Source: Henckelia pumila (lineage: Eukaryota > Streptophyta > Magnoliopsida > Lamiales > Gesneriaceae). From it: a stretch of 64,000 nt of DNA. The stretch covers positions 157,123,753-157,187,752 of the forward strand of contig NC_133123.1 of the NCBI RefSeq assembly GCF_033568475.1, read 5' to 3'. Shown here in pieces: positions 1 through 64,000 of the stretch. Position 1 is the stretch's first letter. Each line of letters opens with the position of its first letter. The notes under the pieces were generated by a model. It was not told where the DNA came from and did not search any database. It saw only the letters and a list, made by a program, of their open reading frames with translations. A program made the position numbers and the translations under genes.

Positions 1-749
1 ATACATTGTGATTAGTTCAATTGTAGTGTAAATAAATATCAAGATGAATTTGATTTTTTATTCATCAAAACTCACCTTTAATTTTTTTGTATTTTAATTA
101 ATTATTCAAGCACTCATATTTACTACTATTTTCCAATAATTACATAAAAATAACAATATGTGCATCATACAGGTGGAATACTAGTGTACATAATAAACGG
201 AGTTTTTACTAGATATAGTAATTTTCAGCCAAAATAAAATGATTAAAAAGGAAATCATATTAATTAATAATATATATAATGATTATGATTTTTTATTTAA
301 AATTTAAATTTAATCGGATATTATCACAATTTTTTTAATTAGTTGTTCTGTGTATAAAATTATCCATAAAAATTATAAATGATAATATGTCAATTTTTGT
401 TTTTAACACAACTTTTAAAATTTTATTTACTTTGCATGGTAACGTACTGATTTCAGTTCAAAATTTAAAATTTAATCAGGGGATATCACTAATTTTTTAT
501 TTAAATTTATTTTTGTTCATATATATGTGAAAATTTCAATAAATACATTATATCATAATGTATTAATGTTCGATTTAAAATTGATTGGATTTTATCTTTA
601 CTTTTTAATTTCAGTAAAAAAAAATTCTACATATAAGTGAATTTTTTTTTATTGTTATATACGATAATGTAATAATTTTCTGTTCAAAATTTGATCGAAT
701 CTTATCACTTATTTTAAATTTAATTTAATTTTTATCCATATACATGTAA

Positions 750-756
<7 letters not shown>

Positions 757-786
<30 letters not shown>
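757..786. repeat. (TA)n microsatellite
   Basis: Uninterrupted TA dinucleotide run of about 30 bp in AT-rich spacer. No function can be inferred. Confidence 0.9.
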
Positions 787-789
<3 letters not shown>

Positions 790-1154
790 AAAAAAGTCTT
801 CTAAAATAGAAAACATACCATTTTCCCGCTCAAAAGTTTTTTTCCGAAAATAGTAAAGAAATTATCATTAAATTTAAAAAATACAAATAAGATATGATTG
901 AATTTAAAATTATAGATATTGTTTTCTCCTAAATATGTGTACAAATTTAAAATAAAAAATAGTTAAAATAAATATGAAAAATTATTTTATAAAAAAATCT
1001 ACACACTCGTGGATATATATATTATTTTCAAAAATAAAATTTATAACTTGAATACAAAAAAGAAACCACATAGTTTCTCGACATTTTATTCAATGTGACA
1101 TGATGATTTTTTTGATAAGAATGTGTCGTATATTGATATTATTATTTTTTTAGC

Positions 1155-1195
<41 letters not shown>
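1155..1195. repeat. (TTA)n microsatellite
   Basis: About 13 uninterrupted TTA/ATT trinucleotide units. A simple-sequence repeat likely to vary in length between individuals. Confidence 0.9.
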
Positions 1196-1197
<2 letters not shown>

Positions 1198-1945
1198 AAT
1201 TTTGTACGAATATTTATTCCAACAAATAGTTTATTTTTTGTTAATAGAGTCAATTATGATCTTATTTAGGATTTATTTTAATAACCCGATGTTTTGTCAT
1301 GATCAGTTATATCCAGAATTACGAATTTGAAAATGTTGAATCATATGAATCTTAAAATTTCGATGCGTGGTAGTGACTACAACTAGAAAAATATCAACCA
1401 CGTACAAGTGTTGCATTACGAAGTTCTTCATTAATTCGATTTTTTTTTTTTTGGTTTCTAAATGTACAGTCTATATCAATTTAGGTTGCTTCCGGTTTGA
1501 GTCATTTGTAATCTATAGATTTCGAATTTATTTTCATTGTTAAATAACGTCAGTAATTGAAATTTAAATCAATATCCTGTTTATTTTAACTATATATGAT
1601 GTTTGACTAAACTTATTAAAAACAACATATAAGTTGTAAGAGTTTATAAGTTGTTTTATGTTAAGATGCTAAAGTGTTTGGATGAAGTTATTTTAAACAA
1701 TTTAAGAATGTTGCTTTGTTTGATATTATGACAATTTTTAATTGTCAAATTAGCAAAATGATATGATAGTATGAAGGTAATATAAGTAATTATATATATA
1801 CAAAAATAATTTTAAATTTTTTTATCATAAATGTTTATATAAAAATAAAATTATTTTTTTTTAATCTTAGGTTAATGTAATAAAATGTGTTGGGAAATTA
1901 AGTTTTGGTGTTTATAAGTTATCATGAAAAACTTATATGAAAAAC

Positions 1946-2890
1946 TGTTGAGGAAGCTAAACTGAAGTACTAAGCTAAACTGATCTAGCGGAAGGTAAAC
2001 TGAAGCGCTAAGGTAAACTAATCTAGCGGAAGCTAAACTGAAGTGCTAAGCTAAATTGACTTGTGGAAGATAAACTGAAGCGCTAAAACCAAACTGCCAC
2101 ATAAAGAAAGAAGCACTAAACCGTCTCGCATAAAGACCTCAATTGAGAATATTCAAATCAACGAGACTAAAGACACTAAACTGAAATATCATCAATTTAC
2201 CCCTACGATCTTTTGGATAGAGTTTTTCGTACTCTCACACATTCACAGAAGTTAGTGCCGCGATCCAAAGGAAATTGTCGGCCTCAGAGATTAATGTTCT
2301 TGAAAGTGACAAATGCAATGGGAATAATTCAAAATTCTATCTGAAGATTCATTTTGAATTTATTACCGTTAGCATCCAAAGAATATAAATAGTGATCTCG
2401 ATCGACTGAAGAACCTCTCTGGAACTTTTGCCAACAACGTTCATTGCTTGAATATTCAAAATCTCAAAATCTTGATAATCGATCAAAAGAACTCAAAGCA
2501 CAAACGCTCAACTGATACTCTGATCATCGAAGGATCATTTTTGTGCTAAGTCAATCGAGTTGTAAACATCCTCATTTTATCAGTCTAGGACTGAAACTGA
2601 GTTGTAACTAGGAGTTCTTGTTTAGGCAGTGTATAAGTCCTAAACCGGATCGGGGTTTTGCAAATTGCTTGTAAGATTCAAAGTCTTCTAGTGATATCCT
2701 TCCGAGGTGGAAGAAGGGGTGACGTATGAGTGATTGAAATCTCCGAACATCCAGAAACATCTCTTCGTGTCTATTATCAGTTTACCTACCTATTATCTAT
2801 CTTGCATACACCAGTTTATTATAAGTGTTCAAATCTATAATTTGACATATTTTCGCACATACTCTGTTTGTTAAATTGCATTAGACATCA
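1946..2890 (+). repeat. probable solo LTR, Copia/SIRE-like
   Basis: The stretch begins TGTTGAGGAAGC and first carries a minisatellite of about four 38-bp units (roughly 1954-2090, units built on 'taaactgaag' and 'gatctagcgg'). A longer LTR-like body follows, including a block around 2690-2720 (cttctagtgatatccttccg, then a purine-rich 'gaggtggaagaaggggtgacg') that I associate with SIRE-type Copia LTRs. No primer-binding site or gag follows, so it reads as a solo or truncated LTR. The right boundary is uncertain and I found no clean target duplication. The family assignment is recollection, not a search. Confidence 0.4.
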
Positions 2891-2967
2891 AGATAAACTT
2901 CGAATTTAATCACTAAACCGATTAAATTCAATCATTATCCTTCAAAGTAAATTTTGAGGAAACATTG

Positions 2968-3060
2968 CATTTAAGACCTGGAGGTGCAAGGTTCGAATCC
3001 TGGGGAGGGCAAAAACTCCCCACCAGGGGGAAGAAGATCATGAAGTGCAAGAATGGCTGG
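2968..3060 (+). repeat. tRNA-derived repeat fragment, plus-strand copy
   Basis: This contains a Pol III B-box-like GGTTCGAATCC preceded by 'cctggaggtgcaa' and followed by 'gggcaaaaac'. A diverged copy of the same module lies on the opposite strand at about 3175-3297, so the two face each other across a 24-bp perfect palindrome. No A-box is visible in this copy, so it is a 3' fragment. It is not a tRNA gene: no cloverleaf can be drawn. Confidence 0.55.
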
Positions 3061-3075
3061 GCCAGCCCAGCCTTT

Positions 3076-3099
3076 ACAAAAAAGGGCGCCCTTTTTTGT
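3076..3099. repeat. 24-bp perfect palindrome
   Basis: ACAAAAAAGGGC followed by its exact reverse complement, with no loop. It lies at the junction between the plus-strand tRNA-like fragment and the 5S-containing element that begins at 3097. It may be an insertion junction or hairpin remnant. Confidence 0.9.
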
Positions 3100-3174
3100 A
3101 ACGACTCACGTCCTTCCACCGCATCCCTCCCCAGCCTATAGCATGGGCTCGGACCGCATGGTTCGACGGGCATC

Positions 3175-3297
3175 GCACTCATGATCTTCGCACTCCTGGC
3201 AGTGGGTTTTTGCCCTTCCCGGGAATCGAACCTTGTACCTCCAGGCTTAAGTACAAAGTTTTATGATTCCTGGTACCATTGAGCTAGACGACCTCTC
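3175..3297 (-). repeat. tRNA-derived module, minus-strand copy
   Basis: Read on the minus strand it starts near 'gaggtcgtctagctcaatgg' (A-box) and about 50 nt later has GGTTCGATTCC, a near-perfect B-box. The spacing suits a Pol III type 2 promoter. The acceptor and T-loop pairings needed for a functional tRNA are not evident. It pairs with the diverged copy at 2968-3060 in inverted orientation. Confidence 0.6.
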
Positions 3298-3554
3298 TTA
3301 GTACGGTATGGTTCGGGGACGAACCAAGCGGAAGCTGGTGGGCATGTGACGCCCGGGGCTGAGGAGGCGATGAGTGATCGCCGGTGCCAAGAGGTTGCAC
3401 GGACAATGAGCGGCTCCTGGTAGGCTTCTAGGCGGAGGGAGACATGAATGAACCGATCCTGCCGGAATGAGAGGGATTATGAGACTGTGTAGGTATGAGA
3501 CTGCATAGTTGAGAAGAGTGTAAAAAATTTCATATGTACTACTCATATCAAGAA

Positions 3555-3655
3555 GGTGCATCTTCTTTTCGGAAGCTCATCACATAAGAACTCCAAAGTT
3601 AAGCGTGCTTGACTTGGAGAAATTATAGGATGGGTGATCCCCTGGGAAGTTTTTC
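3555..3655 (+). repeat. 5S rRNA-like segment
   Basis: The blocks AGAACTCCAAAGTTAAGCGT, then GGATGGGTGA and CCTGGGAAGT, match the order and spacing of the plant 5S rRNA internal control region (A box, intermediate element, C box). The middle of the segment is altered and the 5S 5' stem is not preserved. This is therefore a 5S-derived promoter module inside a transposable element, not a 5S gene. Confidence 0.7.
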
Positions 3656-3967
3656 AGGGTGCGTGTGAGTGAGGACATAAGCACGTTGGAAAGACTCGTC
3701 TTGATACAGTGAGTCGTTACAAAAGTATTCTGGATAGTGTTTTGATCATCAATCACAATTAAATTGAATTCATCAATTTGATCATAAAAACATTAAATAG
3801 TACTATTACGTACAAAAATATTGATATGTACGAAAATGATCTAGAACCATAATATAACCAAGTATTTAAATCTTGTATTATACCAAAATGATCGAGAATA
3901 ATTAATAAACAAGTATCTACATCTTGATTAAGCCAAACATATCAAGAATCATAATAAATCGAAGTAT

Positions 3968-5280
3968 CTAACTAGAGGATGGAGCTTGTGTGGTATCATC
4001 ATCACAAACAATTGAAGATGGATGAGACCGAGGGTTAATGAGTACGTGCTCCGTCAAATATTTAACATGCTCTTGCAAATTAATCAACTCTTGTGTAAGT
4101 TCCTTAACTTTAGAATTTGAGGCAGCAGCCTCAGCTCTAGCGGCCACCACATCTGCAGATGAGCTGGTACGTGCATGTGGTCCACGTTTCGACATAACAT
4201 CATAATATGTCACAAATGCCTGTGATCCAATACCATATAAGCGATTCCTTTTCACTCCTCCAGCAGCTTGTATGTACATTTCATTTATTGATTCTAGAGT
4301 TGGCGTCTGTGGCAACCCACCATCAACATCAGGTTGTGAAGCCTCCAGTAATCGTTCGTTCATCTTATCCTAAAATAACAATTCAATTGATTTATTACAT
4401 TACAATAGTAGTACATAAATGTGTGATTAATTTTCTTAAGTCTTTGTGAAACTTACATCAACAGCATTGGACTTAGCATCAACCCACGTGCTATCCTTTT
4501 TCTGATGTAGTTTTTTGAATAGCTCATAAGCTGTTGTATCACAGTTTAACTCCTCACGCTTCAAAAATATCGATGGTCAGAAAGTTATGCGATATTATTC
4601 TTTGAAATATAATAAAAAATTTAAGCTTACCATTTTAATAGAATGCTCCACAAAGCAGCGAGAACCCCCAGTATGTTTGACCAACCCTGTCCCTGGTCCC
4701 TCTGGCTCAGTATTCCTATTCTTTTTTGCTTTATTAGACTTTTCTTGCCATTTAGAGGTGCTCCAGATATCTTTCCACTTGTTCCATATCTGGAGATTAA
4801 CCCCAATTGGGGGTTGAGATTTTGCACGCCAATTGCAAATGGTTTTTCTATATAGATCAGCTGCAAGTGTCTTCCATGTTTCTCTGATATGTACATCATG
4901 ATCAAGATCCCAACGATACTTCTTCTACGTTGCATAACAACATATATTATATACTTTCAATAAAAATTAAGATTATCAATTCAAATGAATTAATAGTCAC
5001 ACTTACCACAAACTTTTCCCAGTAGTACGTTTTAGTCTCAACATTCACATACCGCCAAGTGTGGCCCTCCTTGCATTGTTTTTTGGTGAATGTCTTGGTT
5101 ATGTAGGCCGAGATTGAATGACTATTTGGTAGGAACCTAAATTGAATTGATGAAAAACAATTAAAAAACAAACAATCAAATGATGTGCGTACAATGTAAA
5201 TATAAATAATATAATATGACTTACTTGCCACCCGACGCAACAATCAAGATCCTAGAATCACGAGAATGCTCAGAAGTCAT
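3968..5280 (-). CDS. Transposase_24 (Ptta/En/Spm-type) protein, 5 exons
   Basis: A five-exon minus-strand gene can be assembled with canonical GT-AG introns: 5280-5225, 5136-5007, 4924-4631, 4558-4457 and 4369-3968. Exon 1 ends within a codon. The other three introns are in phase 0, and the join gives about 327 residues without a stop. Exon 3 holds the family signature: tryptophan-rich 'WNKWKDIWSTSKWQ', then 'KAKKNRNTEPEGPGTG' and a histidine/glycine-rich 'KHTGGSRCF'. Exon 4 has the usual 'ELFKKLHQKKDSTWVD'. Exon 5 ends in a short coiled coil. This protein family accompanies CACTA (En/Spm) elements and is frequent in plant genomes; it has no demonstrated catalytic residues. The intact frame means either a recently active CACTA passenger or a retained host gene. 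No flanking CACTA terminal repeats were found. Confidence 0.8.
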
Positions 5281-5809
5281 CTAAAATTTCTCAAAATGAA
5301 ATAAATAAATTCAAATTCATATATAAAAACAATAATCTTGTAAAACCTCATTAACAATATCAAGTAAATAGATATTAAATGGCCAATACACACTAAATTA
5401 TATACAATAAATTTCCATACATTGCAACATGAGAAATGCAAAATGGACCAAATAAGTACTCAATTAACCATGAGTTGTGCGAAAAAAATTAGACAAAATT
5501 ATGCAAGAAATTCAACAGTGGTTTATATCAATCATGGATCTTTAAATTCAAAGAACGTACCTTGAAACAACCGAAAATGAAATGGGCCGATAGAGTTTTC
5601 CCCAATTTTTTATTTCACGAACTTCACGAAAATTATAATTGTTCGTTCTTGATCTCGTTTTCTTACCACTAAATTCTTATATGTATGTATAAATTAGATA
5701 GAAATTAAACTTGAGTGCAGGGCAATAGGGAAGCGACGATGTACAGATTGAGATCGTTGCGGTGACCGGAGTGAAAGATTACTGAAGAAATTTGGGTCAC
5801 TTGGTTCAA
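5281..5809. other. upstream region of the Transposase_24 gene
   Basis: No open frame of note. The sequence just upstream of the ATG at 5278-5280 probably contains the minus-strand promoter and 5' leader; I cannot place a TATA box with confidence. The remainder is AT-rich. Confidence 0.4.
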
Positions 5810-6215
5810 TTAAATATTCTTGACATTAATGGTGAAAACAATAAATATTTTTTCGTTATTTACCAAAAGAAATAATATGTTGTCATCACATTAAAATAAA
5901 AAATATTATTATGTTAATTTTCCTGAAATTAACAACGAAATGAATTATTTGTTATTATATATGACAATTAGGAATGTTTTTTCGTTAATTACGGAAATAA
6001 ATTATATTATGTCATTACATTAAATAAGAAAAGATATATTTATTTTAAATTTCCTGAATTGAATGACGAAATTAATTTTATGTCATTATTTAACAACGAA
6101 TAAGTTTTCGTCATTAATTAACACAAAATATTATAATTTGTCATTAAATAAGATAATTATATAAATGATGTCGGTAATATTAAATAACGACATAAATTTA
6201 TAGTATGTCGTTGCC
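5810..6215. repeat. degenerate subterminal-type repeats
   Basis: A repeated motif family occurs here in both orientations: TTTCGTTATT / AATGACGAAA / TATGTCATTA, separated by AT-rich spacers, at roughly 40-70 bp intervals. Such dense short repeats in both orientations are typical of the subterminal regions of CACTA elements, and the array lies directly upstream of the Transposase_24 gene. No CACTA terminus is visible. Confidence 0.45.
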
Positions 6216-6850
6216 TTGCGAACGAGTTCGGAGGACAATGGTGCAGTTCGAAAACACCGAGCAGTTCAAAAAGTCTGAACTTGTGATCCAAACATCTGAA
6301 CTCTCTTGGATAGACAGGGTATGAACTTTTTATCGGTGATTTTAGCGGGTGATTGGAAGCTCCGAACCCCCAAATCGACACGCCCGAACTTCGTCGGCTG
6401 CCTGAGTTCTCAAATCACAGTACACATGTATGATGCGCAACATATCGGAAGATCCGAACTCAGATTGGAACTTTCAAACCTAGATCGGAAATAGAGGCTG
6501 AGACCCTCATTTCAAAATGCATTGAGTAGGCGAGTTTCGATCCTATTGAGTTTTAGAGCTTTCTAGTCATCTTCTCGAGGATCGGACTATAGCAAGGTTC
6601 TATCGAGCTTGTAGCGGAGCTATACCTAGGGTTTTGGTTCTTCGAAATCAGTGGGCTGACAACGGACACAAGCATAATCTGATATCTCTGTCAAATTTGG
6701 GAGCATATATTAGCTTAGTTAAAACTTTTAGAATTGTATGAGTGATTCAATGTACATTTTATTATAGGCTTGGATCCCAGGCTGCTACATCTAGGCTTGA
6801 CCTATGGAGGTACGTAAGTACTGACTAAGATATCCAGCTGCGTATGAATT
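6216..6850 (+). repeat. probable old LTR fragment, Gypsy-like
   Basis: This stretch is richer in GC than its surroundings and has no long frame. It repeats the word 'ccgaact/gttcgga' and ends in 'tggaggtacgtaagtactga', which I recognise as an R/U5-like segment of plant Gypsy LTRs. No partner LTR, primer site or protein remnant lies nearby. Two 60-75-residue frames here are chance frames. Confidence 0.3.
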
Positions 6851-8029
6851 CTTATGTGTTTAGCCCGGGTGGGCTCGAAATTTTTTTAAAATTTTGTATA
6901 TAAAATTTTTGAATAATTTTGGTTTAATTTTGTGGTAGCCCTCAATTCAAAATATTAAAGGATACAAGAGCTTAGAATTTTATCACGGGTAGACTAAAAA
7001 TCTTGGGTCCGCCATTAACCACATTGAGCCGTATCTCTTTCGAGATTATAGCCATTTGTAGTAAGGTCATTCAGCCATAGTTTGGACGTTGGGACATCAT
7101 TCAGCCATAGTTTGGACGTTGGGGTCTCAAAATATTTTTAAAATATATTGTATTATATAAATATATATAGTATATATATAAATATATATTTAAAAAATTT
7201 TATTCAAAACTCTAGATAGGTCATGAGCTTCTAATGATTTGTTTAAAAAATTATACATTGTCAATTTTTTGTGTTTTTGCTCATCTTTTTTTGCGTACAA
7301 AAGAAATAAAAAACTTTTTATTAGATACAAACTTTTTTTTTCGTTAAATTGTTTTATTTAGGTGAGCTATATTGCTCAAATTGAGTCAATTATCATGCCG
7401 CTTTTTATTGAATTTGATTTTTATTGTATGTTTGTGTATTGCGATTAGTGCTTTAAATCTCATATCAACAATCAATATTTGTTAACATTTAAATTTTATT
7501 TATTTTTTTTTAGATTCTCTTTGTGAATTATGACGGGAAAAATGAATTTTTTTTAGATTTACATCATGGGTTTCCTAATGTTTGGATAGCTTATAGGATA
7601 TTATTGACCATACCGGTTACGGTAGTTTCTGTTTAAAAAAATTTCTCCAAGCTGAAGTTGATAAGAACTAATTACGATCAACTATGTCACAATATAGATT
7701 GAATGGTTTGACAATATTCTCTATTGAAAAAAAAAATATGGTAGTTAATCTTGATTAGGTTTATTTAGTTGATAATTTTGCACAACAGAAAGCGCGAAGA
7801 GTTAGAACATTTTGTTATTACATTCAATTTATATATGTTATTTTTTATATATATTTAATAAATTACGTGGTATATTGGTATATTAAATTAGATGTTGGTG
7901 ATCATTATGTTCATATTATTGTCAGTTCGTACGTAATAATTTTATATTTTACAAAAAAAAATTATATTGACCATAAGTTAGCTTAGGGCCTCCAATTTTC
8001 TGGAGACGGCCCTGATCATGAGGTACAGT
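6851..8029. other. AT-rich spacer with a short duplication and a hAT-like end
   Basis: No gene is seen. At about 7064-7125 a ~30-bp unit ('cattcagccatagtttgg') is tandemly duplicated. The segment 7985-8017, 'gggcctccaattttctgg' then 'agacggccctga', resembles the right end of the bounded hAT element at 38557-39388 ('gggcctcaattttctttgg', 'accgccctga'), suggesting a decayed relative whose left end I cannot find. Confidence 0.4.
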
Positions 8030-8100
8030 GGCTAACTGGTAGGAAGGGCTGTGATGCTTCCAGGACATTGTAGATCCACGTTCGAATGAGTGTACTAGTT
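8030..8100 (+). repeat. tRNA-derived SINE-like fragment
   Basis: An A-box-like TGGCTAACTGG is followed about 45 nt later by a weaker B-box, CGTTCGAATGA. The spacing suits a tRNA-related Pol III promoter, as in plant SINEs. No poly-A tail or target duplication is clear. It ends just before the left boundary of the large Mutator-like element. Confidence 0.4.
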
Positions 8101-8119
8101 AATAATTAACAATAGAGTG

Positions 8120-8134
8120 ATATTAACAAAATTA
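8120..8134. repeat. left copy of the 15-bp flanking direct repeat
   Basis: ATATTAACAAAATTA, identical to 26624-26638. Read as the target-site duplication of the large Mutator-like element. It is longer than the usual 9 bp, so a few bases may match by chance in AT-rich DNA. Confidence 0.6.
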
Positions 8135-8339
8135 ACAAAAATAATAAGGCAAATAGTTGTATAAGACTGTCCTACTGGTCAGGTTCGTGCAACGGATCCG
8201 GGTCGGATTAACCCATTTTTTAACCCGTGAGATTTTGAGTCTTCACTCTATTTTCTCCTAATTTTTCGCATTGGCCCAATTGTTCTTGAGCTTCCGCATT
8301 GGCCTACTTTCAATCGATCTATTTTGAATTGGGAGAAAA

Positions 8340-8948
8340 TTTCACTCGACAAGATCGCTGCGATCTCCGCTCAATCCCTTCCATTCATCTGTCCCAGCTT
8401 CTCAATTGTTTACATTGAAAACAAAGATCGTGAAGATTTCTGCTATATTGAGGTATAAATTTCTTGTTTCAAAAAATTCTGAAATCGACAAGATCAAACT
8501 GAAATCTGATCTCACTTGTGTATGGAGTTGATGATTTTGTTTCTGTTGCCTGCTAGATTGTTTTAAAGCAACTCAAGCAAGAAGATTCAACCACTTCAAG
8601 CTCTAAGCCAAAAAATTATTATTTGCTGCAACAGGTTTGAACCATGTTTGTTTCCTTAACCAAGAGCACACAATTGGGTTCTTTTATTGAATAGATAGAT
8701 ATCACGCATTCTTCTCGGAGACATTCCATATATTTTAGCTCTGTTCTGTTAAAACACATTCTTCTGCGATACATTCCAATCCATATATGTTTACTATGTT
8801 CTGTTAAAGCGCCTCTGATTGATTGAGCATTTTCATTTGTATCCTTTGTTTTTGATGAGTTGATTTTGTTAATGTATTTAAGACACATTATTTATCTTTT
8901 AACTAGCAGGGGTATTAGAGTTTTGCTGTTGGATAATTAAAATCGGAT
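8340..8948 (+). promoter_or_regulatory. probable 5' leader of the FRS-type gene
   Basis: A moderately GC-containing, gene-like stretch near 8340-8455 ends in a good donor ('attgag|gtataaa') and is followed by AT-rich intron-like sequence before the ATG at 8949. This suggests a noncoding first exon and a transcription start inside the left end of the mobile element. The antisense 89-residue frame here is a shadow. Confidence 0.4.
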
Positions 8949-11660
8949 ATGGAGAATGAATCTGAAACTCATATTCAGAAAGGTAATTTTTTACCAAAGC
9001 ATCGTTTTATATTAGTTTCCACACACATTGCACTAAAAATATTACCTTTTATATTATATTTTACTGCTATTTTTTTTTATTTTGTTATTGTAGGTCAGAA
9101 TTTAAATTCTATTGTCATTGTTTCTAGCGATGAAAATGAGACAGACATAAATAAAGGTAAGGTTGAATTAACTTACGAAGTGTATTATGCTTATCATAAA
9201 AAAATAAGAAAGATTTTCATTTTAGTTGTTTCTTGTAATAATATTTGACACTTGTTTGAATTTATTGTAAATGAAAAAGTTGATCTGGCAGCTAATAGTG
9301 AACAAAATATGATACCAGCCAGTGAAGGTAACATTTCTCAAATAAATTAGAAATATTTGGTTCTGGTCAAAACGTATTAGTTTTTATTAATGCTAGATAT
9401 TTGTTTTGAAATTATTACAGATGACAATGCATGTTCTGTTGATATAACTGGATCTCTGATTGGTTTGACGAGAAAAACAATTGATGAAATGTATCAATTG
9501 TATTCCAACCATGCAAGGGCCATTGGTTTTAGTGTTCGTAAATCAACCACCAGGTACTCTAACAATCAAGAAGTTGTAATAGAGAAATATTTTGTGTGTT
9601 CTTGTTGTGGAACGAAGAAATTAAAAGCTTCAAATTCAGATAACTTAAGTGGTGGATCAGTGGGAAAGATAGAAAAAAGATCTTGTCTGACACGAACAGG
9701 ATGTAAAGCTTCATTAAGGGTTAAATTGAATGATGAATGCCTTTATGAAGTTGTGTCCCATGTGATGATACATAATCATCCATTCACTAGGATAGCATGG
9801 AGTCATCATCATCGATCAAAGAGGAGAATTTCAAATGTGAAGGGTAAAGCTATTGAAGATATGATATCTTCTGGGATGAGAGCTACTGATTCTTATCGTT
9901 ATATGGTACATGAAGCTGGGGGAGAGGAAAACGTTGGTCATACTTTGACGGATCACATGAATTTTGTGAACCGTTGGAAAATGAATGCAATAGAGGGAGG
10001 GGATGCACATAAAGTAATTGAAATGTTACAACAAGAAGATGCTAAAGAGAATGACTTTTTTTTCAGAGTCAAATTAGATGATGATGGGAGATTGTGTAAT
10101 GTATTTTGGAGGGACTCGATGATGAAAGAGGATTATGACATATTTGGTGATGTCATGGTTTTTGACACAACTTATCGCACTAATAAGTACAATTTGATTT
10201 GTGCTCCTTTCGTGGGTATCAATCATCATTGGAAAAATGTGATGTTTGGTTGTGCATTTTTATCTGACGAGAAGGTCAAATCATTTCAATGGCTCTTTGA
10301 AGTTTTTAAGAAATCGATGGGAGGCAAATGTCCTGTCAGTTTGTTCACCGACCAAGATCAAGCAATTTCAAATGCAATAGAAAAGGTCAATAAATTTTGA
10401 AATATATTTGTTGAATTTTTATTTTGATGTAGGTTTTTGATGTGAATAACTCATGTGAATATAACAAGTATTTCTTATTTTGAAGTAGGTTTTTCCGGAA
10501 ACAAGACATAGGCTATGCCTTTGGCACCTTCATCAAAATGCTATAAGTAGGTTTGCAAAGTTGAAAAGTCAAAATTCTTTTAAAGATGCATTTAAGAAAT
10601 GCTTGTCAGGTTGTGTTGATGAAAATGAATTTGAAAGCTGTTGGAGTTCTATGATTTCAGACTACAAACTAGAGAATCATCCTTGGTTTAATCGTTTGTA
10701 TGGATTAAAGGAAAAATGGTGCACCGCATTGAGCAAGGATTTATTCTCTGCTGGAATTCTGTCTTCCCAAAGAAGTGAAAGCACTAACCATGCCATTGGA
10801 TTCAGTGCAAAGAAAAACACAAGCTTGACTGACTTTTTTGGAATTTTCAAGGAAATGTTAAAGAATTGGAGGAACAAAGAACAAAAAGATGAATTCCAAT
10901 GTTCAAGATCAATACCTGAATCAGCCTTACCATTGACTGGGATGTTGAAGCATGCTTCTGAGGTATACACATTGACACTTTTTAGAGATTTTGAGGCTGA
11001 ATTTTTTAAATCAATCTCTAGTTCTTCTATTCTTATTCTAGTTGAAGACAAAATGATGGTTTATAATGTTTCATCACACGATAATGACGGCTATCTCATC
11101 GTGTCATATTTGATTGTTTGAGCAATCTAATCACGTGCTCTTGCAAGAAATTTGAAGAGTGTGGCTTCTTGTGCTATCATTGCTTAAGGGTCCTTCATAT
11201 AAATTCGATAGTTACCATACCAGAGTCTTATATTAAGAAAAGATGGACAAAGTTTGCTAAATCAGAAATTTGGGACAAGTTCAATAGTACAGTTGGGAGG
11301 TCAGAGAAGGTTGGGGATTGCATCCCTTGGCGTCATGAAATGGCACGCAAGTATTATAATTTGGTGTTGCAATGTCAAGAAAATAAGGAGGCTCGGATGA
11401 TTGTTGAAGAAGGATACAATAGAGATTCTGTAGCTGTTAATGCTCTGATGAGTTCATTGACTATTACAGAGCAGTCATATACTTCCATTCATTCAAATTC
11501 TTCTCATATTGTTCAAGATCCTACTCATTCTGTTACAAAAGGAAGAAGTCAAAGGATAAAAGGACACTTTCAGAAAAACAAGAAGAAGAAAACGGATGCT
11601 TCAAATTCAATTCAAGCAAAGGAATTTGGTTCCAAGACTCCAAATATTCATTTATTATAG
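8949..11660 (+). pseudogene. FAR1-related (FRS) / mudrA-type transposase, frameshifted
   Basis: Gene model: exons 8949-8982, 9094-9156, 9292-9327, 9421-10385 and 10489-11660, joined by GT-AG introns in one frame through exon 4. The product has a FAR1 WRKY-GCM1 zinc-binding domain (after 'MYQLYSNHARAIGF'; Cys at 'CSCCG' and 'RTGCKA', ending 'HNHPF'). A MULE transposase core follows ('VFDTTYRTN', 'FTDQDQA', then across the last splice 'VFPETRHRLCLWHL'). A SWIM zinc finger comes last, CSC...CYH at about 11136-11180. These are the parts of FHY3/FAR1/FRS and mudrA proteins, which bind DNA in the nucleus. The frame breaks at about 11090-11100, just before SWIM: the upstream frame stops at 11119-11121, while 'FDCLSNLITCSCKKFEE' is in another frame. 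One extra base or a two-base loss would explain it. At about 750 residues the length suits the family. Confidence 0.85.
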
Positions 11661-12534
11661 TGAGATTTTATTGGTCATGTACTTTCTTTTATAATATGAA
11701 TTTTTTTCGATTGTAAATGTTGATTTCTACTTATCTATCTTGCAGGGAGCGTGAGAAGTTCTTGAGACTTGTCAACAAAGAGTTGATTATTTCATTGATT
11801 TTTCAGGTGGACGCTTTATATGTTTTGCTTTCCTTTGGCTAATGTTACAGCACATTCGGATGTTCTTGTAGTTGACATGTCTTATCTGGTTTTATGTTTA
11901 TCTTAACAATAAATTGCTATGGTGCTGAACATTTGGATCTTGTGCAAAGATTCTGGTTTTCACAAAAATTACTTATAAATGCTTGGTGCTTCTATCACTA
12001 CATTCTTTGTATTTGATTTTTACTGTTTATTTCTGACAAGTTTCAGCACCAGAAACATGCTGGTAAAAGTCCAAAAGTATGCATTCCAAGCAGGATTCCC
12101 ATGAAGAATCATAACAGTAGAGTGGTTAGCAGAAGTGCAGCTAATTGATGCAGTGTGTTCATTGGAGAACTACATGATAGATTTTTTCAACTGATATATC
12201 ATGTGGCAAACAGAGTATTCTTTCAATTTTTTTGGAGAAATCTGAGGATTCAATAAGTTAATGAGATCTTTTGAGCATTTAGCTGGACTGGATGAAGAAA
12301 GAAAATATATTAAATCCCTTGATATATATTTTTGGATATTTTTCATGATTTTAAGGATTGTTTGTCTGCATACCTGTGATGATCGCTTAACTTCCACAAA
12401 ACAATGTATTTTTATTAAATTTAATCCCTTATGTTTCATCAAGAACTCAGTGTGCAATGTATTTTTTATTAAAAAAATAATTTTTTTGAATAAATAACTA
12501 ATACTTTTTTTAAAAAAATAAAAACTTTTTGAAA
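11661..12534 (+). other. 3' flank of the FRS-type gene
   Basis: This has several gene-like islands (11745-11808, 12045-12150) separated by T-rich intron-like DNA with AG acceptors ('tcttgcag', 'gtttcag'), so the 3' untranslated region may be spliced. No additional conserved protein segment is recognised. From about 12480 it becomes extremely AT-rich. Confidence 0.4.
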
Positions 12535-13805
12535 GAAAACTGATTTTTTTTCATATTACCATAATTTAGAAGTATTAGTTTTAAGAAAAAAAAACTAATA
12601 CTTCTAATAAAAATATTAATACTTTTCAAACAAAATACTTTTGATCTAAAAAGATATATGTTTATTATTAATATTAATAGCATGTAATTATTATTTCTAT
12701 CAAGAGAGAAATTATTAAAATGTCATTAAGTCGCCAAGAATCTATTTTTTTTTTTCGAATAAGAGCACAATATGAAGAAATTTTTATTTATAAATGTTGC
12801 TCTAAAAAAAATTATTTATAACTATTTTCTGAACCTTATTGATTTTTTTTTTTTGAAAAGTGTGAATTTTTTTTAAGTACTGTTTGCAAACCTCTAAAAA
12901 TTAGTGATTATGAATTTTTTTTCTTAACAATTTTTCAAAAAAAAAGTCCATAATTTTGAATAAAATCTATACAAGGATGTGTATTGATTTTACCTTAATA
13001 AATCGTAATTAAGAGCACTTAACAATTTAAGAACCGGGACCAAATTATAATGCAACATATAATTTTGAATAAAATCAATACATGAATGTGTAAAATCCCC
13101 TTTTGTGGATGGAAAGATGCAGCATATAATTTTAAATAAAATCAATACAATAATGTGAAAAAACTTCTTTAAGGAAAACTGATTTTGTCATATTATCATA
13201 ATTTAGAAGTATTAATTTAGAAGTATTACTTTTAAGAAAAAAACTAATACTTCTGATGAAAATATTAATACTTTTCAAACAAAAATTAATACTTTTGATC
13301 GAAAAAGATATATGCTTATTATTAATATTAATAGCATGGAATTATTATTTCTATCAAGAGAGAAATTATTATTTTTCGAATAAGAGCACTATATGAAGAA
13401 ATTTTTATTTATAAATGTTGCTCTAAAAATTATTTATAACTATTTCCTGAACCATATTGATTTATTTTTTGAAAAGTGAATTGTTTTTAGGTAGTGTTTG
13501 CAAACCTCTAAAAATTAATGATTATGAATTTTTTTTCTTAACAATTTGTCAAAAAAAAAAAGTCCATAATTTTGAATAAAATCTATACAAGGATGTGTAT
13601 TGATTTTACATTAATAAATCATAATTAAGAGCACTTAACAATTTAAGAACCGGAACCAAATTATAATGAAACATATAATTTTGAATAAAATCAATACATG
13701 AATGTGTAAAATCCCCCTTTGTGGATGGGAAGATGCATCATATAATTTTAAATAAAATCAATACAATAATGTGAGAAATCCCCCCTTTGTGGATGGGAAG
13801 ATGCC
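12535..13805. repeat. two ~630-bp tandem copies in the element core
   Basis: The block starting near 12535 ('aaaactgatttttt' ... 'aattattatttctatcaaga' ... 'gtggatggaaagatgcagc') is repeated from about 13168 with high similarity and the same order of landmarks, giving a ~630-bp direct tandem duplication. It lies between the convergent 3' ends of the two genes. Both copies carry the short motif 'taatactttt', which also recurs at 23983-25400. Confidence 0.75.
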
Positions 13806-14071
13806 ACTACAAAAGCAAGAGACATTGCTGCAAATTAACATAATATATTTAACACCACACTATTTATTATCTAACTAAGCCATGGAAGAAAAACACTTGA
13901 TGAAACTTCATTTGAATTAAAATAAAAGTAACTGAGTACTAAAATACTTCAAACCCAAACAACTAAGCTAACTAACTTGCGAATGAATATTAAATTCGAC
14001 ATAAATCTAAACTGCTGGAAATGAAATCTGTTCCACAAGGAAGGAGCTTAATCAAAATAGTCATAAAAACA

Positions 14072-14980
14072 AACTAGTTCATTTCTTTTGTTTCTTTCTC
14101 CTCCTATTTTCTGCTCCATCTCTCTTCAAATCTGAAATCTTGGCTTGAAGTTAAAGCTTTTTTTAGTAGAAATCAAACACTTTTCTCAGCACCTCCAGCC
14201 TCAAATTATTTACCTTGCTAAACACAATGGTTGCACAGATTTCAAAAACTGGAAATACACGTTTCAAAACAGAGACATGAATTTAAAAAAAAAAAAGAGT
14301 AAAAGGTACCATAACAAGGTATAAAAAGATATCAATAAGAACATAATTATTTATCCAACATCCCATACAATATCAAGATTAATATACCGCATAAGATGAC
14401 GGTCAATATCCTCGAAGAAAATTCTAGAAACTCAAATCCAACTGGTATGTCCCTATAGGTGTGATATTCAATCAATTCTTTGAACTACACACACATAAGC
14501 AATTTGTAGAACCATGAGAGAAGGTTAAAAAAAATATAAAAATATGTAGGGGTTCACAGACTTTTCTCCACAACCCACAAAGTAGTAGGCCACCAACATA
14601 TTTGGGCACTGGCAATAGCAAATTATCTTAATCTTAAACAATAAATTCATGATGAACAATAGATAGGCAGGAGAAACAAAAATATGACAACAAAGCCATC
14701 AAGATTTGTCAATCACGACAAAAAGTACAGTCGCATCGAAGAAGCCCTAGAAATTAAGGGGAAAGGAGAAAGAACATAGGGCTTACGATCACGACCACCG
14801 CGAACTAGTTCATTTATTTTGTTTCTTCCTCCTCCTATTTTCTGCTCCATCTCTCTTCAAATCTGAAATCTTGGCTTGAAATTCAGGCTTTTTTTTTTTG
14901 TAGAAATCAAACACTTTGCTCAGCACCTCCAGCCTCAAATTATTTTCCTTGCTAAGCACAATGGTTGCATAGATTTCAGC
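14072..14980 (-). repeat. duplicated last-exon segment of the C48-like gene
   Basis: About 178 bp at 14802-14980 and 14072-14250 are near-identical direct copies ('aactagttcattt' ... 'cagcacctccagcctcaaat' ... 'acaatggttgca'), about 730 bp apart. The 14802 copy keeps the reading frame of the last exon. The 14072 copy has a stop shortly after the shared 'KVFDFY', so it is a decayed duplicate lying downstream. Confidence 0.75.
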
Positions 14981-15533
14981 TCTAATTACTCGTCTTACAG
15001 TAGCCTAGAGTCAATAAAACCAAAAAACAATTAATTATAACTCAGGATTTATAAAGAGAAATTTATTCTACAATCTCATTCAAAATTCCATACCTTTGAC
15101 AAATCTGGAGATGAGTATTACCTCAAAATACTTCATATGATGCATCAAGTACATACCACCATCAACATCTCTCTTTCTTGTTTGCCAACTTAAAGAAACA
15201 TTTTCGAACTCATACATCAAAACCTCATCAGCTTTCACATGATTTTTTTCTTTCAAAAACTTGGACATTTGATTATGCTACAAATTGAAAACATATAAGA
15301 CAATGAAAACGTAAAAGAGATATTTTAGATTTATTAAAATTATATTAGATACTTTACCACTATTTGGGCAGCATGAAAGAAAGAATTTTCATCATCCTTA
15401 TACTTCCTGTTATCCAAATATTGAATTTTTCCTTGGTCCAAGTTTATAGCAACATCAGCAAAGTGATCATCTAAATGGAGTGGTACAAAAATCTATGTTT
15501 CCAAAAAATAATATAACTTCTAATTAGTGAAAC

Positions 15534-15707
15534 TGTTATATATAGATGTAATATAGTTGATTGATTTGATTGTAATTTACCTTTTCTACACTAATCCCTC
15601 TATCCTATAAATAGAGGTGTTTAGTCCATATATTAAAGACTCATCTTCTTCTATTATATTCTCTCTTGTCTTTTATTCTCTCATCTTTCTCTACTAAATT
15701 TATAACA
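15534..15707 (+). repeat. 5' LTR of the nested Copia
   Basis: TGTTATATATAG ... TTTATAACA, 174 bp. It contains a good TATA box, TATAAATA, at 15606-15613. It ends before 'cgttatcagcacgag', the probable primer-binding region. Confidence 0.95.
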
Positions 15708-16478
15708 CGTTATCAGCACGAGTGCTCTAGCTTCAAGGTAGAACTCATAAATAATTTTCATTCGTAATCTTTGTGTGGATGCTCTCGATAAAGTACAATA
15801 TGTAACTTTCATATTGATGCTCTCGAAATAGCACAAATATTATTATTATTATTATTTTTGCCAATAGTTTCAATGATCCGGTAGTAGCAAAATATTAAAA
15901 GTTAATATTGATGCTCTCAAAGTATCTCATATTTTATGTTCATATTATGCTCCTGAAGAAGCATTAATTTTAATTTTATGTTGATGTTCTTGAAGTAACA
16001 CAACATATTTTATTGAAAATCTCGATAGATCTATGGATACAATATAAATATATAAGATTTTCAATATTCCTAAAGAATATTATCCAAAATCTTAAGTTTA
16101 TCAATATTCCCGAAGAATATTGACTTTTATACACTTTTATGCTTGTGTCTTATATTGGGATATTATATTTTTTTATGCATTTATTTTTACTCGATATTAA
16201 TTGATATTTGTTTGTGTGAAGATTTATCATTCTTAGGAAAGTTAATAAATATGATTCCATAATTGTGATTAGATGCTTGTTAACATAATTATATATATAT
16301 ATTGCACGTATATATAATTATTTGTTAACTAATTTTATAACATTGTTCAATAAATTAGTAAATAACATAATTATTTATTTTGTACATTTTTCTACACGTA
16401 TATATTCAATCTGTTATATATATATATATATATAATTTATTATTATCCTTAAATTCGTTTGTTTTTTTTTTAACAGTC
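15708..16478 (+). other. Copia 5' leader
   Basis: AT-rich untranslated leader between the 5' LTR and gag. It contains repeated phrases ('gatgctctcgaaatagcac', 'cccgaagaatattgac') occurring two or three times in slightly changed form. No gene. Confidence 0.6.
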
Positions 16479-17522
16479 GCAACGGCAAACATTACAAAAC
16501 TTGAATTTGAAGCTCTTGACATCAGTGAAAAAAACTATTTGTCATGGATTTTGGATACTGAGGTTCATCTTGTTTCTAAGGATCTTGGAAACACAATAAA
16601 AGAAGAAAATAATGAATCCCCGCAGGATCTTGCAAAATCTCTTATTTTTCTTCGCCACCATCTCGATGATGGATTGAAAGCCGAGTATCTCACTGTGAAG
16701 AACCCACAAGAACTTTGGAAAAATCTTAAAGAAAGGTTTGACCATCAGAGGAGTGTAGTTCTCCCAAGAGCTCGTTATGAGTGGATCCATCTTCGCCTAC
16801 AAGATTTCAAATCTGTAAGCGATTATAACTCCGCATTATTCAAGATTTGTTCAAAGCTCAAACTTTGTGGAGAAAATATTTCTGATCAAGATCTACTTGA
16901 AAAAATTTTCTCCACCTTTCATGCTTCAAATGTGCTCCTGCAGCAGCAATATTGTGAGCGTGGATTTAAAAATTACTCTGAGCTTATTTCCTGTCTACTA
17001 GTTGCTGAACAGAACAATGAATTACTATTGAAAAATCATCAATTACGCCCAACTGGCTCTACACCATTTCCTGAAGCAAATGAAATATCATTCCCTGAAG
17101 TGAATGCCAACTCAACTCAAAATCCCCATATTAGAAGAGGACGTGGGCGTGGTCATGGGCGTGGGCGTGGCCATGGTCAAAACAAAAATTACCAGCAACA
17201 TGATGAAAAGAGACAGAAAACAAACCACCAGCAGTGGAAATCGAATAATGAAGAAGAAAAAGGGAGAAACATGAAAGAGTATGAAGATAAGTGTTTCAAA
17301 TGCGGAATGGAAGGGCATTGGTCTCGTACCTGCCGTACTCCAAAGCATCTTGTGGATCTCTACCAAAATTCGATCAAAGGAAAGAAAAAAATAGAGACAA
17401 ATTTTTCTGATGATGATGGCCCTGTTGATATAACTCACTTGGATGTCTCTGATTTCTTTGCACAACCAGACGGGAATATTGATCATTTGATTGGGGATGG
17501 TGTGCTAGAAAATATAAAGTAA
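16479..17522 (+). CDS. Copia gag polyprotein
   Basis: The frame is open from upstream of 16479 to a TAA at 17520-17522. It shows the Copia UBN2-type gag domain ('LEFEALDISEKNYLSWILD' onward) and, after an arginine/glycine-rich linker, a CCHC zinc knuckle 'CFKCGMEGHWSRTC' that packages RNA. No in-frame ATG precedes the conserved start. The frame begins after 'tttttttttaacag', a good splice acceptor, so either a short upstream exon supplies the ATG or the original ATG is lost. Confidence 0.85.
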   Translation, partial: ATANITKLEFEALDISEKNYLSWILDTEVHLVSKDLGNTIKEENNESPQDLAKSLIFLRHHLDDGLKAEYLTVKNPQELWKNLKERFDHQRSVVLPRARYEWIHLRLQDFKSVSDYNSALFKICSKLKLCGENISDQDLLEKIFSTFHASNVLLQQQYCERGFKNYSELISCLLVAEQNNELLLKNHQLRPTGSTPFPEANEISFPEVNANSTQNPHIRRGRGRGHGRGRGHGQNKNYQQHDEKRQKTNHQQWKSNNEEEKGRNMKEYEDKCFKCGMEGHWSRTCRTPKHLVDLYQNSIKGKKKIETNFSDDDGPVDITHLDVSDFFAQPDGNIDHLIGDGVLENIK

Positions 17523-17749
17523 TCAAGTTCTGCCTTTAATGCTTTCGTGTCCCTAAGATTAGTGCTTTTGGATATCTATGTTTTTTTTCTATAATAGTCA
17601 GATTTATCTTTTTGGTTTTGGTTTTATTCAGTACAATTTTATTTTCAGTTGTAATGGTGGTTAATGTTTTGAGAACTTTATTTAATATAATTTCCTTCTT
17701 ATGAATATTGAAGTTGTAACTTAATCGATTATGCATTTCTTTTAGATTA

Positions 17750-20700
17750 ATGGGAGAATACCAAGACATATGTCTAGCCGATAGTGGTACAACTCACACC
17801 ATCCTTCAAAGTAAAAGGTATTTTTTGAAAATAACATTAGCTGAAAATAATGTTATAACAATATCGGGTGCATCAAAAATTATTGAAGGTCATGGAAAGG
17901 CAAAAATCATTCTGCCAAATGAGACAATTCTATATATTAAAAATGCACTCTACGCTAGCAAATCCAGTAGAAATTTGCTTAGCTTTAAAGATATCCGCAT
18001 AAATGGATATCATATTGAAACATTAAATGTAAACAAGGTTGAATACCTTTGTATTACATCTATGATATGTGGTAAAAAAACATATAAAAGAAAAATTACG
18101 TGCACTCTCTTCTGGGATGTATTGCACAATAATAAAGGCAATTGAGACAAATACAGTCACAAACAAGAAGTTTGTTGACAAGAAAACTTTCATATTATGG
18201 CACGATCGACTTGGTCACCTTGGGAGTTCAATGATGCAAAGAATAATAGATAATTCGCGTGGACATCCCTTAAAAAATCAAAAGGTTCTCCTAAATGGTG
18301 ACTTTTCATGTATGGCTTGTTCACAAGGTAAACTAATTATAAGGCCTTCTCCAACAAAGATTGATGTTGAAATTCCAACATTCTTGGAAAGAATTCATGG
18401 GGATATTTGTGGGCCTATACACCCATCATGTGGTCCATTTCGATACTTTATGGTATTGATTGATGCATCAACTAGGTGGTCACATGTTAGTTTGCTTGCA
18501 ACTCGAAATATAGCTTTTGCAAAGCTACTTGGGCAAATGATTAAACTACGAGCTCAATTCTCTGACCACTCAATTAAGGCAATTCGCCTTGATAATGCTG
18601 CTGAATTTAAATCACAAGCATTTGATGACTTTTGTATGTCAATAGGGACTTCGGTCGAGCATTCAGTAGCCCATGTCCATACACAAAATGGTCTCGCAGA
18701 ATTCTTTATTAAGCGACTGCAATTAATTGCAAGACCGCTACTCATGAAAACAAAACTGCCATCTTCAGCCTGGGGTCATGCTATCATACACGCTGCATCG
18801 TTAATTCGTGTAAGACCAACTAATTACCACCAATATTCACCATTGCAACTTGCATATGGTCAAGAACCTGAAGTTTCTCACATTAGAGTATTTGGTTGTG
18901 CGGTACAAGTACCTATCCCACTTACACAACGAACCAAAATGGGTCTCCAACGTAGACTTGGAATTTATGTGGGGTATGAGTCACCGTCTATCATTAGATA
19001 TTTGGAACCCTTAAAAGGCGACTTGTTTAATGCAAGATTTGCAGATTGCCATTTTGATGAAACAAATTTTCCAACATTGGGTGGAAAAAAATTGTATCCT
19101 GAAGAACAATGAAAAATCTTTTGGAATGAGAAAACATTATCTCATTACGATCCCAGAAACAATCAATGTAAGCAAGAATTTGAAAGAATCATTCACTTGC
19201 AAAGAATTGCAAATCAATTATCTGATGCCTTTGTTAATACAAAAAATGTAACAAAGTCACACATACAAGTAGAAAATACCCTAGTGAAGATCGATGTCCC
19301 TGCAGGACCATATAATACTTTACCCGCAAATGAATCTAAAATACGCCAGAAGCGTGGCCGACCGATTGGTTCAAAGGATACAGTACCCAGAAAAAGAAAG
19401 GTACAAGAAAAACAAGGTTTGAAAACTCTAGAAGAAGAAACCTTACATCAAAATGAAACAGATGTGGATAACGTGATCCATGAAAAATCACAACCACATG
19501 AAAATATTGAGACTTCAACAAATTATTTGATATCTCGTAAAATATGGGATCGCAGAAATACGAACATCGATAATGTGTTCGCACTTAACATGGCTCTTGA
19601 TATCATGCAAGGTATTGATGATCCTGAACCACAATCTGTTAAAGATTGTCAACAAAGAAATGATTGGCCAAAATGGAAGGAAGCTATACAAGCTGAATTA
19701 GATTCTCTAGAAAAACGTAAAGTGTTTGGACCCGTAGTTCAAACACCCAAAAATGTAATCCCCATAGGACACAAATGGGTGTTTGTGCGAAAAAGAAATG
19801 AAAATGGCGAAATTGTAAGATACAAAGCCAGACTTATAGCCCAAGGTGTTTTTCAAAGACCTGGAATCGATTACGAGGAAACATATTCACCTGTGATGGA
19901 GACCACCACTTTTCGATTCTTGATTAGTTTGGTTGTATCAGAAAATTTGGATATGCGACTTATGGATGTGGTCACTGCATATTTATATGGTTCACTTGAT
20001 AGCGACATATACATGAAAATCCCTGAAGGATTTAAACCATCAGAATCAAGTGATACAAATCTCAAGACCATGTTCTCAATTAAATTGCAAAAATCGTTAT
20101 ATGGATTAAAACAATCTGGGCGAATGTGGTACAATCGCCTTAGCAAATATTTACTACAAGAAGGTTATACAAATAATGCTATTTGCCCATGCGTTTTTAC
20201 AAAAAAGACGGATGAGGGTTTTGCAATCGTGGCAGTATATGTAGATGATCTAAATCTTATAGGAACTCCCGAAGAGCTCACTAAAACTGCCAATTATTTA
20301 AAAAGTGAATTTGAGATGAAAGATTTGGGAAAAACAAAGTTTTGTCTCGGATTGCAAATCGAATATTTATCAGAAGGAATATTTGTTCATCAATCTTCAT
20401 ACACAGAGAAAATATTAAAACGCTTTTACATGGACAAATCACATCCATTAGCATCACCAATGGCCGTATGATCACTTGACACTAATAAAGATCCTTTTCG
20501 TCCACTTGAAGATGGAAAAAATATCATTGGTCCTGAAGTACCATATCTTAGTGCAATTGGTGCATTGTCATACCTTGCAAATTGTACTCGACCAGATATA
20601 GCATTTTCTGTCAACCTTCTAGCAAGATATAGTTCTTCTCCAACCCGAAGACATTGGAATTGTGTAAAACATATATTTCGTTACCTTCGTGGTACAACTG

Positions 20701-21239
20701 ACATGGGATTATTTTATTCAAAAAAATCAAATTTCTCTTTAATAGGATATGCATATGCAGGCTATCTTTCAGATCCGCATAAAGCCAAATCCCAAACGGG
20801 TTATGTGTTTACACGAGGGGACACCGCTATTTCATGAAAGTCAACAAAGCAAACTTTGACAGCTACATCATCAAATCACTTTGAAATCATTGCAATGCAT
20901 GAATCAAGTCGAGAATGCATATGGTTGAGATCTATAACTCAACATATTCAAGAATCATGCGGACTACCAACAACGAAAGATAGCTCGACGACTATTTTTG
21001 AAGATAATACTGCTTGCATTGCACAACTAAAAGGAGGGTATATCAAAGGCGATCGAACGAAACACATTTCACCAAAGTTTTTCTACACGCACGAACTTCA
21101 ACAAAAAGGTGATATTGATGTCCAACAAATCCGTTCAAGTGACAATGTAGCTGATTTATTCACAAAGGCATTATCGACATCAACATTCAAGAAATTGGTG
21201 CAAAAGATAGGGATGCATCAATTAAAAGATATTCGGTGA
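17750..21239 (+). pseudogene. Copia pol (PR-IN-RT-RH), frameshifted with three TGA stops
   Basis: The protease motif DSGTTHT is near 17777. The GAG_pre zinc motif ('WHDRLGHLG' ... 'CMACSQGK') and integrase core ('IHGDICGP', 'IRLDNAAEF', 'NGLAEFFIKR') lie at 18190-18720. Reverse transcriptase has 'WVFVRKRNENGE' and YVDDL near 20240, and RNase H has 'FEDNTACI' and 'DLFTKAL'. The PR frame and the rest are offset at a run of seven A's near 18073. In-frame TGA codons at 19110-19112, 20469-20471 and 20835-20837 replace what family comparison suggests were CGA, CGA and TGG. About 230 noncoding bases separate gag and PR. Confidence 0.9.
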
Positions 21240-21364
21240 TTCAAATCAGGGGGAGTATCAATTGTTGTACTCTTTTTCCTTCGTTCAGGTTTTTCCCACT
21301 GGGTTTTACTGACAAGGTTTTAACGAGGCAACATTGGACTCTCTATCAATCATCTAAGGGGGAG

Positions 21365-21534
21365 TGTTATATATAGATGTAATATAGTTGATTGATTTGA
21401 TTGTAATTTACCTTTTCTACACTAATCCCTCTACCCTATAAAGGTGTTTAGTCCATATATTAAAGACTCATCTTCTTCTATTATATTCTCTCTTGTCTTT
21501 TATTCTCTCATCTTTCTCTACTAAATTTATAACA
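21365..21534 (+). repeat. 3' LTR of the nested Copia
   Basis: 170 bp. Relative to the 5' LTR it has one T-to-C change and a 4-bp deletion abutting the TATA box (TATAAAGG instead of TATAAATA). Confidence 0.95.
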
Positions 21535-23718
21535 GAAACATTATTATTTAATTATAATAAATTTCAAATAAAATTTAATTCTTTTTACCATGTCCACAAA
21601 GCTCAAATCACCACCATGTTCACTCAACCATGAACTCCAAATATTTCTCATAGCAGCTTCATTGGTTTGCAAATCAGAATCATCATGAAGCAGCTTATGT
21701 AAATAAGTCTATTGGAAAGCAAAAAAAAAACTATAAGATTAACAATAACATATTAAAATCAAGAATCAAATTAAAAATATTAAAAACTTACAGAATGTGC
21801 GAGGTTGAAACAAAAACGCATATGCTGCGTGTTTTTTGTTTTTTCTTCTTGATTGATTGAGAGACACCATGCATCAATGATAGAAACATATACGTTTGAA
21901 AAACTCAATGAAATGATGTCCTTCCTTTGAATAGGACACATAAGATGATGGTGAAACAAAATCTCCCTAATTGTAGCAGAAAGAAGAAAATCAAATCATC
22001 AAAAGAGAGACAAACTGAATTCAGATATAAAAATATAATATGAATTATGGTTCATAAACACTTACTTTTCATTCAAAGCTTCATCAACAAAGAAACAGTA
22101 ATCGATGATCTCTTTGTGTTTTTGATCCATATCAAAGACAATGTCCTTGTTTGCCTTCATGAAGTCCGACACATATCCCATTTCTTCATCAAGCCGCCAA
22201 TACTCATTTGATAAAATAGGTTCACTTAGTTCTTGGTCAGACAAGACATCATTAGACCTCTCTTCATTATTTTCTACAAGGACATTTCTTTGTTCCGGTG
22301 TCAAAAGATCAAAAGAAGAAAACTCTTCAGCCAACTTTTTCATAACCAAAAAGTTATCAACCACATCATCTATATACTTTTGTATTTTAGGCTCACAAAA
22401 GAACTTCTGACTCTCCGATAAATCAGGAGAAGCTGCAGCACGTTTCTCTTCAATTTTTTTCTTCATTTTCAACAAACTTTTCATGTGATGATTGGACACT
22501 ACAGAGATGTCCCTCTTAAACAACAACAGTGTTTCATGTACATCCTAAAATTATGAGATAAATTAAAAAAATATAATGATTAGTGACTTTAGACATCGTA
22601 AAAATAAATACTATTGAAGAATATAGACATAGTAACTTACATCTTCTGCCGTCTTCTGTATATCTGAATCAGTAGGTTCGCTATCAGACAACTTATATCT
22701 GATAAACCTTGAAGATTCATGCACTGCATCAAAACTTACTTCATTTTTTTCTACACTTTGATTTTCTTCTTCTTCATATTTTTCTCCCACCCTTGTCCTA
22801 TCATTCAAACCAACTGGATAGATCCCGACAACCCATTCCCCTTGTCCATAATCCCCAGCTTCTGTCTCTTCTCTAATTCTTGTTCGGATCCTCTCAGATG
22901 TCCAATGTTGAATCAAAGGTGGCATACATGGTTCAGCAATGCCATGCCACTTCAGCCTATGGAAGTATATAATTTGCAACAACAACACACACCCACTAAC
23001 ATTCTTCACCTTTAAATTGGAATTATATTTTTTCACAGCTTTACAAAGCTTTTTTAGGACATAACTACACCAATCATACTTTGATATCTTATCAACTTCA
23101 ACTAACGATTTTAAAGTACTAAGATCAATCAAACGATTTGATGTTGGAGTTAAAAATTATGACAAACTATAAATAACAAATAGTATTTTGAAATCATTTC
23201 CTCCATCTATCAACTTTGTGAGAAAAAGGTCCTTCAAAGAACTCAATGTTGAGTTGGAGTCAATATCATAGTCATTTTTTAGTTTTTCCAACAAACAAAG
23301 AGTAGTTTCATCACATACCAACTTTAACTCATTCCCATCATTTCTTGGCAGTAGAAACACATCCCTGACATCGTCTGAAGTTATGACAAAGCTTTTGTTG
23401 TTGTTAACTGTAAACATTTGACTAGCTCCATTGAAGTTTTTCACCAACCATCTCAACATCGTAGTTGGTACAGATGTAACACGCAGATGGAGCAAGCCAC
23501 CAAAACCAATGCTTCTAACTGCCTGCTTTTGTTGTTCATTCAATTGTTCCACAAGTCTACACAGACCTTGTGGTCTACATTGGGTAACGAACCCTCTAAC
23601 TTCACTACAAAAAATAAAATATATATGTATATATGAAATAACACCAAAATAAAATTTAATTGCATGTTACATTAACATCAAAAAAAAATTAGGACATGAT
23701 GATTTGATCTAGACAGTC

Positions 23719-23873
23719 ATTTGCAGCAGCATGGACAGATGCTTGCAAAGTTCAAGGATCAGTGATGAATTAAAGTTGGTGCATGCAATGAAGTGGATTC
23801 AATTCACAAAGCTTAACAGAATAACAATAAAAGGTCTAGGTATTATAGATGGACATGGCTCTGTCTGGTGACA
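23719..23873 (+). pseudogene. GH28/polygalacturonase-like fragment in a protease-gene intron
   Basis: In one plus-strand frame the segment reads 'FAAAWTDACKVQGSVM', the start of the plant polygalacturonase fold. After a short degenerate stretch another frame reads 'MKWIQFTKLNRITIKGLG' followed by 'IIDGHGSVW', the characteristic first pectate-lyase-type repeat ('GTIDGHGxxWW'). This is a fragment of a secreted pectin-degrading enzyme gene, frameshifted and lacking the catalytic Asp/His segments. Its location inside a Mutator-like element suggests capture of host sequence, as in Pack-MULEs. Confidence 0.6.
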
Positions 23874-23982
23874 CATTGGCCAATACATAACTTTCTTGAT
23901 AATATATACAATTAATTTATTAGGCTATCTAGGATTACTCCATTTCTTTTTTCTAAATTCGTACAATTAATTTATTAGGCTA

Positions 23983-25400
23983 ATCACAAAAAGTTATCAC
24001 ATAAAAATTAATATTATTCACATAGGCTTTAATACGTTTCACATTAAAACCATTCCACAAATAATCATTAGAACCAACAAATTTCACAGGAAAGCCAATA
24101 CATTTTGTCACATTAATTAGAACTAATACTTTACACAACACAAATAATATTTTTCATTGAAAATTTAATACTTTTGACATAAAACTAATAACAAAAACTA
24201 ATTTTTTTCAACAAAGAAGTAACTCACATTAAAAACTTATAATTTTATCATAAAAACTAATACTTTTTAAAAAAAATTCTAATACTTTTGAAAAGAAAAC
24301 AAATACTTTTTTTTATGTCAAATATACCAGCACGTTCAGAATCATATATGGAAGAAAGTTATAAGGGAAATCACAAAAAGTTATCACATAAAAATTAATA
24401 TTATTCACATAAACTCTAATACTTTTCACATTAAAACCATTCCACAAATAATCATTAAAACCAACAAATTTCACAGGAAAGCCAATACATTTTGTCACAT
24501 TAGCATACATTAATTAGAACTAATACTTTACACAACACAACTAATATTTTTCATTGAAAATTTAATACTTTTAACATAAAACTAATAACAAAAACTAATT
24601 TTTTTCAACAAAGAAGTAACTCACATTAAAAAATTATAATTTTATCATAAAAACTAATACTTTTTAAAAAAATTCTAATACTTTTGAAAAGAAAACAAAT
24701 ACTTTTTTATGTCGAATTAACACACTTAAAAAGAAAGAATTTTAACAGAAAGCACTAATACTTTTGATCACAAAAGTAACACATTTCACAGAAAAACTAA
24801 TACAAAATTTTATAAGAAAAGACTAACCATATTTCCTTGTTCGTCTCTTTTTCTGCTTCAACATTGTAAATCTGTTTTTCTATATGTTTCTCCTTTCCCT
24901 TCTTAAATTTTTCAGCAGGATTCCCAGAAGTTCCCTCAATAATCTATGGGGAAATAGCCCTTTTCTTTCGAGCAGAAAAACTACACCTGACAAAGAATGC
25001 ATTTTTCAAATTGTTTTCAGGATAACAGCAAACAATGTTTTTATCCAATTATTCAATTAACTGAAAAAGATACAAATTATTTATTCCAAATATCATCACA
25101 AAACATTTATCCATCCCAAAGAACTTGTTATTCATTTTCATCATGCATAGGGATCATGGCAATAGAAACATATCGCCATTCAAAAAATGAATTATGAGGA
25201 TCCAATCTGCAGTAACTAATACTTTTCAAAAAAATTATAATACTTTTGAAAGGAAAACAAATACTTTTTTTGTCAAATTAGCACACTTTAGTAAAAAGAG
25301 TGTTTAACAGAAAAAACTAATACTTTTGATCACAAAAGTAACACATTTCACAAAAAAACTAATACGAAATTATATAAGAAAAGACTAACCATATTTCTTT
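23983..25400. repeat. tandem duplications with 'ctaatactttt' motifs
   Basis: A block of about 340 bp starting 'aatcacaaaaagttatcac' at about 23977 is repeated at 24368 (period about 390 bp, roughly 95% alike by eye), and its right part appears a third time at about 25220-25400. The third unit also re-duplicates a protease-gene exon ('gttcgtctctttttctgc' at 24840 and 25405). Many copies of 'ctaatactttt' punctuate the block, as at 12535-13805. Confidence 0.75.
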
Positions 25401-26025
25401 GTTCGTCTCTTTTTCTGCTTCAACATTGTCAAGTTGTTCTTCTATATGTTTCTCCTTTCCCTTCTTAATTTTTTCAGCAGGCTTGCCAGAATTTTCGTCA
25501 ATAATCTACAGGGAAATAGCCCTCTGCTTTTGAGCTTTCTTTTTCTCTCTCATACTTGCAGCAGCCTAGGAAATTTTCAATCATTTTTAACAGTAAAAAA
25601 AAGAATAATAATAATGACCAGCCAAAAAGAATAGAGGATTTAAAGTATCTGACTATGGCATATCTAAACACTAGGAAGTGCTACTACCTTCATAATCATA
25701 GAAGGAAATATAAAATTGAATATCGAAATTGATTTCTGAGTTCGCTAACACATTAAAAAATCAAATTTAAAATTCTAAACACTTCAACAAGATGTGAATA
25801 TTTCAATGTAAAGAACTACTCCAAGAGTGGCATTGAACGAACCACTTCAATCTTTATGCTCAACATTGAGGACTGAATCACCAAAGGTGGGAGTATTTCA
25901 TGGAGGTCAATGAACCCAGAACCAGTTGAAAACATCTTCACATAAGTCGGGTTCCACCAATCAAATGATAATCCGTACACGTAAAAGCAAGATTTATACG
26001 AGCTCCTACAGTGTATCTCACCCAT

Positions 26026-26623
26026 TTATCCAATAATAATTAAGCTTACAAAAAGCTGTAGCATAAATGAAGACCCAAAATGAATCATGACCAAGGAACC
26101 CAAAATTGGGTCAAAACTGAAAAACAAAGCCGATATATTCACACACTGAGAGGCCCAAGGAACACAAAATTGGGCATTCGAGGCTGTAGAAGTTCTAAAT
26201 AATTGAGGATTGATGTCATGAAAACACATACCTCGACTTTGAATCAGTGGATCTGAGAGGCTTTCGAGTCCCGAGTCCTCAATGCCGAATTTGAAAACTA
26301 AGAACCCTAATTTTGTACGAAAATTAGGGATGAAACTAGAAATCTTGCACGTGGAAGATTTAAACGTGATATTGAAGAAAAATTGAAATGGAAGAAAGAT
26401 TAAGATGCGAGAGGAAAAGAATTGAGAACGAAGATTACCTTTCTTCTCTTCAAGCAAGGTGGCGGAATTCGGAAGTGACGCGGAAGTGAGAATCCCTAAT
26501 ATTCTGAAGATCCGAATAGACTTACGGGTTATTTGAATTATAAATGGACTGACCCGTTTCACGGATTAGATCCGTGAAACAGTTGCACAGGAGTGTTACT
26601 CAAATAATAAAAACGATAAACCC
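26026..26623 (-). promoter_or_regulatory. probable promoter and leader of the protease gene
   Basis: Minus-strand gene-like sequence with a likely first-exon donor ('gaagagaagaaag|gtaatc' near 26437) lies just inside the right end of the element. The 178-residue frame here has no family resemblance and is probably untranslated leader. This mirrors the FRS gene at the other end. Confidence 0.35.
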
Positions 26624-26638
26624 ATATTAACAAAATTA
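26624..26638. repeat. right copy of the 15-bp flanking direct repeat
   Basis: ATATTAACAAAATTA, identical to 8120-8134, immediately outside the region of inverted similarity at the right end of the Mutator-like element. Confidence 0.6.
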
Positions 26639-27391
26639 GGCTGGCAATTTCTATCAAACCAAGATAACTTATCAAATCAACTCGAAATTTCGGTTCAATT
26701 CCATTTTTTTAAAAAAAATAAAAAATAAAAAATTAGTTTGTTTATTTATTTTGGTTTCTATATTTTTGTAAATATATAAGTCAAATAAAACAATTAGTTG
26801 TTAATTCGATAATCGACTTAGGTTTTTTATAATTTTGTTCAAAAAAGACTGAAAAGTGCTATGTAAGCTCTAGAAAACACTAACTTAAATCTTTTCTTTT
26901 TTTTTGTTTTAAAATTTGGCTAGCTAGTTAAATATGGTAGATTTCAACCTAGCATATAGGTAATATCCAATGATAGATTTAATGTCCCATGATTTGCCAC
27001 GTCAACAATATATAATTAATTGCGACTATGTGTAAAAATACAAACCGTTGGATGCATGGATTGAATATTATCCATATGCTAGGATCTATCGTATGAACCC
27101 TTGATTGGCTAGAAACTCTTATGGAGACAACATTAAACCAAAGCTAACAATGAAGCCACCTATCCAACCTTAACGTATATATGACCTATAAACTCATTAA
27201 TCCACACGAATTGCTATGATGTATCAGCAGAAGATCACCCGATCTTATCACAAAACAAGGGAGCCCTTGTCGCCTTCGTCTGATCTTCTCTCGATGCAGC
27301 ATAGATTCACAAAGTTTATTATGAAGACGCGACGTGAACGTTAATTTACCCAAAACGAAATCATATGTCATGAAATGAGTCAAAGCAAGTA
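26639..27391. other. intergenic region downstream of RKD
   Basis: AT-rich DNA with no recognisable element. The last 200 bases or so (27186-27391) form the likely 3' untranslated region of the minus-strand RKD gene. Confidence 0.5.
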
Positions 27392-28822
27392 CTAGCCAGA
27401 GAAGAAGGCTTTCAAATCATCTTCATCTTCCTCGAAATCATGTCGATGATTTGCAGGCTTCACCAGAGGCAGCAGAGGATTACCCATTACAAGTTTGCTC
27501 TTCTTGCAATTAGCCTTGAAACAAGCCTGCCTTAGTCTCTTGGTCTTGCCCTCTATTTCCATGTCCGGAATCTTCACCATTAACTTCATCTCCTCCTCCA
27601 GACGACTTACGGCCCGCTTCAGCTTCTCTTCTCCCTCATACTTCCCCAATTCCTGTCATATTTGACTTTAAGAGACTATATAGCCAACATGTAAGACGAC
27701 GGATCTCTTAGACGATCCATCTGAGCCATGATAAAAGTATTACTTTTCATTGTAGATATGAATTGGATGGACTAGTACACAAATGGATATCTAACCTGTA
27801 CATTCTTGATAAGTGTCTGTAGGCTGATGAGCTTCCTGTGTGGCCACCTTCTGATTCCCAAATCTCTGCACGTTTTCTTCAAAAGGGTCACCCCTACGTT
27901 CAGTTCTTTTGCTGCTTGTGTGATTGGCATGTAAAAAAACTTTGATATCGTGTCCCTACACAGTGTTTTCGAGCTCCCTAAGCTGTTTCTTGTCCCAAGT
28001 TTCATCTTTTTCTCCGCGGATTCGGCCTGATCACACTCTTTTTCAATTTCTCCATCGCTGTTTCTTGTCACAAGTTTCATCTTTTTCTCCACGGGTTCGG
28101 CTTGATCATACTCTGTTTTAATTTCTCCATCGCTGTTTCTTGTCACAAGTTTCATCTTTTTCTCCGCGGGTTCGGCCTGATCACATTCTGTTTTAATTTC
28201 TCCATCTATGTATTCTTTCCTTGGATCACTTGGCAGTAGTTGCTGCTCTTTCTGAGACTGATCAAATCCTGGTGTTTTCTGGTCGCAAACATCGAATGCA
28301 CCTCCGATAAAGTCTACATTGTTTTGAGATAATATTAACTTGGCTCGTGATTATATTAAGAACATGATGATCATATTTTTTCATTTGATATTTGTGTTTG
28401 TATCTAATTCGGCGTTTGTAACATCTAAAAATAAAATGATTATTAATTTTTTATTAACAAATTTGTTAATAAAAAAATCCATAATCGTTTTAGAGGCTGC
28501 AAACAAGTATGAGTAGATGAAATTTGAAATAAAATGTATGTCACCTGGAACTGGAATTAGACTGCTGCTTGGGACAATATCCGAAGACGAAGCAAAAGGG
28601 TCCATTAAAGTGTATGAATCAACCTCATTTTCAAAGATGCCCAAGTACTGTAAATTCCAAGCAGAGAAGCTACAATATACCAACTGTGAATTTTCAATTA
28701 AAAAAAAAAGGTGTATATCATATTCTATTATATTATAAAAATAATATATACAATCACCTGGAATTATCAAATGAAGTTGGAAAGTGACAGCAAATGTCTT
28801 CATATTCTTTGTCGGTGGCCAT
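27392..28822 (-). CDS. RKD-type RWP-RK transcription factor, 4 exons
   Basis: Exons 28822-28758, 28669-28545, 28313-27796 and 27652-27392 join by GT-AG introns into about 322 residues without a stop, starting 'MATDKEYEDICC'. Residues about 184-235 are the RWP-RK DNA-binding domain ('DTISKFFYMPITQAAKELNV', then 'RRWPHRKLISLQTLI'). A basic, leucine-rich coiled coil follows in exon 4 ('EEKLKRAVSRLEEEMKLM'), and an acidic tail ends the protein. RKD proteins act in the nucleus in egg-cell and germ-line identity in plants. Residues about 100-174 hold three near-identical 25-residue repeats that I do not know from other RKDs. There is no NIN-like N-terminal domain or PB1 domain, which separates RKD from NLP. 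Confidence 0.9.
27660..27770. repeat. possible MITE remnant in an RKD intron
   Basis: Intron sequence 'gtaagacgacggatctctta', later 'aaaagtattacttttcat', resembles a short terminal-repeat element I remember as abundant in some asterid genomes. It also resembles, loosely, the left end of the large Mutator-like element ('ataagactgtcc' ... 'acggatc'). Only about 100 bp are present. Confidence 0.3.
27982..28206 (-). repeat. three 75-bp in-frame repeats in RKD exon 3
   Basis: Copies at 28206-28132, 28131-28057 and 28056-27982. Each encodes a 25-residue unit of the form DGEIKTECDQAE, then EKKMKLVTRNS. The three differ at only a few residues. The unit is charged, and the array sits just before the RWP-RK domain. 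Confidence 0.9.
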
Positions 28823-29096
28823 ATTTATTTACAGACTGAAGCTGAGGAATTCGGCCGGAGTTTTGTGGATATAATATATATATATATGTGCAGTGGAAGA
28901 CGAAGAGACTGCAGGAAAATAAATTATTAATTAATTAAAGGGTTAAAAGTAATTATGATGAATTAGTGCATGGGAGGTCGTGCGCCGTCGCATGGTTAAA
29001 ACGTCAACTTGTAAACTACACATAATTAGCAATTGTTGCATGCATTGATATGTACAGGCACATCTGAATACATATCACTTCGTTAGTAATTGATTG

Positions 29097-29141
<45 letters not shown>

Positions 29142-29522
29142 TAGGGGTATTTAACTTAAATCTTTCCTATGATTATGGGTATTTAACTAATTTAATTAGA
29201 TTTAAGATAGCTTCAAAAAACAAAAAGAAGAAAGATTTAAGATTAAGATCGGATTGAGCTGGTATGCAAGGGGAAATTCGTTTTTTGTTAAATATAAATC
29301 GTTGTGAGAGGGTGGATTTTATGATACGGGATTCAATCCGATTGAAATACTTTTCATTACATTCGTTCGTTTCGCATATAGAGATAGAGATAAATAAGAG
29401 ACGCTTCTAAAATTAAATGAATACAATGCAATGATTATGTAATTTTCACCATAGACCTGAAAACAAAAAATTCCATTAAAAAACTTCTTCATTTAAAAAA
29501 AATAATAATTAAACGGCCACAT
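28823..29522. other. RKD upstream region
   Basis: Contains the RKD promoter (minus strand), with TA-rich tracts near 28867-28885 that could act as a TATA region, and a long (TA)n microsatellite at 29099-29138. No other gene or element is visible. Confidence 0.5.
29099..29138. repeat. (TA)n microsatellite
   Basis: About 20 TA units in the RKD upstream region. Confidence 0.9.
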
Positions 29523-29697
29523 TGTTAAAGTAAAGAGAGAGATTGAATCGAATGAATTCATCTTCATTACCAGAAATATAATTTACAATATGTATTTATA
29601 CAAAGCATTTCTAACTGCTAAACCGTAATAAGAAAGAATAAGTCGCATTTCTACACTAACACTTATGCTAATACTTTGACTACTACTATAACCAACA
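29523..29697 (-). repeat. 3' LTR of the RT-less Copia
   Basis: 175 bp. Shares both ends with the other LTR, including 'cttcattaccagaaat' and 'tttgactactactataacc', but holds about 35 bp more in its middle. Confidence 0.92.
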
Positions 29698-29699
29698 CA

Positions 29700-31219
29700 C
29701 ACCCCTCAAGGTTGGTGTAAGTTTCGAACACCAAGCTTGCCAAGTAAGAAGGAATGTTGTTGTTGCTCTTGGTGTAAATTTATGGGCTTTAGGAAGAGTG
29801 GTGGCATAGCATAGACAACCAAAAGTTTTGAGATGGCCATAGGTTGGGAGTTTATGAAACAGTAGTTCAAATGGAGTTTTGTTATCAAGAATGGGGCTGG
29901 AAGTACGCTTAATTAAATAAACAGAAGTGAGAACACAATCACCCCAATATTTAAGTGGAAGTGAAGCTTGAAAACACAATGATCGTGCAATGTTGAGAAT
30001 ATGTCGATGTTTTCGCTCAACTACCCCATTTTGTTGAGGTGTATAAGAACAAGAACTTTGGTAAATAACCCCAAGAGAAGAAAAGAAAACACTGCATCCA
30101 GTTTTAAAAAAATCTGCAGCGTTATCGGTGCGAACCACTTTGATTAACTGGGAAAATTGGGTCTGAATCATGATGAAAAATTTCCGAAAAATCCCCAGCA
30201 CATCCAATTTGGAATGTAACAAATAAACTCATGTTCCTCTAGAATAATCATCCACTATAGTTAAGAAATATCTTTCACCATTATAGGTAGGGGTATTGAA
30301 TGGACCCCAAATGTCTACATGTATTAGATCAAAAGGTGAAGCAGATTTAGACATGATGTGTTTAGGAAAACTCAAACGAGTTTGTTTGGATTGCGGACAA
30401 ATATAACAATGAGTTAACATTGGTTTAGTATTTAAAAAAGGAAGTAAGCTCATTCTAGATAGAGACATATGATCCAAACGTCGATGCCACACATCATCGC
30501 TAATAGAATTAGAACCAACTAAATCATGCTGCAAATTTAAAGTATAACAATGAACGACAGAAGAAGAAAATGAAGGTATTGAGATAGGCTTGACTTTCTG
30601 AAAAGATGCAACATCAAGATAATATAGACCACCTCGTTCTTTACCAATCCTCATTGTCTTCCCAGTCATGAGGTCCTGAAACAAACAAAAATGAGGGTGA
30701 AAGGTGACAGAACATCGAAAAGATTGAGTGAACTTTGACACAGACAACAAATTAAATTGAAAGTTTGAAACACAAAGAACATTAGAAAGGATCAGGTTGT
30801 CGAAAAGTGATACATCTCCTATCTTATCATTCCACCATTAGGTACTCTTACAGACCCATTGGAGTCACCTATAGATTTAAAATTTTGCAGCAATGAGTGA
30901 TCCCCTGTCATATGGGCATTTGCTCCAGTATCTATGATCCAATCCGCTACACCGTAACCAGAAACCATACCTGCCATATTGACCATTGGTTCACTCGGAG
31001 ATTGTACACCAGTTGTTCCCAACAACTTCAAGATCTCAGCGTACTGAGCTTGTGTAAATACTTGAGTCTTGCTTTCAGGTTGTGAACTTTATCAGCACTT
31101 CCTTCAACTGCATGAGCATCCGCGGTCACTTTATCTTGTGTGGAAAAGTTAATTCCTCGACGCCAGTAATCATTCTTATTCTGTTGTTTGTGATATTTGT
31201 GACCAGGAGGATATCCCAC
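29700..31219 (-). pseudogene. Copia PR-integrase remnant, no RT
   Basis: Minus-strand pieces in order: protease 'ADWIIDTGANAHMTGDHS' (about 30930), GAG_pre 'VWHRRLDHMSLSRM' and 'CYICPQSKQ' (about 30400-30510), and integrase 'VDIWGPFNTPTYNGERYF' with 'IVDDYSR'. A stop at 30229 interrupts the integrase, which resumes as 'VVRTDNAADF' and 'TPQQNGVVERKHRHILNIAR'. The Asp-Asp-Glu residues are still visible but split between frames. It ends in unrelated residues where pol was deleted. Confidence 0.85.
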
Positions 31220-31272
31220 AATTTTATAGCAATATGATTTAGTGTGTCCTGGCCAATTACAGTGGTCACACC

Positions 31273-32010
31273 TTAACTGATCCTTTTTTTAGGAGCAGGC
31301 TTGTTTTGCTTAGAATAAAAGATGGATGTAGGAGGATCCACAGCCGACAACAATATGTGAGACTCCTCTTGCGAGATAATAGAAAAAGCATGTCCAATAC
31401 TAGGCAATGGATCCATAATTAGAATCTGACTTCGTATGTAAATGTAGCTCTCATTCAAACCCAATAAGAACTGCAACAACCTATGTTGCTGATCATGTTC
31501 AATATACTTCCGAGCAGTATCACATTCACACGATGGCAGGGTGACTAAAGATGCATATTTATCCCAAAGCTGTTTTAACTTGCAATAATAAACCGAAATG
31601 GTGTCATTACCCTGACTCATCCGACCAATATCTCTATGGATAGAAAAAATTCGTGAGCCATTAATTTTGTCAAACTGTTTTTTGAGATCACTCCAAACAA
31701 CATGAGCTTCAGTAGCATATACTATTCCCCCAAAAATTTCCTTTGATACGGAGTTCATAATCCAGGACAAAACCAAGGCATTCACTCTCTCCCATTGAGA
31801 AACAGTAGCCGCACCAGCATGAGGTCTCTTATTTGTACCATCAATCAAGGATATTTTGTTTTTCGCACGAAGTGCGATCAACATTGCTCTGCTCCATATG
31901 CCATAATTTTCAACTCCAGTCAATCGATCAGTGATGAGATTCATACCTGGTGTATCTGATGGATGTATGAATAGCGGATCATTGAAATTCAAGTTTCCAG
32001 AATTCGCCAT
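31273..32010 (-). CDS. Copia gag protein, 245 residues
   Basis: Open from an ATG at 32010. It matches the Retrotran_gag_3/UBN2 type of RE1-like Copia gag: 'LTGVENYGIWSRAMLIALRA', then 'VVWSDLKKQFDKINGSRIF' and 'LLQFLLGLNESY'. The frame stops at 31273. A zinc-knuckle-like segment with Cys/His ('VRCDHCNWPGH') can be read just beyond, near 31245-31275, in a shifted frame, so the original gag was longer and is broken there. Confidence 0.85.
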   Translation of the reverse strand: MANSGNLNFNDPLFIHPSDTPGMNLITDRLTGVENYGIWSRAMLIALRAKNKISLIDGTNKRPHAGAATVSQWERVNALVLSWIMNSVSKEIFGGIVYATEAHVVWSDLKKQFDKINGSRIFSIHRDIGRMSQGNDTISVYYCKLKQLWDKYASLVTLPSCECDTARKYIEHDQQHRLLQFLLGLNESYIYIRSQILIMDPLPSIGHAFSIISQEESHILLSAVDPPTSIFYSKQNKPAPKKRIS

Positions 32011-32156
32011 GGGTTAATCACCCAAATCGAGATCTGTTTGAATCACAGAAGAAGTGGAAACAAATCGCTAGAAATCGCAGCGAAGAACTTCGCAAAATCA
32101 GTGGCGAAGAAAGAAAAACCCAAAGTCACATAGATAGATCGATGGCTCTGATACCA

Positions 32157-32296
32157 TGTAAAAGGAAAGAGAGAGAGATTGAATCGAATGAATTCATCTT
32201 CATTACCAGAAATGCAAGTTACAATAAGAAAAAAAATAACTCAGCATTTCTACACTAACACTTATACTAATACTTTGACTACTACTATAACCAACA
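32157..32296 (-). repeat. 5' LTR of the RT-less Copia
   Basis: 140 bp. Shorter than its partner through an internal deletion next to 'acaataagaaaaaaaa'. The primer-binding site is immediately adjacent. Confidence 0.92.
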
Positions 32297-32301
32297 CACA
32301 T

Positions 32302-33155
32302 TATTGAAATAAATTCATCTAGTAAATGCATCGAAATAATCGCTGTATATTGTTTCTTGTTGTCGCTCGCCACATAACTCAATATACTTTATAACATGAA
32401 AGTGTGTTTACAGATGTTTTTATGAATAATATTAAAAGCGAGATATTTGTAAATTTCGGTTTGATTGATTTTGACTGAAATGTGGCGTATTATCTAAAAT
32501 ACTCAATTTAATAGCAGACTATTTTTTTAAAGAAGAGTTCAAATAATTAATTAAATATAATATTATGTTAGGAAGTTTGGAAACTAGTAAAGATACACTC
32601 TTGAGAAAAAAGAGTTTAATAAAATATAAATACTATTATTCCATATGCAAATTTCTACAATTTATGTGTCAATATGCTATCAATATCACTTTTCTTATTT
32701 ATTGCATCTTAACGACCATTTACTCGTATCCAATGATGAAATCATTGTCATTCCGGAGTAACTGTATTCATAAATGGTTTTTCATGTGTAATAACTGTAT
32801 TAGTAAATGTTTTGATAAAATTCAACCTTATAATGTAATATTAAGACAGTGTCCATACATATATGAATCCTAAATTTTGATGCGACGTTCTTATATGAGT
32901 TTTTTACTTTTTCATATTATGTTTAGAGGCCATTTTACACACAAAAATGCATATATATCCCCCCAAAGAGGTAGAAATTGGTTATAACAAAAAGGATGCT
33001 CTGGCCACTGCAGGAGATCATTACAAAACTTCATCTGGTCTAGAAGAAATAAAAAGCATTAATTTTCATGTTCTCCAAGAACACAGATATTTAGAGAAGT
33101 TGATTAATAATTTTGATGCAAATAGATAGGATACAAGTACTAGTCCATCTCTTTT
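32302..33155. other. intergenic spacer
   Basis: AT-rich DNA between the Copia element and the DOMINO1-like gene. The last part (about 32950-33155) is likely the 3' untranslated region of that gene. Short plus-strand frames here show no family resemblance. Confidence 0.5.
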
Positions 33156-35044
33156 TCACTTTCTGCCTCTGCCTCGGTTGCCATGGCCACGGCCACGGCC
33201 TCGACCAAAACCACCACCTTTTCCACGCAGAGCCTTGTTCACGTCGTGTTTTATTTGCATGTTCTCTGGTAAGGGAAGTATTCGGTCTACACACTTCCTG
33301 AAGCTGAAATCATCGACAGATTCATCGTCCCTGATGAGGAAGAAGCAGCGGCTTTTAAACTGTGGATGAAATCGGACCTGAAAACCTTTAACACCGCATC
33401 CTATCTTTCTCTCTGCTTCCATATGACCTTTTTTGAGCAACTCTAACACCATGACGTGCTCATACTGAAACAACCAAGCAAAGCTCATGAAGACGATAAC
33501 ACATGGAAAATGCCACTCAACATGAAATGAAGGGTCATGGAAATTTATCAAAAGCTTGAATTTCAAATATCATCAACCCAACTATGTTTCTGATAATTAA
33601 ATTGGTCTAAGATAATGGAGCTTTGTATTTCAAAATTAAAATAAACAAGAGTAACCTACTGATGAATATCAGAGCACTGAAGCAAATGAAATTCAGAGTT
33701 TCCAGCTATACTAAATTTTATTGATGAAAAGATCAATCAACCTTTAAAAGTCTCCAGATAGGCAGCAATATTAAACCCGACAATGAGAACTCTGCCTCTT
33801 AAGAAATTGTTTGCAACCATCTAAGATGATATGGCAATTGGACAACGTTTCAACCCAAAAGAATTTTAAATACGACCTATTTTTTAGGGAAAAAAACATG
33901 AAAAAGAGAAAAGAAAAGAGATAACAAGCTGAATTCTTGCAATATGGTTGAATAAAATCCCAATGGCAGCTTATCGGAATTTCAAAGAGAAATATAATAC
34001 ACATGACAATTCTCAAACACACATTGACCCCAGTAGTTCCCAAAGATTTTCTATGACGATAAACATTTCCCAAGAATATACAATCAAATCCATCAAACTT
34101 TCTGCTACATACAATCATGGTAACATCATTCCATTATGTTCGTGCCATCAAACTTTCTGCTACATACAATCATGGTAACATCATTCCATTATGTTCGTGC
34201 AACCTACAGATCAACAAATGCGACTCCATCAAACTTTCTGCAAAAATCAATCACAGTTATATCATTCCATTCTATATCATGCAAACCTAAAGATCATTCC
34301 TACTCTAGGCCATCCAACATGCGAAACCTCTTCAGAATGCATATCACTGTTAAACTGTAACAAAAGAGGAAGCATCAAATCAGATCAAGACTTTAAAAAA
34401 AAAACTCTACAACATCTGAAGAAGATTAGTATGAGATAGAAGTAGACTAAAAATATTCAAATCCAAGCAAAAACTAATCTTTCAACATCTACAAAGGAAA
34501 TCGCCACAGCCTCTACTCTTAAATATAAAACCTCAGATAAGATAATCATTTACCACCAACAGAAAATCCCGCTATTTATACAAACATAATTTACCAGTAA
34601 AAAAGGATGGAAACCTATGAACCAGACAAAAAAGTAAAGAAATACATCGGAATACAGTAAAAAATCCAAACTTTAATTTACCTTATTTAAATCAATGTTA
34701 GCAGGCCAGGTGTGGAGAAGCTTATAGAAATAATCAAACATCTCCACAGAAGACTTAAAAGTTTTCATACCCACGCTGGCTCCAGCGGTTTCCTCCTCCC
34801 CTTCTTCCTTCTTCTGCTCTTCCACTTCCTCCTCTACAACTGCTAAACCCTCTTCTTGTTCTTCTACAGAACGCTTCTCAGATTCGTCTTTGATCCTCTT
34901 CTTCTCTCCGTTTGGCTCAGCGCCCTCATCCTCCTCCCTGGCGCGCTTCGAGCCGCCGTTTCCCGGATCAGATTCAGCTGCAATTTCTGCTTGAGGCTCG
35001 ATTTCACTGTTCAGCGGAGCCGCTGGAGCTGATTCGTCCGCCAT
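33156..35044 (-). CDS. DOMINO1/EMB514-like DUF3223 protein
   Basis: Two exons, 35044-34682 and 33464-33156, join in phase 0 across a 1.2-kb intron to give 223 residues. The N-terminal ~90 residues are acidic and low-complexity with a basic patch ('GGSKRAREED', 'GEKKRIKDE') that could be a nuclear localisation signal. The DUF3223 domain follows: 'SSVEMFDYFYKLLHTWP' at the end of exon 1, then 'HMEAERKIGCGVKGFQVR', 'RCFFLIRDDESVDDFSFRKC' and 'ILPLPENM'. The tail is an RG-rich stretch ('GRGRGRGHGNRGRGRK'), usual for RNA-binding or nucleolar proteins. The Arabidopsis relatives DOMINO1/EMB514 are nuclear/nucleolar proteins needed for embryo development. The frame is intact and probably functional. 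Confidence 0.88.
34090..34200. repeat. 53-bp tandem duplication in an intron
   Basis: The unit starting 'ccatcaaactttctgctaca' and ending 'cattatgttcgtg' occurs twice in direct succession within the DOMINO1-like intron, with a third partial match at about 34228 ('ccatcaaactttctgc'). Confidence 0.85.
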
Positions 35045-37127
35045 GAGTGAGCTTGAGAGTGGCGGGATAAACCCTAACTTTAAAGCCCTAAATTCTCAAT
35101 CGATCTATTGTTTAGCCCGACCCGGCAGTGTAGTAGACTTCGGAGTTAACCCTTCAGCACTTGAGTCCAAAGTAGTAAATGGGCTAGAAATCCCAGCCCA
35201 TTTCCAACATTTTTGAAGCCCATTGAGTTTATTTATTTTTTTATTATATACAAAAGCCCATTGAGTTTATGGTTGGGAATTGGGATATATAGAAAGAAAA
35301 AAAAAAAAAGATAGAGAGGGAGAGAGAGAATTCTTCATTCGTGGCATTAATTTTAATAATGACCCACCAAACATACTCAATTATTTAATCTCCACAGTGG
35401 AAAAAAAAAACATGATAAAAAAAAAATAATAATAAATAAATAAATAAATCGATAAAGCACATAGATTTCTTATTCAGTTATTTGATGAATATTTTACGAC
35501 TCTTCATCCTTCCGGGAAAAAAATCGATTCGAGAAAAGTAAATAATTCGATTATGTTCAATTCCATATTATGTATTGAGGTTCAAATGTTTTATGAACAT
35601 ACTAATTTGGAATTGAGATACTCCATTCAATGGATAAATAAGATAAAATGAATAGTACTAGTGGAAATGTGGATGCAAAAAAAAAAAAATTAAATTAAAC
35701 TGTGTAAATATTTTATAAAGTTTCGAAGTTAAATATCTATATGGGAAAATTATATTTTTTGTCATGTCATCGGTTAATTCACGTTCTAATTATTAGTCCA
35801 TTAAATTGTATTTTTTTTAACTTTTAATTTGTTTTTTCATCACAATGCTCACGTAATCCACTAACTGAGTGATTTGTTTATTAGGAAGTTCACCAATTTT
35901 TGGAGGATAAAGGAATGAAAAAAATCAATAAAATAAAAACAAAAAACAAAAGGAATGTAAAGGATATCAGATATCTTGCATAGAGGTGCGAGAAATATAT
36001 AATATTTTTTTTAAAAAAATGGAAGAAGAGAATGGGAGATTGAATGAAGGGAAGTTTGAATAGAGTCGTGCCCAATCTAAAGAAGTAACAAAGGAAAAGC
36101 ATAAAGTGCAACAACTTAGCACAAGAAACCAAGACTCTCATTTTTGGTGCATAGACAGAAGAGCTTCAAATCCCTAAAGTGAGTTTTCGGTTAAAGCAAA
36201 TTCTTTGTATTTTAAATTAGAAACACATCAATTACCATCCAAATATTTTTGTTTCCAATCATGTTTAATCTTTCATTTAATTCTAAAATAACATGTCTAT
36301 TGAAAGAATTATCTACTGGTTCTTTGAACATAATCCATAATTGATAGTTATACTTAGTTATATTTGAAAATTTTAGAGACAGTTACATTTTGGTCCAGTG
36401 CCATAATTGATAGTTTCATTTTTTGTTATGGTAACTATCGGTGAATTCACATTCTTCGTCTACTAAGTTGACATCTTTCCATCAATTTTAGTTATGTTTT
36501 TACCGGAGTGCTGAGATGTCAGTCGCTTTGTTAGTATTTTCTGGCAATACACTATTATTTTTTGATGTAACATTCTGATAAAAAGATACTAAAATCGAGG
36601 AAAATACAATTCTAAGTATTTTTAAAAATAAATACTTTGTCTAAATATTTTGTGACATACATTAGACACATAAATCCCTCAAACTTTTTCAAAGACAGTG
36701 TGAAATTTTAAGCAAAATGGATAACATTATTCTAAAACATCATATCCACTCATTCTTAAAAGAATGTTGGTCCAAAAGGCAAAGAATAGTGATATTTTTA
36801 GGGAACCAATGCAAAGATTCTTAGCTTCTCTTGAGTTACTTTTTGTTCAAACCTGTCAGATTCTTCTAACACAGCCTTAAAATTCCTTATTTCACAGGCT
36901 TGATTATATATATGATTGAGCCTCTAAATCCAACTTCTCTAATTGTTTTGTGCAACTTTAATTAAAGCTTTTTTTTTTTATCACTTTAACCCCACAAATC
37001 CCACAAGGGATAAAATACAAATGACACATTTTGAACATATCATACGACTCATTTCCACAAGTAAACAATACAATATATATATTCTTGCAAGAGCTTTCAA
37101 TATCATTCTGTCCCTGTTAAAAATATC
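35045..37127. other. intergenic region between DOMINO1-like and CLE genes
   Basis: Divergent promoters probably lie at each end: the minus-strand gene at 35044 and the plus-strand CLE gene at 37128. Between them are purine-rich and A-rich simple sequence (35290-35450). Near 36370-36610 there is a stretch with words such as 'ttttggtcca' and 'taaaatcgagg' that resembles the arms of the foldback element at 45355-45690. No protein-coding gene is supported; the 83-residue minus-strand frame at 35890-36141 is lysine/phenylalanine-rich noise. Confidence 0.45.
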
Positions 37128-37397
37128 ATGAGCTTCTTAACTCACAGGATCATCATTCTTCTAGTATGTTTCCTCGGGTTCTTGTCGACTCAACCGGAGA
37201 GCGTCTCAGGGTTCAGAAACTTTGATCTTGCTCTGAGATTGAGCCTGAGACATCCGCGTATTCTGGCTCGGAAGGTTTTCCAAGACTTGAACGTGCCACT
37301 AGACGTCGCGCCTTCGCCTGCCATGGGATTTGATCCCGATCAATCGGACAAGAGAAGAGTTCGACGAGGATCAGATCCTATTCACAACAGATGCTGA
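37128..37397 (+). CDS. CLE45-type signalling peptide precursor, 89 residues
   Basis: A single-exon prepropeptide. Residues 1-27 are a hydrophobic signal peptide ('HRIIILLVCFLGFL'), a variable region follows, and the C terminus carries the 12-residue CLE motif RRVRRGSDPIHN at residues 76-87, followed by RC and the stop. To my knowledge that motif is identical to the Arabidopsis CLE45 peptide, a secreted ligand perceived by CLAVATA1-type receptor kinases (BAM3 in protophloem, SKM1 in pollen tubes). The basic 'DKRR' before the motif suits processing. The ATG is favoured because it directly precedes the signal peptide. Arabidopsis CLE45 has a longer tail; this one ends two residues after the motif. 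Confidence 0.92.
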   Translation: MSFLTHRIIILLVCFLGFLSTQPESVSGFRNFDLALRLSLRHPRILARKVFQDLNVPLDVAPSPAMGFDPDQSDKRRVRRGSDPIHNRC

Positions 37398-38480
37398 GGT
37401 ACATTATGCTTCGAATATTGTGGCCAAGATATCTCTCGAAGCCTATGTATGACGAATGAAAAAGGTCGCGGATGAGGATGAGTTTTTTCGCGAATTCTTG
37501 AGTTTCGGAGAGAGGTGGTTTCTATTTCTATTGTTTTATTTGTTTAAAATCAGTGGCATTTCGTCCAGGAAGAGCAGGGAACAGCTAGCATAGATTATAG
37601 ATATGATAAGATACCATGAATTTGAGTGTTAGTTGGAATGTTCGGACTTATAATTGGTATCCGCTCACGAAAAAGTAGTTTTTTTGGTCTGATTTATGTC
37701 CATGTTTGCTGATATGTTGTTGATATTATCTTTACAATTTGGAGGAACAAGTGCAGACAAATCAAGCCTCTTATTTTAGTAAATTAAAATAGTATTTAAT
37801 CTGAATTTGAAATTATCGTGTTCGAATTCGGAGGATATGTTTCAAGAAAAGCTTGCAAATTTTATTTATTAAATTTTGCATTTTTTTTACGAAAACTAAA
37901 TTTTGCATTTTTTGTCTTGCTATTCATCTATTTGCAATTTTAATAAACTATATTCGAATTTCGTTTGTTATTTTTTCAAAAAAAATAGTTTTTTTTCGAT
38001 GTGATATAATGCCGATGAAATCCAATAAAATTTGCCCACGAAATTATATATTATTATTTATTTATTTATGATTTAGCTAAATTCAAACGTGATTCAAGTC
38101 AAATCGGAAACAATTTATCTTTCAATTTTCCAATTGTCTCAATGAATTCATGAAACTAGTTCAGTGAATATTAATAATTTTATTCGTCTCAAATTTAATA
38201 TTCTTTCACCTATAATTGCAAATCCGCAAAAATTAATTAAAAAAACAAGATTAATATTCAATCTAAGTATAGCAAAAAAATATAGAGTTCGAGATTTAAA
38301 GTATGTAACATAGAGATTTTGTAATAGCTTGGAAAGTTTATTTCATCTCCATAAGTAGAAATAAAATCTCCACATATGAATATCGAAGTTAGGAAAAGGT
38401 AGTGAAACTTTCGACTTGCAAAATTGGATAATGAAGTTCTAAGTAGTAAAAAATAAGTCATAATATATATATTAGCAATA
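37398..38480. other. intergenic spacer downstream of CLE
   Basis: The first ~250 bases look like the CLE 3' untranslated region. The rest is AT-rich with no recognisable gene or bounded repeat. Confidence 0.5.
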
Positions 38481-39450
38481 TTTTTCGAGCTCAAGCTCGA
38501 ATATGAAATTCATTACTCGATCGAGCTCGAGTTCGAGCTCGAATTGACAAAATAGACAGGGGCGGCCCTGCGCTAGGGCGGGCAGGGCGCATGCCAAGGG
38601 TGGGGCCCAAAATTTTAAAAAAATTATTATAAATGTATATTATAAATATTATGTATTAATGTACTTCAATTAATTTTTATTACATTATAATAGCTATTAA
38701 AAAATCGAAGAATATTTATACATCATCAACAACAAAGCTATCACCCAAATTAATATGTTCAATTGTCGCTTTGTTCATCACCTCTCAATTTGATGTTGTT
38801 TGTCGTCGACCATCACTTTTCACGTTCTTAATTGGCATTGATTTTTATAGCTTGATGTTCGACCAATTTTCTCTTGACCTCTATGTGCGTTAAAATTTGA
38901 CTTATGAATCGTTCAATTTATTTTTAATTTAATGTTATATTTTAATATTTATAGTTAATTTCATGTCGTGGTTGAAAATTATGGATTGAAGTTACAAATT
39001 TCAAAACTTAATTTTAAAAATTGGGACTTTTATTTAATTTATCTTTAATGACTAAATTAACTGCTTTTAAATTAAATTAGCACTTAAATTGTGAGTTTTG
39101 ATAGTTCAATGTGATTGTTTTTTCGGGATCATAATTATATTCACAAAATATGATGATAATTTCGTATAGCTCGATTATATTTGATTTTTTAAATGAAATT
39201 TGATATTTATATTTTATTTTGTGTTATCTACACTTAAATTAATGTGTAGAATGAAGTGCAAATTTATTTACAAATAGAGTACAAATAACAAAAAATGGAG
39301 TGTAAATATCAATTTTTTTTTAAAATTAATGTAAGAAACTCTTCCTATAATCTTCGCCCCGGGCCTCAATTTTCTTTGGACCGCCCTGAAAATAGAGTCT
39401 AGCTCGAACTTGAGTAGTATGATACTCGAGCTCGAGCTCAACTATATTGC
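38481..39450. repeat. palindromic GAGCTC cluster split by a hAT element
   Basis: At 38486-38543 and again at 39400-39440 the words CGAGCTC, GAGCTCGAG and TTCGAGCTCG recur in overlapping palindromic array. The 832-bp hAT element sits between the two parts, so it inserted into a pre-existing palindromic repeat. Confidence 0.7.
38557..39388. mobile_element. nonautonomous hAT element with 8-bp duplication
   Basis: Left end CAGGGGCGGCCCTG, right end complementary to CAGGGCGGTCC. Flanked by a perfect 8-bp duplication AAAATAGA (38549-38556, 39389-39396), the size typical of hAT transposons. The 832-bp interior is AT-rich and has no transposase frame, so it depends on an autonomous element elsewhere. 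Confidence 0.85.
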
Positions 39451-41859
39451 ACCTTTGATTCTGGAGTATAATCTTAACCTTATGAAAAAAAGAGTAATAA
39501 AAATATAAAATAAACTAGCTGCATGTGGACTAATTTTAACAAATTAGATAATTAAAATTAATTTAATTTAGATCAACTCACGAAACCAATTTTACTATCT
39601 TTCGTTTGAATTTTAATATGATAGAGAATTCAATATTGGGTTCAATTATTATATTGTAATGGGCTCGGCTAAGGCCGGCCCATCCATGTGGTACAGTGAA
39701 CAGAAATCCAATTAATATGGGTTTCGAATCGATTTGGGCAAGTCAGTCCACACTCCACAAGGAAAGAGCAATCCTTCTTCTTTTTTCTTTTTTCTTTTTT
39801 TTTTTTTCCTTTTTTTAGAATCCTAAATTTTTAAAGGATTAACATATATATAATTTATTGAGAAATTTAAAAAAATTGTAAATATAAAATAATATTTCAT
39901 GCTTATAATGAATCAAACTCTACTAAAAATATTTTTGACATGAAAAATGTAAATTTCTCACTTTTTTCCAATTTTACTTGTGATAATTATTTTAAACAAA
40001 TTTATTAATAATTTGTTTATTAAAGTTATACTCTCTTTAAAAATCATAAAATTATGGTATATCATGTATTGACTCCAGAAATTATTATTATATCAATACA
40101 ATTATATAGATCTATATATGTTGGATTGGTCAATCTGATCCATATCTTCAATGAATTAATATGTTTGATATAAAAAGCAATACTGGTTTTTCATACGTTG
40201 GATCGGTTGAAGACATGTCTCATAAAATTGTCATGTCGTAAGACAATATCATAGGAGTTTTTGTATTATTATTATTATTTGCAAGTAAACATTATTAAAA
40301 TATTTGGAGCATTTAATTTTTTATGTTCATATGCAATAATATAATCCCAAGAAGCGGAATCTTCGAAGATAATTTTTTTGTTTTTGTTTAAATTTTTTTT
40401 CCTGCATTCTTGGTAAATAATTGGTCCATTAGTCAAATAAAGGAGAGTTGAGAATTAATGAGAATATACCATATGGAACTTAAATCCAACCTGTACCTAG
40501 CTTGAATTTTAGATTACTTTATGCCAAACTTGATTCAACATTTCGACAATGTAAACCGACTTTTTTGAGAAATGGGCAAACAAATAATTTTTTTAAAAAT
40601 GATATTAAAACATTTTCATTTACTCAAAAAATAATTTTTTTTAAAAAAACCATTTTCCTTTGAATGAGATATTGTTTAAAATATTATAAGTTTTAAGTAT
40701 GAGGTCATTTTTCAAAATTTCTCCGTTCTAAATAGCCGCACGATCTCGAGTGATTATTTTTGAGAACTTCTTAGACCTTTTCTTTTTTAAATTTGACTTT
40801 TATCTTTTTTTAACAAATGCATAGTTCTAATTACGGAACAATTTCTAAAAACTGAAGTATATTTGATCGTATAATTTACATATTTTTTATTTTTATCATG
40901 TTGTCGTTTAATTTACAGTTTTACGCTATTAATTTATTTTTTTTCAATTTTACTTATTTTTTTTATAGATGTGCTGATGACGCTAGAAATTGGTGATCAT
41001 GTGACTACATATATTAATAATGTGTTCGACACATTAGCAATCCGGTGAAAAACAAAACTAAAATTGAGGGAAAACAAGTGTAAGCTAGTGGAGTAAACTG
41101 TGGATTTCCTGATAAAATGATTCAAAATGAAAAAAAAAATATGTCAGCTAGAGATAAAAATGTAATTTATTTTTCCAAAAAATAAGAATATCATATATAT
41201 CAAGATTCATTTTTTAAAAATCATATCATTACCAAGATTTTAGTCAAAAATATGTTAGGACATGAGATAATTTCGATCAAGTGTTTGATTGAAAAAATGT
41301 TTATTTATTTCGAAATAATATGAATTGAGCAGCTTGTCATGGCACGTAAATCAAAGTCCATTGCATTGACAAAGATAATTAAACTTGAAATATATTGTCT
41401 TTTGACTTTGGTTGTCTGCCACAGCTGATTAATTTAGATAAGTGAAACGACATATATAATATTTTAATTAAAACCTAAATTAAACATAGAAGGGATACAG
41501 TATTCAAAATCAAACTTATTTAGTTTATATCAAGTTCATATCGAAATTGAGCACAAATTAGTTCCTTAATTTTTTTTTATAATATTCGATTTAGATCGTT
41601 TACGGTAAACATATATATTGTTATTGTCAACTGTGAACACGCTTAAAAAAATGAGAAAAAAGATAGAAATTGTTGAAATGTTCAAGTGCACGATGATAAT
41701 TTGTCTTATATATATATCTTTAGTATTATTCTTAAATTTGTAATTACATAAGATTAGCAATTTAAAACGAAATTAAACGACAATGATTAGACAGTTAAAA
41801 GTAGTACCGAACCATTCACCAAAAAATAATAATAAAAAAATAATAAAAGCATAAATAAT
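39451..41859. other. AT-rich intergenic spacer
   Basis: No gene or bounded element is seen. Around 39640-39770 a GC-richer patch ('ggctcggctaaggccggccc') might be an old leader or repeat fragment. Near 40880-41170 there are phrases resembling the foldback family at 45355. Confidence 0.45.
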
Positions 41860-42006
41860 TCAAAGTGCCAGAAGATTGACGGGGAACATGTGTATCTTCT
41901 TGCACTTGTTCCCAATTTCATCTGCACTAACATTGTACATCGCTTTAATCCAAATTAAGAGATCCTGAAACAAAAAGTCATAACCCTCGATTTCTTGATT
42001 TGCCAT
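41860..42006 (-). CDS. candidate 48-residue small ORF, unknown
   Basis: An ATG at 42006-42004 in a favourable context (AAAATGGC) opens 49 codons ending in TGA at 41860-41862. The product starts 'MANQEIEGYDFLFQDLLI' and ends 'IHMFPVNLLAL'. Base composition is less AT-rich than the flanks and the codons look gene-like. An alternative is the last exon of a larger minus-strand gene, because 'ttttgtttcag' gives a good acceptor within it in the same frame. I do not recognise the family. It lies downstream of the MIF gene on the same strand. Confidence 0.35.
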   Translation of the reverse strand: MANQEIEGYDFLFQDLLIWIKAMYNVSADEIGNKCKKIHMFPVNLLAL

Positions 42007-42659
42007 TTTTATAATTCCTTAAACTTTTTTGTAAAAAAAATAAAAAAATTCCGTGGATATTTCTGATTAAGATATACAAGATATATGGAACATTTGAGCT
42101 GCTATACGGTTCGAACGATTTGAGTTTCACAGTTACAAGTATCAGCTATGGATTTTGAGTTTTATCGTTACCATCAGTTATATATTTTGATATAGCGACA
42201 ATTGTAATGACCGAGTACATTATATATAACAAAATGTATAAATCAATACATGTTTTCAATAGATACAATTATAATGGGAACGAAAGCGTGGGGTTTACAG
42301 TATATATCAAAATATTCAAATATACATTTTCAAACCTGGCCTAATTAAATCAAAGATTTGACCTTAAATATGCATATCCAGTTGCTCGATCCCTACAACA
42401 AACAAAACCCCGATCGATCATCGTTGATTCGCTTCGATCGAGCTTCCAACACGAAAACTTTCCATTTTTTCTTTGATTTATACATATTAACACGCTAGAA
42501 AATCGAGGGAAAGATGCAAAAACGAAATGAGATTTAAATCATAGTGACTTTATTGTCATCCTTTGACAAGATTCATTAGTGATATTCTTTTCTTTATCTT
42601 TGAACAAAATTTATGCTCAATTCGGATTTCGAGACATAGATAATATAGATATATATTGA
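42007..42659. other. MIF downstream region
   Basis: Probably includes the MIF 3' untranslated region. AT-rich; nothing else recognised. Confidence 0.45.
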
Positions 42660-42935
42660 TCAAGAAGCTGAAGAATTATCACCGACCACCTCGGCGTCGC
42701 CCTCCCTACGGTGGAAGCTCCTGTGGCAACCGCAGGCGGCGCAGCCGAGTGCAGCGGCCGTCCCTTCTTGGCCTCCGGCCATGAACTCCCGGCAGCCGTC
42801 CACCGCGTATCCTCCGATGTTGGCCGCGTGGTTTTTCTGGCATTCCGCGTACCGGACCGGCGGCGTTCTTACAATCTGAGAGCCGGATGTCCTTTGAGAT
42901 GGTTGCTTTCTGATCACTACTTGTCTCTTCTTCAT
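42660..42935 (-). CDS. MINI ZINC FINGER (MIF) protein, 91 residues
   Basis: A single-exon gene. After a basic N terminus the protein carries the ZF-HD dimerisation zinc finger: '[20 protein letters not shown]', then 'GCREFMAGG', then '[17 protein letters not shown]'. All Cys/His ligands are present. There is no homeodomain, which defines MIF proteins. MIFs bind ZF-HD homeodomain factors in nucleus or cytoplasm and block their dimerisation, and they influence hormone responses and meristem growth. The GC-rich coding stretch stands out from the AT-rich surroundings. The 76-residue plus-strand frame is its antisense shadow. Confidence 0.93.
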
Positions 42936-44574
42936 TCTTGAAATCTCGCGACTTTCGACCGGAACCCTAATGAACCTCGAATGCCCTTCGCCGAAAAGTT
43001 GCCAAAAATGGGCGGGGGAGAGTTTCTTGATTTGGAGAAATGTTTCAAGAAAAAAACTAGTGTTGTTTGCCGATGAGATGATATTGAAGTGAAGAATAGC
43101 TTGACCTAGCCCTAGCCAAATTTTTGTATATGTGTATTTCTTTTTATAAAGTTTCCATATATTATCCCACTTTCATGAAAATATTTTAGAAAAATAAAAT
43201 TGTGGGAGGCACTGTGGACTTATTTATTAATTAATTACGTGTACTACGGCCTAGCTATTTGGGTAGCCAATGGAGGCAATTAATTTATCAAATATTGTGG
43301 TGGGAAAATTTTTGTTTGCACTCTTGTAACTGTACGTTTTTTTTTATTTTGTTTCTTTTGTCTTTCAATTTATTAGCAGTTAGAACATTAATCCGTTTTC
43401 ACCACAGTGCTGACTTGGCACGAGTGAAAATGATGCCGTGTCACGAAAAATTAATGATAATTAATGACGTGGCGTCAAATATTGTTGACTTACACAACAA
43501 TTTGATAGCACTTAGGCGAGAAAAGATTAACATTGGGGAAACATGGATCATTTCAATCTATCTATATATGCATTATTTGATCATTTATCAATACTTTTGA
43601 GGTTCACTAAAAAAAACTTCATATTTATTGATAAATACCAAATATATGTCAAATTAGTGTCTGTATAGATAGGATCTAACTTATCGAAAAATAGTGTAAT
43701 TGGTGTACGTAAACAGACTGAATTAGTCGATTATATGAAAAAAAAAAAAATTGTGAATGTTGTTGCATTACAAAAGTTTTTCACCTTACTTTCCTCTTTT
43801 TCCCCTTAATAACCCATAATATATATATGAATTTTATAATTCATACATATTTCATCTTCAATATTAAGAAAACACCATGTCCAAGGTTGTATCATGAATA
43901 GAAGATTCTAGTATAACATAATACTTTTTTAAAAAAAAATCATAAAATTATATGATTCAGTACGGTTAATTCGATGCTGAAACAAAAACGCGAAAATGAT
44001 TGGCAGAAGGGCAGATAAACATAGAACCTCGTCATTTGGTATACCTAGCTAGTCTCTAAACCTGCCTAGATATCCTAGATGAATATTTCTCCATGAAACT
44101 GATTAGTGATCACATTAAATAATGATTAAGACTAAGAAGATAAGAGAAGGTGTTAGAAACTAGGGAATCTTGGTTAAGGTGGAAATGATCTTCCAACAGC
44201 ATTGAAAAGATTGGGAATTTGTACATCAAATTAGCCTCTTAATTTGATGTGAAAGAATTGCTTTTAGAAATGGGTTTAAAGTGATTGATTTAGCTCTAAT
44301 AACAAGATGGTATCTAATTCCACAATTTGTGGGTCTTAATGTTGCATAAAGACCACTTATTGGGAACATGCACCTTCATGTCGTGTCTTCAACCATTCTA
44401 TAATTATTAATTATTAAGTAAGACAATAGGCAATGAAAATATGTTTAATTTAAGGAATTATGACTCCACTAATACTCGCAAGTTTTAATTTGATTTAAAT
44501 GATCTTCCACAATATTTATAGTCTATCGACACCAATATTTTAATTTTGGGACAAAATACCATATTCGAAACTCA
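42936..44574. other. MIF upstream region and spacer
   Basis: Contains the MIF leader and promoter (to about 43200). The remainder is AT-rich with no recognised gene. The 113-residue plus-strand frame at 43259-43600 has no family resemblance. Confidence 0.45.
43140..43155 (-). promoter_or_regulatory. possible MIF TATA box
   Basis: On the minus strand 'actttataaaaag' lies about 210 bp before the MIF start codon, a plausible TATA box giving a leader of roughly 170-180 bases. Confidence 0.35.
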
Positions 44575-44582
44575 AAATATAC

Positions 44583-45276
44583 TAGGGGTGGCAAATTTTA
44601 CAAAAATCCCGACCCGTTCCGATTTCCAACCCGTTCCCGTCCCGAAATTTTCCCGATCCGAGTGTTCGGGATTTTTCCCGACCCGATCAATGTCGAGATC
44701 GGGATAGGAAACTCTTGCCGACGGGATTCCCGACCCGACCCGAATATAAAAATAATATTTTTAATAATATTTTTTAATTAAAAAATTAAATTTTTTTTTA
44801 ATTTTATGTTTTAATATTAATGTTTTATAATTATATACCATATAATTTTTTTATATTTATCTTTTTTAATATTAACATTGAGTTATAATTTTTTATTTTG
44901 TTTTTTTTATTATTATGAATAATTATATGTTTTTTTATTAATCAAGTAGTTGTTTTAGTTTATTTGTAATGTACTAAAAAAATGTTTTAGTTTTTTAATG
45001 GTTATATATAAAGAAATTTTAATTTATTTGTAATGTATTAAGAAATTGTTTGATTTTTTTCATAAATTTTTTTCAAAAAAATATTTTCATAGAATTTTTT
45101 TTTAAAAAAAATATTATTCGGGATTACCCTCTCCCGACCCGACGGGATCCCGAACATTTGGGATCCCGACACATCTCGGGTGCGGGATCGGGAGAAAAAA
45201 AATATCCCAATTCCTATCGGGACGGGAATCGGGTAAGGGGGTTACGGGGACAGGTCCCGACCCGATTCCACCCCTA
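44583..45276. mobile_element. hAT-type MITE with 8-bp duplication
   Basis: Ends TAGGGGTGG and its complement CCACCCCTA, flanked by a perfect 8-bp duplication AAATATAC (44575-44582, 45277-45284). Both ends carry long GC-rich segments rich in 'cccgaccc/gggtcggg' in inverted arrangement, around an AT-rich core. There is no transposase, so it is a nonautonomous hAT-type element. Confidence 0.85.
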
Positions 45277-45300
45277 AAATATACCTAATAATCTCTCAAA

Positions 45301-45325
45301 TAATAAAATAAAATAAAATAAAATG
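45301..45325. repeat. (AAAAT)n microsatellite
   Basis: About five AAAAT units directly after the hAT-type MITE. Confidence 0.85.
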
Positions 45326-45354
45326 CAGCCATTTTTACATTATATCCCATATAT

Positions 45355-45695
45355 ATATAGGGAAATTAAAACTGCAAATTTGATCTTGTATGTTTCTCAC
45401 TTTGCGATTTTGGTCCTCTATGTTTTCATATTTCAGTTTTAGTCCTGCATGTTCTGATTTTTGGCAATTTCGGTCCTTATGTTCGAAAATGCTTACGTGA
45501 CACTGTACACGTCAGCTCCACATCAGCATTGAATTAATGTCACGTCAGCATCACATCGAAAAAAAAGACTAAAATTGCCAAAAAAATAAAGATAGCGGAC
45601 TAAAACTAAAATTTAAAAATATAAATGACTGAAATCGCAAAATGACAAACATACAGGACCAAAAAAGTAATTTTCTCATATATATGATAAAATAT
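45355..45695. mobile_element. foldback / long-TIR MITE
   Basis: The left arm (from 'gggaaattaaaactgcaaat', with 'tttgcgattttggtcctc' and 'ttttggcaatttcggtcc') is complementary to the right arm ('ggaccaaaaaagtaattttc', 'gaaatcgcaaaatgac'), with about 120-bp imperfect arms around a short GC-richer centre ('acgtgacactgtacacgtca'). The palindromic architecture and lack of coding capacity fit a Mutator-type or foldback MITE. TA-rich flanks hide any target duplication. Confidence 0.7.
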
Positions 45696-48052
45696 ATAAT
45701 GTGGCACTGAATCAATTTTCATATCTCACTCCATTATGCAGGATATCTTAGCACATTAGGTTATAAAAACTCCAATATTTTCTTTCTAAAATATACTTGA
45801 ATAATGTGGTAAAAAATTTATATTTTTGTACTTGAAATGTAAAAAAAAAATTGAAGTACTTATACTTCCTTTGGACAATTACTGTAAAACGTTTTTAATG
45901 TGTTTTATAAATTAAAAACCTTAAAATATGTGTTTGGATAGATTTCCCCTAATATAGTTGTTTTTTTTAAAAAAAATTTGAGATTTGATATTTTTTATAT
46001 TTTTAGAATCGAAGGTAATTAGGTAAATAAGTTTTTGTAAAATATTTTTCCAAACATATATTTATTTTTTAAATAAATTTTTAAATATTTTTAAAAATTA
46101 TTTAAAGAACACTTTCATAAATATTTTATAAGTTCTTTTTCAAAAAAAGTCTTATTATACTAACATGAATGTAAGTAAATTTTTCTTTAGAGTACAAGTA
46201 CAATCTTAGATTCAGATGACAACTATAGAATGAAACTGCCCGCACAACTGATGGGACTTGAGCAAGGACTCGAGACTTGCTTATCTCGAAGAAAGAAATT
46301 ACAAAAAAAACTTATTAAATTTACCTAAATAAATTAAAACAACTACCTGCAGTCATCGAGATCGAATCTGAGATCAAATGGTCTCAGAACCTCAGTCTTA
46401 GCCATAGGCTAAGGCCTCATCGACGAACGTAAGTAAATCTGAAGTAACATTAATTTTATCTTTTGAAGGTACATAAAATTCGTATCGTACTTTTAATTTT
46501 ATAACAAATTTCAAAATTTTAATCTAAGGATAATTATTGTGTTTATTTACATGGAATGTGCAATGATAGTTCAAGAAGAAACTAAGTTTTGATTAAATGA
46601 ATCTTAAACCAGGAAATTCTTTGGGTTATGGTTTTGGTTGCTCATTTGAAGAAGGGTCAAAATTAATTAATTAGCTCGATTGGGTTTTGACTTAATTAGG
46701 TGTGTTGACATGTCATAAAACAATAAAAATATCCTTAATCATTAGACAAATCGATCTATTTTGACAGTTCTACGTGACTATAAAACAATATATTAATCCT
46801 CCTCACAAGAAGTCAACGTAACCCACAAAAACATGCAAAGGATATACCAAATTACGTGAAGGGATTGGTTTGGTTGTTAATTGTATCTTTATAGGTGTTT
46901 GTATCTTTATAGGTGTGCCAATCACTGGAAAATATTTAAAATATATTTATCTTTATATCTAAATTATCAAAATTGATGAGAACATACTTGGCTTGAAATG
47001 GTGAGTCATGGTCAAATGACAAGAAAATCCAATGGATTTTACTGGAATATTAGGTGAATCAGGCTACATATCATTTGTACATACCACTAGACACCCTAAA
47101 CATCACACCAAATCCATCCAATTTGAATTGAATAAACCGAGAAATTTTGACCCAAAAATTGGCAATTTTTTCTCCGTATACTTTGTAGCCAATTCCTCTA
47201 TGATTGACACATTGTAACTTCATTTTCACTCGATCAAGGGTGGTGTCTATTTCACAACGAGTCATCTTCACTTGATGTAGCATCCATCATTAATTATTTT
47301 ATGTATGATTCACATATATGATATATCAAATAAATAACTATGATTCATCAGATGCATTACATCTGATGCATAATAAAAATTCCTCTCCATCAAGCCAAGT
47401 CCCCCGTGAAAGTAGGGATTGCCTAGTCTCCAGCACAAGAGATAACAAGTGAGTGACCATTAGAAATATTTATCGACTAATCTCAAAACGTGGATGTTCT
47501 GGTAGCGACGACATCGATCTCTCGCTCGAGAGGGATTCGATCGTCCCCAGCGTAGAAAATGATTTAGAGCATAGTCAGTAGATATAAGAGTCACGTGCAG
47601 AGTTTTCTCGGTTTGATTTTGCCCTCAAATTGAAGGCAATACTGAACTGAGGAAACTATTCAAAGGTTTGGGTCTAAAATGGTCCTTAAATTCGTTTGGG
47701 ACTGAACCAGTACCCACCTCAAACATATGTGACTGTTCCCACAATTTTCACACCGATTTTTAAATTACTTATTTACCCTCGTTAGAAATAGGATCACAAT
47801 ATTGAACACTCCAAAGCATAGGCTCATAGCTAGGTTCAATTTTGGCGAGAAGGTTAAAGCTGAAATCGACATGAATGATTGAAGCTTTTCATGTTTCTCA
47901 CCAACCGTACGTACCCAACTTTACTACCCTATATTTTTCATGGAAGGCTACTATTGGCATACATTCAATATTATGGGAAAAATTATAAAACTTGGGCCCG
48001 TAAATTAGCATATGTTTGCTGCTGATGCTTACCCTGACTAGTCAGAAAATTA
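45696..48052. other. intergenic spacer
   Basis: AT-rich; no gene is supported. GC-richer patches at 46200-46430 and 47395-47600 may be old transposon fragments but show no protein or terminal repeats. A short tandem duplication ('gtatctttataggtgt') is at 46885-46918. Confidence 0.45.
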
Positions 48053-48662
48053 GGGATGAGGGGTCTTCATTCGGGTGGGTTCCAGTCGAGTTGACAAAAA
48101 TAATTTTAAAAAATTCGCCTAACCCAAACCTGCCTAACCCGCCTAACCCAATCAATTTGAGCCAATCCGATTTTATTTTTTAACAAAATAATTAAATAAA
48201 AATTTAAAACACACAATAATAATATTAATATTTAATTTAATCACATAATAACAAAATCTAAGCTTATATATAATTTAAATTTAAAATTTTAGTTGTACAA
48301 AATTTAAAGTATACTTATTACAAAAAATAAAAAATTATTTTAAAAAATAAAATTGTACAAAATAAATATTAAATGACGAAAATCTATTATATCAATATAC
48401 AATATTTTTTTAAACATACAACGTATAAAAATATAGTAAACCTAACTTAATTTTATATAAAAATAATAATAATTAAAAATTTCGTGTCATTTTGGATCAA
48501 CTCGGGTTGACCCAAACCCAACCCGAACCCAATTAATTTTTTCGTGTCACCTTTCGGGTCAATCCGATTCAACCCAAACCCAAAAACCCTCAACTCTAAC
48601 CTGATATTTTTCAGATTGACTTGTGTCGGATTGACGAGTTGAGTTGAATTTTGACACCCCTA
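48053..48662. mobile_element. probable degenerate hAT-type MITE
   Basis: The right end is complementary to TAGGGGTGTCAA and the left end reads TAGGGATGAGGGG. Both ends carry inverted 'cgggt/acccg' words around an AT-rich core, as in the element at 44583-45276. The flanks CAGAAAAT and CAGAAGAC match at six of eight positions, suggesting a decayed 8-bp duplication. Confidence 0.55.
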
Positions 48663-48903
48663 CAGAAGACGATCTTACTGCAATAACCTATCTTCTTTAT
48701 ATTTTTAACATTTTTTTGTCGCAATATTGATACATTGAACATTATTCATGTGGCACTGAAAAACTTCAAATTATTAGAATATGATTAATTTTTGACAAAC
48801 TAAACGATGACAATTCGATATTAATGTCCAATCTCCGTAATGAATGTGCGTTTTTCATACAATTATATTTGATTTAAACATTCATATCAAATATTATAAA
48901 CAT
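48663..48903. other. short AT-rich spacer
   Basis: Nothing recognised between the MITE and the SIRE-type LTR. Confidence 0.4.
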
Positions 48904-50019
48904 TGATGTAAGGGATATCATGGTTCATAAAAATTATCAGAATCAGATGTTGTCACTAGGTGTTGATAACATCCTACACAACATGCAGCGAAAATATTAA
49001 AACGTGAATAGTAACAGCAAACCAACAATAAAAATACTCAAGAGTAAATATGCACAATTACTAAAGTAATAAAAAGTTGCACATACAAATATATTCAGAG
49101 GTTGTCACTAGGTGTTGACAATATCTTCAATAACACCTTGATTACCATGCATCAGAATTTTTGAAAGCATGAATAAAATAGATTAGCAACCAAACAAATC
49201 AGACTCAAATATTTAAGAAAGAGTATAAAATAGTCTTGCAGCGCCTCAGGGCAAAACTTTCACTAGAAAATAATCAAAGAGTTTTACAAACCCTAAAACT
49301 AGTGAATTATTGTAAAAATCAATTTTCTCAAAACATGTGAGAAAATAAAGAATAAAACAAATAAACCAACTCCTAAAAGTCTACTGAAGGTAGACAAGAA
49401 AATCAAGAGAATAGAGTTGGCCCTAAATGCCAAAACACGAGAGCAAAAAGGCTTTCAATCTTCGATCTTCAATCCTCAATCAACATGCTCTCAAACTCTT
49501 CACGGCATCTACGGAAAATAACTTCAACAAATAGACAAGGACTCTTCAACGTAAAAGCACTCCAGAAAGTCGACTTCCTTGTCTTCTACACTTAAGCTCT
49601 CTCGTCTCTCTCTTTTATTTTGTACGCTCAAATTCTCATCCCGGCTTGATCTATCTTTTCTGCACTCTTTCGTTTTTCTCCAAGCCACCTCAATCTCTAC
49701 ACCCTCTTCTTCTATTTAAGCATGTCAGCTTATCTCCAAAAAGACTTGATCATATTTCCTTTCAAACTTGAACCAATCTACAAAGATAAGGAAATAATAT
49801 TAAGTTAAGAGATAAAGATATATTATGATAAGTGCATAATATCTCCTACAAAATAATCAAGTGAATATTTAAGCTCTTTAAGATATATGAATATCTTATT
49901 CTATAATAAAACAATTCCTATTTAAAATATATAAGAAAAAGTATCAATCCAAGAAAGGCAAAACACCACAATAAATCTTTCACAATATAGAAAAGATATC
50001 AAGGATTTTATTCCTTTCA
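48904..50019 (-). repeat. 3' LTR of the SIRE-type element (left boundary uncertain)
   Basis: The LTR begins (minus strand) TGAAAGGAATAA directly after the polypurine tract, at 50019. The far end is not fixed by a partner LTR: candidates are near 48904 or 49078. The LTR holds two copies of the nested palindrome (48946, 49098). Confidence 0.55.
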
Positions 50020-50566
50020 ATCTCCCCCTTTTTGCCTTTCTGGACAAAACTTCTAAAAGAAAATTAGCAACTCCCCCTGAATATTAATTCTCAGAACTCC
50101 CACTGAGTTCAAACTTCTCAAATCAGTTCTCCCCCTGAATTTGATCTTTCAATTCTGAGTGTTGTCAAGAATGTTGGCAACACCTGCACACAACACTTGG
50201 CAAGATCAGAAAATACTTAATACATTTTCAGAAGTGAATCACAAAACACATTTAATCAATTCAGCACACATCACAACTCTCCTGAATATCAATTCTCTCC
50301 CTGAAGACGAAAATATATTCTCCCCCTTAGTCAAAGCTTGGATGTTGTCGAGGATGTTCCCAACATCTCCTCACAACACTTAAGTCAGAGCAGAAAAAAC
50401 TTAGAACAAATCAGAGAGTCATAATCAAACAAGCTAACAATTGATTAGAACCATATCAGAGCAAAAACATAAGACAAATAAGAGCAGAGCAAAATAAACT
50501 TAAACCACAAAAAAAATAAAACTTATTGATCTGTGACAATCCGTCATTTGCTTTGCCAGAACTAGA

Positions 50567-51061
50567 TTATTTTCCATCGGAGTCAGAGTCACTATGTTCT
50601 CCATCAGATTCAACATCTTCTCCCCCTTTTTGTCCAGAAGAGGTACCTACACCACGAAAATTTCGATATTGAGACATAAGAGCTTCATAGTAAGCAATGT
50701 CTGCTTTGGCTTGTAAAATCTTCTGTTCAACATGCAACATATGTATTGAATAAAGATAGAATCCAGCTGTTGAAGTAGGAGGAATAAATATGGCAGTGGC
50801 AGGGGAGGTGTTGGCAACATCTGCCACAACATCTGCAGCAGCACCTGTTTCTGACCAAGGTAGGTCCAATTTCATGTTACCTTTAAGTAATGCAGGTGCA
50901 AGCTTTAGGACCTCAACAACAACAGATAAAGGCTCATCATCATCCTTTTCAAAATATTGAGATACTAGCACAATAAATTTCAAAGAAGGATATAGGAGCA
51001 TGCAATATACCAACCCACAGTTTGCATATTGCATAACTGTAGTAAAACATAAGCTTTCCAA
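50567..51061 (-). CDS. SIRE-type 3' accessory open frame, 164 residues
   Basis: An open frame downstream of pol. It includes a helical segment ('LYSIHMLHVEQKILQAKADI', then 'AYYEALMSQYR') and a very acidic C terminus ending 'SDGEHSDSDSDGK'. SIRE/Maximus Copia elements carry variable extra frames here, some called env-like. I see no transmembrane anchor in this one, so I do not call it an envelope protein. It is probably the C-terminal part of a longer product whose upstream portion (51062-52350) is broken into short frames. Confidence 0.5.
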   Translation of the reverse strand: MESLCFTTVMQYANCGLVYCMLLYPSLKFIVLVSQYFEKDDDEPLSVVVEVLKLAPALLKGNMKLDLPWSETGAAADVVADVANTSPATAIFIPPTSTAGFYLYSIHMLHVEQKILQAKADIAYYEALMSQYRNFRGVGTSSGQKGGEDVESDGEHSDSDSDGK

Positions 51062-52859
51062 AGTTCAAAGCTGCTCCAGTTCCTATAGCAAATATCACAC
51101 CAGCTTGTTGTTTGGTGACAAACGTGGAATTTGTGGACGGAGTCCAAATCTTGATTGTAGTCTTGTAAAGAACATAAGCTATCTTATAAGAGCAGGCTGC
51201 ACATCAGATTTTGTGCGCCATATGCTTCCAAATCAATTATGTAGTCCTCAAAGAAGTCACAATTGGCATAGTGTTCCCAATCGTTTGCAACATTCTCAGA
51301 AAAAAAACAGAGGAATAGGATTGGCTTACTCGGTAGTTTTCATCTAAGGTGTTGTCCAGGGTGTCAGCAACACCTGCAAAAACATCTTATGCAGAAACAG
51401 TAACACCGGCTTCCTACAGAAAGGTGCAATAATAGTGACAATAGCCAAAAAATTCCGAATTTTGAAAAATTCTACCATATTCAAATACTCATCATCTAAG
51501 ATGTCAGCAGAAATGTCAACAGCATCTGATGCAACATCTGCTTCTGAGACAAATTCCTCAGAGTCTTCATCAGAGAATACAAGGGATGGATCAGCAGTAG
51601 TAAAAATGACCATCAATTATCTAAAAAAATCATCCTCTAAGATGTTGTCAGAGGTGTTGTCAACATCTGACTCAACATCTTCTTTGTAGCCCATCTCTGT
51701 TCAAATATCAGTGAATCAAAATTCTTCTCTGCCATAAAATTTTGAACAGTTAGAATATGAAGAGAAGAATTTGACAATAATGCAAGGACCGACAAAATTC
51801 TGTAGAAGTGATAATATGGTGAGGGTGAGCAAAGAGTAACAAGACCATAAAATATTCTGATGATAAGATCAAATCTAAACAACAAACCCTTCACCTCTTA
51901 ATCACTCGGTCGCAGTTAATGTTCCATAACAGTAATAATTGCCAACGTTAAAATGGAGTTTGAAATTATTATGGCAACAAATTTTCGAATTAAGGCAATA
52001 AATCAAGCCAAATGATTTTCACAAAATTTCCATAAAGAAACTCCACATCGAAATAAACTCCACTAAAAACACTTTCAATCACAAAACAATTCGAAATATT
52101 AGTGAATTGGGCAAATCATTAAATTTTGATTATTTCCAACTTCAAACTTTTCAGCAAGATATATTCACCATAAAATAAATATGCATGTCTTAATTATGTC
52201 TAAAAACAGAGTGTAACAATGCAATAAAATGCAATCACATGCAAAAATAATATGTTGACAAGTGAGGTGTTATCCACGATGTTGACAACATCTTCCAGCA
52301 ACACCTTAAGATTCTAAAAAATTTTATTACCAGACATCCATTAAATTCATTATTGTAGAAGTGGTAGCTTGCACACTAAAGGAACGGTCTTCATTGGACT
52401 CCTTTAGGTAGCTTTTTCCATTCTGATCTTCAATCAAATTTGATGATTGAGATGATTGCATTTTTACCATTTTTTATTTAGAGTTTCTGACTTTGCAAAA
52501 TCACTTTTCACTTGGGACAAGATCATGGAATACATGAACATCCCTCCACTACTTAGAAATTTTGTAAAATTACTTTTCACTTGGGACAAGATCATGGAAT
52601 ACACGAACATCCCTCCACTACTCAGTAATTTTGTCAGAACTCATTATCCATTAAGCTTCATTCGACTGTAAAAATAATTTTGCAGAGAATCCTGAGTGAA
52701 AACTGGTCAATGGTTACAAAGTATCCAACACATCACAAAACAGAATGAATGCATGAATGCAACATGCCTAATGATCCTAAAGATGCACATGCATGAAAAG
52801 GTGTTGTCGCAGGGTATTGGTAATACTCCAGACAACATCTCAGTTCTGTCTATAATGCA
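51062..52859 (-). pseudogene. broken accessory region of the SIRE-type element
   Basis: Short minus-strand frames (51344-51616, 51637-51894) include peptides made by the nested palindrome ('KKMLSQMLTTPLTTS'). At 52493-52640 a 69-bp unit ('cttttcacttgggacaagat') is tandemly duplicated. The region separates RNase H from the terminal accessory frame. No known domain is recognised. Confidence 0.45.
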
Positions 52860-53530
52860 CACAAACTGAGAGACTTCCTTAGACTGGAAAATCTCTCGAA
52901 ATTCAATGCTTTGGTGAAAATATCAGCTAATTGGTTATCCGTTCTAATAAACTCAATACAGATCATGCCTTTCTCGACCAAATCTCTAATGAAGTGATGT
53001 CAAATGTCTATGTGTTTGGTTCGAGAGTGTTGTACTGGATTTTTGCATATATCAATAAAGCTTGAATTATCACAGTACACATTCAACTAAGCATGATATC
53101 TAGCCTAGTAGCACAAAATACAAGATACTTCCAATTATGCTTCTGTAGAGGGTGTTGCAACACCTTCGACAACATCTTCCCTCGACAGTTTTTCACTTGA
53201 CCTCATGGTATACGCATGTGTTTACAATTTTCATTCAAATACTTTTTCACAAGATTTCTAGCATACTGTGTTTGACACACGAAAATTCCACCATGCATTT
53301 GTTTCACTTGCAACCCCAAGAAATAATTCAATTCACCAACCATACTCATCTCAAAAGCAGACGACATGCACTTCACAAATTCATCAACAAGTTTTTCACA
53401 AGAAGCACAAAAGATTATGTCATCCATATAAATTTGGCAAATAAGAATATTACCTTGATATTTTTGCACAAACAATGTCTTATCAATCTCACCTCTTTTG
53501 AATCCAAGATTGAGCAAGTATTTGGTTAAT
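52860..53530 (-). pseudogene. Copia RT-RNase H remnant
   Basis: The frame at 53517-53203 has the RT end: 'LNLGFKRGEIDKTLFV', 'YMDDIIF' (the catalytic YxDD box) and 'MVGELNYFLGLQV'. Further along, minus-strand frames read 'DNSSFIDICKNPVQHSRTKH' and '[14 protein letters not shown]' (52890-53080), the end of Copia RNase H. Most of the polymerase fingers and palm is missing, and frames are broken. Confidence 0.8.
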
Positions 53531-53758
53531 CTTCCATACTATACACGTGGTGCTTGCTACAATCCATACACTCCCAACCTTTTTGGTTCACTGTTTGACA
53601 CAAAGCATGAAAATCTTACCTGTGAAAACGTGGAGCTCATACAAATTAGTCCAGACATCTTTCGATAATCCACATTTTCTTTCCTTCAGGTTTGCATATC
53701 TCCATGCACATTTCCAATGACCTTACTGTCTTCATCCTCATTTTCAGCAGTGAATTGT

Positions 53759-54694
53759 TCAAAATTTTGTTTCTGGAGATTCTGTAGAAGGTGTTGTCAC
53801 AGGTGTTGTAACACCTTGGACAACATCTAAATTTTCATAATTTTCAAACATATCATAAACTTCATCTTCAACAGTTTTCTTCTTCAGATCTGCAAAGACA
53901 TCAAAAACAACATTAATAGACTCAAAAATTGTTCGAGTTCTTAAGTTAAACATCATGTAAGCTTGAATATCCAAAGAATAACCTAAGAACAAACACTTGT
54001 CACTTTTAGCATCAAACTTTGCAAAATGATCAAATATCATTCAAAACGTAACATACACAGCCAAAAACATGAAAGTACTTAAGGTTCGGCCTCTTTCCCA
54101 TGAGAGTTTCATAAGAAGTCATAGTAGAACCATTTCTAAAGTATACTCAATTTTACGTGTGACATGCTGTGTTTAAGGCTTCTGCCCAAAAACGTTTTGA
54201 GATATTTTCAGAACTTAACATCACTTTAGTCATCTATTGCAAAGTTATATTCTTTTTTTCAACAAATTCATTCTATCGTAGGGTTTTGGGAGCAAAAAAT
54301 TCATGATAAATACATTTTTTATCACATAAATTCTCAAAAGAAGAGTTTCGAACTCCTTACCATAATCAGTGAGAATTCTGGTTACCTTCAATTTGTGAAA
54401 ATTCACAATCCTTGTGAGCAAATTCTTAAAAACATCAAATACTGATTTTTCTCTCACAAAGCTTACTCAAGTATATAGTGAAAAATCATCTACACAAACA
54501 ACAGAATATTTCTTACCTCCACAGCTTTCCACATCCATTGAACCCATTGAGTCCATATATACAAGCTGAAGACAGAGTGTTGTCTCAGATGTTGGCAACA
54601 TCTGGTGTGACATCCTGGTCTGCTTCTTTTTGACATGCCTCACAAACAAATGAAATTCCAGATTTTGAATTAGACATACCTCTAACATCATCAA
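53759..54694 (-). pseudogene. SIRE-type integrase fragments
   Basis: 'MDSMGSMDVESCGGKKYSVV' with 'CVDDFSLYT' is the first Asp region of the integrase core. 'ILTDYGKEFE' holds the second Asp. 'KFDAKSDKCLFLGYSLDIQAY' is the Copia post-integrase segment. They lie in three frames separated by stops. The frame carrying the last ends with palindrome-encoded 'VVQGVTTPVTTPS'. Confidence 0.8.
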
Positions 54695-55934
54695 ACTTAC
54701 TTAAGTTCTTCAAAGACTTGAAGTTTTCATGTCCCAACTTTCGATGCCAAATGTTAAATTCATCCATCTTTGTATGCGTACAAGTAATCTCTTCTTCAAG
54801 TTGGTAGCGATTATCAGATGACCTCGTACCTGTCATAACACACATGTTAGAACTATAAAATTTTTTGCATAGTTTCTTATCAAACTTCACATGAAAGTTA
54901 TCATCACAAAGCTGGCTAATGCTTATTAAATTTGCAGTTAGTCCTTCAACATGTAGCACATTGCAAAGTTTAGGCAAACCAGCAACATCCAGTGTGCCTT
55001 TTCCTACGATATTTCCTTGTGAACCTCCTTCATAAGCCGCTTTCCCACTTTTCAATTTAACATAATCTGTGAGAAATTTTCTTGAACCTGTCATATGACG
55101 TGAACTTCCACTATCAAAGTACCAAGCACCTGAAACATTAGTTCTCAAAGCAGTATAAATCATATAACAGTTAATATCAGCTTTTGGTACCCAAACCTTT
55201 CTTTCAGTGGATTTGTTCTTAGGGATGTTGTGGGAGGGTGTTGGCAACACCTTAGATGCAGACCTCTCCGAATAATCTTCCTGCAGCTTAAAACAGTATG
55301 GTTTGATATGACCAGGTCTATGACAGTAATGACAAACATAGTTATGTTTCCTTCCAGACTTTACAAGAGCAGTAGGCTGTGACTTAGGTTTTGGAGGATC
55401 GGTAGTTGTGACCTTTTCTGTTAAGCTTCCTGGACAGCTATTTTCTTTGACAAACACAGGAGCTTTTGAACATTCACCAACCTCAAATTTACTGTTCTCA
55501 AAACCTAGTCCAGCCTTACCATCTCTTCCCATCATGAGTAAAGAATCAAGCTTGGTTGTTCTTGAGTTGAATTTAGTCAGTGTAGCCTTAGCTTTCATGA
55601 GTTCATCCTTAACCTGACTTAATTCTAGATCCTTCTTACTCAGCATAACTTCTAGTCTTGATATATCAGCCTTCAAATCAGAATTTTCTCTTGAAAGAAA
55701 AGTGTTCTTCTTATTTCGTTCAACCCAGTCAGCATATAACTCTTCATATTGCATTCGCACATCTTTCAGAGACATTCTTTCATCACCTGCATCAGAATTA
55801 TTCACATTATCAGCAGTAAAAGAATTGAAACATACTGACCTTTGGGAGATGTTGCGGCCAGGTGTGGCAACACCTGCGGCAATACCTAAAGGATTGACTT
55901 GCATCAGCTTCTTTCTTTCCATCAATGCTGTCAA
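54585..55934 (-). CDS. SIRE-type gag C-terminus and protease, 449 residues
   Basis: An open frame. A coiled coil ('YEELYADWVERNKKNTFLSR' onward) precedes a CCHC zinc knuckle 'CHYCHRPGHIKPYC', then the aspartic protease motif 'AWYFDSGSSRHMTG' and the GAG_pre zinc motif 'IWHRKLGHENFKSL' with 'CEACQK'. The N-terminal capsid part of gag is absent: the insertion of the Gypsy element at 55948 removed it to beyond the window. Two nested palindromes lie inside the frame (55222 and 55846) without breaking it, and a third forms its C-terminal end (54585-54615). Confidence 0.85.
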   Translation of the reverse strand: MTALMERKKLMQVNPLGIAAGVATPGRNISQRSVCFNSFTADNVNNSDAGDERMSLKDVRMQYEELYADWVERNKKNTFLSRENSDLKADISRLEVMLSKKDLELSQVKDELMKAKATLTKFNSRTTKLDSLLMMGRDGKAGLGFENSKFEVGECSKAPVFVKENSCPGSLTEKVTTTDPPKPKSQPTALVKSGRKHNYVCHYCHRPGHIKPYCFKLQEDYSERSASKVLPTPSHNIPKNKSTERKVWVPKADINCYMIYTALRTNVSGAWYFDSGSSRHMTGSRKFLTDYVKLKSGKAAYEGGSQGNIVGKGTLDVAGLPKLCNVLHVEGLTANLISISQLCDDNFHVKFDKKLCKKFYSSNMCVMTGTRSSDNRYQLEEEITCTHTKMDEFNIWHRKLGHENFKSLKNLSKFDDVRGMSNSKSGISFVCEACQKEADQDVTPDVANI

Positions 55935-55947
55935 GGATGTGTGGCTT

Positions 55948-57920
55948 TGTAACGCCCGAAATTATTTAATTTTGATCCGAGAATATTTAATTTGGGAATA
56001 TTTGGAGTTTTGATTTAAATTCTAATATTCTTAAATTATATAGGATTAAAATTGAATGAATTGAGAAATTGAGGGCTGAATTGCAATTATGGAAGTCTTG
56101 AGGGGCTAAAGTGCAAAATATTGAATTTTAATTGGATACTTGTTATTTTTAGAAGGATGCACGTGTGAGTTATGACATTCCCTCAGAAATTTCAGAGATA
56201 AGAACCGTGAGAACAGAGCAACCGATTTCCTTCTTCTTCCTTTGTGAATTTGATTTTCAAATTGCCGTATCTTTTGATCCGGTTATCCGATTTTGATTCC
56301 GAAAGATGTTCTGGAATCCTTGCAAGAAGACCTTCGATTTGATGTAAGTTTTTATGTCTTTCATAATGGTTTGGGATGTCGAAATTGACAGGGATCAGAT
56401 GTGATTATGAATTAATGTTGTTGAGCTTGTATTCTTTGTTCTATCGGATTCGGGTTGAAGAATGGATATTGATTATGTTCTTATGAATTCTCAGCAAGTA
56501 TTACAACGTTCCTATATTATATTCTGCTGGTTTTGAAGCTTATACAGCTGATATGAATGTTAGAATTGACTTAGTTGAGTTTGGGATCGCCGAATGATAC
56601 CGATATGCCGTCGAACTTTTGATTTGAAGTGTTTTGCTATCTTTTGCTCGAGCTGCTATTGAGCTGAGTATTAGTTGATATTTTCTTGGTTGTTATGCTA
56701 TGATTTCAGTTCATAAACAGGGCAAGTCAACTTGAGAATTCCGACTACGAAACCGATAGAAGAAAGAACAAGATTTTGACAAGCTAGAAGACATCTTAAA
56801 CATCTCATTTGAAGGGTAAAAGTGAACTATTATTCGATGGGGATTACAACTCGAGATGGTTTGTATCGAGTTCCCTAAATCACATACTTATTTGCTTAAT
56901 TGCTTTTATATGCTCTTCTATGATTCGGTGAATGAGTCTTTGATGTTAACGAATGCTTTTATGATGATATATGTTGCATTCATCTTGCAAGACTTATTTC
57001 TTGATTTTGAAATGAACGGAAACGTTCGAATAGACGATTTGAGGGATTATATATGTATGGCCTGGGTGGTTGACGTAGCCTAGCGTCTGAAGTGCATATA
57101 TAGTGGCTTAAAAGTCTATAGAAGTAGGATAAGTAGCCCCACCTCGATCGAGAGAGTTGGTGGTTAGCTATGATATCTTCTTCTCGGGATCCCAACCGAC
57201 GAAATGAGAGAGTTCTTGAATAAACCTTGTTTTGAAAACATGCATTGTTTTATTTTTATCATGAGCCTGATATATGTTGTATATGCATGTTTAGTTGCTT
57301 TTACTGGGAAATGTATTTCTCACCGGAGTTATCCGGCTATTGTTGTGTTGTATGTGTCATGGCAATAGGCGGGAGTGGAACCGGGCAAAAGCGAACTTGA
57401 AGAACAAGGGATGAGGAGAATAGAGTAATGATCCGGATTAGAAGTCAAGTTTGTTGTCAACTTTATGTTCAGAACAAGAGTGAATGTATGAACTTTTGGA
57501 GTTGAGTTATTGTCTAGAGTTTCTACTCTTTGGCTTTGTATTATAGCTTGAACTAATAGTGTAAACTCCAATTTGAGATATGTTTATGCTCTTGTTAATG
57601 ACTTCATCTACCTTGTCTATTACATGTTGGATGTTGTATGAGATTTCTTAGACTTGGTATAGATGATTGAGAATGTTTTCTAGGCTGAGAAAAGGGTGAG
57701 ATTTGCTGCAAATTTTTCTGCCCAGGACCGCGCCCGAGCTGCACCTCTGTTTTGAGTAAAACAAGGTGCGCTCGCGCGGCACTTTTTAGCCGCGCGAGCG
57801 CAGCTCATTTTTAAATTTTTTTTTATTTTCTTTCCCTTTTCTTTATAGCTTAATGATAGATTTAATTCATGTATTATGGATTAAATTTGAGATTGAGAGA
57901 TTAAGAATCGGGTCATCACA
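55948..57920 (+). repeat. 5' LTR of the chromovirus
   Basis: TGTAACGCCCGAAATTATTT ... GGGTCATCACA. It contains a perfect 14-bp GC-rich inverted repeat at 57767-57802. Confidence 0.93.
57767..57802. repeat. GC-rich hairpin in the chromovirus LTR
   Basis: TGCGCTCGCGCGGC at 57767-57780 and its exact complement at 57789-57802, with an 8-base loop 'actttttA'. It is strikingly GC-rich in an AT-rich LTR, near its 3' end. Confidence 0.9.
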
Positions 57921-58355
57921 ACAGGTGGTATCAGAGAGAAAAAAATTCTGGACTGAGTTAGATAGTGAGTGGGGTAGATCGAGTCATCTTTCTTGCTTAT
58001 TTATTTTATTATGCTACGATTATTTACATGATTGAATTACATGTTGTAAATCTAGCATGATTTACTTTCAAGTATTTTATTACAAGATGTTGTATTTATT
58101 TTATTTGAAAATATGATTATGATGATTAAAAATGCATGCTTACTGGAATATCGGAACCGATTAGAAGCATGTGTTTTGATGAATTATGATATGCTACCTG
58201 ATAATCTGAATTGATTGGAAGCATGTCTTGTTGAGTACTTTGATTATTCTTTTAAGATTGAATCAGAACCGAGTCTTGATCAGAGGTAAGATGATCAGAG
58301 GAGGACTGAGATAGATTTGATGATTATGGTATCCTAACCATTTTGATAATCAGAT
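57921..58355 (+). other. chromovirus primer site and leader
   Basis: tRNA-iMet primer-binding site at 57926-57936, then an untranslated leader up to the gag ATG at 58356, containing a duplicated phrase ('gattggaagcatgt' / 'gattagaagcatgt'). Confidence 0.75.
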
Positions 58356-59399
58356 ATGTCTCGACGACCAGGACGACCTTCTCTTAGATCACAGGTCCCT
58401 ACTCCTATGCCAGAACAGACAGTTCATACTCCACCGACAGTGGTAACACCGATTGTGCCTCAAGCTGCAATTTCGAGTAATGAACAAGAAAGTACTTTGA
58501 GAGACATGACAGATATGACTGCCACTCCGATGGAAACAGTGCTCAAACGTTTTCAATCATACCATCCGCCAACCCTGAAAGGTACCGAGAATGCAGTCGA
58601 ATGTGAAGGATGGCTTGATGATATGGAGATGTTATTTGATTCACTTGACTACGGTGATGAGCGGAGAGTCAGACTCATTGGACATCAGTTGCATGAGGTT
58701 GCGAAAAGCTGGTGGTTCACAACCAGGAAGTCTCTGGAGCATAGAGGGACTGTACTTACCTGGAATGTCTTCAAAACAGAGTTTTATCAACGCTTCTTTC
58801 CGGTGTCTTACCACAAAGATAAAAGTACAGAATTTGCTAACTTGAAGCAAGGGAACTTAAATATTGAAGAGTATGCAGCAAAGTTCTCTACCTTACTATG
58901 TTTTGCGCCACATGTAGCTGATAGTGACGAGGCAATGGCTGATCAGTTCATTAATGGACTGACCCAGAGGTATTTACATTAGTAAACACAAGGCGACCAA
59001 ATACTTTTGCGGAAGCATTGAACAATGCCAAGGGAGCGGAAGCAGGTTTGATAAAGCAGCGAGGAGCTTCGTATATCGCTCAGCCTCCGAGACAGCCTCA
59101 ATCCCCAGCTCCAAGTTCACAACCTTCTCGATTTGAAGGTGGTGGTAGCAGCAGTGGCAAGAAGGGATATTTGCAAGCACGAGGAAAGCAGTTTAAGAAG
59201 TCAGGGAGCAGTTCTTCGAGTTCCAGTGGTCCGAAACCGAAGCCTGGAGTGTTTTGTAACAGTTGTGGTGGAGGACATCCGACCGATCAGTGCCGAGGTG
59301 TATCTGGGAGGTGCCATATATGCCATCAGACTTACCATTTTGCGAGGGTATGAACTCAGAGAGGTTCTGGACAGTCAAGAGGTGCAGAGTCATCACGAT
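58356..59399 (+). pseudogene. chromovirus gag, frameshifted
   Basis: Starts 'MSRRPGRPSLRSQ'. The Retrotrans_gag capsid domain is visible ('VECEGWLDDMEMLFDSL', 'WWFTTRKSLEHRG', 'FFPVSYHKDKSTEFANLKQG', 'FINGLTQRY'). A one-base loss at about 58979 shifts the frame; it resumes as 'VNTRRPNTFAEALNNAKG'. The zinc knuckle 'CHICHQTYHFARV' lacks its last Cys because a TGA stands there (59351-59353). Confidence 0.88.
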
Positions 59400-59401
59400 C
59401 A

Positions 59402-62400
59402 GTGGCTCAACCTACCAGACAAGCCTTTTCTGTTCATTCCTTTCAACCAACACATCCACAGCCACAGACAAGGCCAGGAGGAAATCAGACAGGCAGTCAG
59501 CCTCAGAGACAGCAGGCTCATGTCTTTGCATTGACAGAGGAACAGGCACAGGGAGCACCAGATGACGTAATTGCAGGTAACTGTTCTCTTTCTGGTTATC
59601 CTGCATATGTATTGATAGATACAGGTACATCCCATACATTTATCTCTGCACGATTTGCTTCATTGCATTCTTTTCCTGTTGAAACATTACCTGTTGTAGT
59701 ATCTGTCTCTTCTCCTTTGGGAAAATGTCTTATATCTATTCAGACGGTTAAGAATTGTTTGTTACAGTATGACAGTAATGAGATTGAGATAGATTGTTTT
59801 GTGCTTGGTTTGTCTGATTTTGACTGCATTATCGGGATTGATATGCTAAACAAGTACAGAGCTACCGTAGACTGTTTCCAGAAGATAGTGAAATTCAGAC
59901 CTGAGATGGCTGGAGAATGGAAATTCTATGGTAAGGGTTCACGTGCTAAGATTCCTCTCATTTCTGTATTATCTATGACCCGACTTTTGCAGAAAGGAGT
60001 AGAGGAATTTATTGTATATGCAGTTGATATTCTGAAAACTAGCCCGAACCTGGCTGATTTGCCAGTGGTTAGTGAATTTGCAGATGTTTTTCCTGATGAG
60101 ATTCCGGGATTACCTCCGTATCGTGAAATTGATTGCAACATAGAACTGATGCCAGGAACTGCACCAATTTCGAAAGCACCTTATCGAATGGCACCAGTTG
60201 AATTGAAAGAGTTGAAAGAGTAGCTGGAAGATTTACTGGCCAAGGGATACATTCGACCTAGTGTTTCTCCTTGGAGAGCTCCAGTACTATTTGTCAGGAA
60301 GAAAGACGGTTCAATGAGATTGTGCATCGACTACCGGCAACTGAACAAGGCAACGGTAAAGAACAAATACCCTTTGCCTCGTATTGATGATTTATTTGAC
60401 CAGTTGCAGGGTTCATCTGTGTATTCCAAGATCGATATGAGATCTGGATACCATCAACTAAGAGTTAAGGATTCTGATATTCCGAAGACCGCTTTCAGAA
60501 CCAGGTATGACCACTATGAGTTTATAGTTATGCCGTTTGGTTTGACGAATGCTCCAGCTGTATTTATGGCTTTGATGAACCGTGTGTTTCAGAAATATCT
60601 CGATGACTTCGTGATTATTTTTATTGATGATATTCTGATATATTCGAAGAATTTAATTGATCATTCTGAGCATTTGAGAACAGTGTTGAAGACTTTAAGA
60701 GCTGAGAAACTGTATGCTAAACTGTCAAAATGTGAGTTTTGGCTGAAACAGATTGTCTTTCTTGGACATATTATATCGGGAGATGGTATTTCTGTTGATC
60801 CAAGTAAAATCGAGGCAGTGATCAATTGGTCGAGACCAACATCTGTTCCTGAGATACGTAGTTTCATGGGTTTGGCTGGATATTATCGTCGGTTTATTAA
60901 AGATTTTTCCAGTATTGCGAAGCCGATTACTCAGTTGACTCAGAAGAATACTCCTTTTGTCTGGTCTGATGCTTGTGAATCTAGTTTTCTTGAATTGAAG
61001 AAACGACTGACCAGCGCACCAGTCTTGACGATTTCTTCAGGTACTGGTGGTTTCACTGTTTATTGTGATGCATTCCATCGAGGTTTAGGATGTGTTTTGA
61101 TGCAGCGAGGGCATGTGATTACTTATGCCTCGAGACAGCTGAAGCCTCACAAGACCAGATACCCGATTCATGATCTTGAATTGGCCGCCATCGTATTTGC
61201 TTTGAATATTTGGCGACATTATCTTTATGGGGAACAGTTTGAAATCTATTCTGATCACAAGAGTCTGAAATATTTGTTTTCACTGTCAGAATTGAACATG
61301 AGACAGCGGAGATGACTTGATTTGCTCAAAGATTTTGATTGTGAGATTAAGTACTATCCGAGGAAATCGAATGTAGTAGCGGATGCATTGAGTCGAAAGG
61401 TATGTTCCTTGTCCTTATCGACGATTGGTGTATCAAATTTAATTGAAAACTGTTGTCTATCTGGATTAGTATTTGATACGAATTATCAGCCTCTTCGACT
61501 TTATCAAATTCAAGTTGAACCAGCATTATTGTTGCGAATTATAGATGCTCAGAAACATGATCAGAATGTGCAGAATTCGATCGAGAAAGTCTGATTCGGA
61601 CATGTGTCTGAATACCAGGTTTGAGATGATCTTTTATATATTAACAATCGCCTTGTAGTGCCTGATATTTCTGATGTGCGACAACAACTTTTGAAAGAGG
61701 CGCATTGTAGCCGTTATAACATTCATCGTGGTGGTAGTAAGATGTACAATCATCTGAAGGCTCATTATTGGTGGAAACAAATGAAGGCAGATATCACTAA
61801 TTTTGTGTCTCGATGTCTTAATTGCCAACAGGTGAAAGCTGAAAGGAAGAAACCGTCTGGTTTGTTACAGAGTTTGTCCGTGCCTGAATGGAAATGGGAT
61901 CATATTTTCATGGACTTCGTGACGAAGTTACCTCGATCTTCTAGAGGTTGCGATGCTATCTAGGTGATTATCGATAGATTGACGAAATCAGCGTGTTTTA
62001 TTCCTTATCGCATGACATATAGACACGACCAGATGGCAGAGATTTATGTCCGAGAAGTGGTCAGATTGCATGGAGTGCCGAAATCTATTGTATCAGATCG
62101 TGATCCTCGATTTACATCACACTTTTGGCACAGTTTACAGAGTGCTTTGGGTACTCAGCTACACTTGAGCATAGCATATCATCCACAGACTGACGGACAG
62201 TCTAAACGTACCATTCAGACATTGGAGGACATGTTGAGAGCTGTAGTGCTTGATTTTGGCACTAGTTGGCAAGAATCACTATCATTTTGTGAATTCTCGT
62301 ACAACAACAGCTATCAATCGAGTATTGAAATGGCTCCTTTTGAAGCTTTATATGGAAGGAAGTGTCGATCTCCTCTGTACTGGGATGATATCACTGAAGT

Positions 62401-63058
62401 ACCTGACACTGGACCTGATATGATTCGTGATATGACGGAACAAGTGAAGCTTATTCAGAAAAGAATGAAGACAACTCAGGATAGACAAGTGAAGTATGCC
62501 AATGTTCGACGTCGACCTTTGTCTTTTGAACAGGGGGATATGGTGTTTCTGAAGATTTCACCGTTCAGAGGCACTGTACGATTTGGCAAGAGAGGGAAGT
62601 TGTCTCCACGATACATTGGTCCTTATGAAGTTCTTGAGAAAATAGGCAATCTCGCCTATCGATTAGCTCTTCCTCCATCCTTATCTGGTATACATGATGT
62701 CTTTCATGTATCGATGCTTCGAAAATACCTCGCTGATGAATCTCATGTGCTTCAATCTGATGAGGCTGAACTCGATGAAACTTTGAGTTATTTTGAAAAG
62801 CCAATTCAGATCCTTGATCGTAAGGAGAAGCAACTTCGAACGAAGACTATTCTGCTTGTGAAGGTTCAGTGGAGTCGTCGTGGTATTGAAGAAGCAACGT
62901 GGGAAACAGAATCAGACATGAGACAGCGATTTCCAGAGATATTTCAATTATGTGAGTCTCCTTTAGTTTTCTGTTATCTTATATACATGTTATATGATCT
63001 GTTGATACTACTTGAGATTTCGAGAACGAAATCGTGTCTTAGTGGGGGAAAATTGTAA
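59402..63058 (+). pseudogene. chromovirus pol (PR-RT-RH-IN-chromodomain) with stops
   Basis: One frame runs throughout. The protease motif 'VLIDTGTSHTFI' is near 59620. RT has '[11 protein letters not shown]', 'MPFGLTNAP' and the catalytic 'FIDDILIYS' near 60625. RNase H follows ('[11 protein letters not shown]', 'ELAAIVFAL'). Integrase has a zinc segment ending 'CLNCQQVK', a core with 'VSDRDPRF' and 'YHPQTDGQSKR', and the GPY/F motif 'GPYEVLEK'. A chromodomain-like tail ('ILDRKEKQLR', 'VKVQWSRRGIEEATWE') follows. Stops at 60221-60223 (TAG), 61313-61315, 61592-61594 and 61622-61624 (TGA) and 61961-61963 (TAG) inactivate it. All can be explained as C-to-T or G-to-A transitions. Confidence 0.93.
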
Positions 63059-64000
63059 CGCCCGAAATTATTTAATTTTGATCCGAGAATATTTAATTTG
63101 AGAATATTTGGAGTTTTGATTTAAATTCTAATATTCTTAAATTATTTAGGATTAAAATTGAATGAATTGAGAAATTGAGGGCTGAATTGCAATTATGGAA
63201 GTCTTGAGGGGCTAAAGTGCAAAATCTTGAATTTTAATTGGATACTTGTTATTTTTAGAAGGATGCACGTGTGAGTTATGTCATTCCCTCAGAAATTTCA
63301 GAGATAAGAACCGTGAGAACAGAGCAACCGATTTCCTTCTTCTTCCTTTGTGAATTTGATTTTCAAATTGCCGTATCTTTTGATCCGGTTATCCGATTTT
63401 GATTCCGAAAGATGTTCTGGAATCCTTGCAAGAAGACCTTCGATTTGATGTAAGTTTTATGTCTTTCATAATGGTTTGGGATGTCGAAATTGACAGAGAT
63501 CAGATGTGATTATAAATTGATGTTGTTGAGCTTGTATTCTTTGTTCTATCGGATTCGGGTTGAAGAATGGATATTGATTATGTTCTTATGAATTCTCAGC
63601 AAGTATTACAACGTTCCTATATTATATTCTGCTGGATTTGAAGCTTATACAGCTGATATGAATGTTAGAATTGATTTAGTTGAGTTCGGGATCGCCGAAT
63701 GATATCGATATGCCGTCGAAATTTTGATTTGAAGTGTTTTACTATCTTTTGCTCGAGTTGCTATTGAGCTGAGTATTAGTTGATATTTTCTTGGTTGTTA
63801 TGCTATGATTTCAGTTTATAAACAGGGCAAGTCAACTTGAGAATTCCGACTACGAAACCGATAGAAGAAAGAACAAGATTTTGACAAGCTAGAAGACATC
63901 TTAAACATCTCATTTGAAAGGTAAAAGTGAACTATTATTCGATGGGGATTACAACTCGAGATGGTTTGTATCGAGTTCCCTAAATTACATACTTATTTGC
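63054..64000 (+). repeat. 3' LTR of the chromovirus, truncated by the window end
   Basis: First 947 bp of a direct copy of 55948 onward. The differences seen are scattered single bases (for example 'atttgggaa' versus 'atttgagaa'). Confidence 0.95.

Follow-up and report, generated by a model that had tools for sequence, protein, structure and literature searches.

Results

The window, that is, the whole stretch of 64,000 nucleotides from Henckelia pumila that was analysed, contains a decayed Sirevirus copy of 7.04 kb on the minus strand, which is interrupted at 55945 by a second LTR element (Table 1). As in Sireviruses, the polypurine tract (PPT) octamer AGGGGGAG precedes an AT/TG junction with the LTR (50018-50029 in the window; several fetched copies too). 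It is repeated four more times in the window linker (at 50071, 50129, 50320 and 50620), and one to five linker octamers were found in 12 of 20 fetched stretches, the eight with none being broken or not covering the linker. The Sirevirus PBS, TATCAGAGC, was present as an exact match after the 5' LTR in 13/20 fetched stretches, a part that is absent from the window copy. When a polyC-rich integrase signal was looked for near the LTR end, only ATATCCCTTACA was seen there. A homologue search with the 165-aa linker frame gave none, a frame overlapping it (50949-51203) gave a weak Transposase_32 match under the cut-off, and viral contigs gave no match.

Table 1. Parts of the Sirevirus copy and motif sites, in positions of the window (F, forward arm; R, reverse arm)
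Feature	Position	Strand	Remarks
3' LTR	48907..50019	-	TG...CA, 1113 bp; end ..CCCTTACA matches pre-PBS sequence of fetched copies; AT/TG junction past PPT
Terminal polypurine tract AGGGGGAG	50022..50029	-	direct reading of sequence
Linker open frame, 165 aa	50567..51064	-	without Pfam match
Reverse transcriptase piece	53203..53538	-	RVT_2
SH3-like piece	53759..54040	-	SH3_retrovirus
gag/pre-integrase open frame, 458 aa	54585..55961	-	Pol_BBD, gag_pre-integrs matches
Site 1	48944..48986		LTR, close to its end
Site 2	49096..49138		LTR
Site 3	50156..50199		linker, among PPT copies
Site 4	50339..50383		linker
Site 5	50794..50836		F-F-R, without good fourth arm; within 165-aa linker frame (DVVADVANTS)
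Site 6	51346..51390		linker ORF region
Site 7	51499..51541		weakest; linker ORF region
Site 8	51639..51682		32/32 score; linker ORF region
Site 9	52265..52308		linker
Site 10	52797..52843		past end of pol-like sequence, by eye
Site 11	53138..53180		without good fourth arm; RT-RNase H interval, at TLYRS
Site 12	53788..53830		linker joining SH3-like domain and RT
Site 13	54574..54618		weak first arm; end of gag_pre-integrase region, at HP(V/M)LxxxxTT
Site 14	55221..55264		past gag zinc knuckle; first arm lost in window copy
Site 15	55846..55890		gag

The motif is a nested dyad of about 40 bp, in which four 8-bp half-sites RGRTGTTG are arranged F-F-R-R in a fixed inverted-nested geometry. With a threshold of at least 26 of the 32 half-site positions, 15 sites were found in the element, a few with weak or missing arms, compared with none in 500 dinucleotide shuffles (best shuffle score 25). 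An earlier note on this DNA had counted about 15 copies, which agrees with our count, and its extent of 48946..55945 is corrected here to 48944-55890; the "eight-base" word was printed there as RGTGTTG, which has seven letters, RGRTGTTG having eight. The F-F-R-R order given in that note applies at most sites, the exceptions being sites 5 and 11 at the fourth arm, sites 13 and 14 at the first and the weak site 7. In the same geometry, this order occurred at 27 positions of the element as against 0-1 for other orders, and at 376 positions in 20 copies as against 0-26.

No site scoring 24 or more was found in the window outside 48801-57000 (55.8 kb), none scoring 23 or more in four random 10-kb stretches of the genome (40 kb), and none in the first part of the four LTRs measured. 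The words RRTGTTG/CAACAYY occurred 44 times inside the element (mean 7.1, maximum 16 in 300 region shuffles) out of 91 in the window; the motif had been described as apparently present nowhere else in the window, which holds for the nested arrangement but not for single half-site words. Genome-wide, the exact 17-bp core was present at 2006 places compared with 0 for a reversed control, and 10/10 sampled core places matched the family of the window's element. Shuffles and reversed-pattern control together rule out chance or base composition. The genome scan for the core, with a match to the family at every place sampled, confirms the motif as a repeated, unusual feature tied to a retroelement family. 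A search of open-access literature found no paper describing this motif.

In the fetched copies the motif sites lie at the same positions as in the window copy, and 11 of the 20 stretches carry 13-17 sites each. Motif positions are also shared in Primulina, as judged from peptides and best-case codon compatibility only. A scan for codon-compatible motifs (26 or more of 28), from which P0205 was excluded, led to 182 places across 102 Gesneriaceae proteins; shuffles of these gave 0, and 127 other proteins gave 6. The motif peptides of relatives form the frame classes VLPxVLxNTxxNT, GVxxGVATPGRNT and DVxxDVATPxTT, and the window copy itself is decayed; the claim of copies keeping the frame and encoding similar short peptides is partly correct. 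At site 14, the 21 loci shown are of equal length and read CCA ACA CC (17), CTA ACA CC (1) or CAY AAY ACC (3); the half-site survives a one-base frame shift, each shifted half-site with one mismatch.

Divergence, with partial alignments and those of fewer than 150 columns dropped and related copies counted as independent, was 0.052 for half-sites and 0.081 for flanks, half-sites being lower at 15/15 sites; base-matched and with CG/CNG columns removed, the values were 0.042 and 0.077 (lower at 13/15 sites). Against spacers, half-sites were lower at 13/15 sites, and at only 9/15 once CG/CNG columns were removed. Ten further loci gave 60/621 for half-sites versus 589/3281 (lower at 19/20 sites), this set, like the 247 instances below, having been picked by a motif score of at least 25, which biases it towards conservation.

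Discussion

The array matches the lineage at every sampled place, keeps homologous positions and changes more slowly in its half-sites than in the flanks. Retention of the half-site, with one mismatch, over a shift of reading frame is also supported, if less firmly. The slower change of the motif than of its surroundings suggests that something reads it. Our best explanation, tentative and rated a little below an even chance, is that about 15 sites spread over the element body form a cis-acting recognition array in a Gesneriaceae Sirevirus lineage, maintained by nucleotide-level selection. A candidate protein, as dimer or tetramer on the dyad-symmetric half-sites, would read the motif as double-stranded DNA. 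The putative reader might be element-borne or an exploited host factor and might mark the whole element body; RAV factors (CAACA/CACCTG) are a possible lead. By analogy, such marking might counter silencing, VANC on VANDAL elements, which are DNA transposons, being an example. In a bolder form, which we regard as doubtful, a dedicated protein that binds DNA sequence-specifically would use the whole body, protein genes included, as an operator array of about 50-60 half-sites; the coding sequence would have been shaped to accommodate these operators, and the system would be the counterpart, in a retroelement, of anti-silencing by VANC. Counting against a recognition array are the weak spacer contrast (9/15) without CG/CNG columns, the mismatches of the shifted half-sites at site 14, the excess of G.U over A.C at the outer degenerate position, the seeming surplus of G-C and A-T pairs at the inner one, the bias from picking sites by motif score, and the first part of the LTR being free of sites, as a transcription-factor array would be expected there.

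Somewhat unlikely, yet the strongest of the alternatives, are dispersed RNA hairpins in the element transcript, acting in packaging, dimerisation, export or translation control and comparable to the packaging signals dispersed in RNA viruses. The distribution of the sites, from the LTR end through the genes and into the linker with none in the first part of the LTR, would suit such hairpins, and sense-strand folding beats mononucleotide shuffles (z -0.5 to -5.3 over the 15 sites). Folding is, however, common to any palindrome, and the antisense sum is better (-217 vs -184.5 kcal/mol). No arm covariation was detected in the window copy by permutation (inner P 0.16, outer 0.65), and the paired change at site 10 is private to that copy. 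Among the 247 related instances, A.C (73) exceeds G.U (8) on the sense strand at the inner degenerate position, the reverse being the case at the outer one (G.U 74, A.C 57); G-C and A-T pairs at the inner position look above chance in counts that repeat related copies. Arms without a good partner are kept, AGATGTTG being exact in 9/12 rows at site 5 and in 14/16 at site 11; in one locus (L040) the place of site 5 holds three F arms. Rfam gave no match at gathering score, one hit of 16.7 of 40 bits (53394-53457) lying outside the motif sites. The structured RNA signal considered in the earlier note is possible, but its arms are without clear covariation, and RNA pairing behind the motif, while possible, is not supported. 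Recognition of double-stranded DNA by a candidate protein is favoured over RNA hairpins, though unproven.

We consider it improbable that the motif is a passive by-product without function, its 12-nt half-site units having been multiplied by slippage or template switching in reverse transcription and homogenised. The number of 12-nt units does vary at sites 14 and 15 (F-R-R, F-F-R-R, F-F-F-R-R), but slippage yields direct repeats and not dyads in 15 separate places, and orthologous sites retain site-specific spacers and flanks, with half-sites evolving more slowly than flanks. A miniature mobile palindrome that inserted and multiplied within the element has very little to recommend it. The linker around site 14 is longer than in Trifolium relatives, as such an insertion would have it; at site 11, however, 15 residues are found in 21/22 Gesneriaceae and 25/25 other regex matches, and at site 13 nine residues in 6/7 Gesneriaceae (the seventh seemingly off-target) and 36/36 others. 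As both sites have the same length as in motif-free relatives, they argue against a mobile insertion there, and no clean empty site was seen among alignments spanning a site, leaving this idea of the earlier note unsupported where testable. Hardly credible are conserved peptide signatures that encode the palindrome by accident. In relatives, frame-compatible peptides are encoded at nine sites (5-8 and 11-15), and at site 13 other Sireviruses also have HP(V/M)LQH-like peptides. Yet the non-coding sites, those of the LTR and of the linker beyond these frames, largely refute this reading, and together with the site-14 half-site that is read in two frames they make peptide-level constraint unlikely. 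The motif is a real family-linked repeated feature, not a set of unrelated conserved coding signatures.

If the recognition array is true, the coding sequence of a retrotransposon is under a second, sequence-specific constraint along its length, and the repeated motifs (RMs) of Sireviruses extend from LTR and linker into genes. The 17-bp core, with its contrast to the control, is a clean handle for the reader protein, methylation and small RNAs.

Among known systems, packaging signals of RNA viruses are likewise dispersed over the genome in many copies (PMC6281560); they are recognised as RNA, whereas arm pairing is unsupported for the Henckelia motif. The VANC targets of Arabidopsis VANDAL elements are described in PMC5735166 as a 9-bp motif in one orientation, mainly in non-coding regions, which the VANDAL-encoded VANC protein binds to remove silencing. 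The Henckelia motif is like them short, dense and near-exclusive to one TE family, with repeat units gained and lost, but is a dyad of half-sites and is also present in genes. Sirevirus RMs number 8-32 palindromic copies per element in 13 elements, have element-specific sequences and lie in LTR and linker, mainly before ENV and in the upper half of the LTR; their core is CGG-CCG in 12/13, and their function was left to experiment by the 2010 paper (PMC2829016). The many palindromic copies per element agree with this, 15 in the window copy against an RM count of at least 8. Palindromes with a CGG-CCG core were not found in the upper half of three LTRs, which hold 1 CGG and 3-4 CCG each with no cluster or repeated arm. 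In contrast to RMs, the Henckelia motif is a 40-bp dyad of four half-sites, has its LTR sites close to the LTR end and also occurs inside gag-pol and the linker ORF. The motif thus resembles, yet differs from, both Sirevirus RMs and VANC targets.

Motif architecture and association with one lineage

The earlier note had claimed about 15 copies of a nested palindrome in one Sirevirus retroelement, and this number was recovered, with 15 sites scoring at least 26 of 32 in the copy within the window and none in 500 shuffles of the element. One site consists of two forward and two reverse half-sites (F-F-R-R; F = RGRTGTTG, R = CAACAYCT), an order found at 27 positions of the element versus 0-1 for other half-site orders of identical geometry. 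Among 247 score-found instances in copies and relatives the spacings, confined by scan design to the values tallied here, were 12 (188) or 13 (59) for F-F, 9 (200), 8 (39) or 10 (8) for F-R, and 12 (132) or 13 (115) for R-R. In the window copy the fourth arm is poor at sites 5 and 11, the first is weak or lost at sites 13 and 14, and site 7 is weak.

Absence of the motif from the rest of the window, also claimed before, held true (no site at 24 or above in the 55.8 kb outside the element), and 40 kb of random genome stretches contained none at 23 or above. The genome-wide scan that had been proposed, run with the exact core AGRTGTTGNCAACAYCT, which is its own reverse complement, gave 2006 places in 884.66 Mb versus 0 for the reversed, uncomplemented control. 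Ten places, fetched from the first 15 distinct ones listed of the 2006, all matched copies of the retroelement family (blastn, 65-89% identity), as a sample and not as proof for all 2006.

The host is a Sirevirus-type Copia element with pieces of RVT_2, SH3-like, gag_pre-integrase and Pol_BBD domains, top protein matches in Primulina and Henckelia, and the PPT AGGGGGAG with AT/TG, an octamer with four further copies in the linker. It is interrupted by another LTR element, which we guess to be of Gypsy type. In relatives a linker frame comes close to Transposase_32 (44.6 bits in locus L037, below the cut-off of 45), and sites 5-8 lie inside or adjoining linker frames. Site 15 is only about 0.5 kb past the PBS in the genomic loci L009-L028, and Primulina protein P0001 has some 300 residues ahead of it; the Henckelia family of these loci may lack the N-terminal gag part.

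Features of the window around the motif-bearing element
Feature	Position	Strand	Remarks
Sirevirus window copy, interruption	55945	-	by another LTR element
Sirevirus LTR	48907-50019	-	
Tandem duplication	52492-52629		69 bp, 93% identical, in Sirevirus linker
Interrupting element	55947-64000		second LTR runs to window end
LTRs of interrupting element	55947-56895, 63053-64000		98% identical
Imperfect palindrome	45379-45663		about 285 bp, 72% identical to own reverse complement
Copia protein match (tblastn)	18000-20700	+	0 motif sites
Copia protein match (tblastn)	30000-31200	-	0 motif sites

Conservation of sites and half-sites

Of 20 fetched stretches, in which some elements are broken or clipped by the stretch end, 11 held 13-17 sites at 25 or above and nine held 4-11. 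Stretches having both LTR ends carry two sites per LTR, located 892-1051 and 1044-1203 bases past the LTR start in four 5' LTRs. Aligned site by site, the motif occupies the corresponding place in copies whose alignment spans the site; at sites 14 and 15, 12-nt half-site units were lost or gained between copies.

With every site required to score at least 25, which biases these comparisons towards conservation, divergence between copies was 0.052 in half-sites versus 0.081 in flanks (half-sites lower at 15/15 sites) and 0.089 in spacers (lower at 13/15). Once bases had been matched and CG/CNG columns taken out, the values were 0.042 for half-sites versus 0.077 for flanks, lower at 13/15 (exceptions: sites 3 and 13), with half-sites below spacers at just 9/15. 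Ten further loci, under the same threshold and its bias, gave 60/621 for half-sites versus 589/3281 for flanks (lower at 19/20 sites) and 28/178 for spacers; the ten sites unused in choosing these loci gave 27/311 versus 295/1635 (rows summed).

DNA or RNA recognition and origin of sites

From the sequences, a motif read as double-stranded DNA would be preferred over RNA hairpins for the following reasons. Site 14, in 21 of 30 loci picked up with the search expression, reads CCA ACA CC (17), CTA ACA CC (1) or CAY AAY ACC (3) at equal length, and the frame-shifted loci (L033, L036, L038) retained the half-site with one mismatch in each. Covariation of the arms in the window copy did not exceed permutation (inner P 0.16, outer 0.65). 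The inner degenerate pair (G-C 99, A.C 73, A-T 61, G.U 8; n = 247) speaks against wobble pairing on the sense strand. Folding of the element RNA, suggested in the earlier note, did yield stable sense hairpins, but antisense hairpins were more stable still. Finally, first arms persist without a good partner, with AGATGTTG exact in 9/12 rows at site 5 and 14/16 at site 11. At the inner pair G-C and A-T seem commoner than independence predicts, and the outer pair (G.U 74, A.C 57, G-C 49, A-T 48; n = 247) appears neutral on sense-strand pairing. An apparently compensatory pair at site 10 is private to the window copy. The statement as a whole, a nucleotide-selected recognition array with a putative protein reader of double-stranded DNA, is put forward tentatively, at slightly less than an even chance of being right.

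Multiplication of a miniature insertion, another earlier suggestion, fares differently between sites. At sites 11 and 13 the motif arose by substitution, because proteins with and without it are equal in length; at site 14 an insertion may have occurred, because the linker exceeds the length seen in Trifolium relatives.

Other species and described systems

Codon-compatible motif peptides at 26 or more of 28 numbered 182 in 102 Gesneriaceae proteins, 0 in their shuffles and 6 in 127 other proteins, the Henckelia protein P0205 (score 27) having been excluded ahead of the count. Three of the six fall in P0062 and P0063, which look like members of the motif-bearing Gesneriaceae Sirevirus lineage; the remaining three, in P0103 (Trifolium pratense), P0084 and P0102, adjoin the gag zinc knuckle. 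As a lead, these three hits point to a possible origin of this type of motif before Gesneriaceae. Peptides ahead of the knuckle, such as MSKxMxQHPKxHQ, MLRKTLQHPKQHH and QHLMQHS, were seen in these three proteins and in P0097 and P0120 (both Trifolium), P0093, P0105 and P0198; five of the eight score at least 25/28 in the codon-compatibility scan.

The Sirevirus repeated motifs (RM; PMC2829016) are the nearest described feature, and the Henckelia array differs from them in both the CGG-CCG core and the LTR position. The system of VANC, the anti-silencing protein of VANDAL elements (PMC5735166), would by analogy be closest in working, not in membership.
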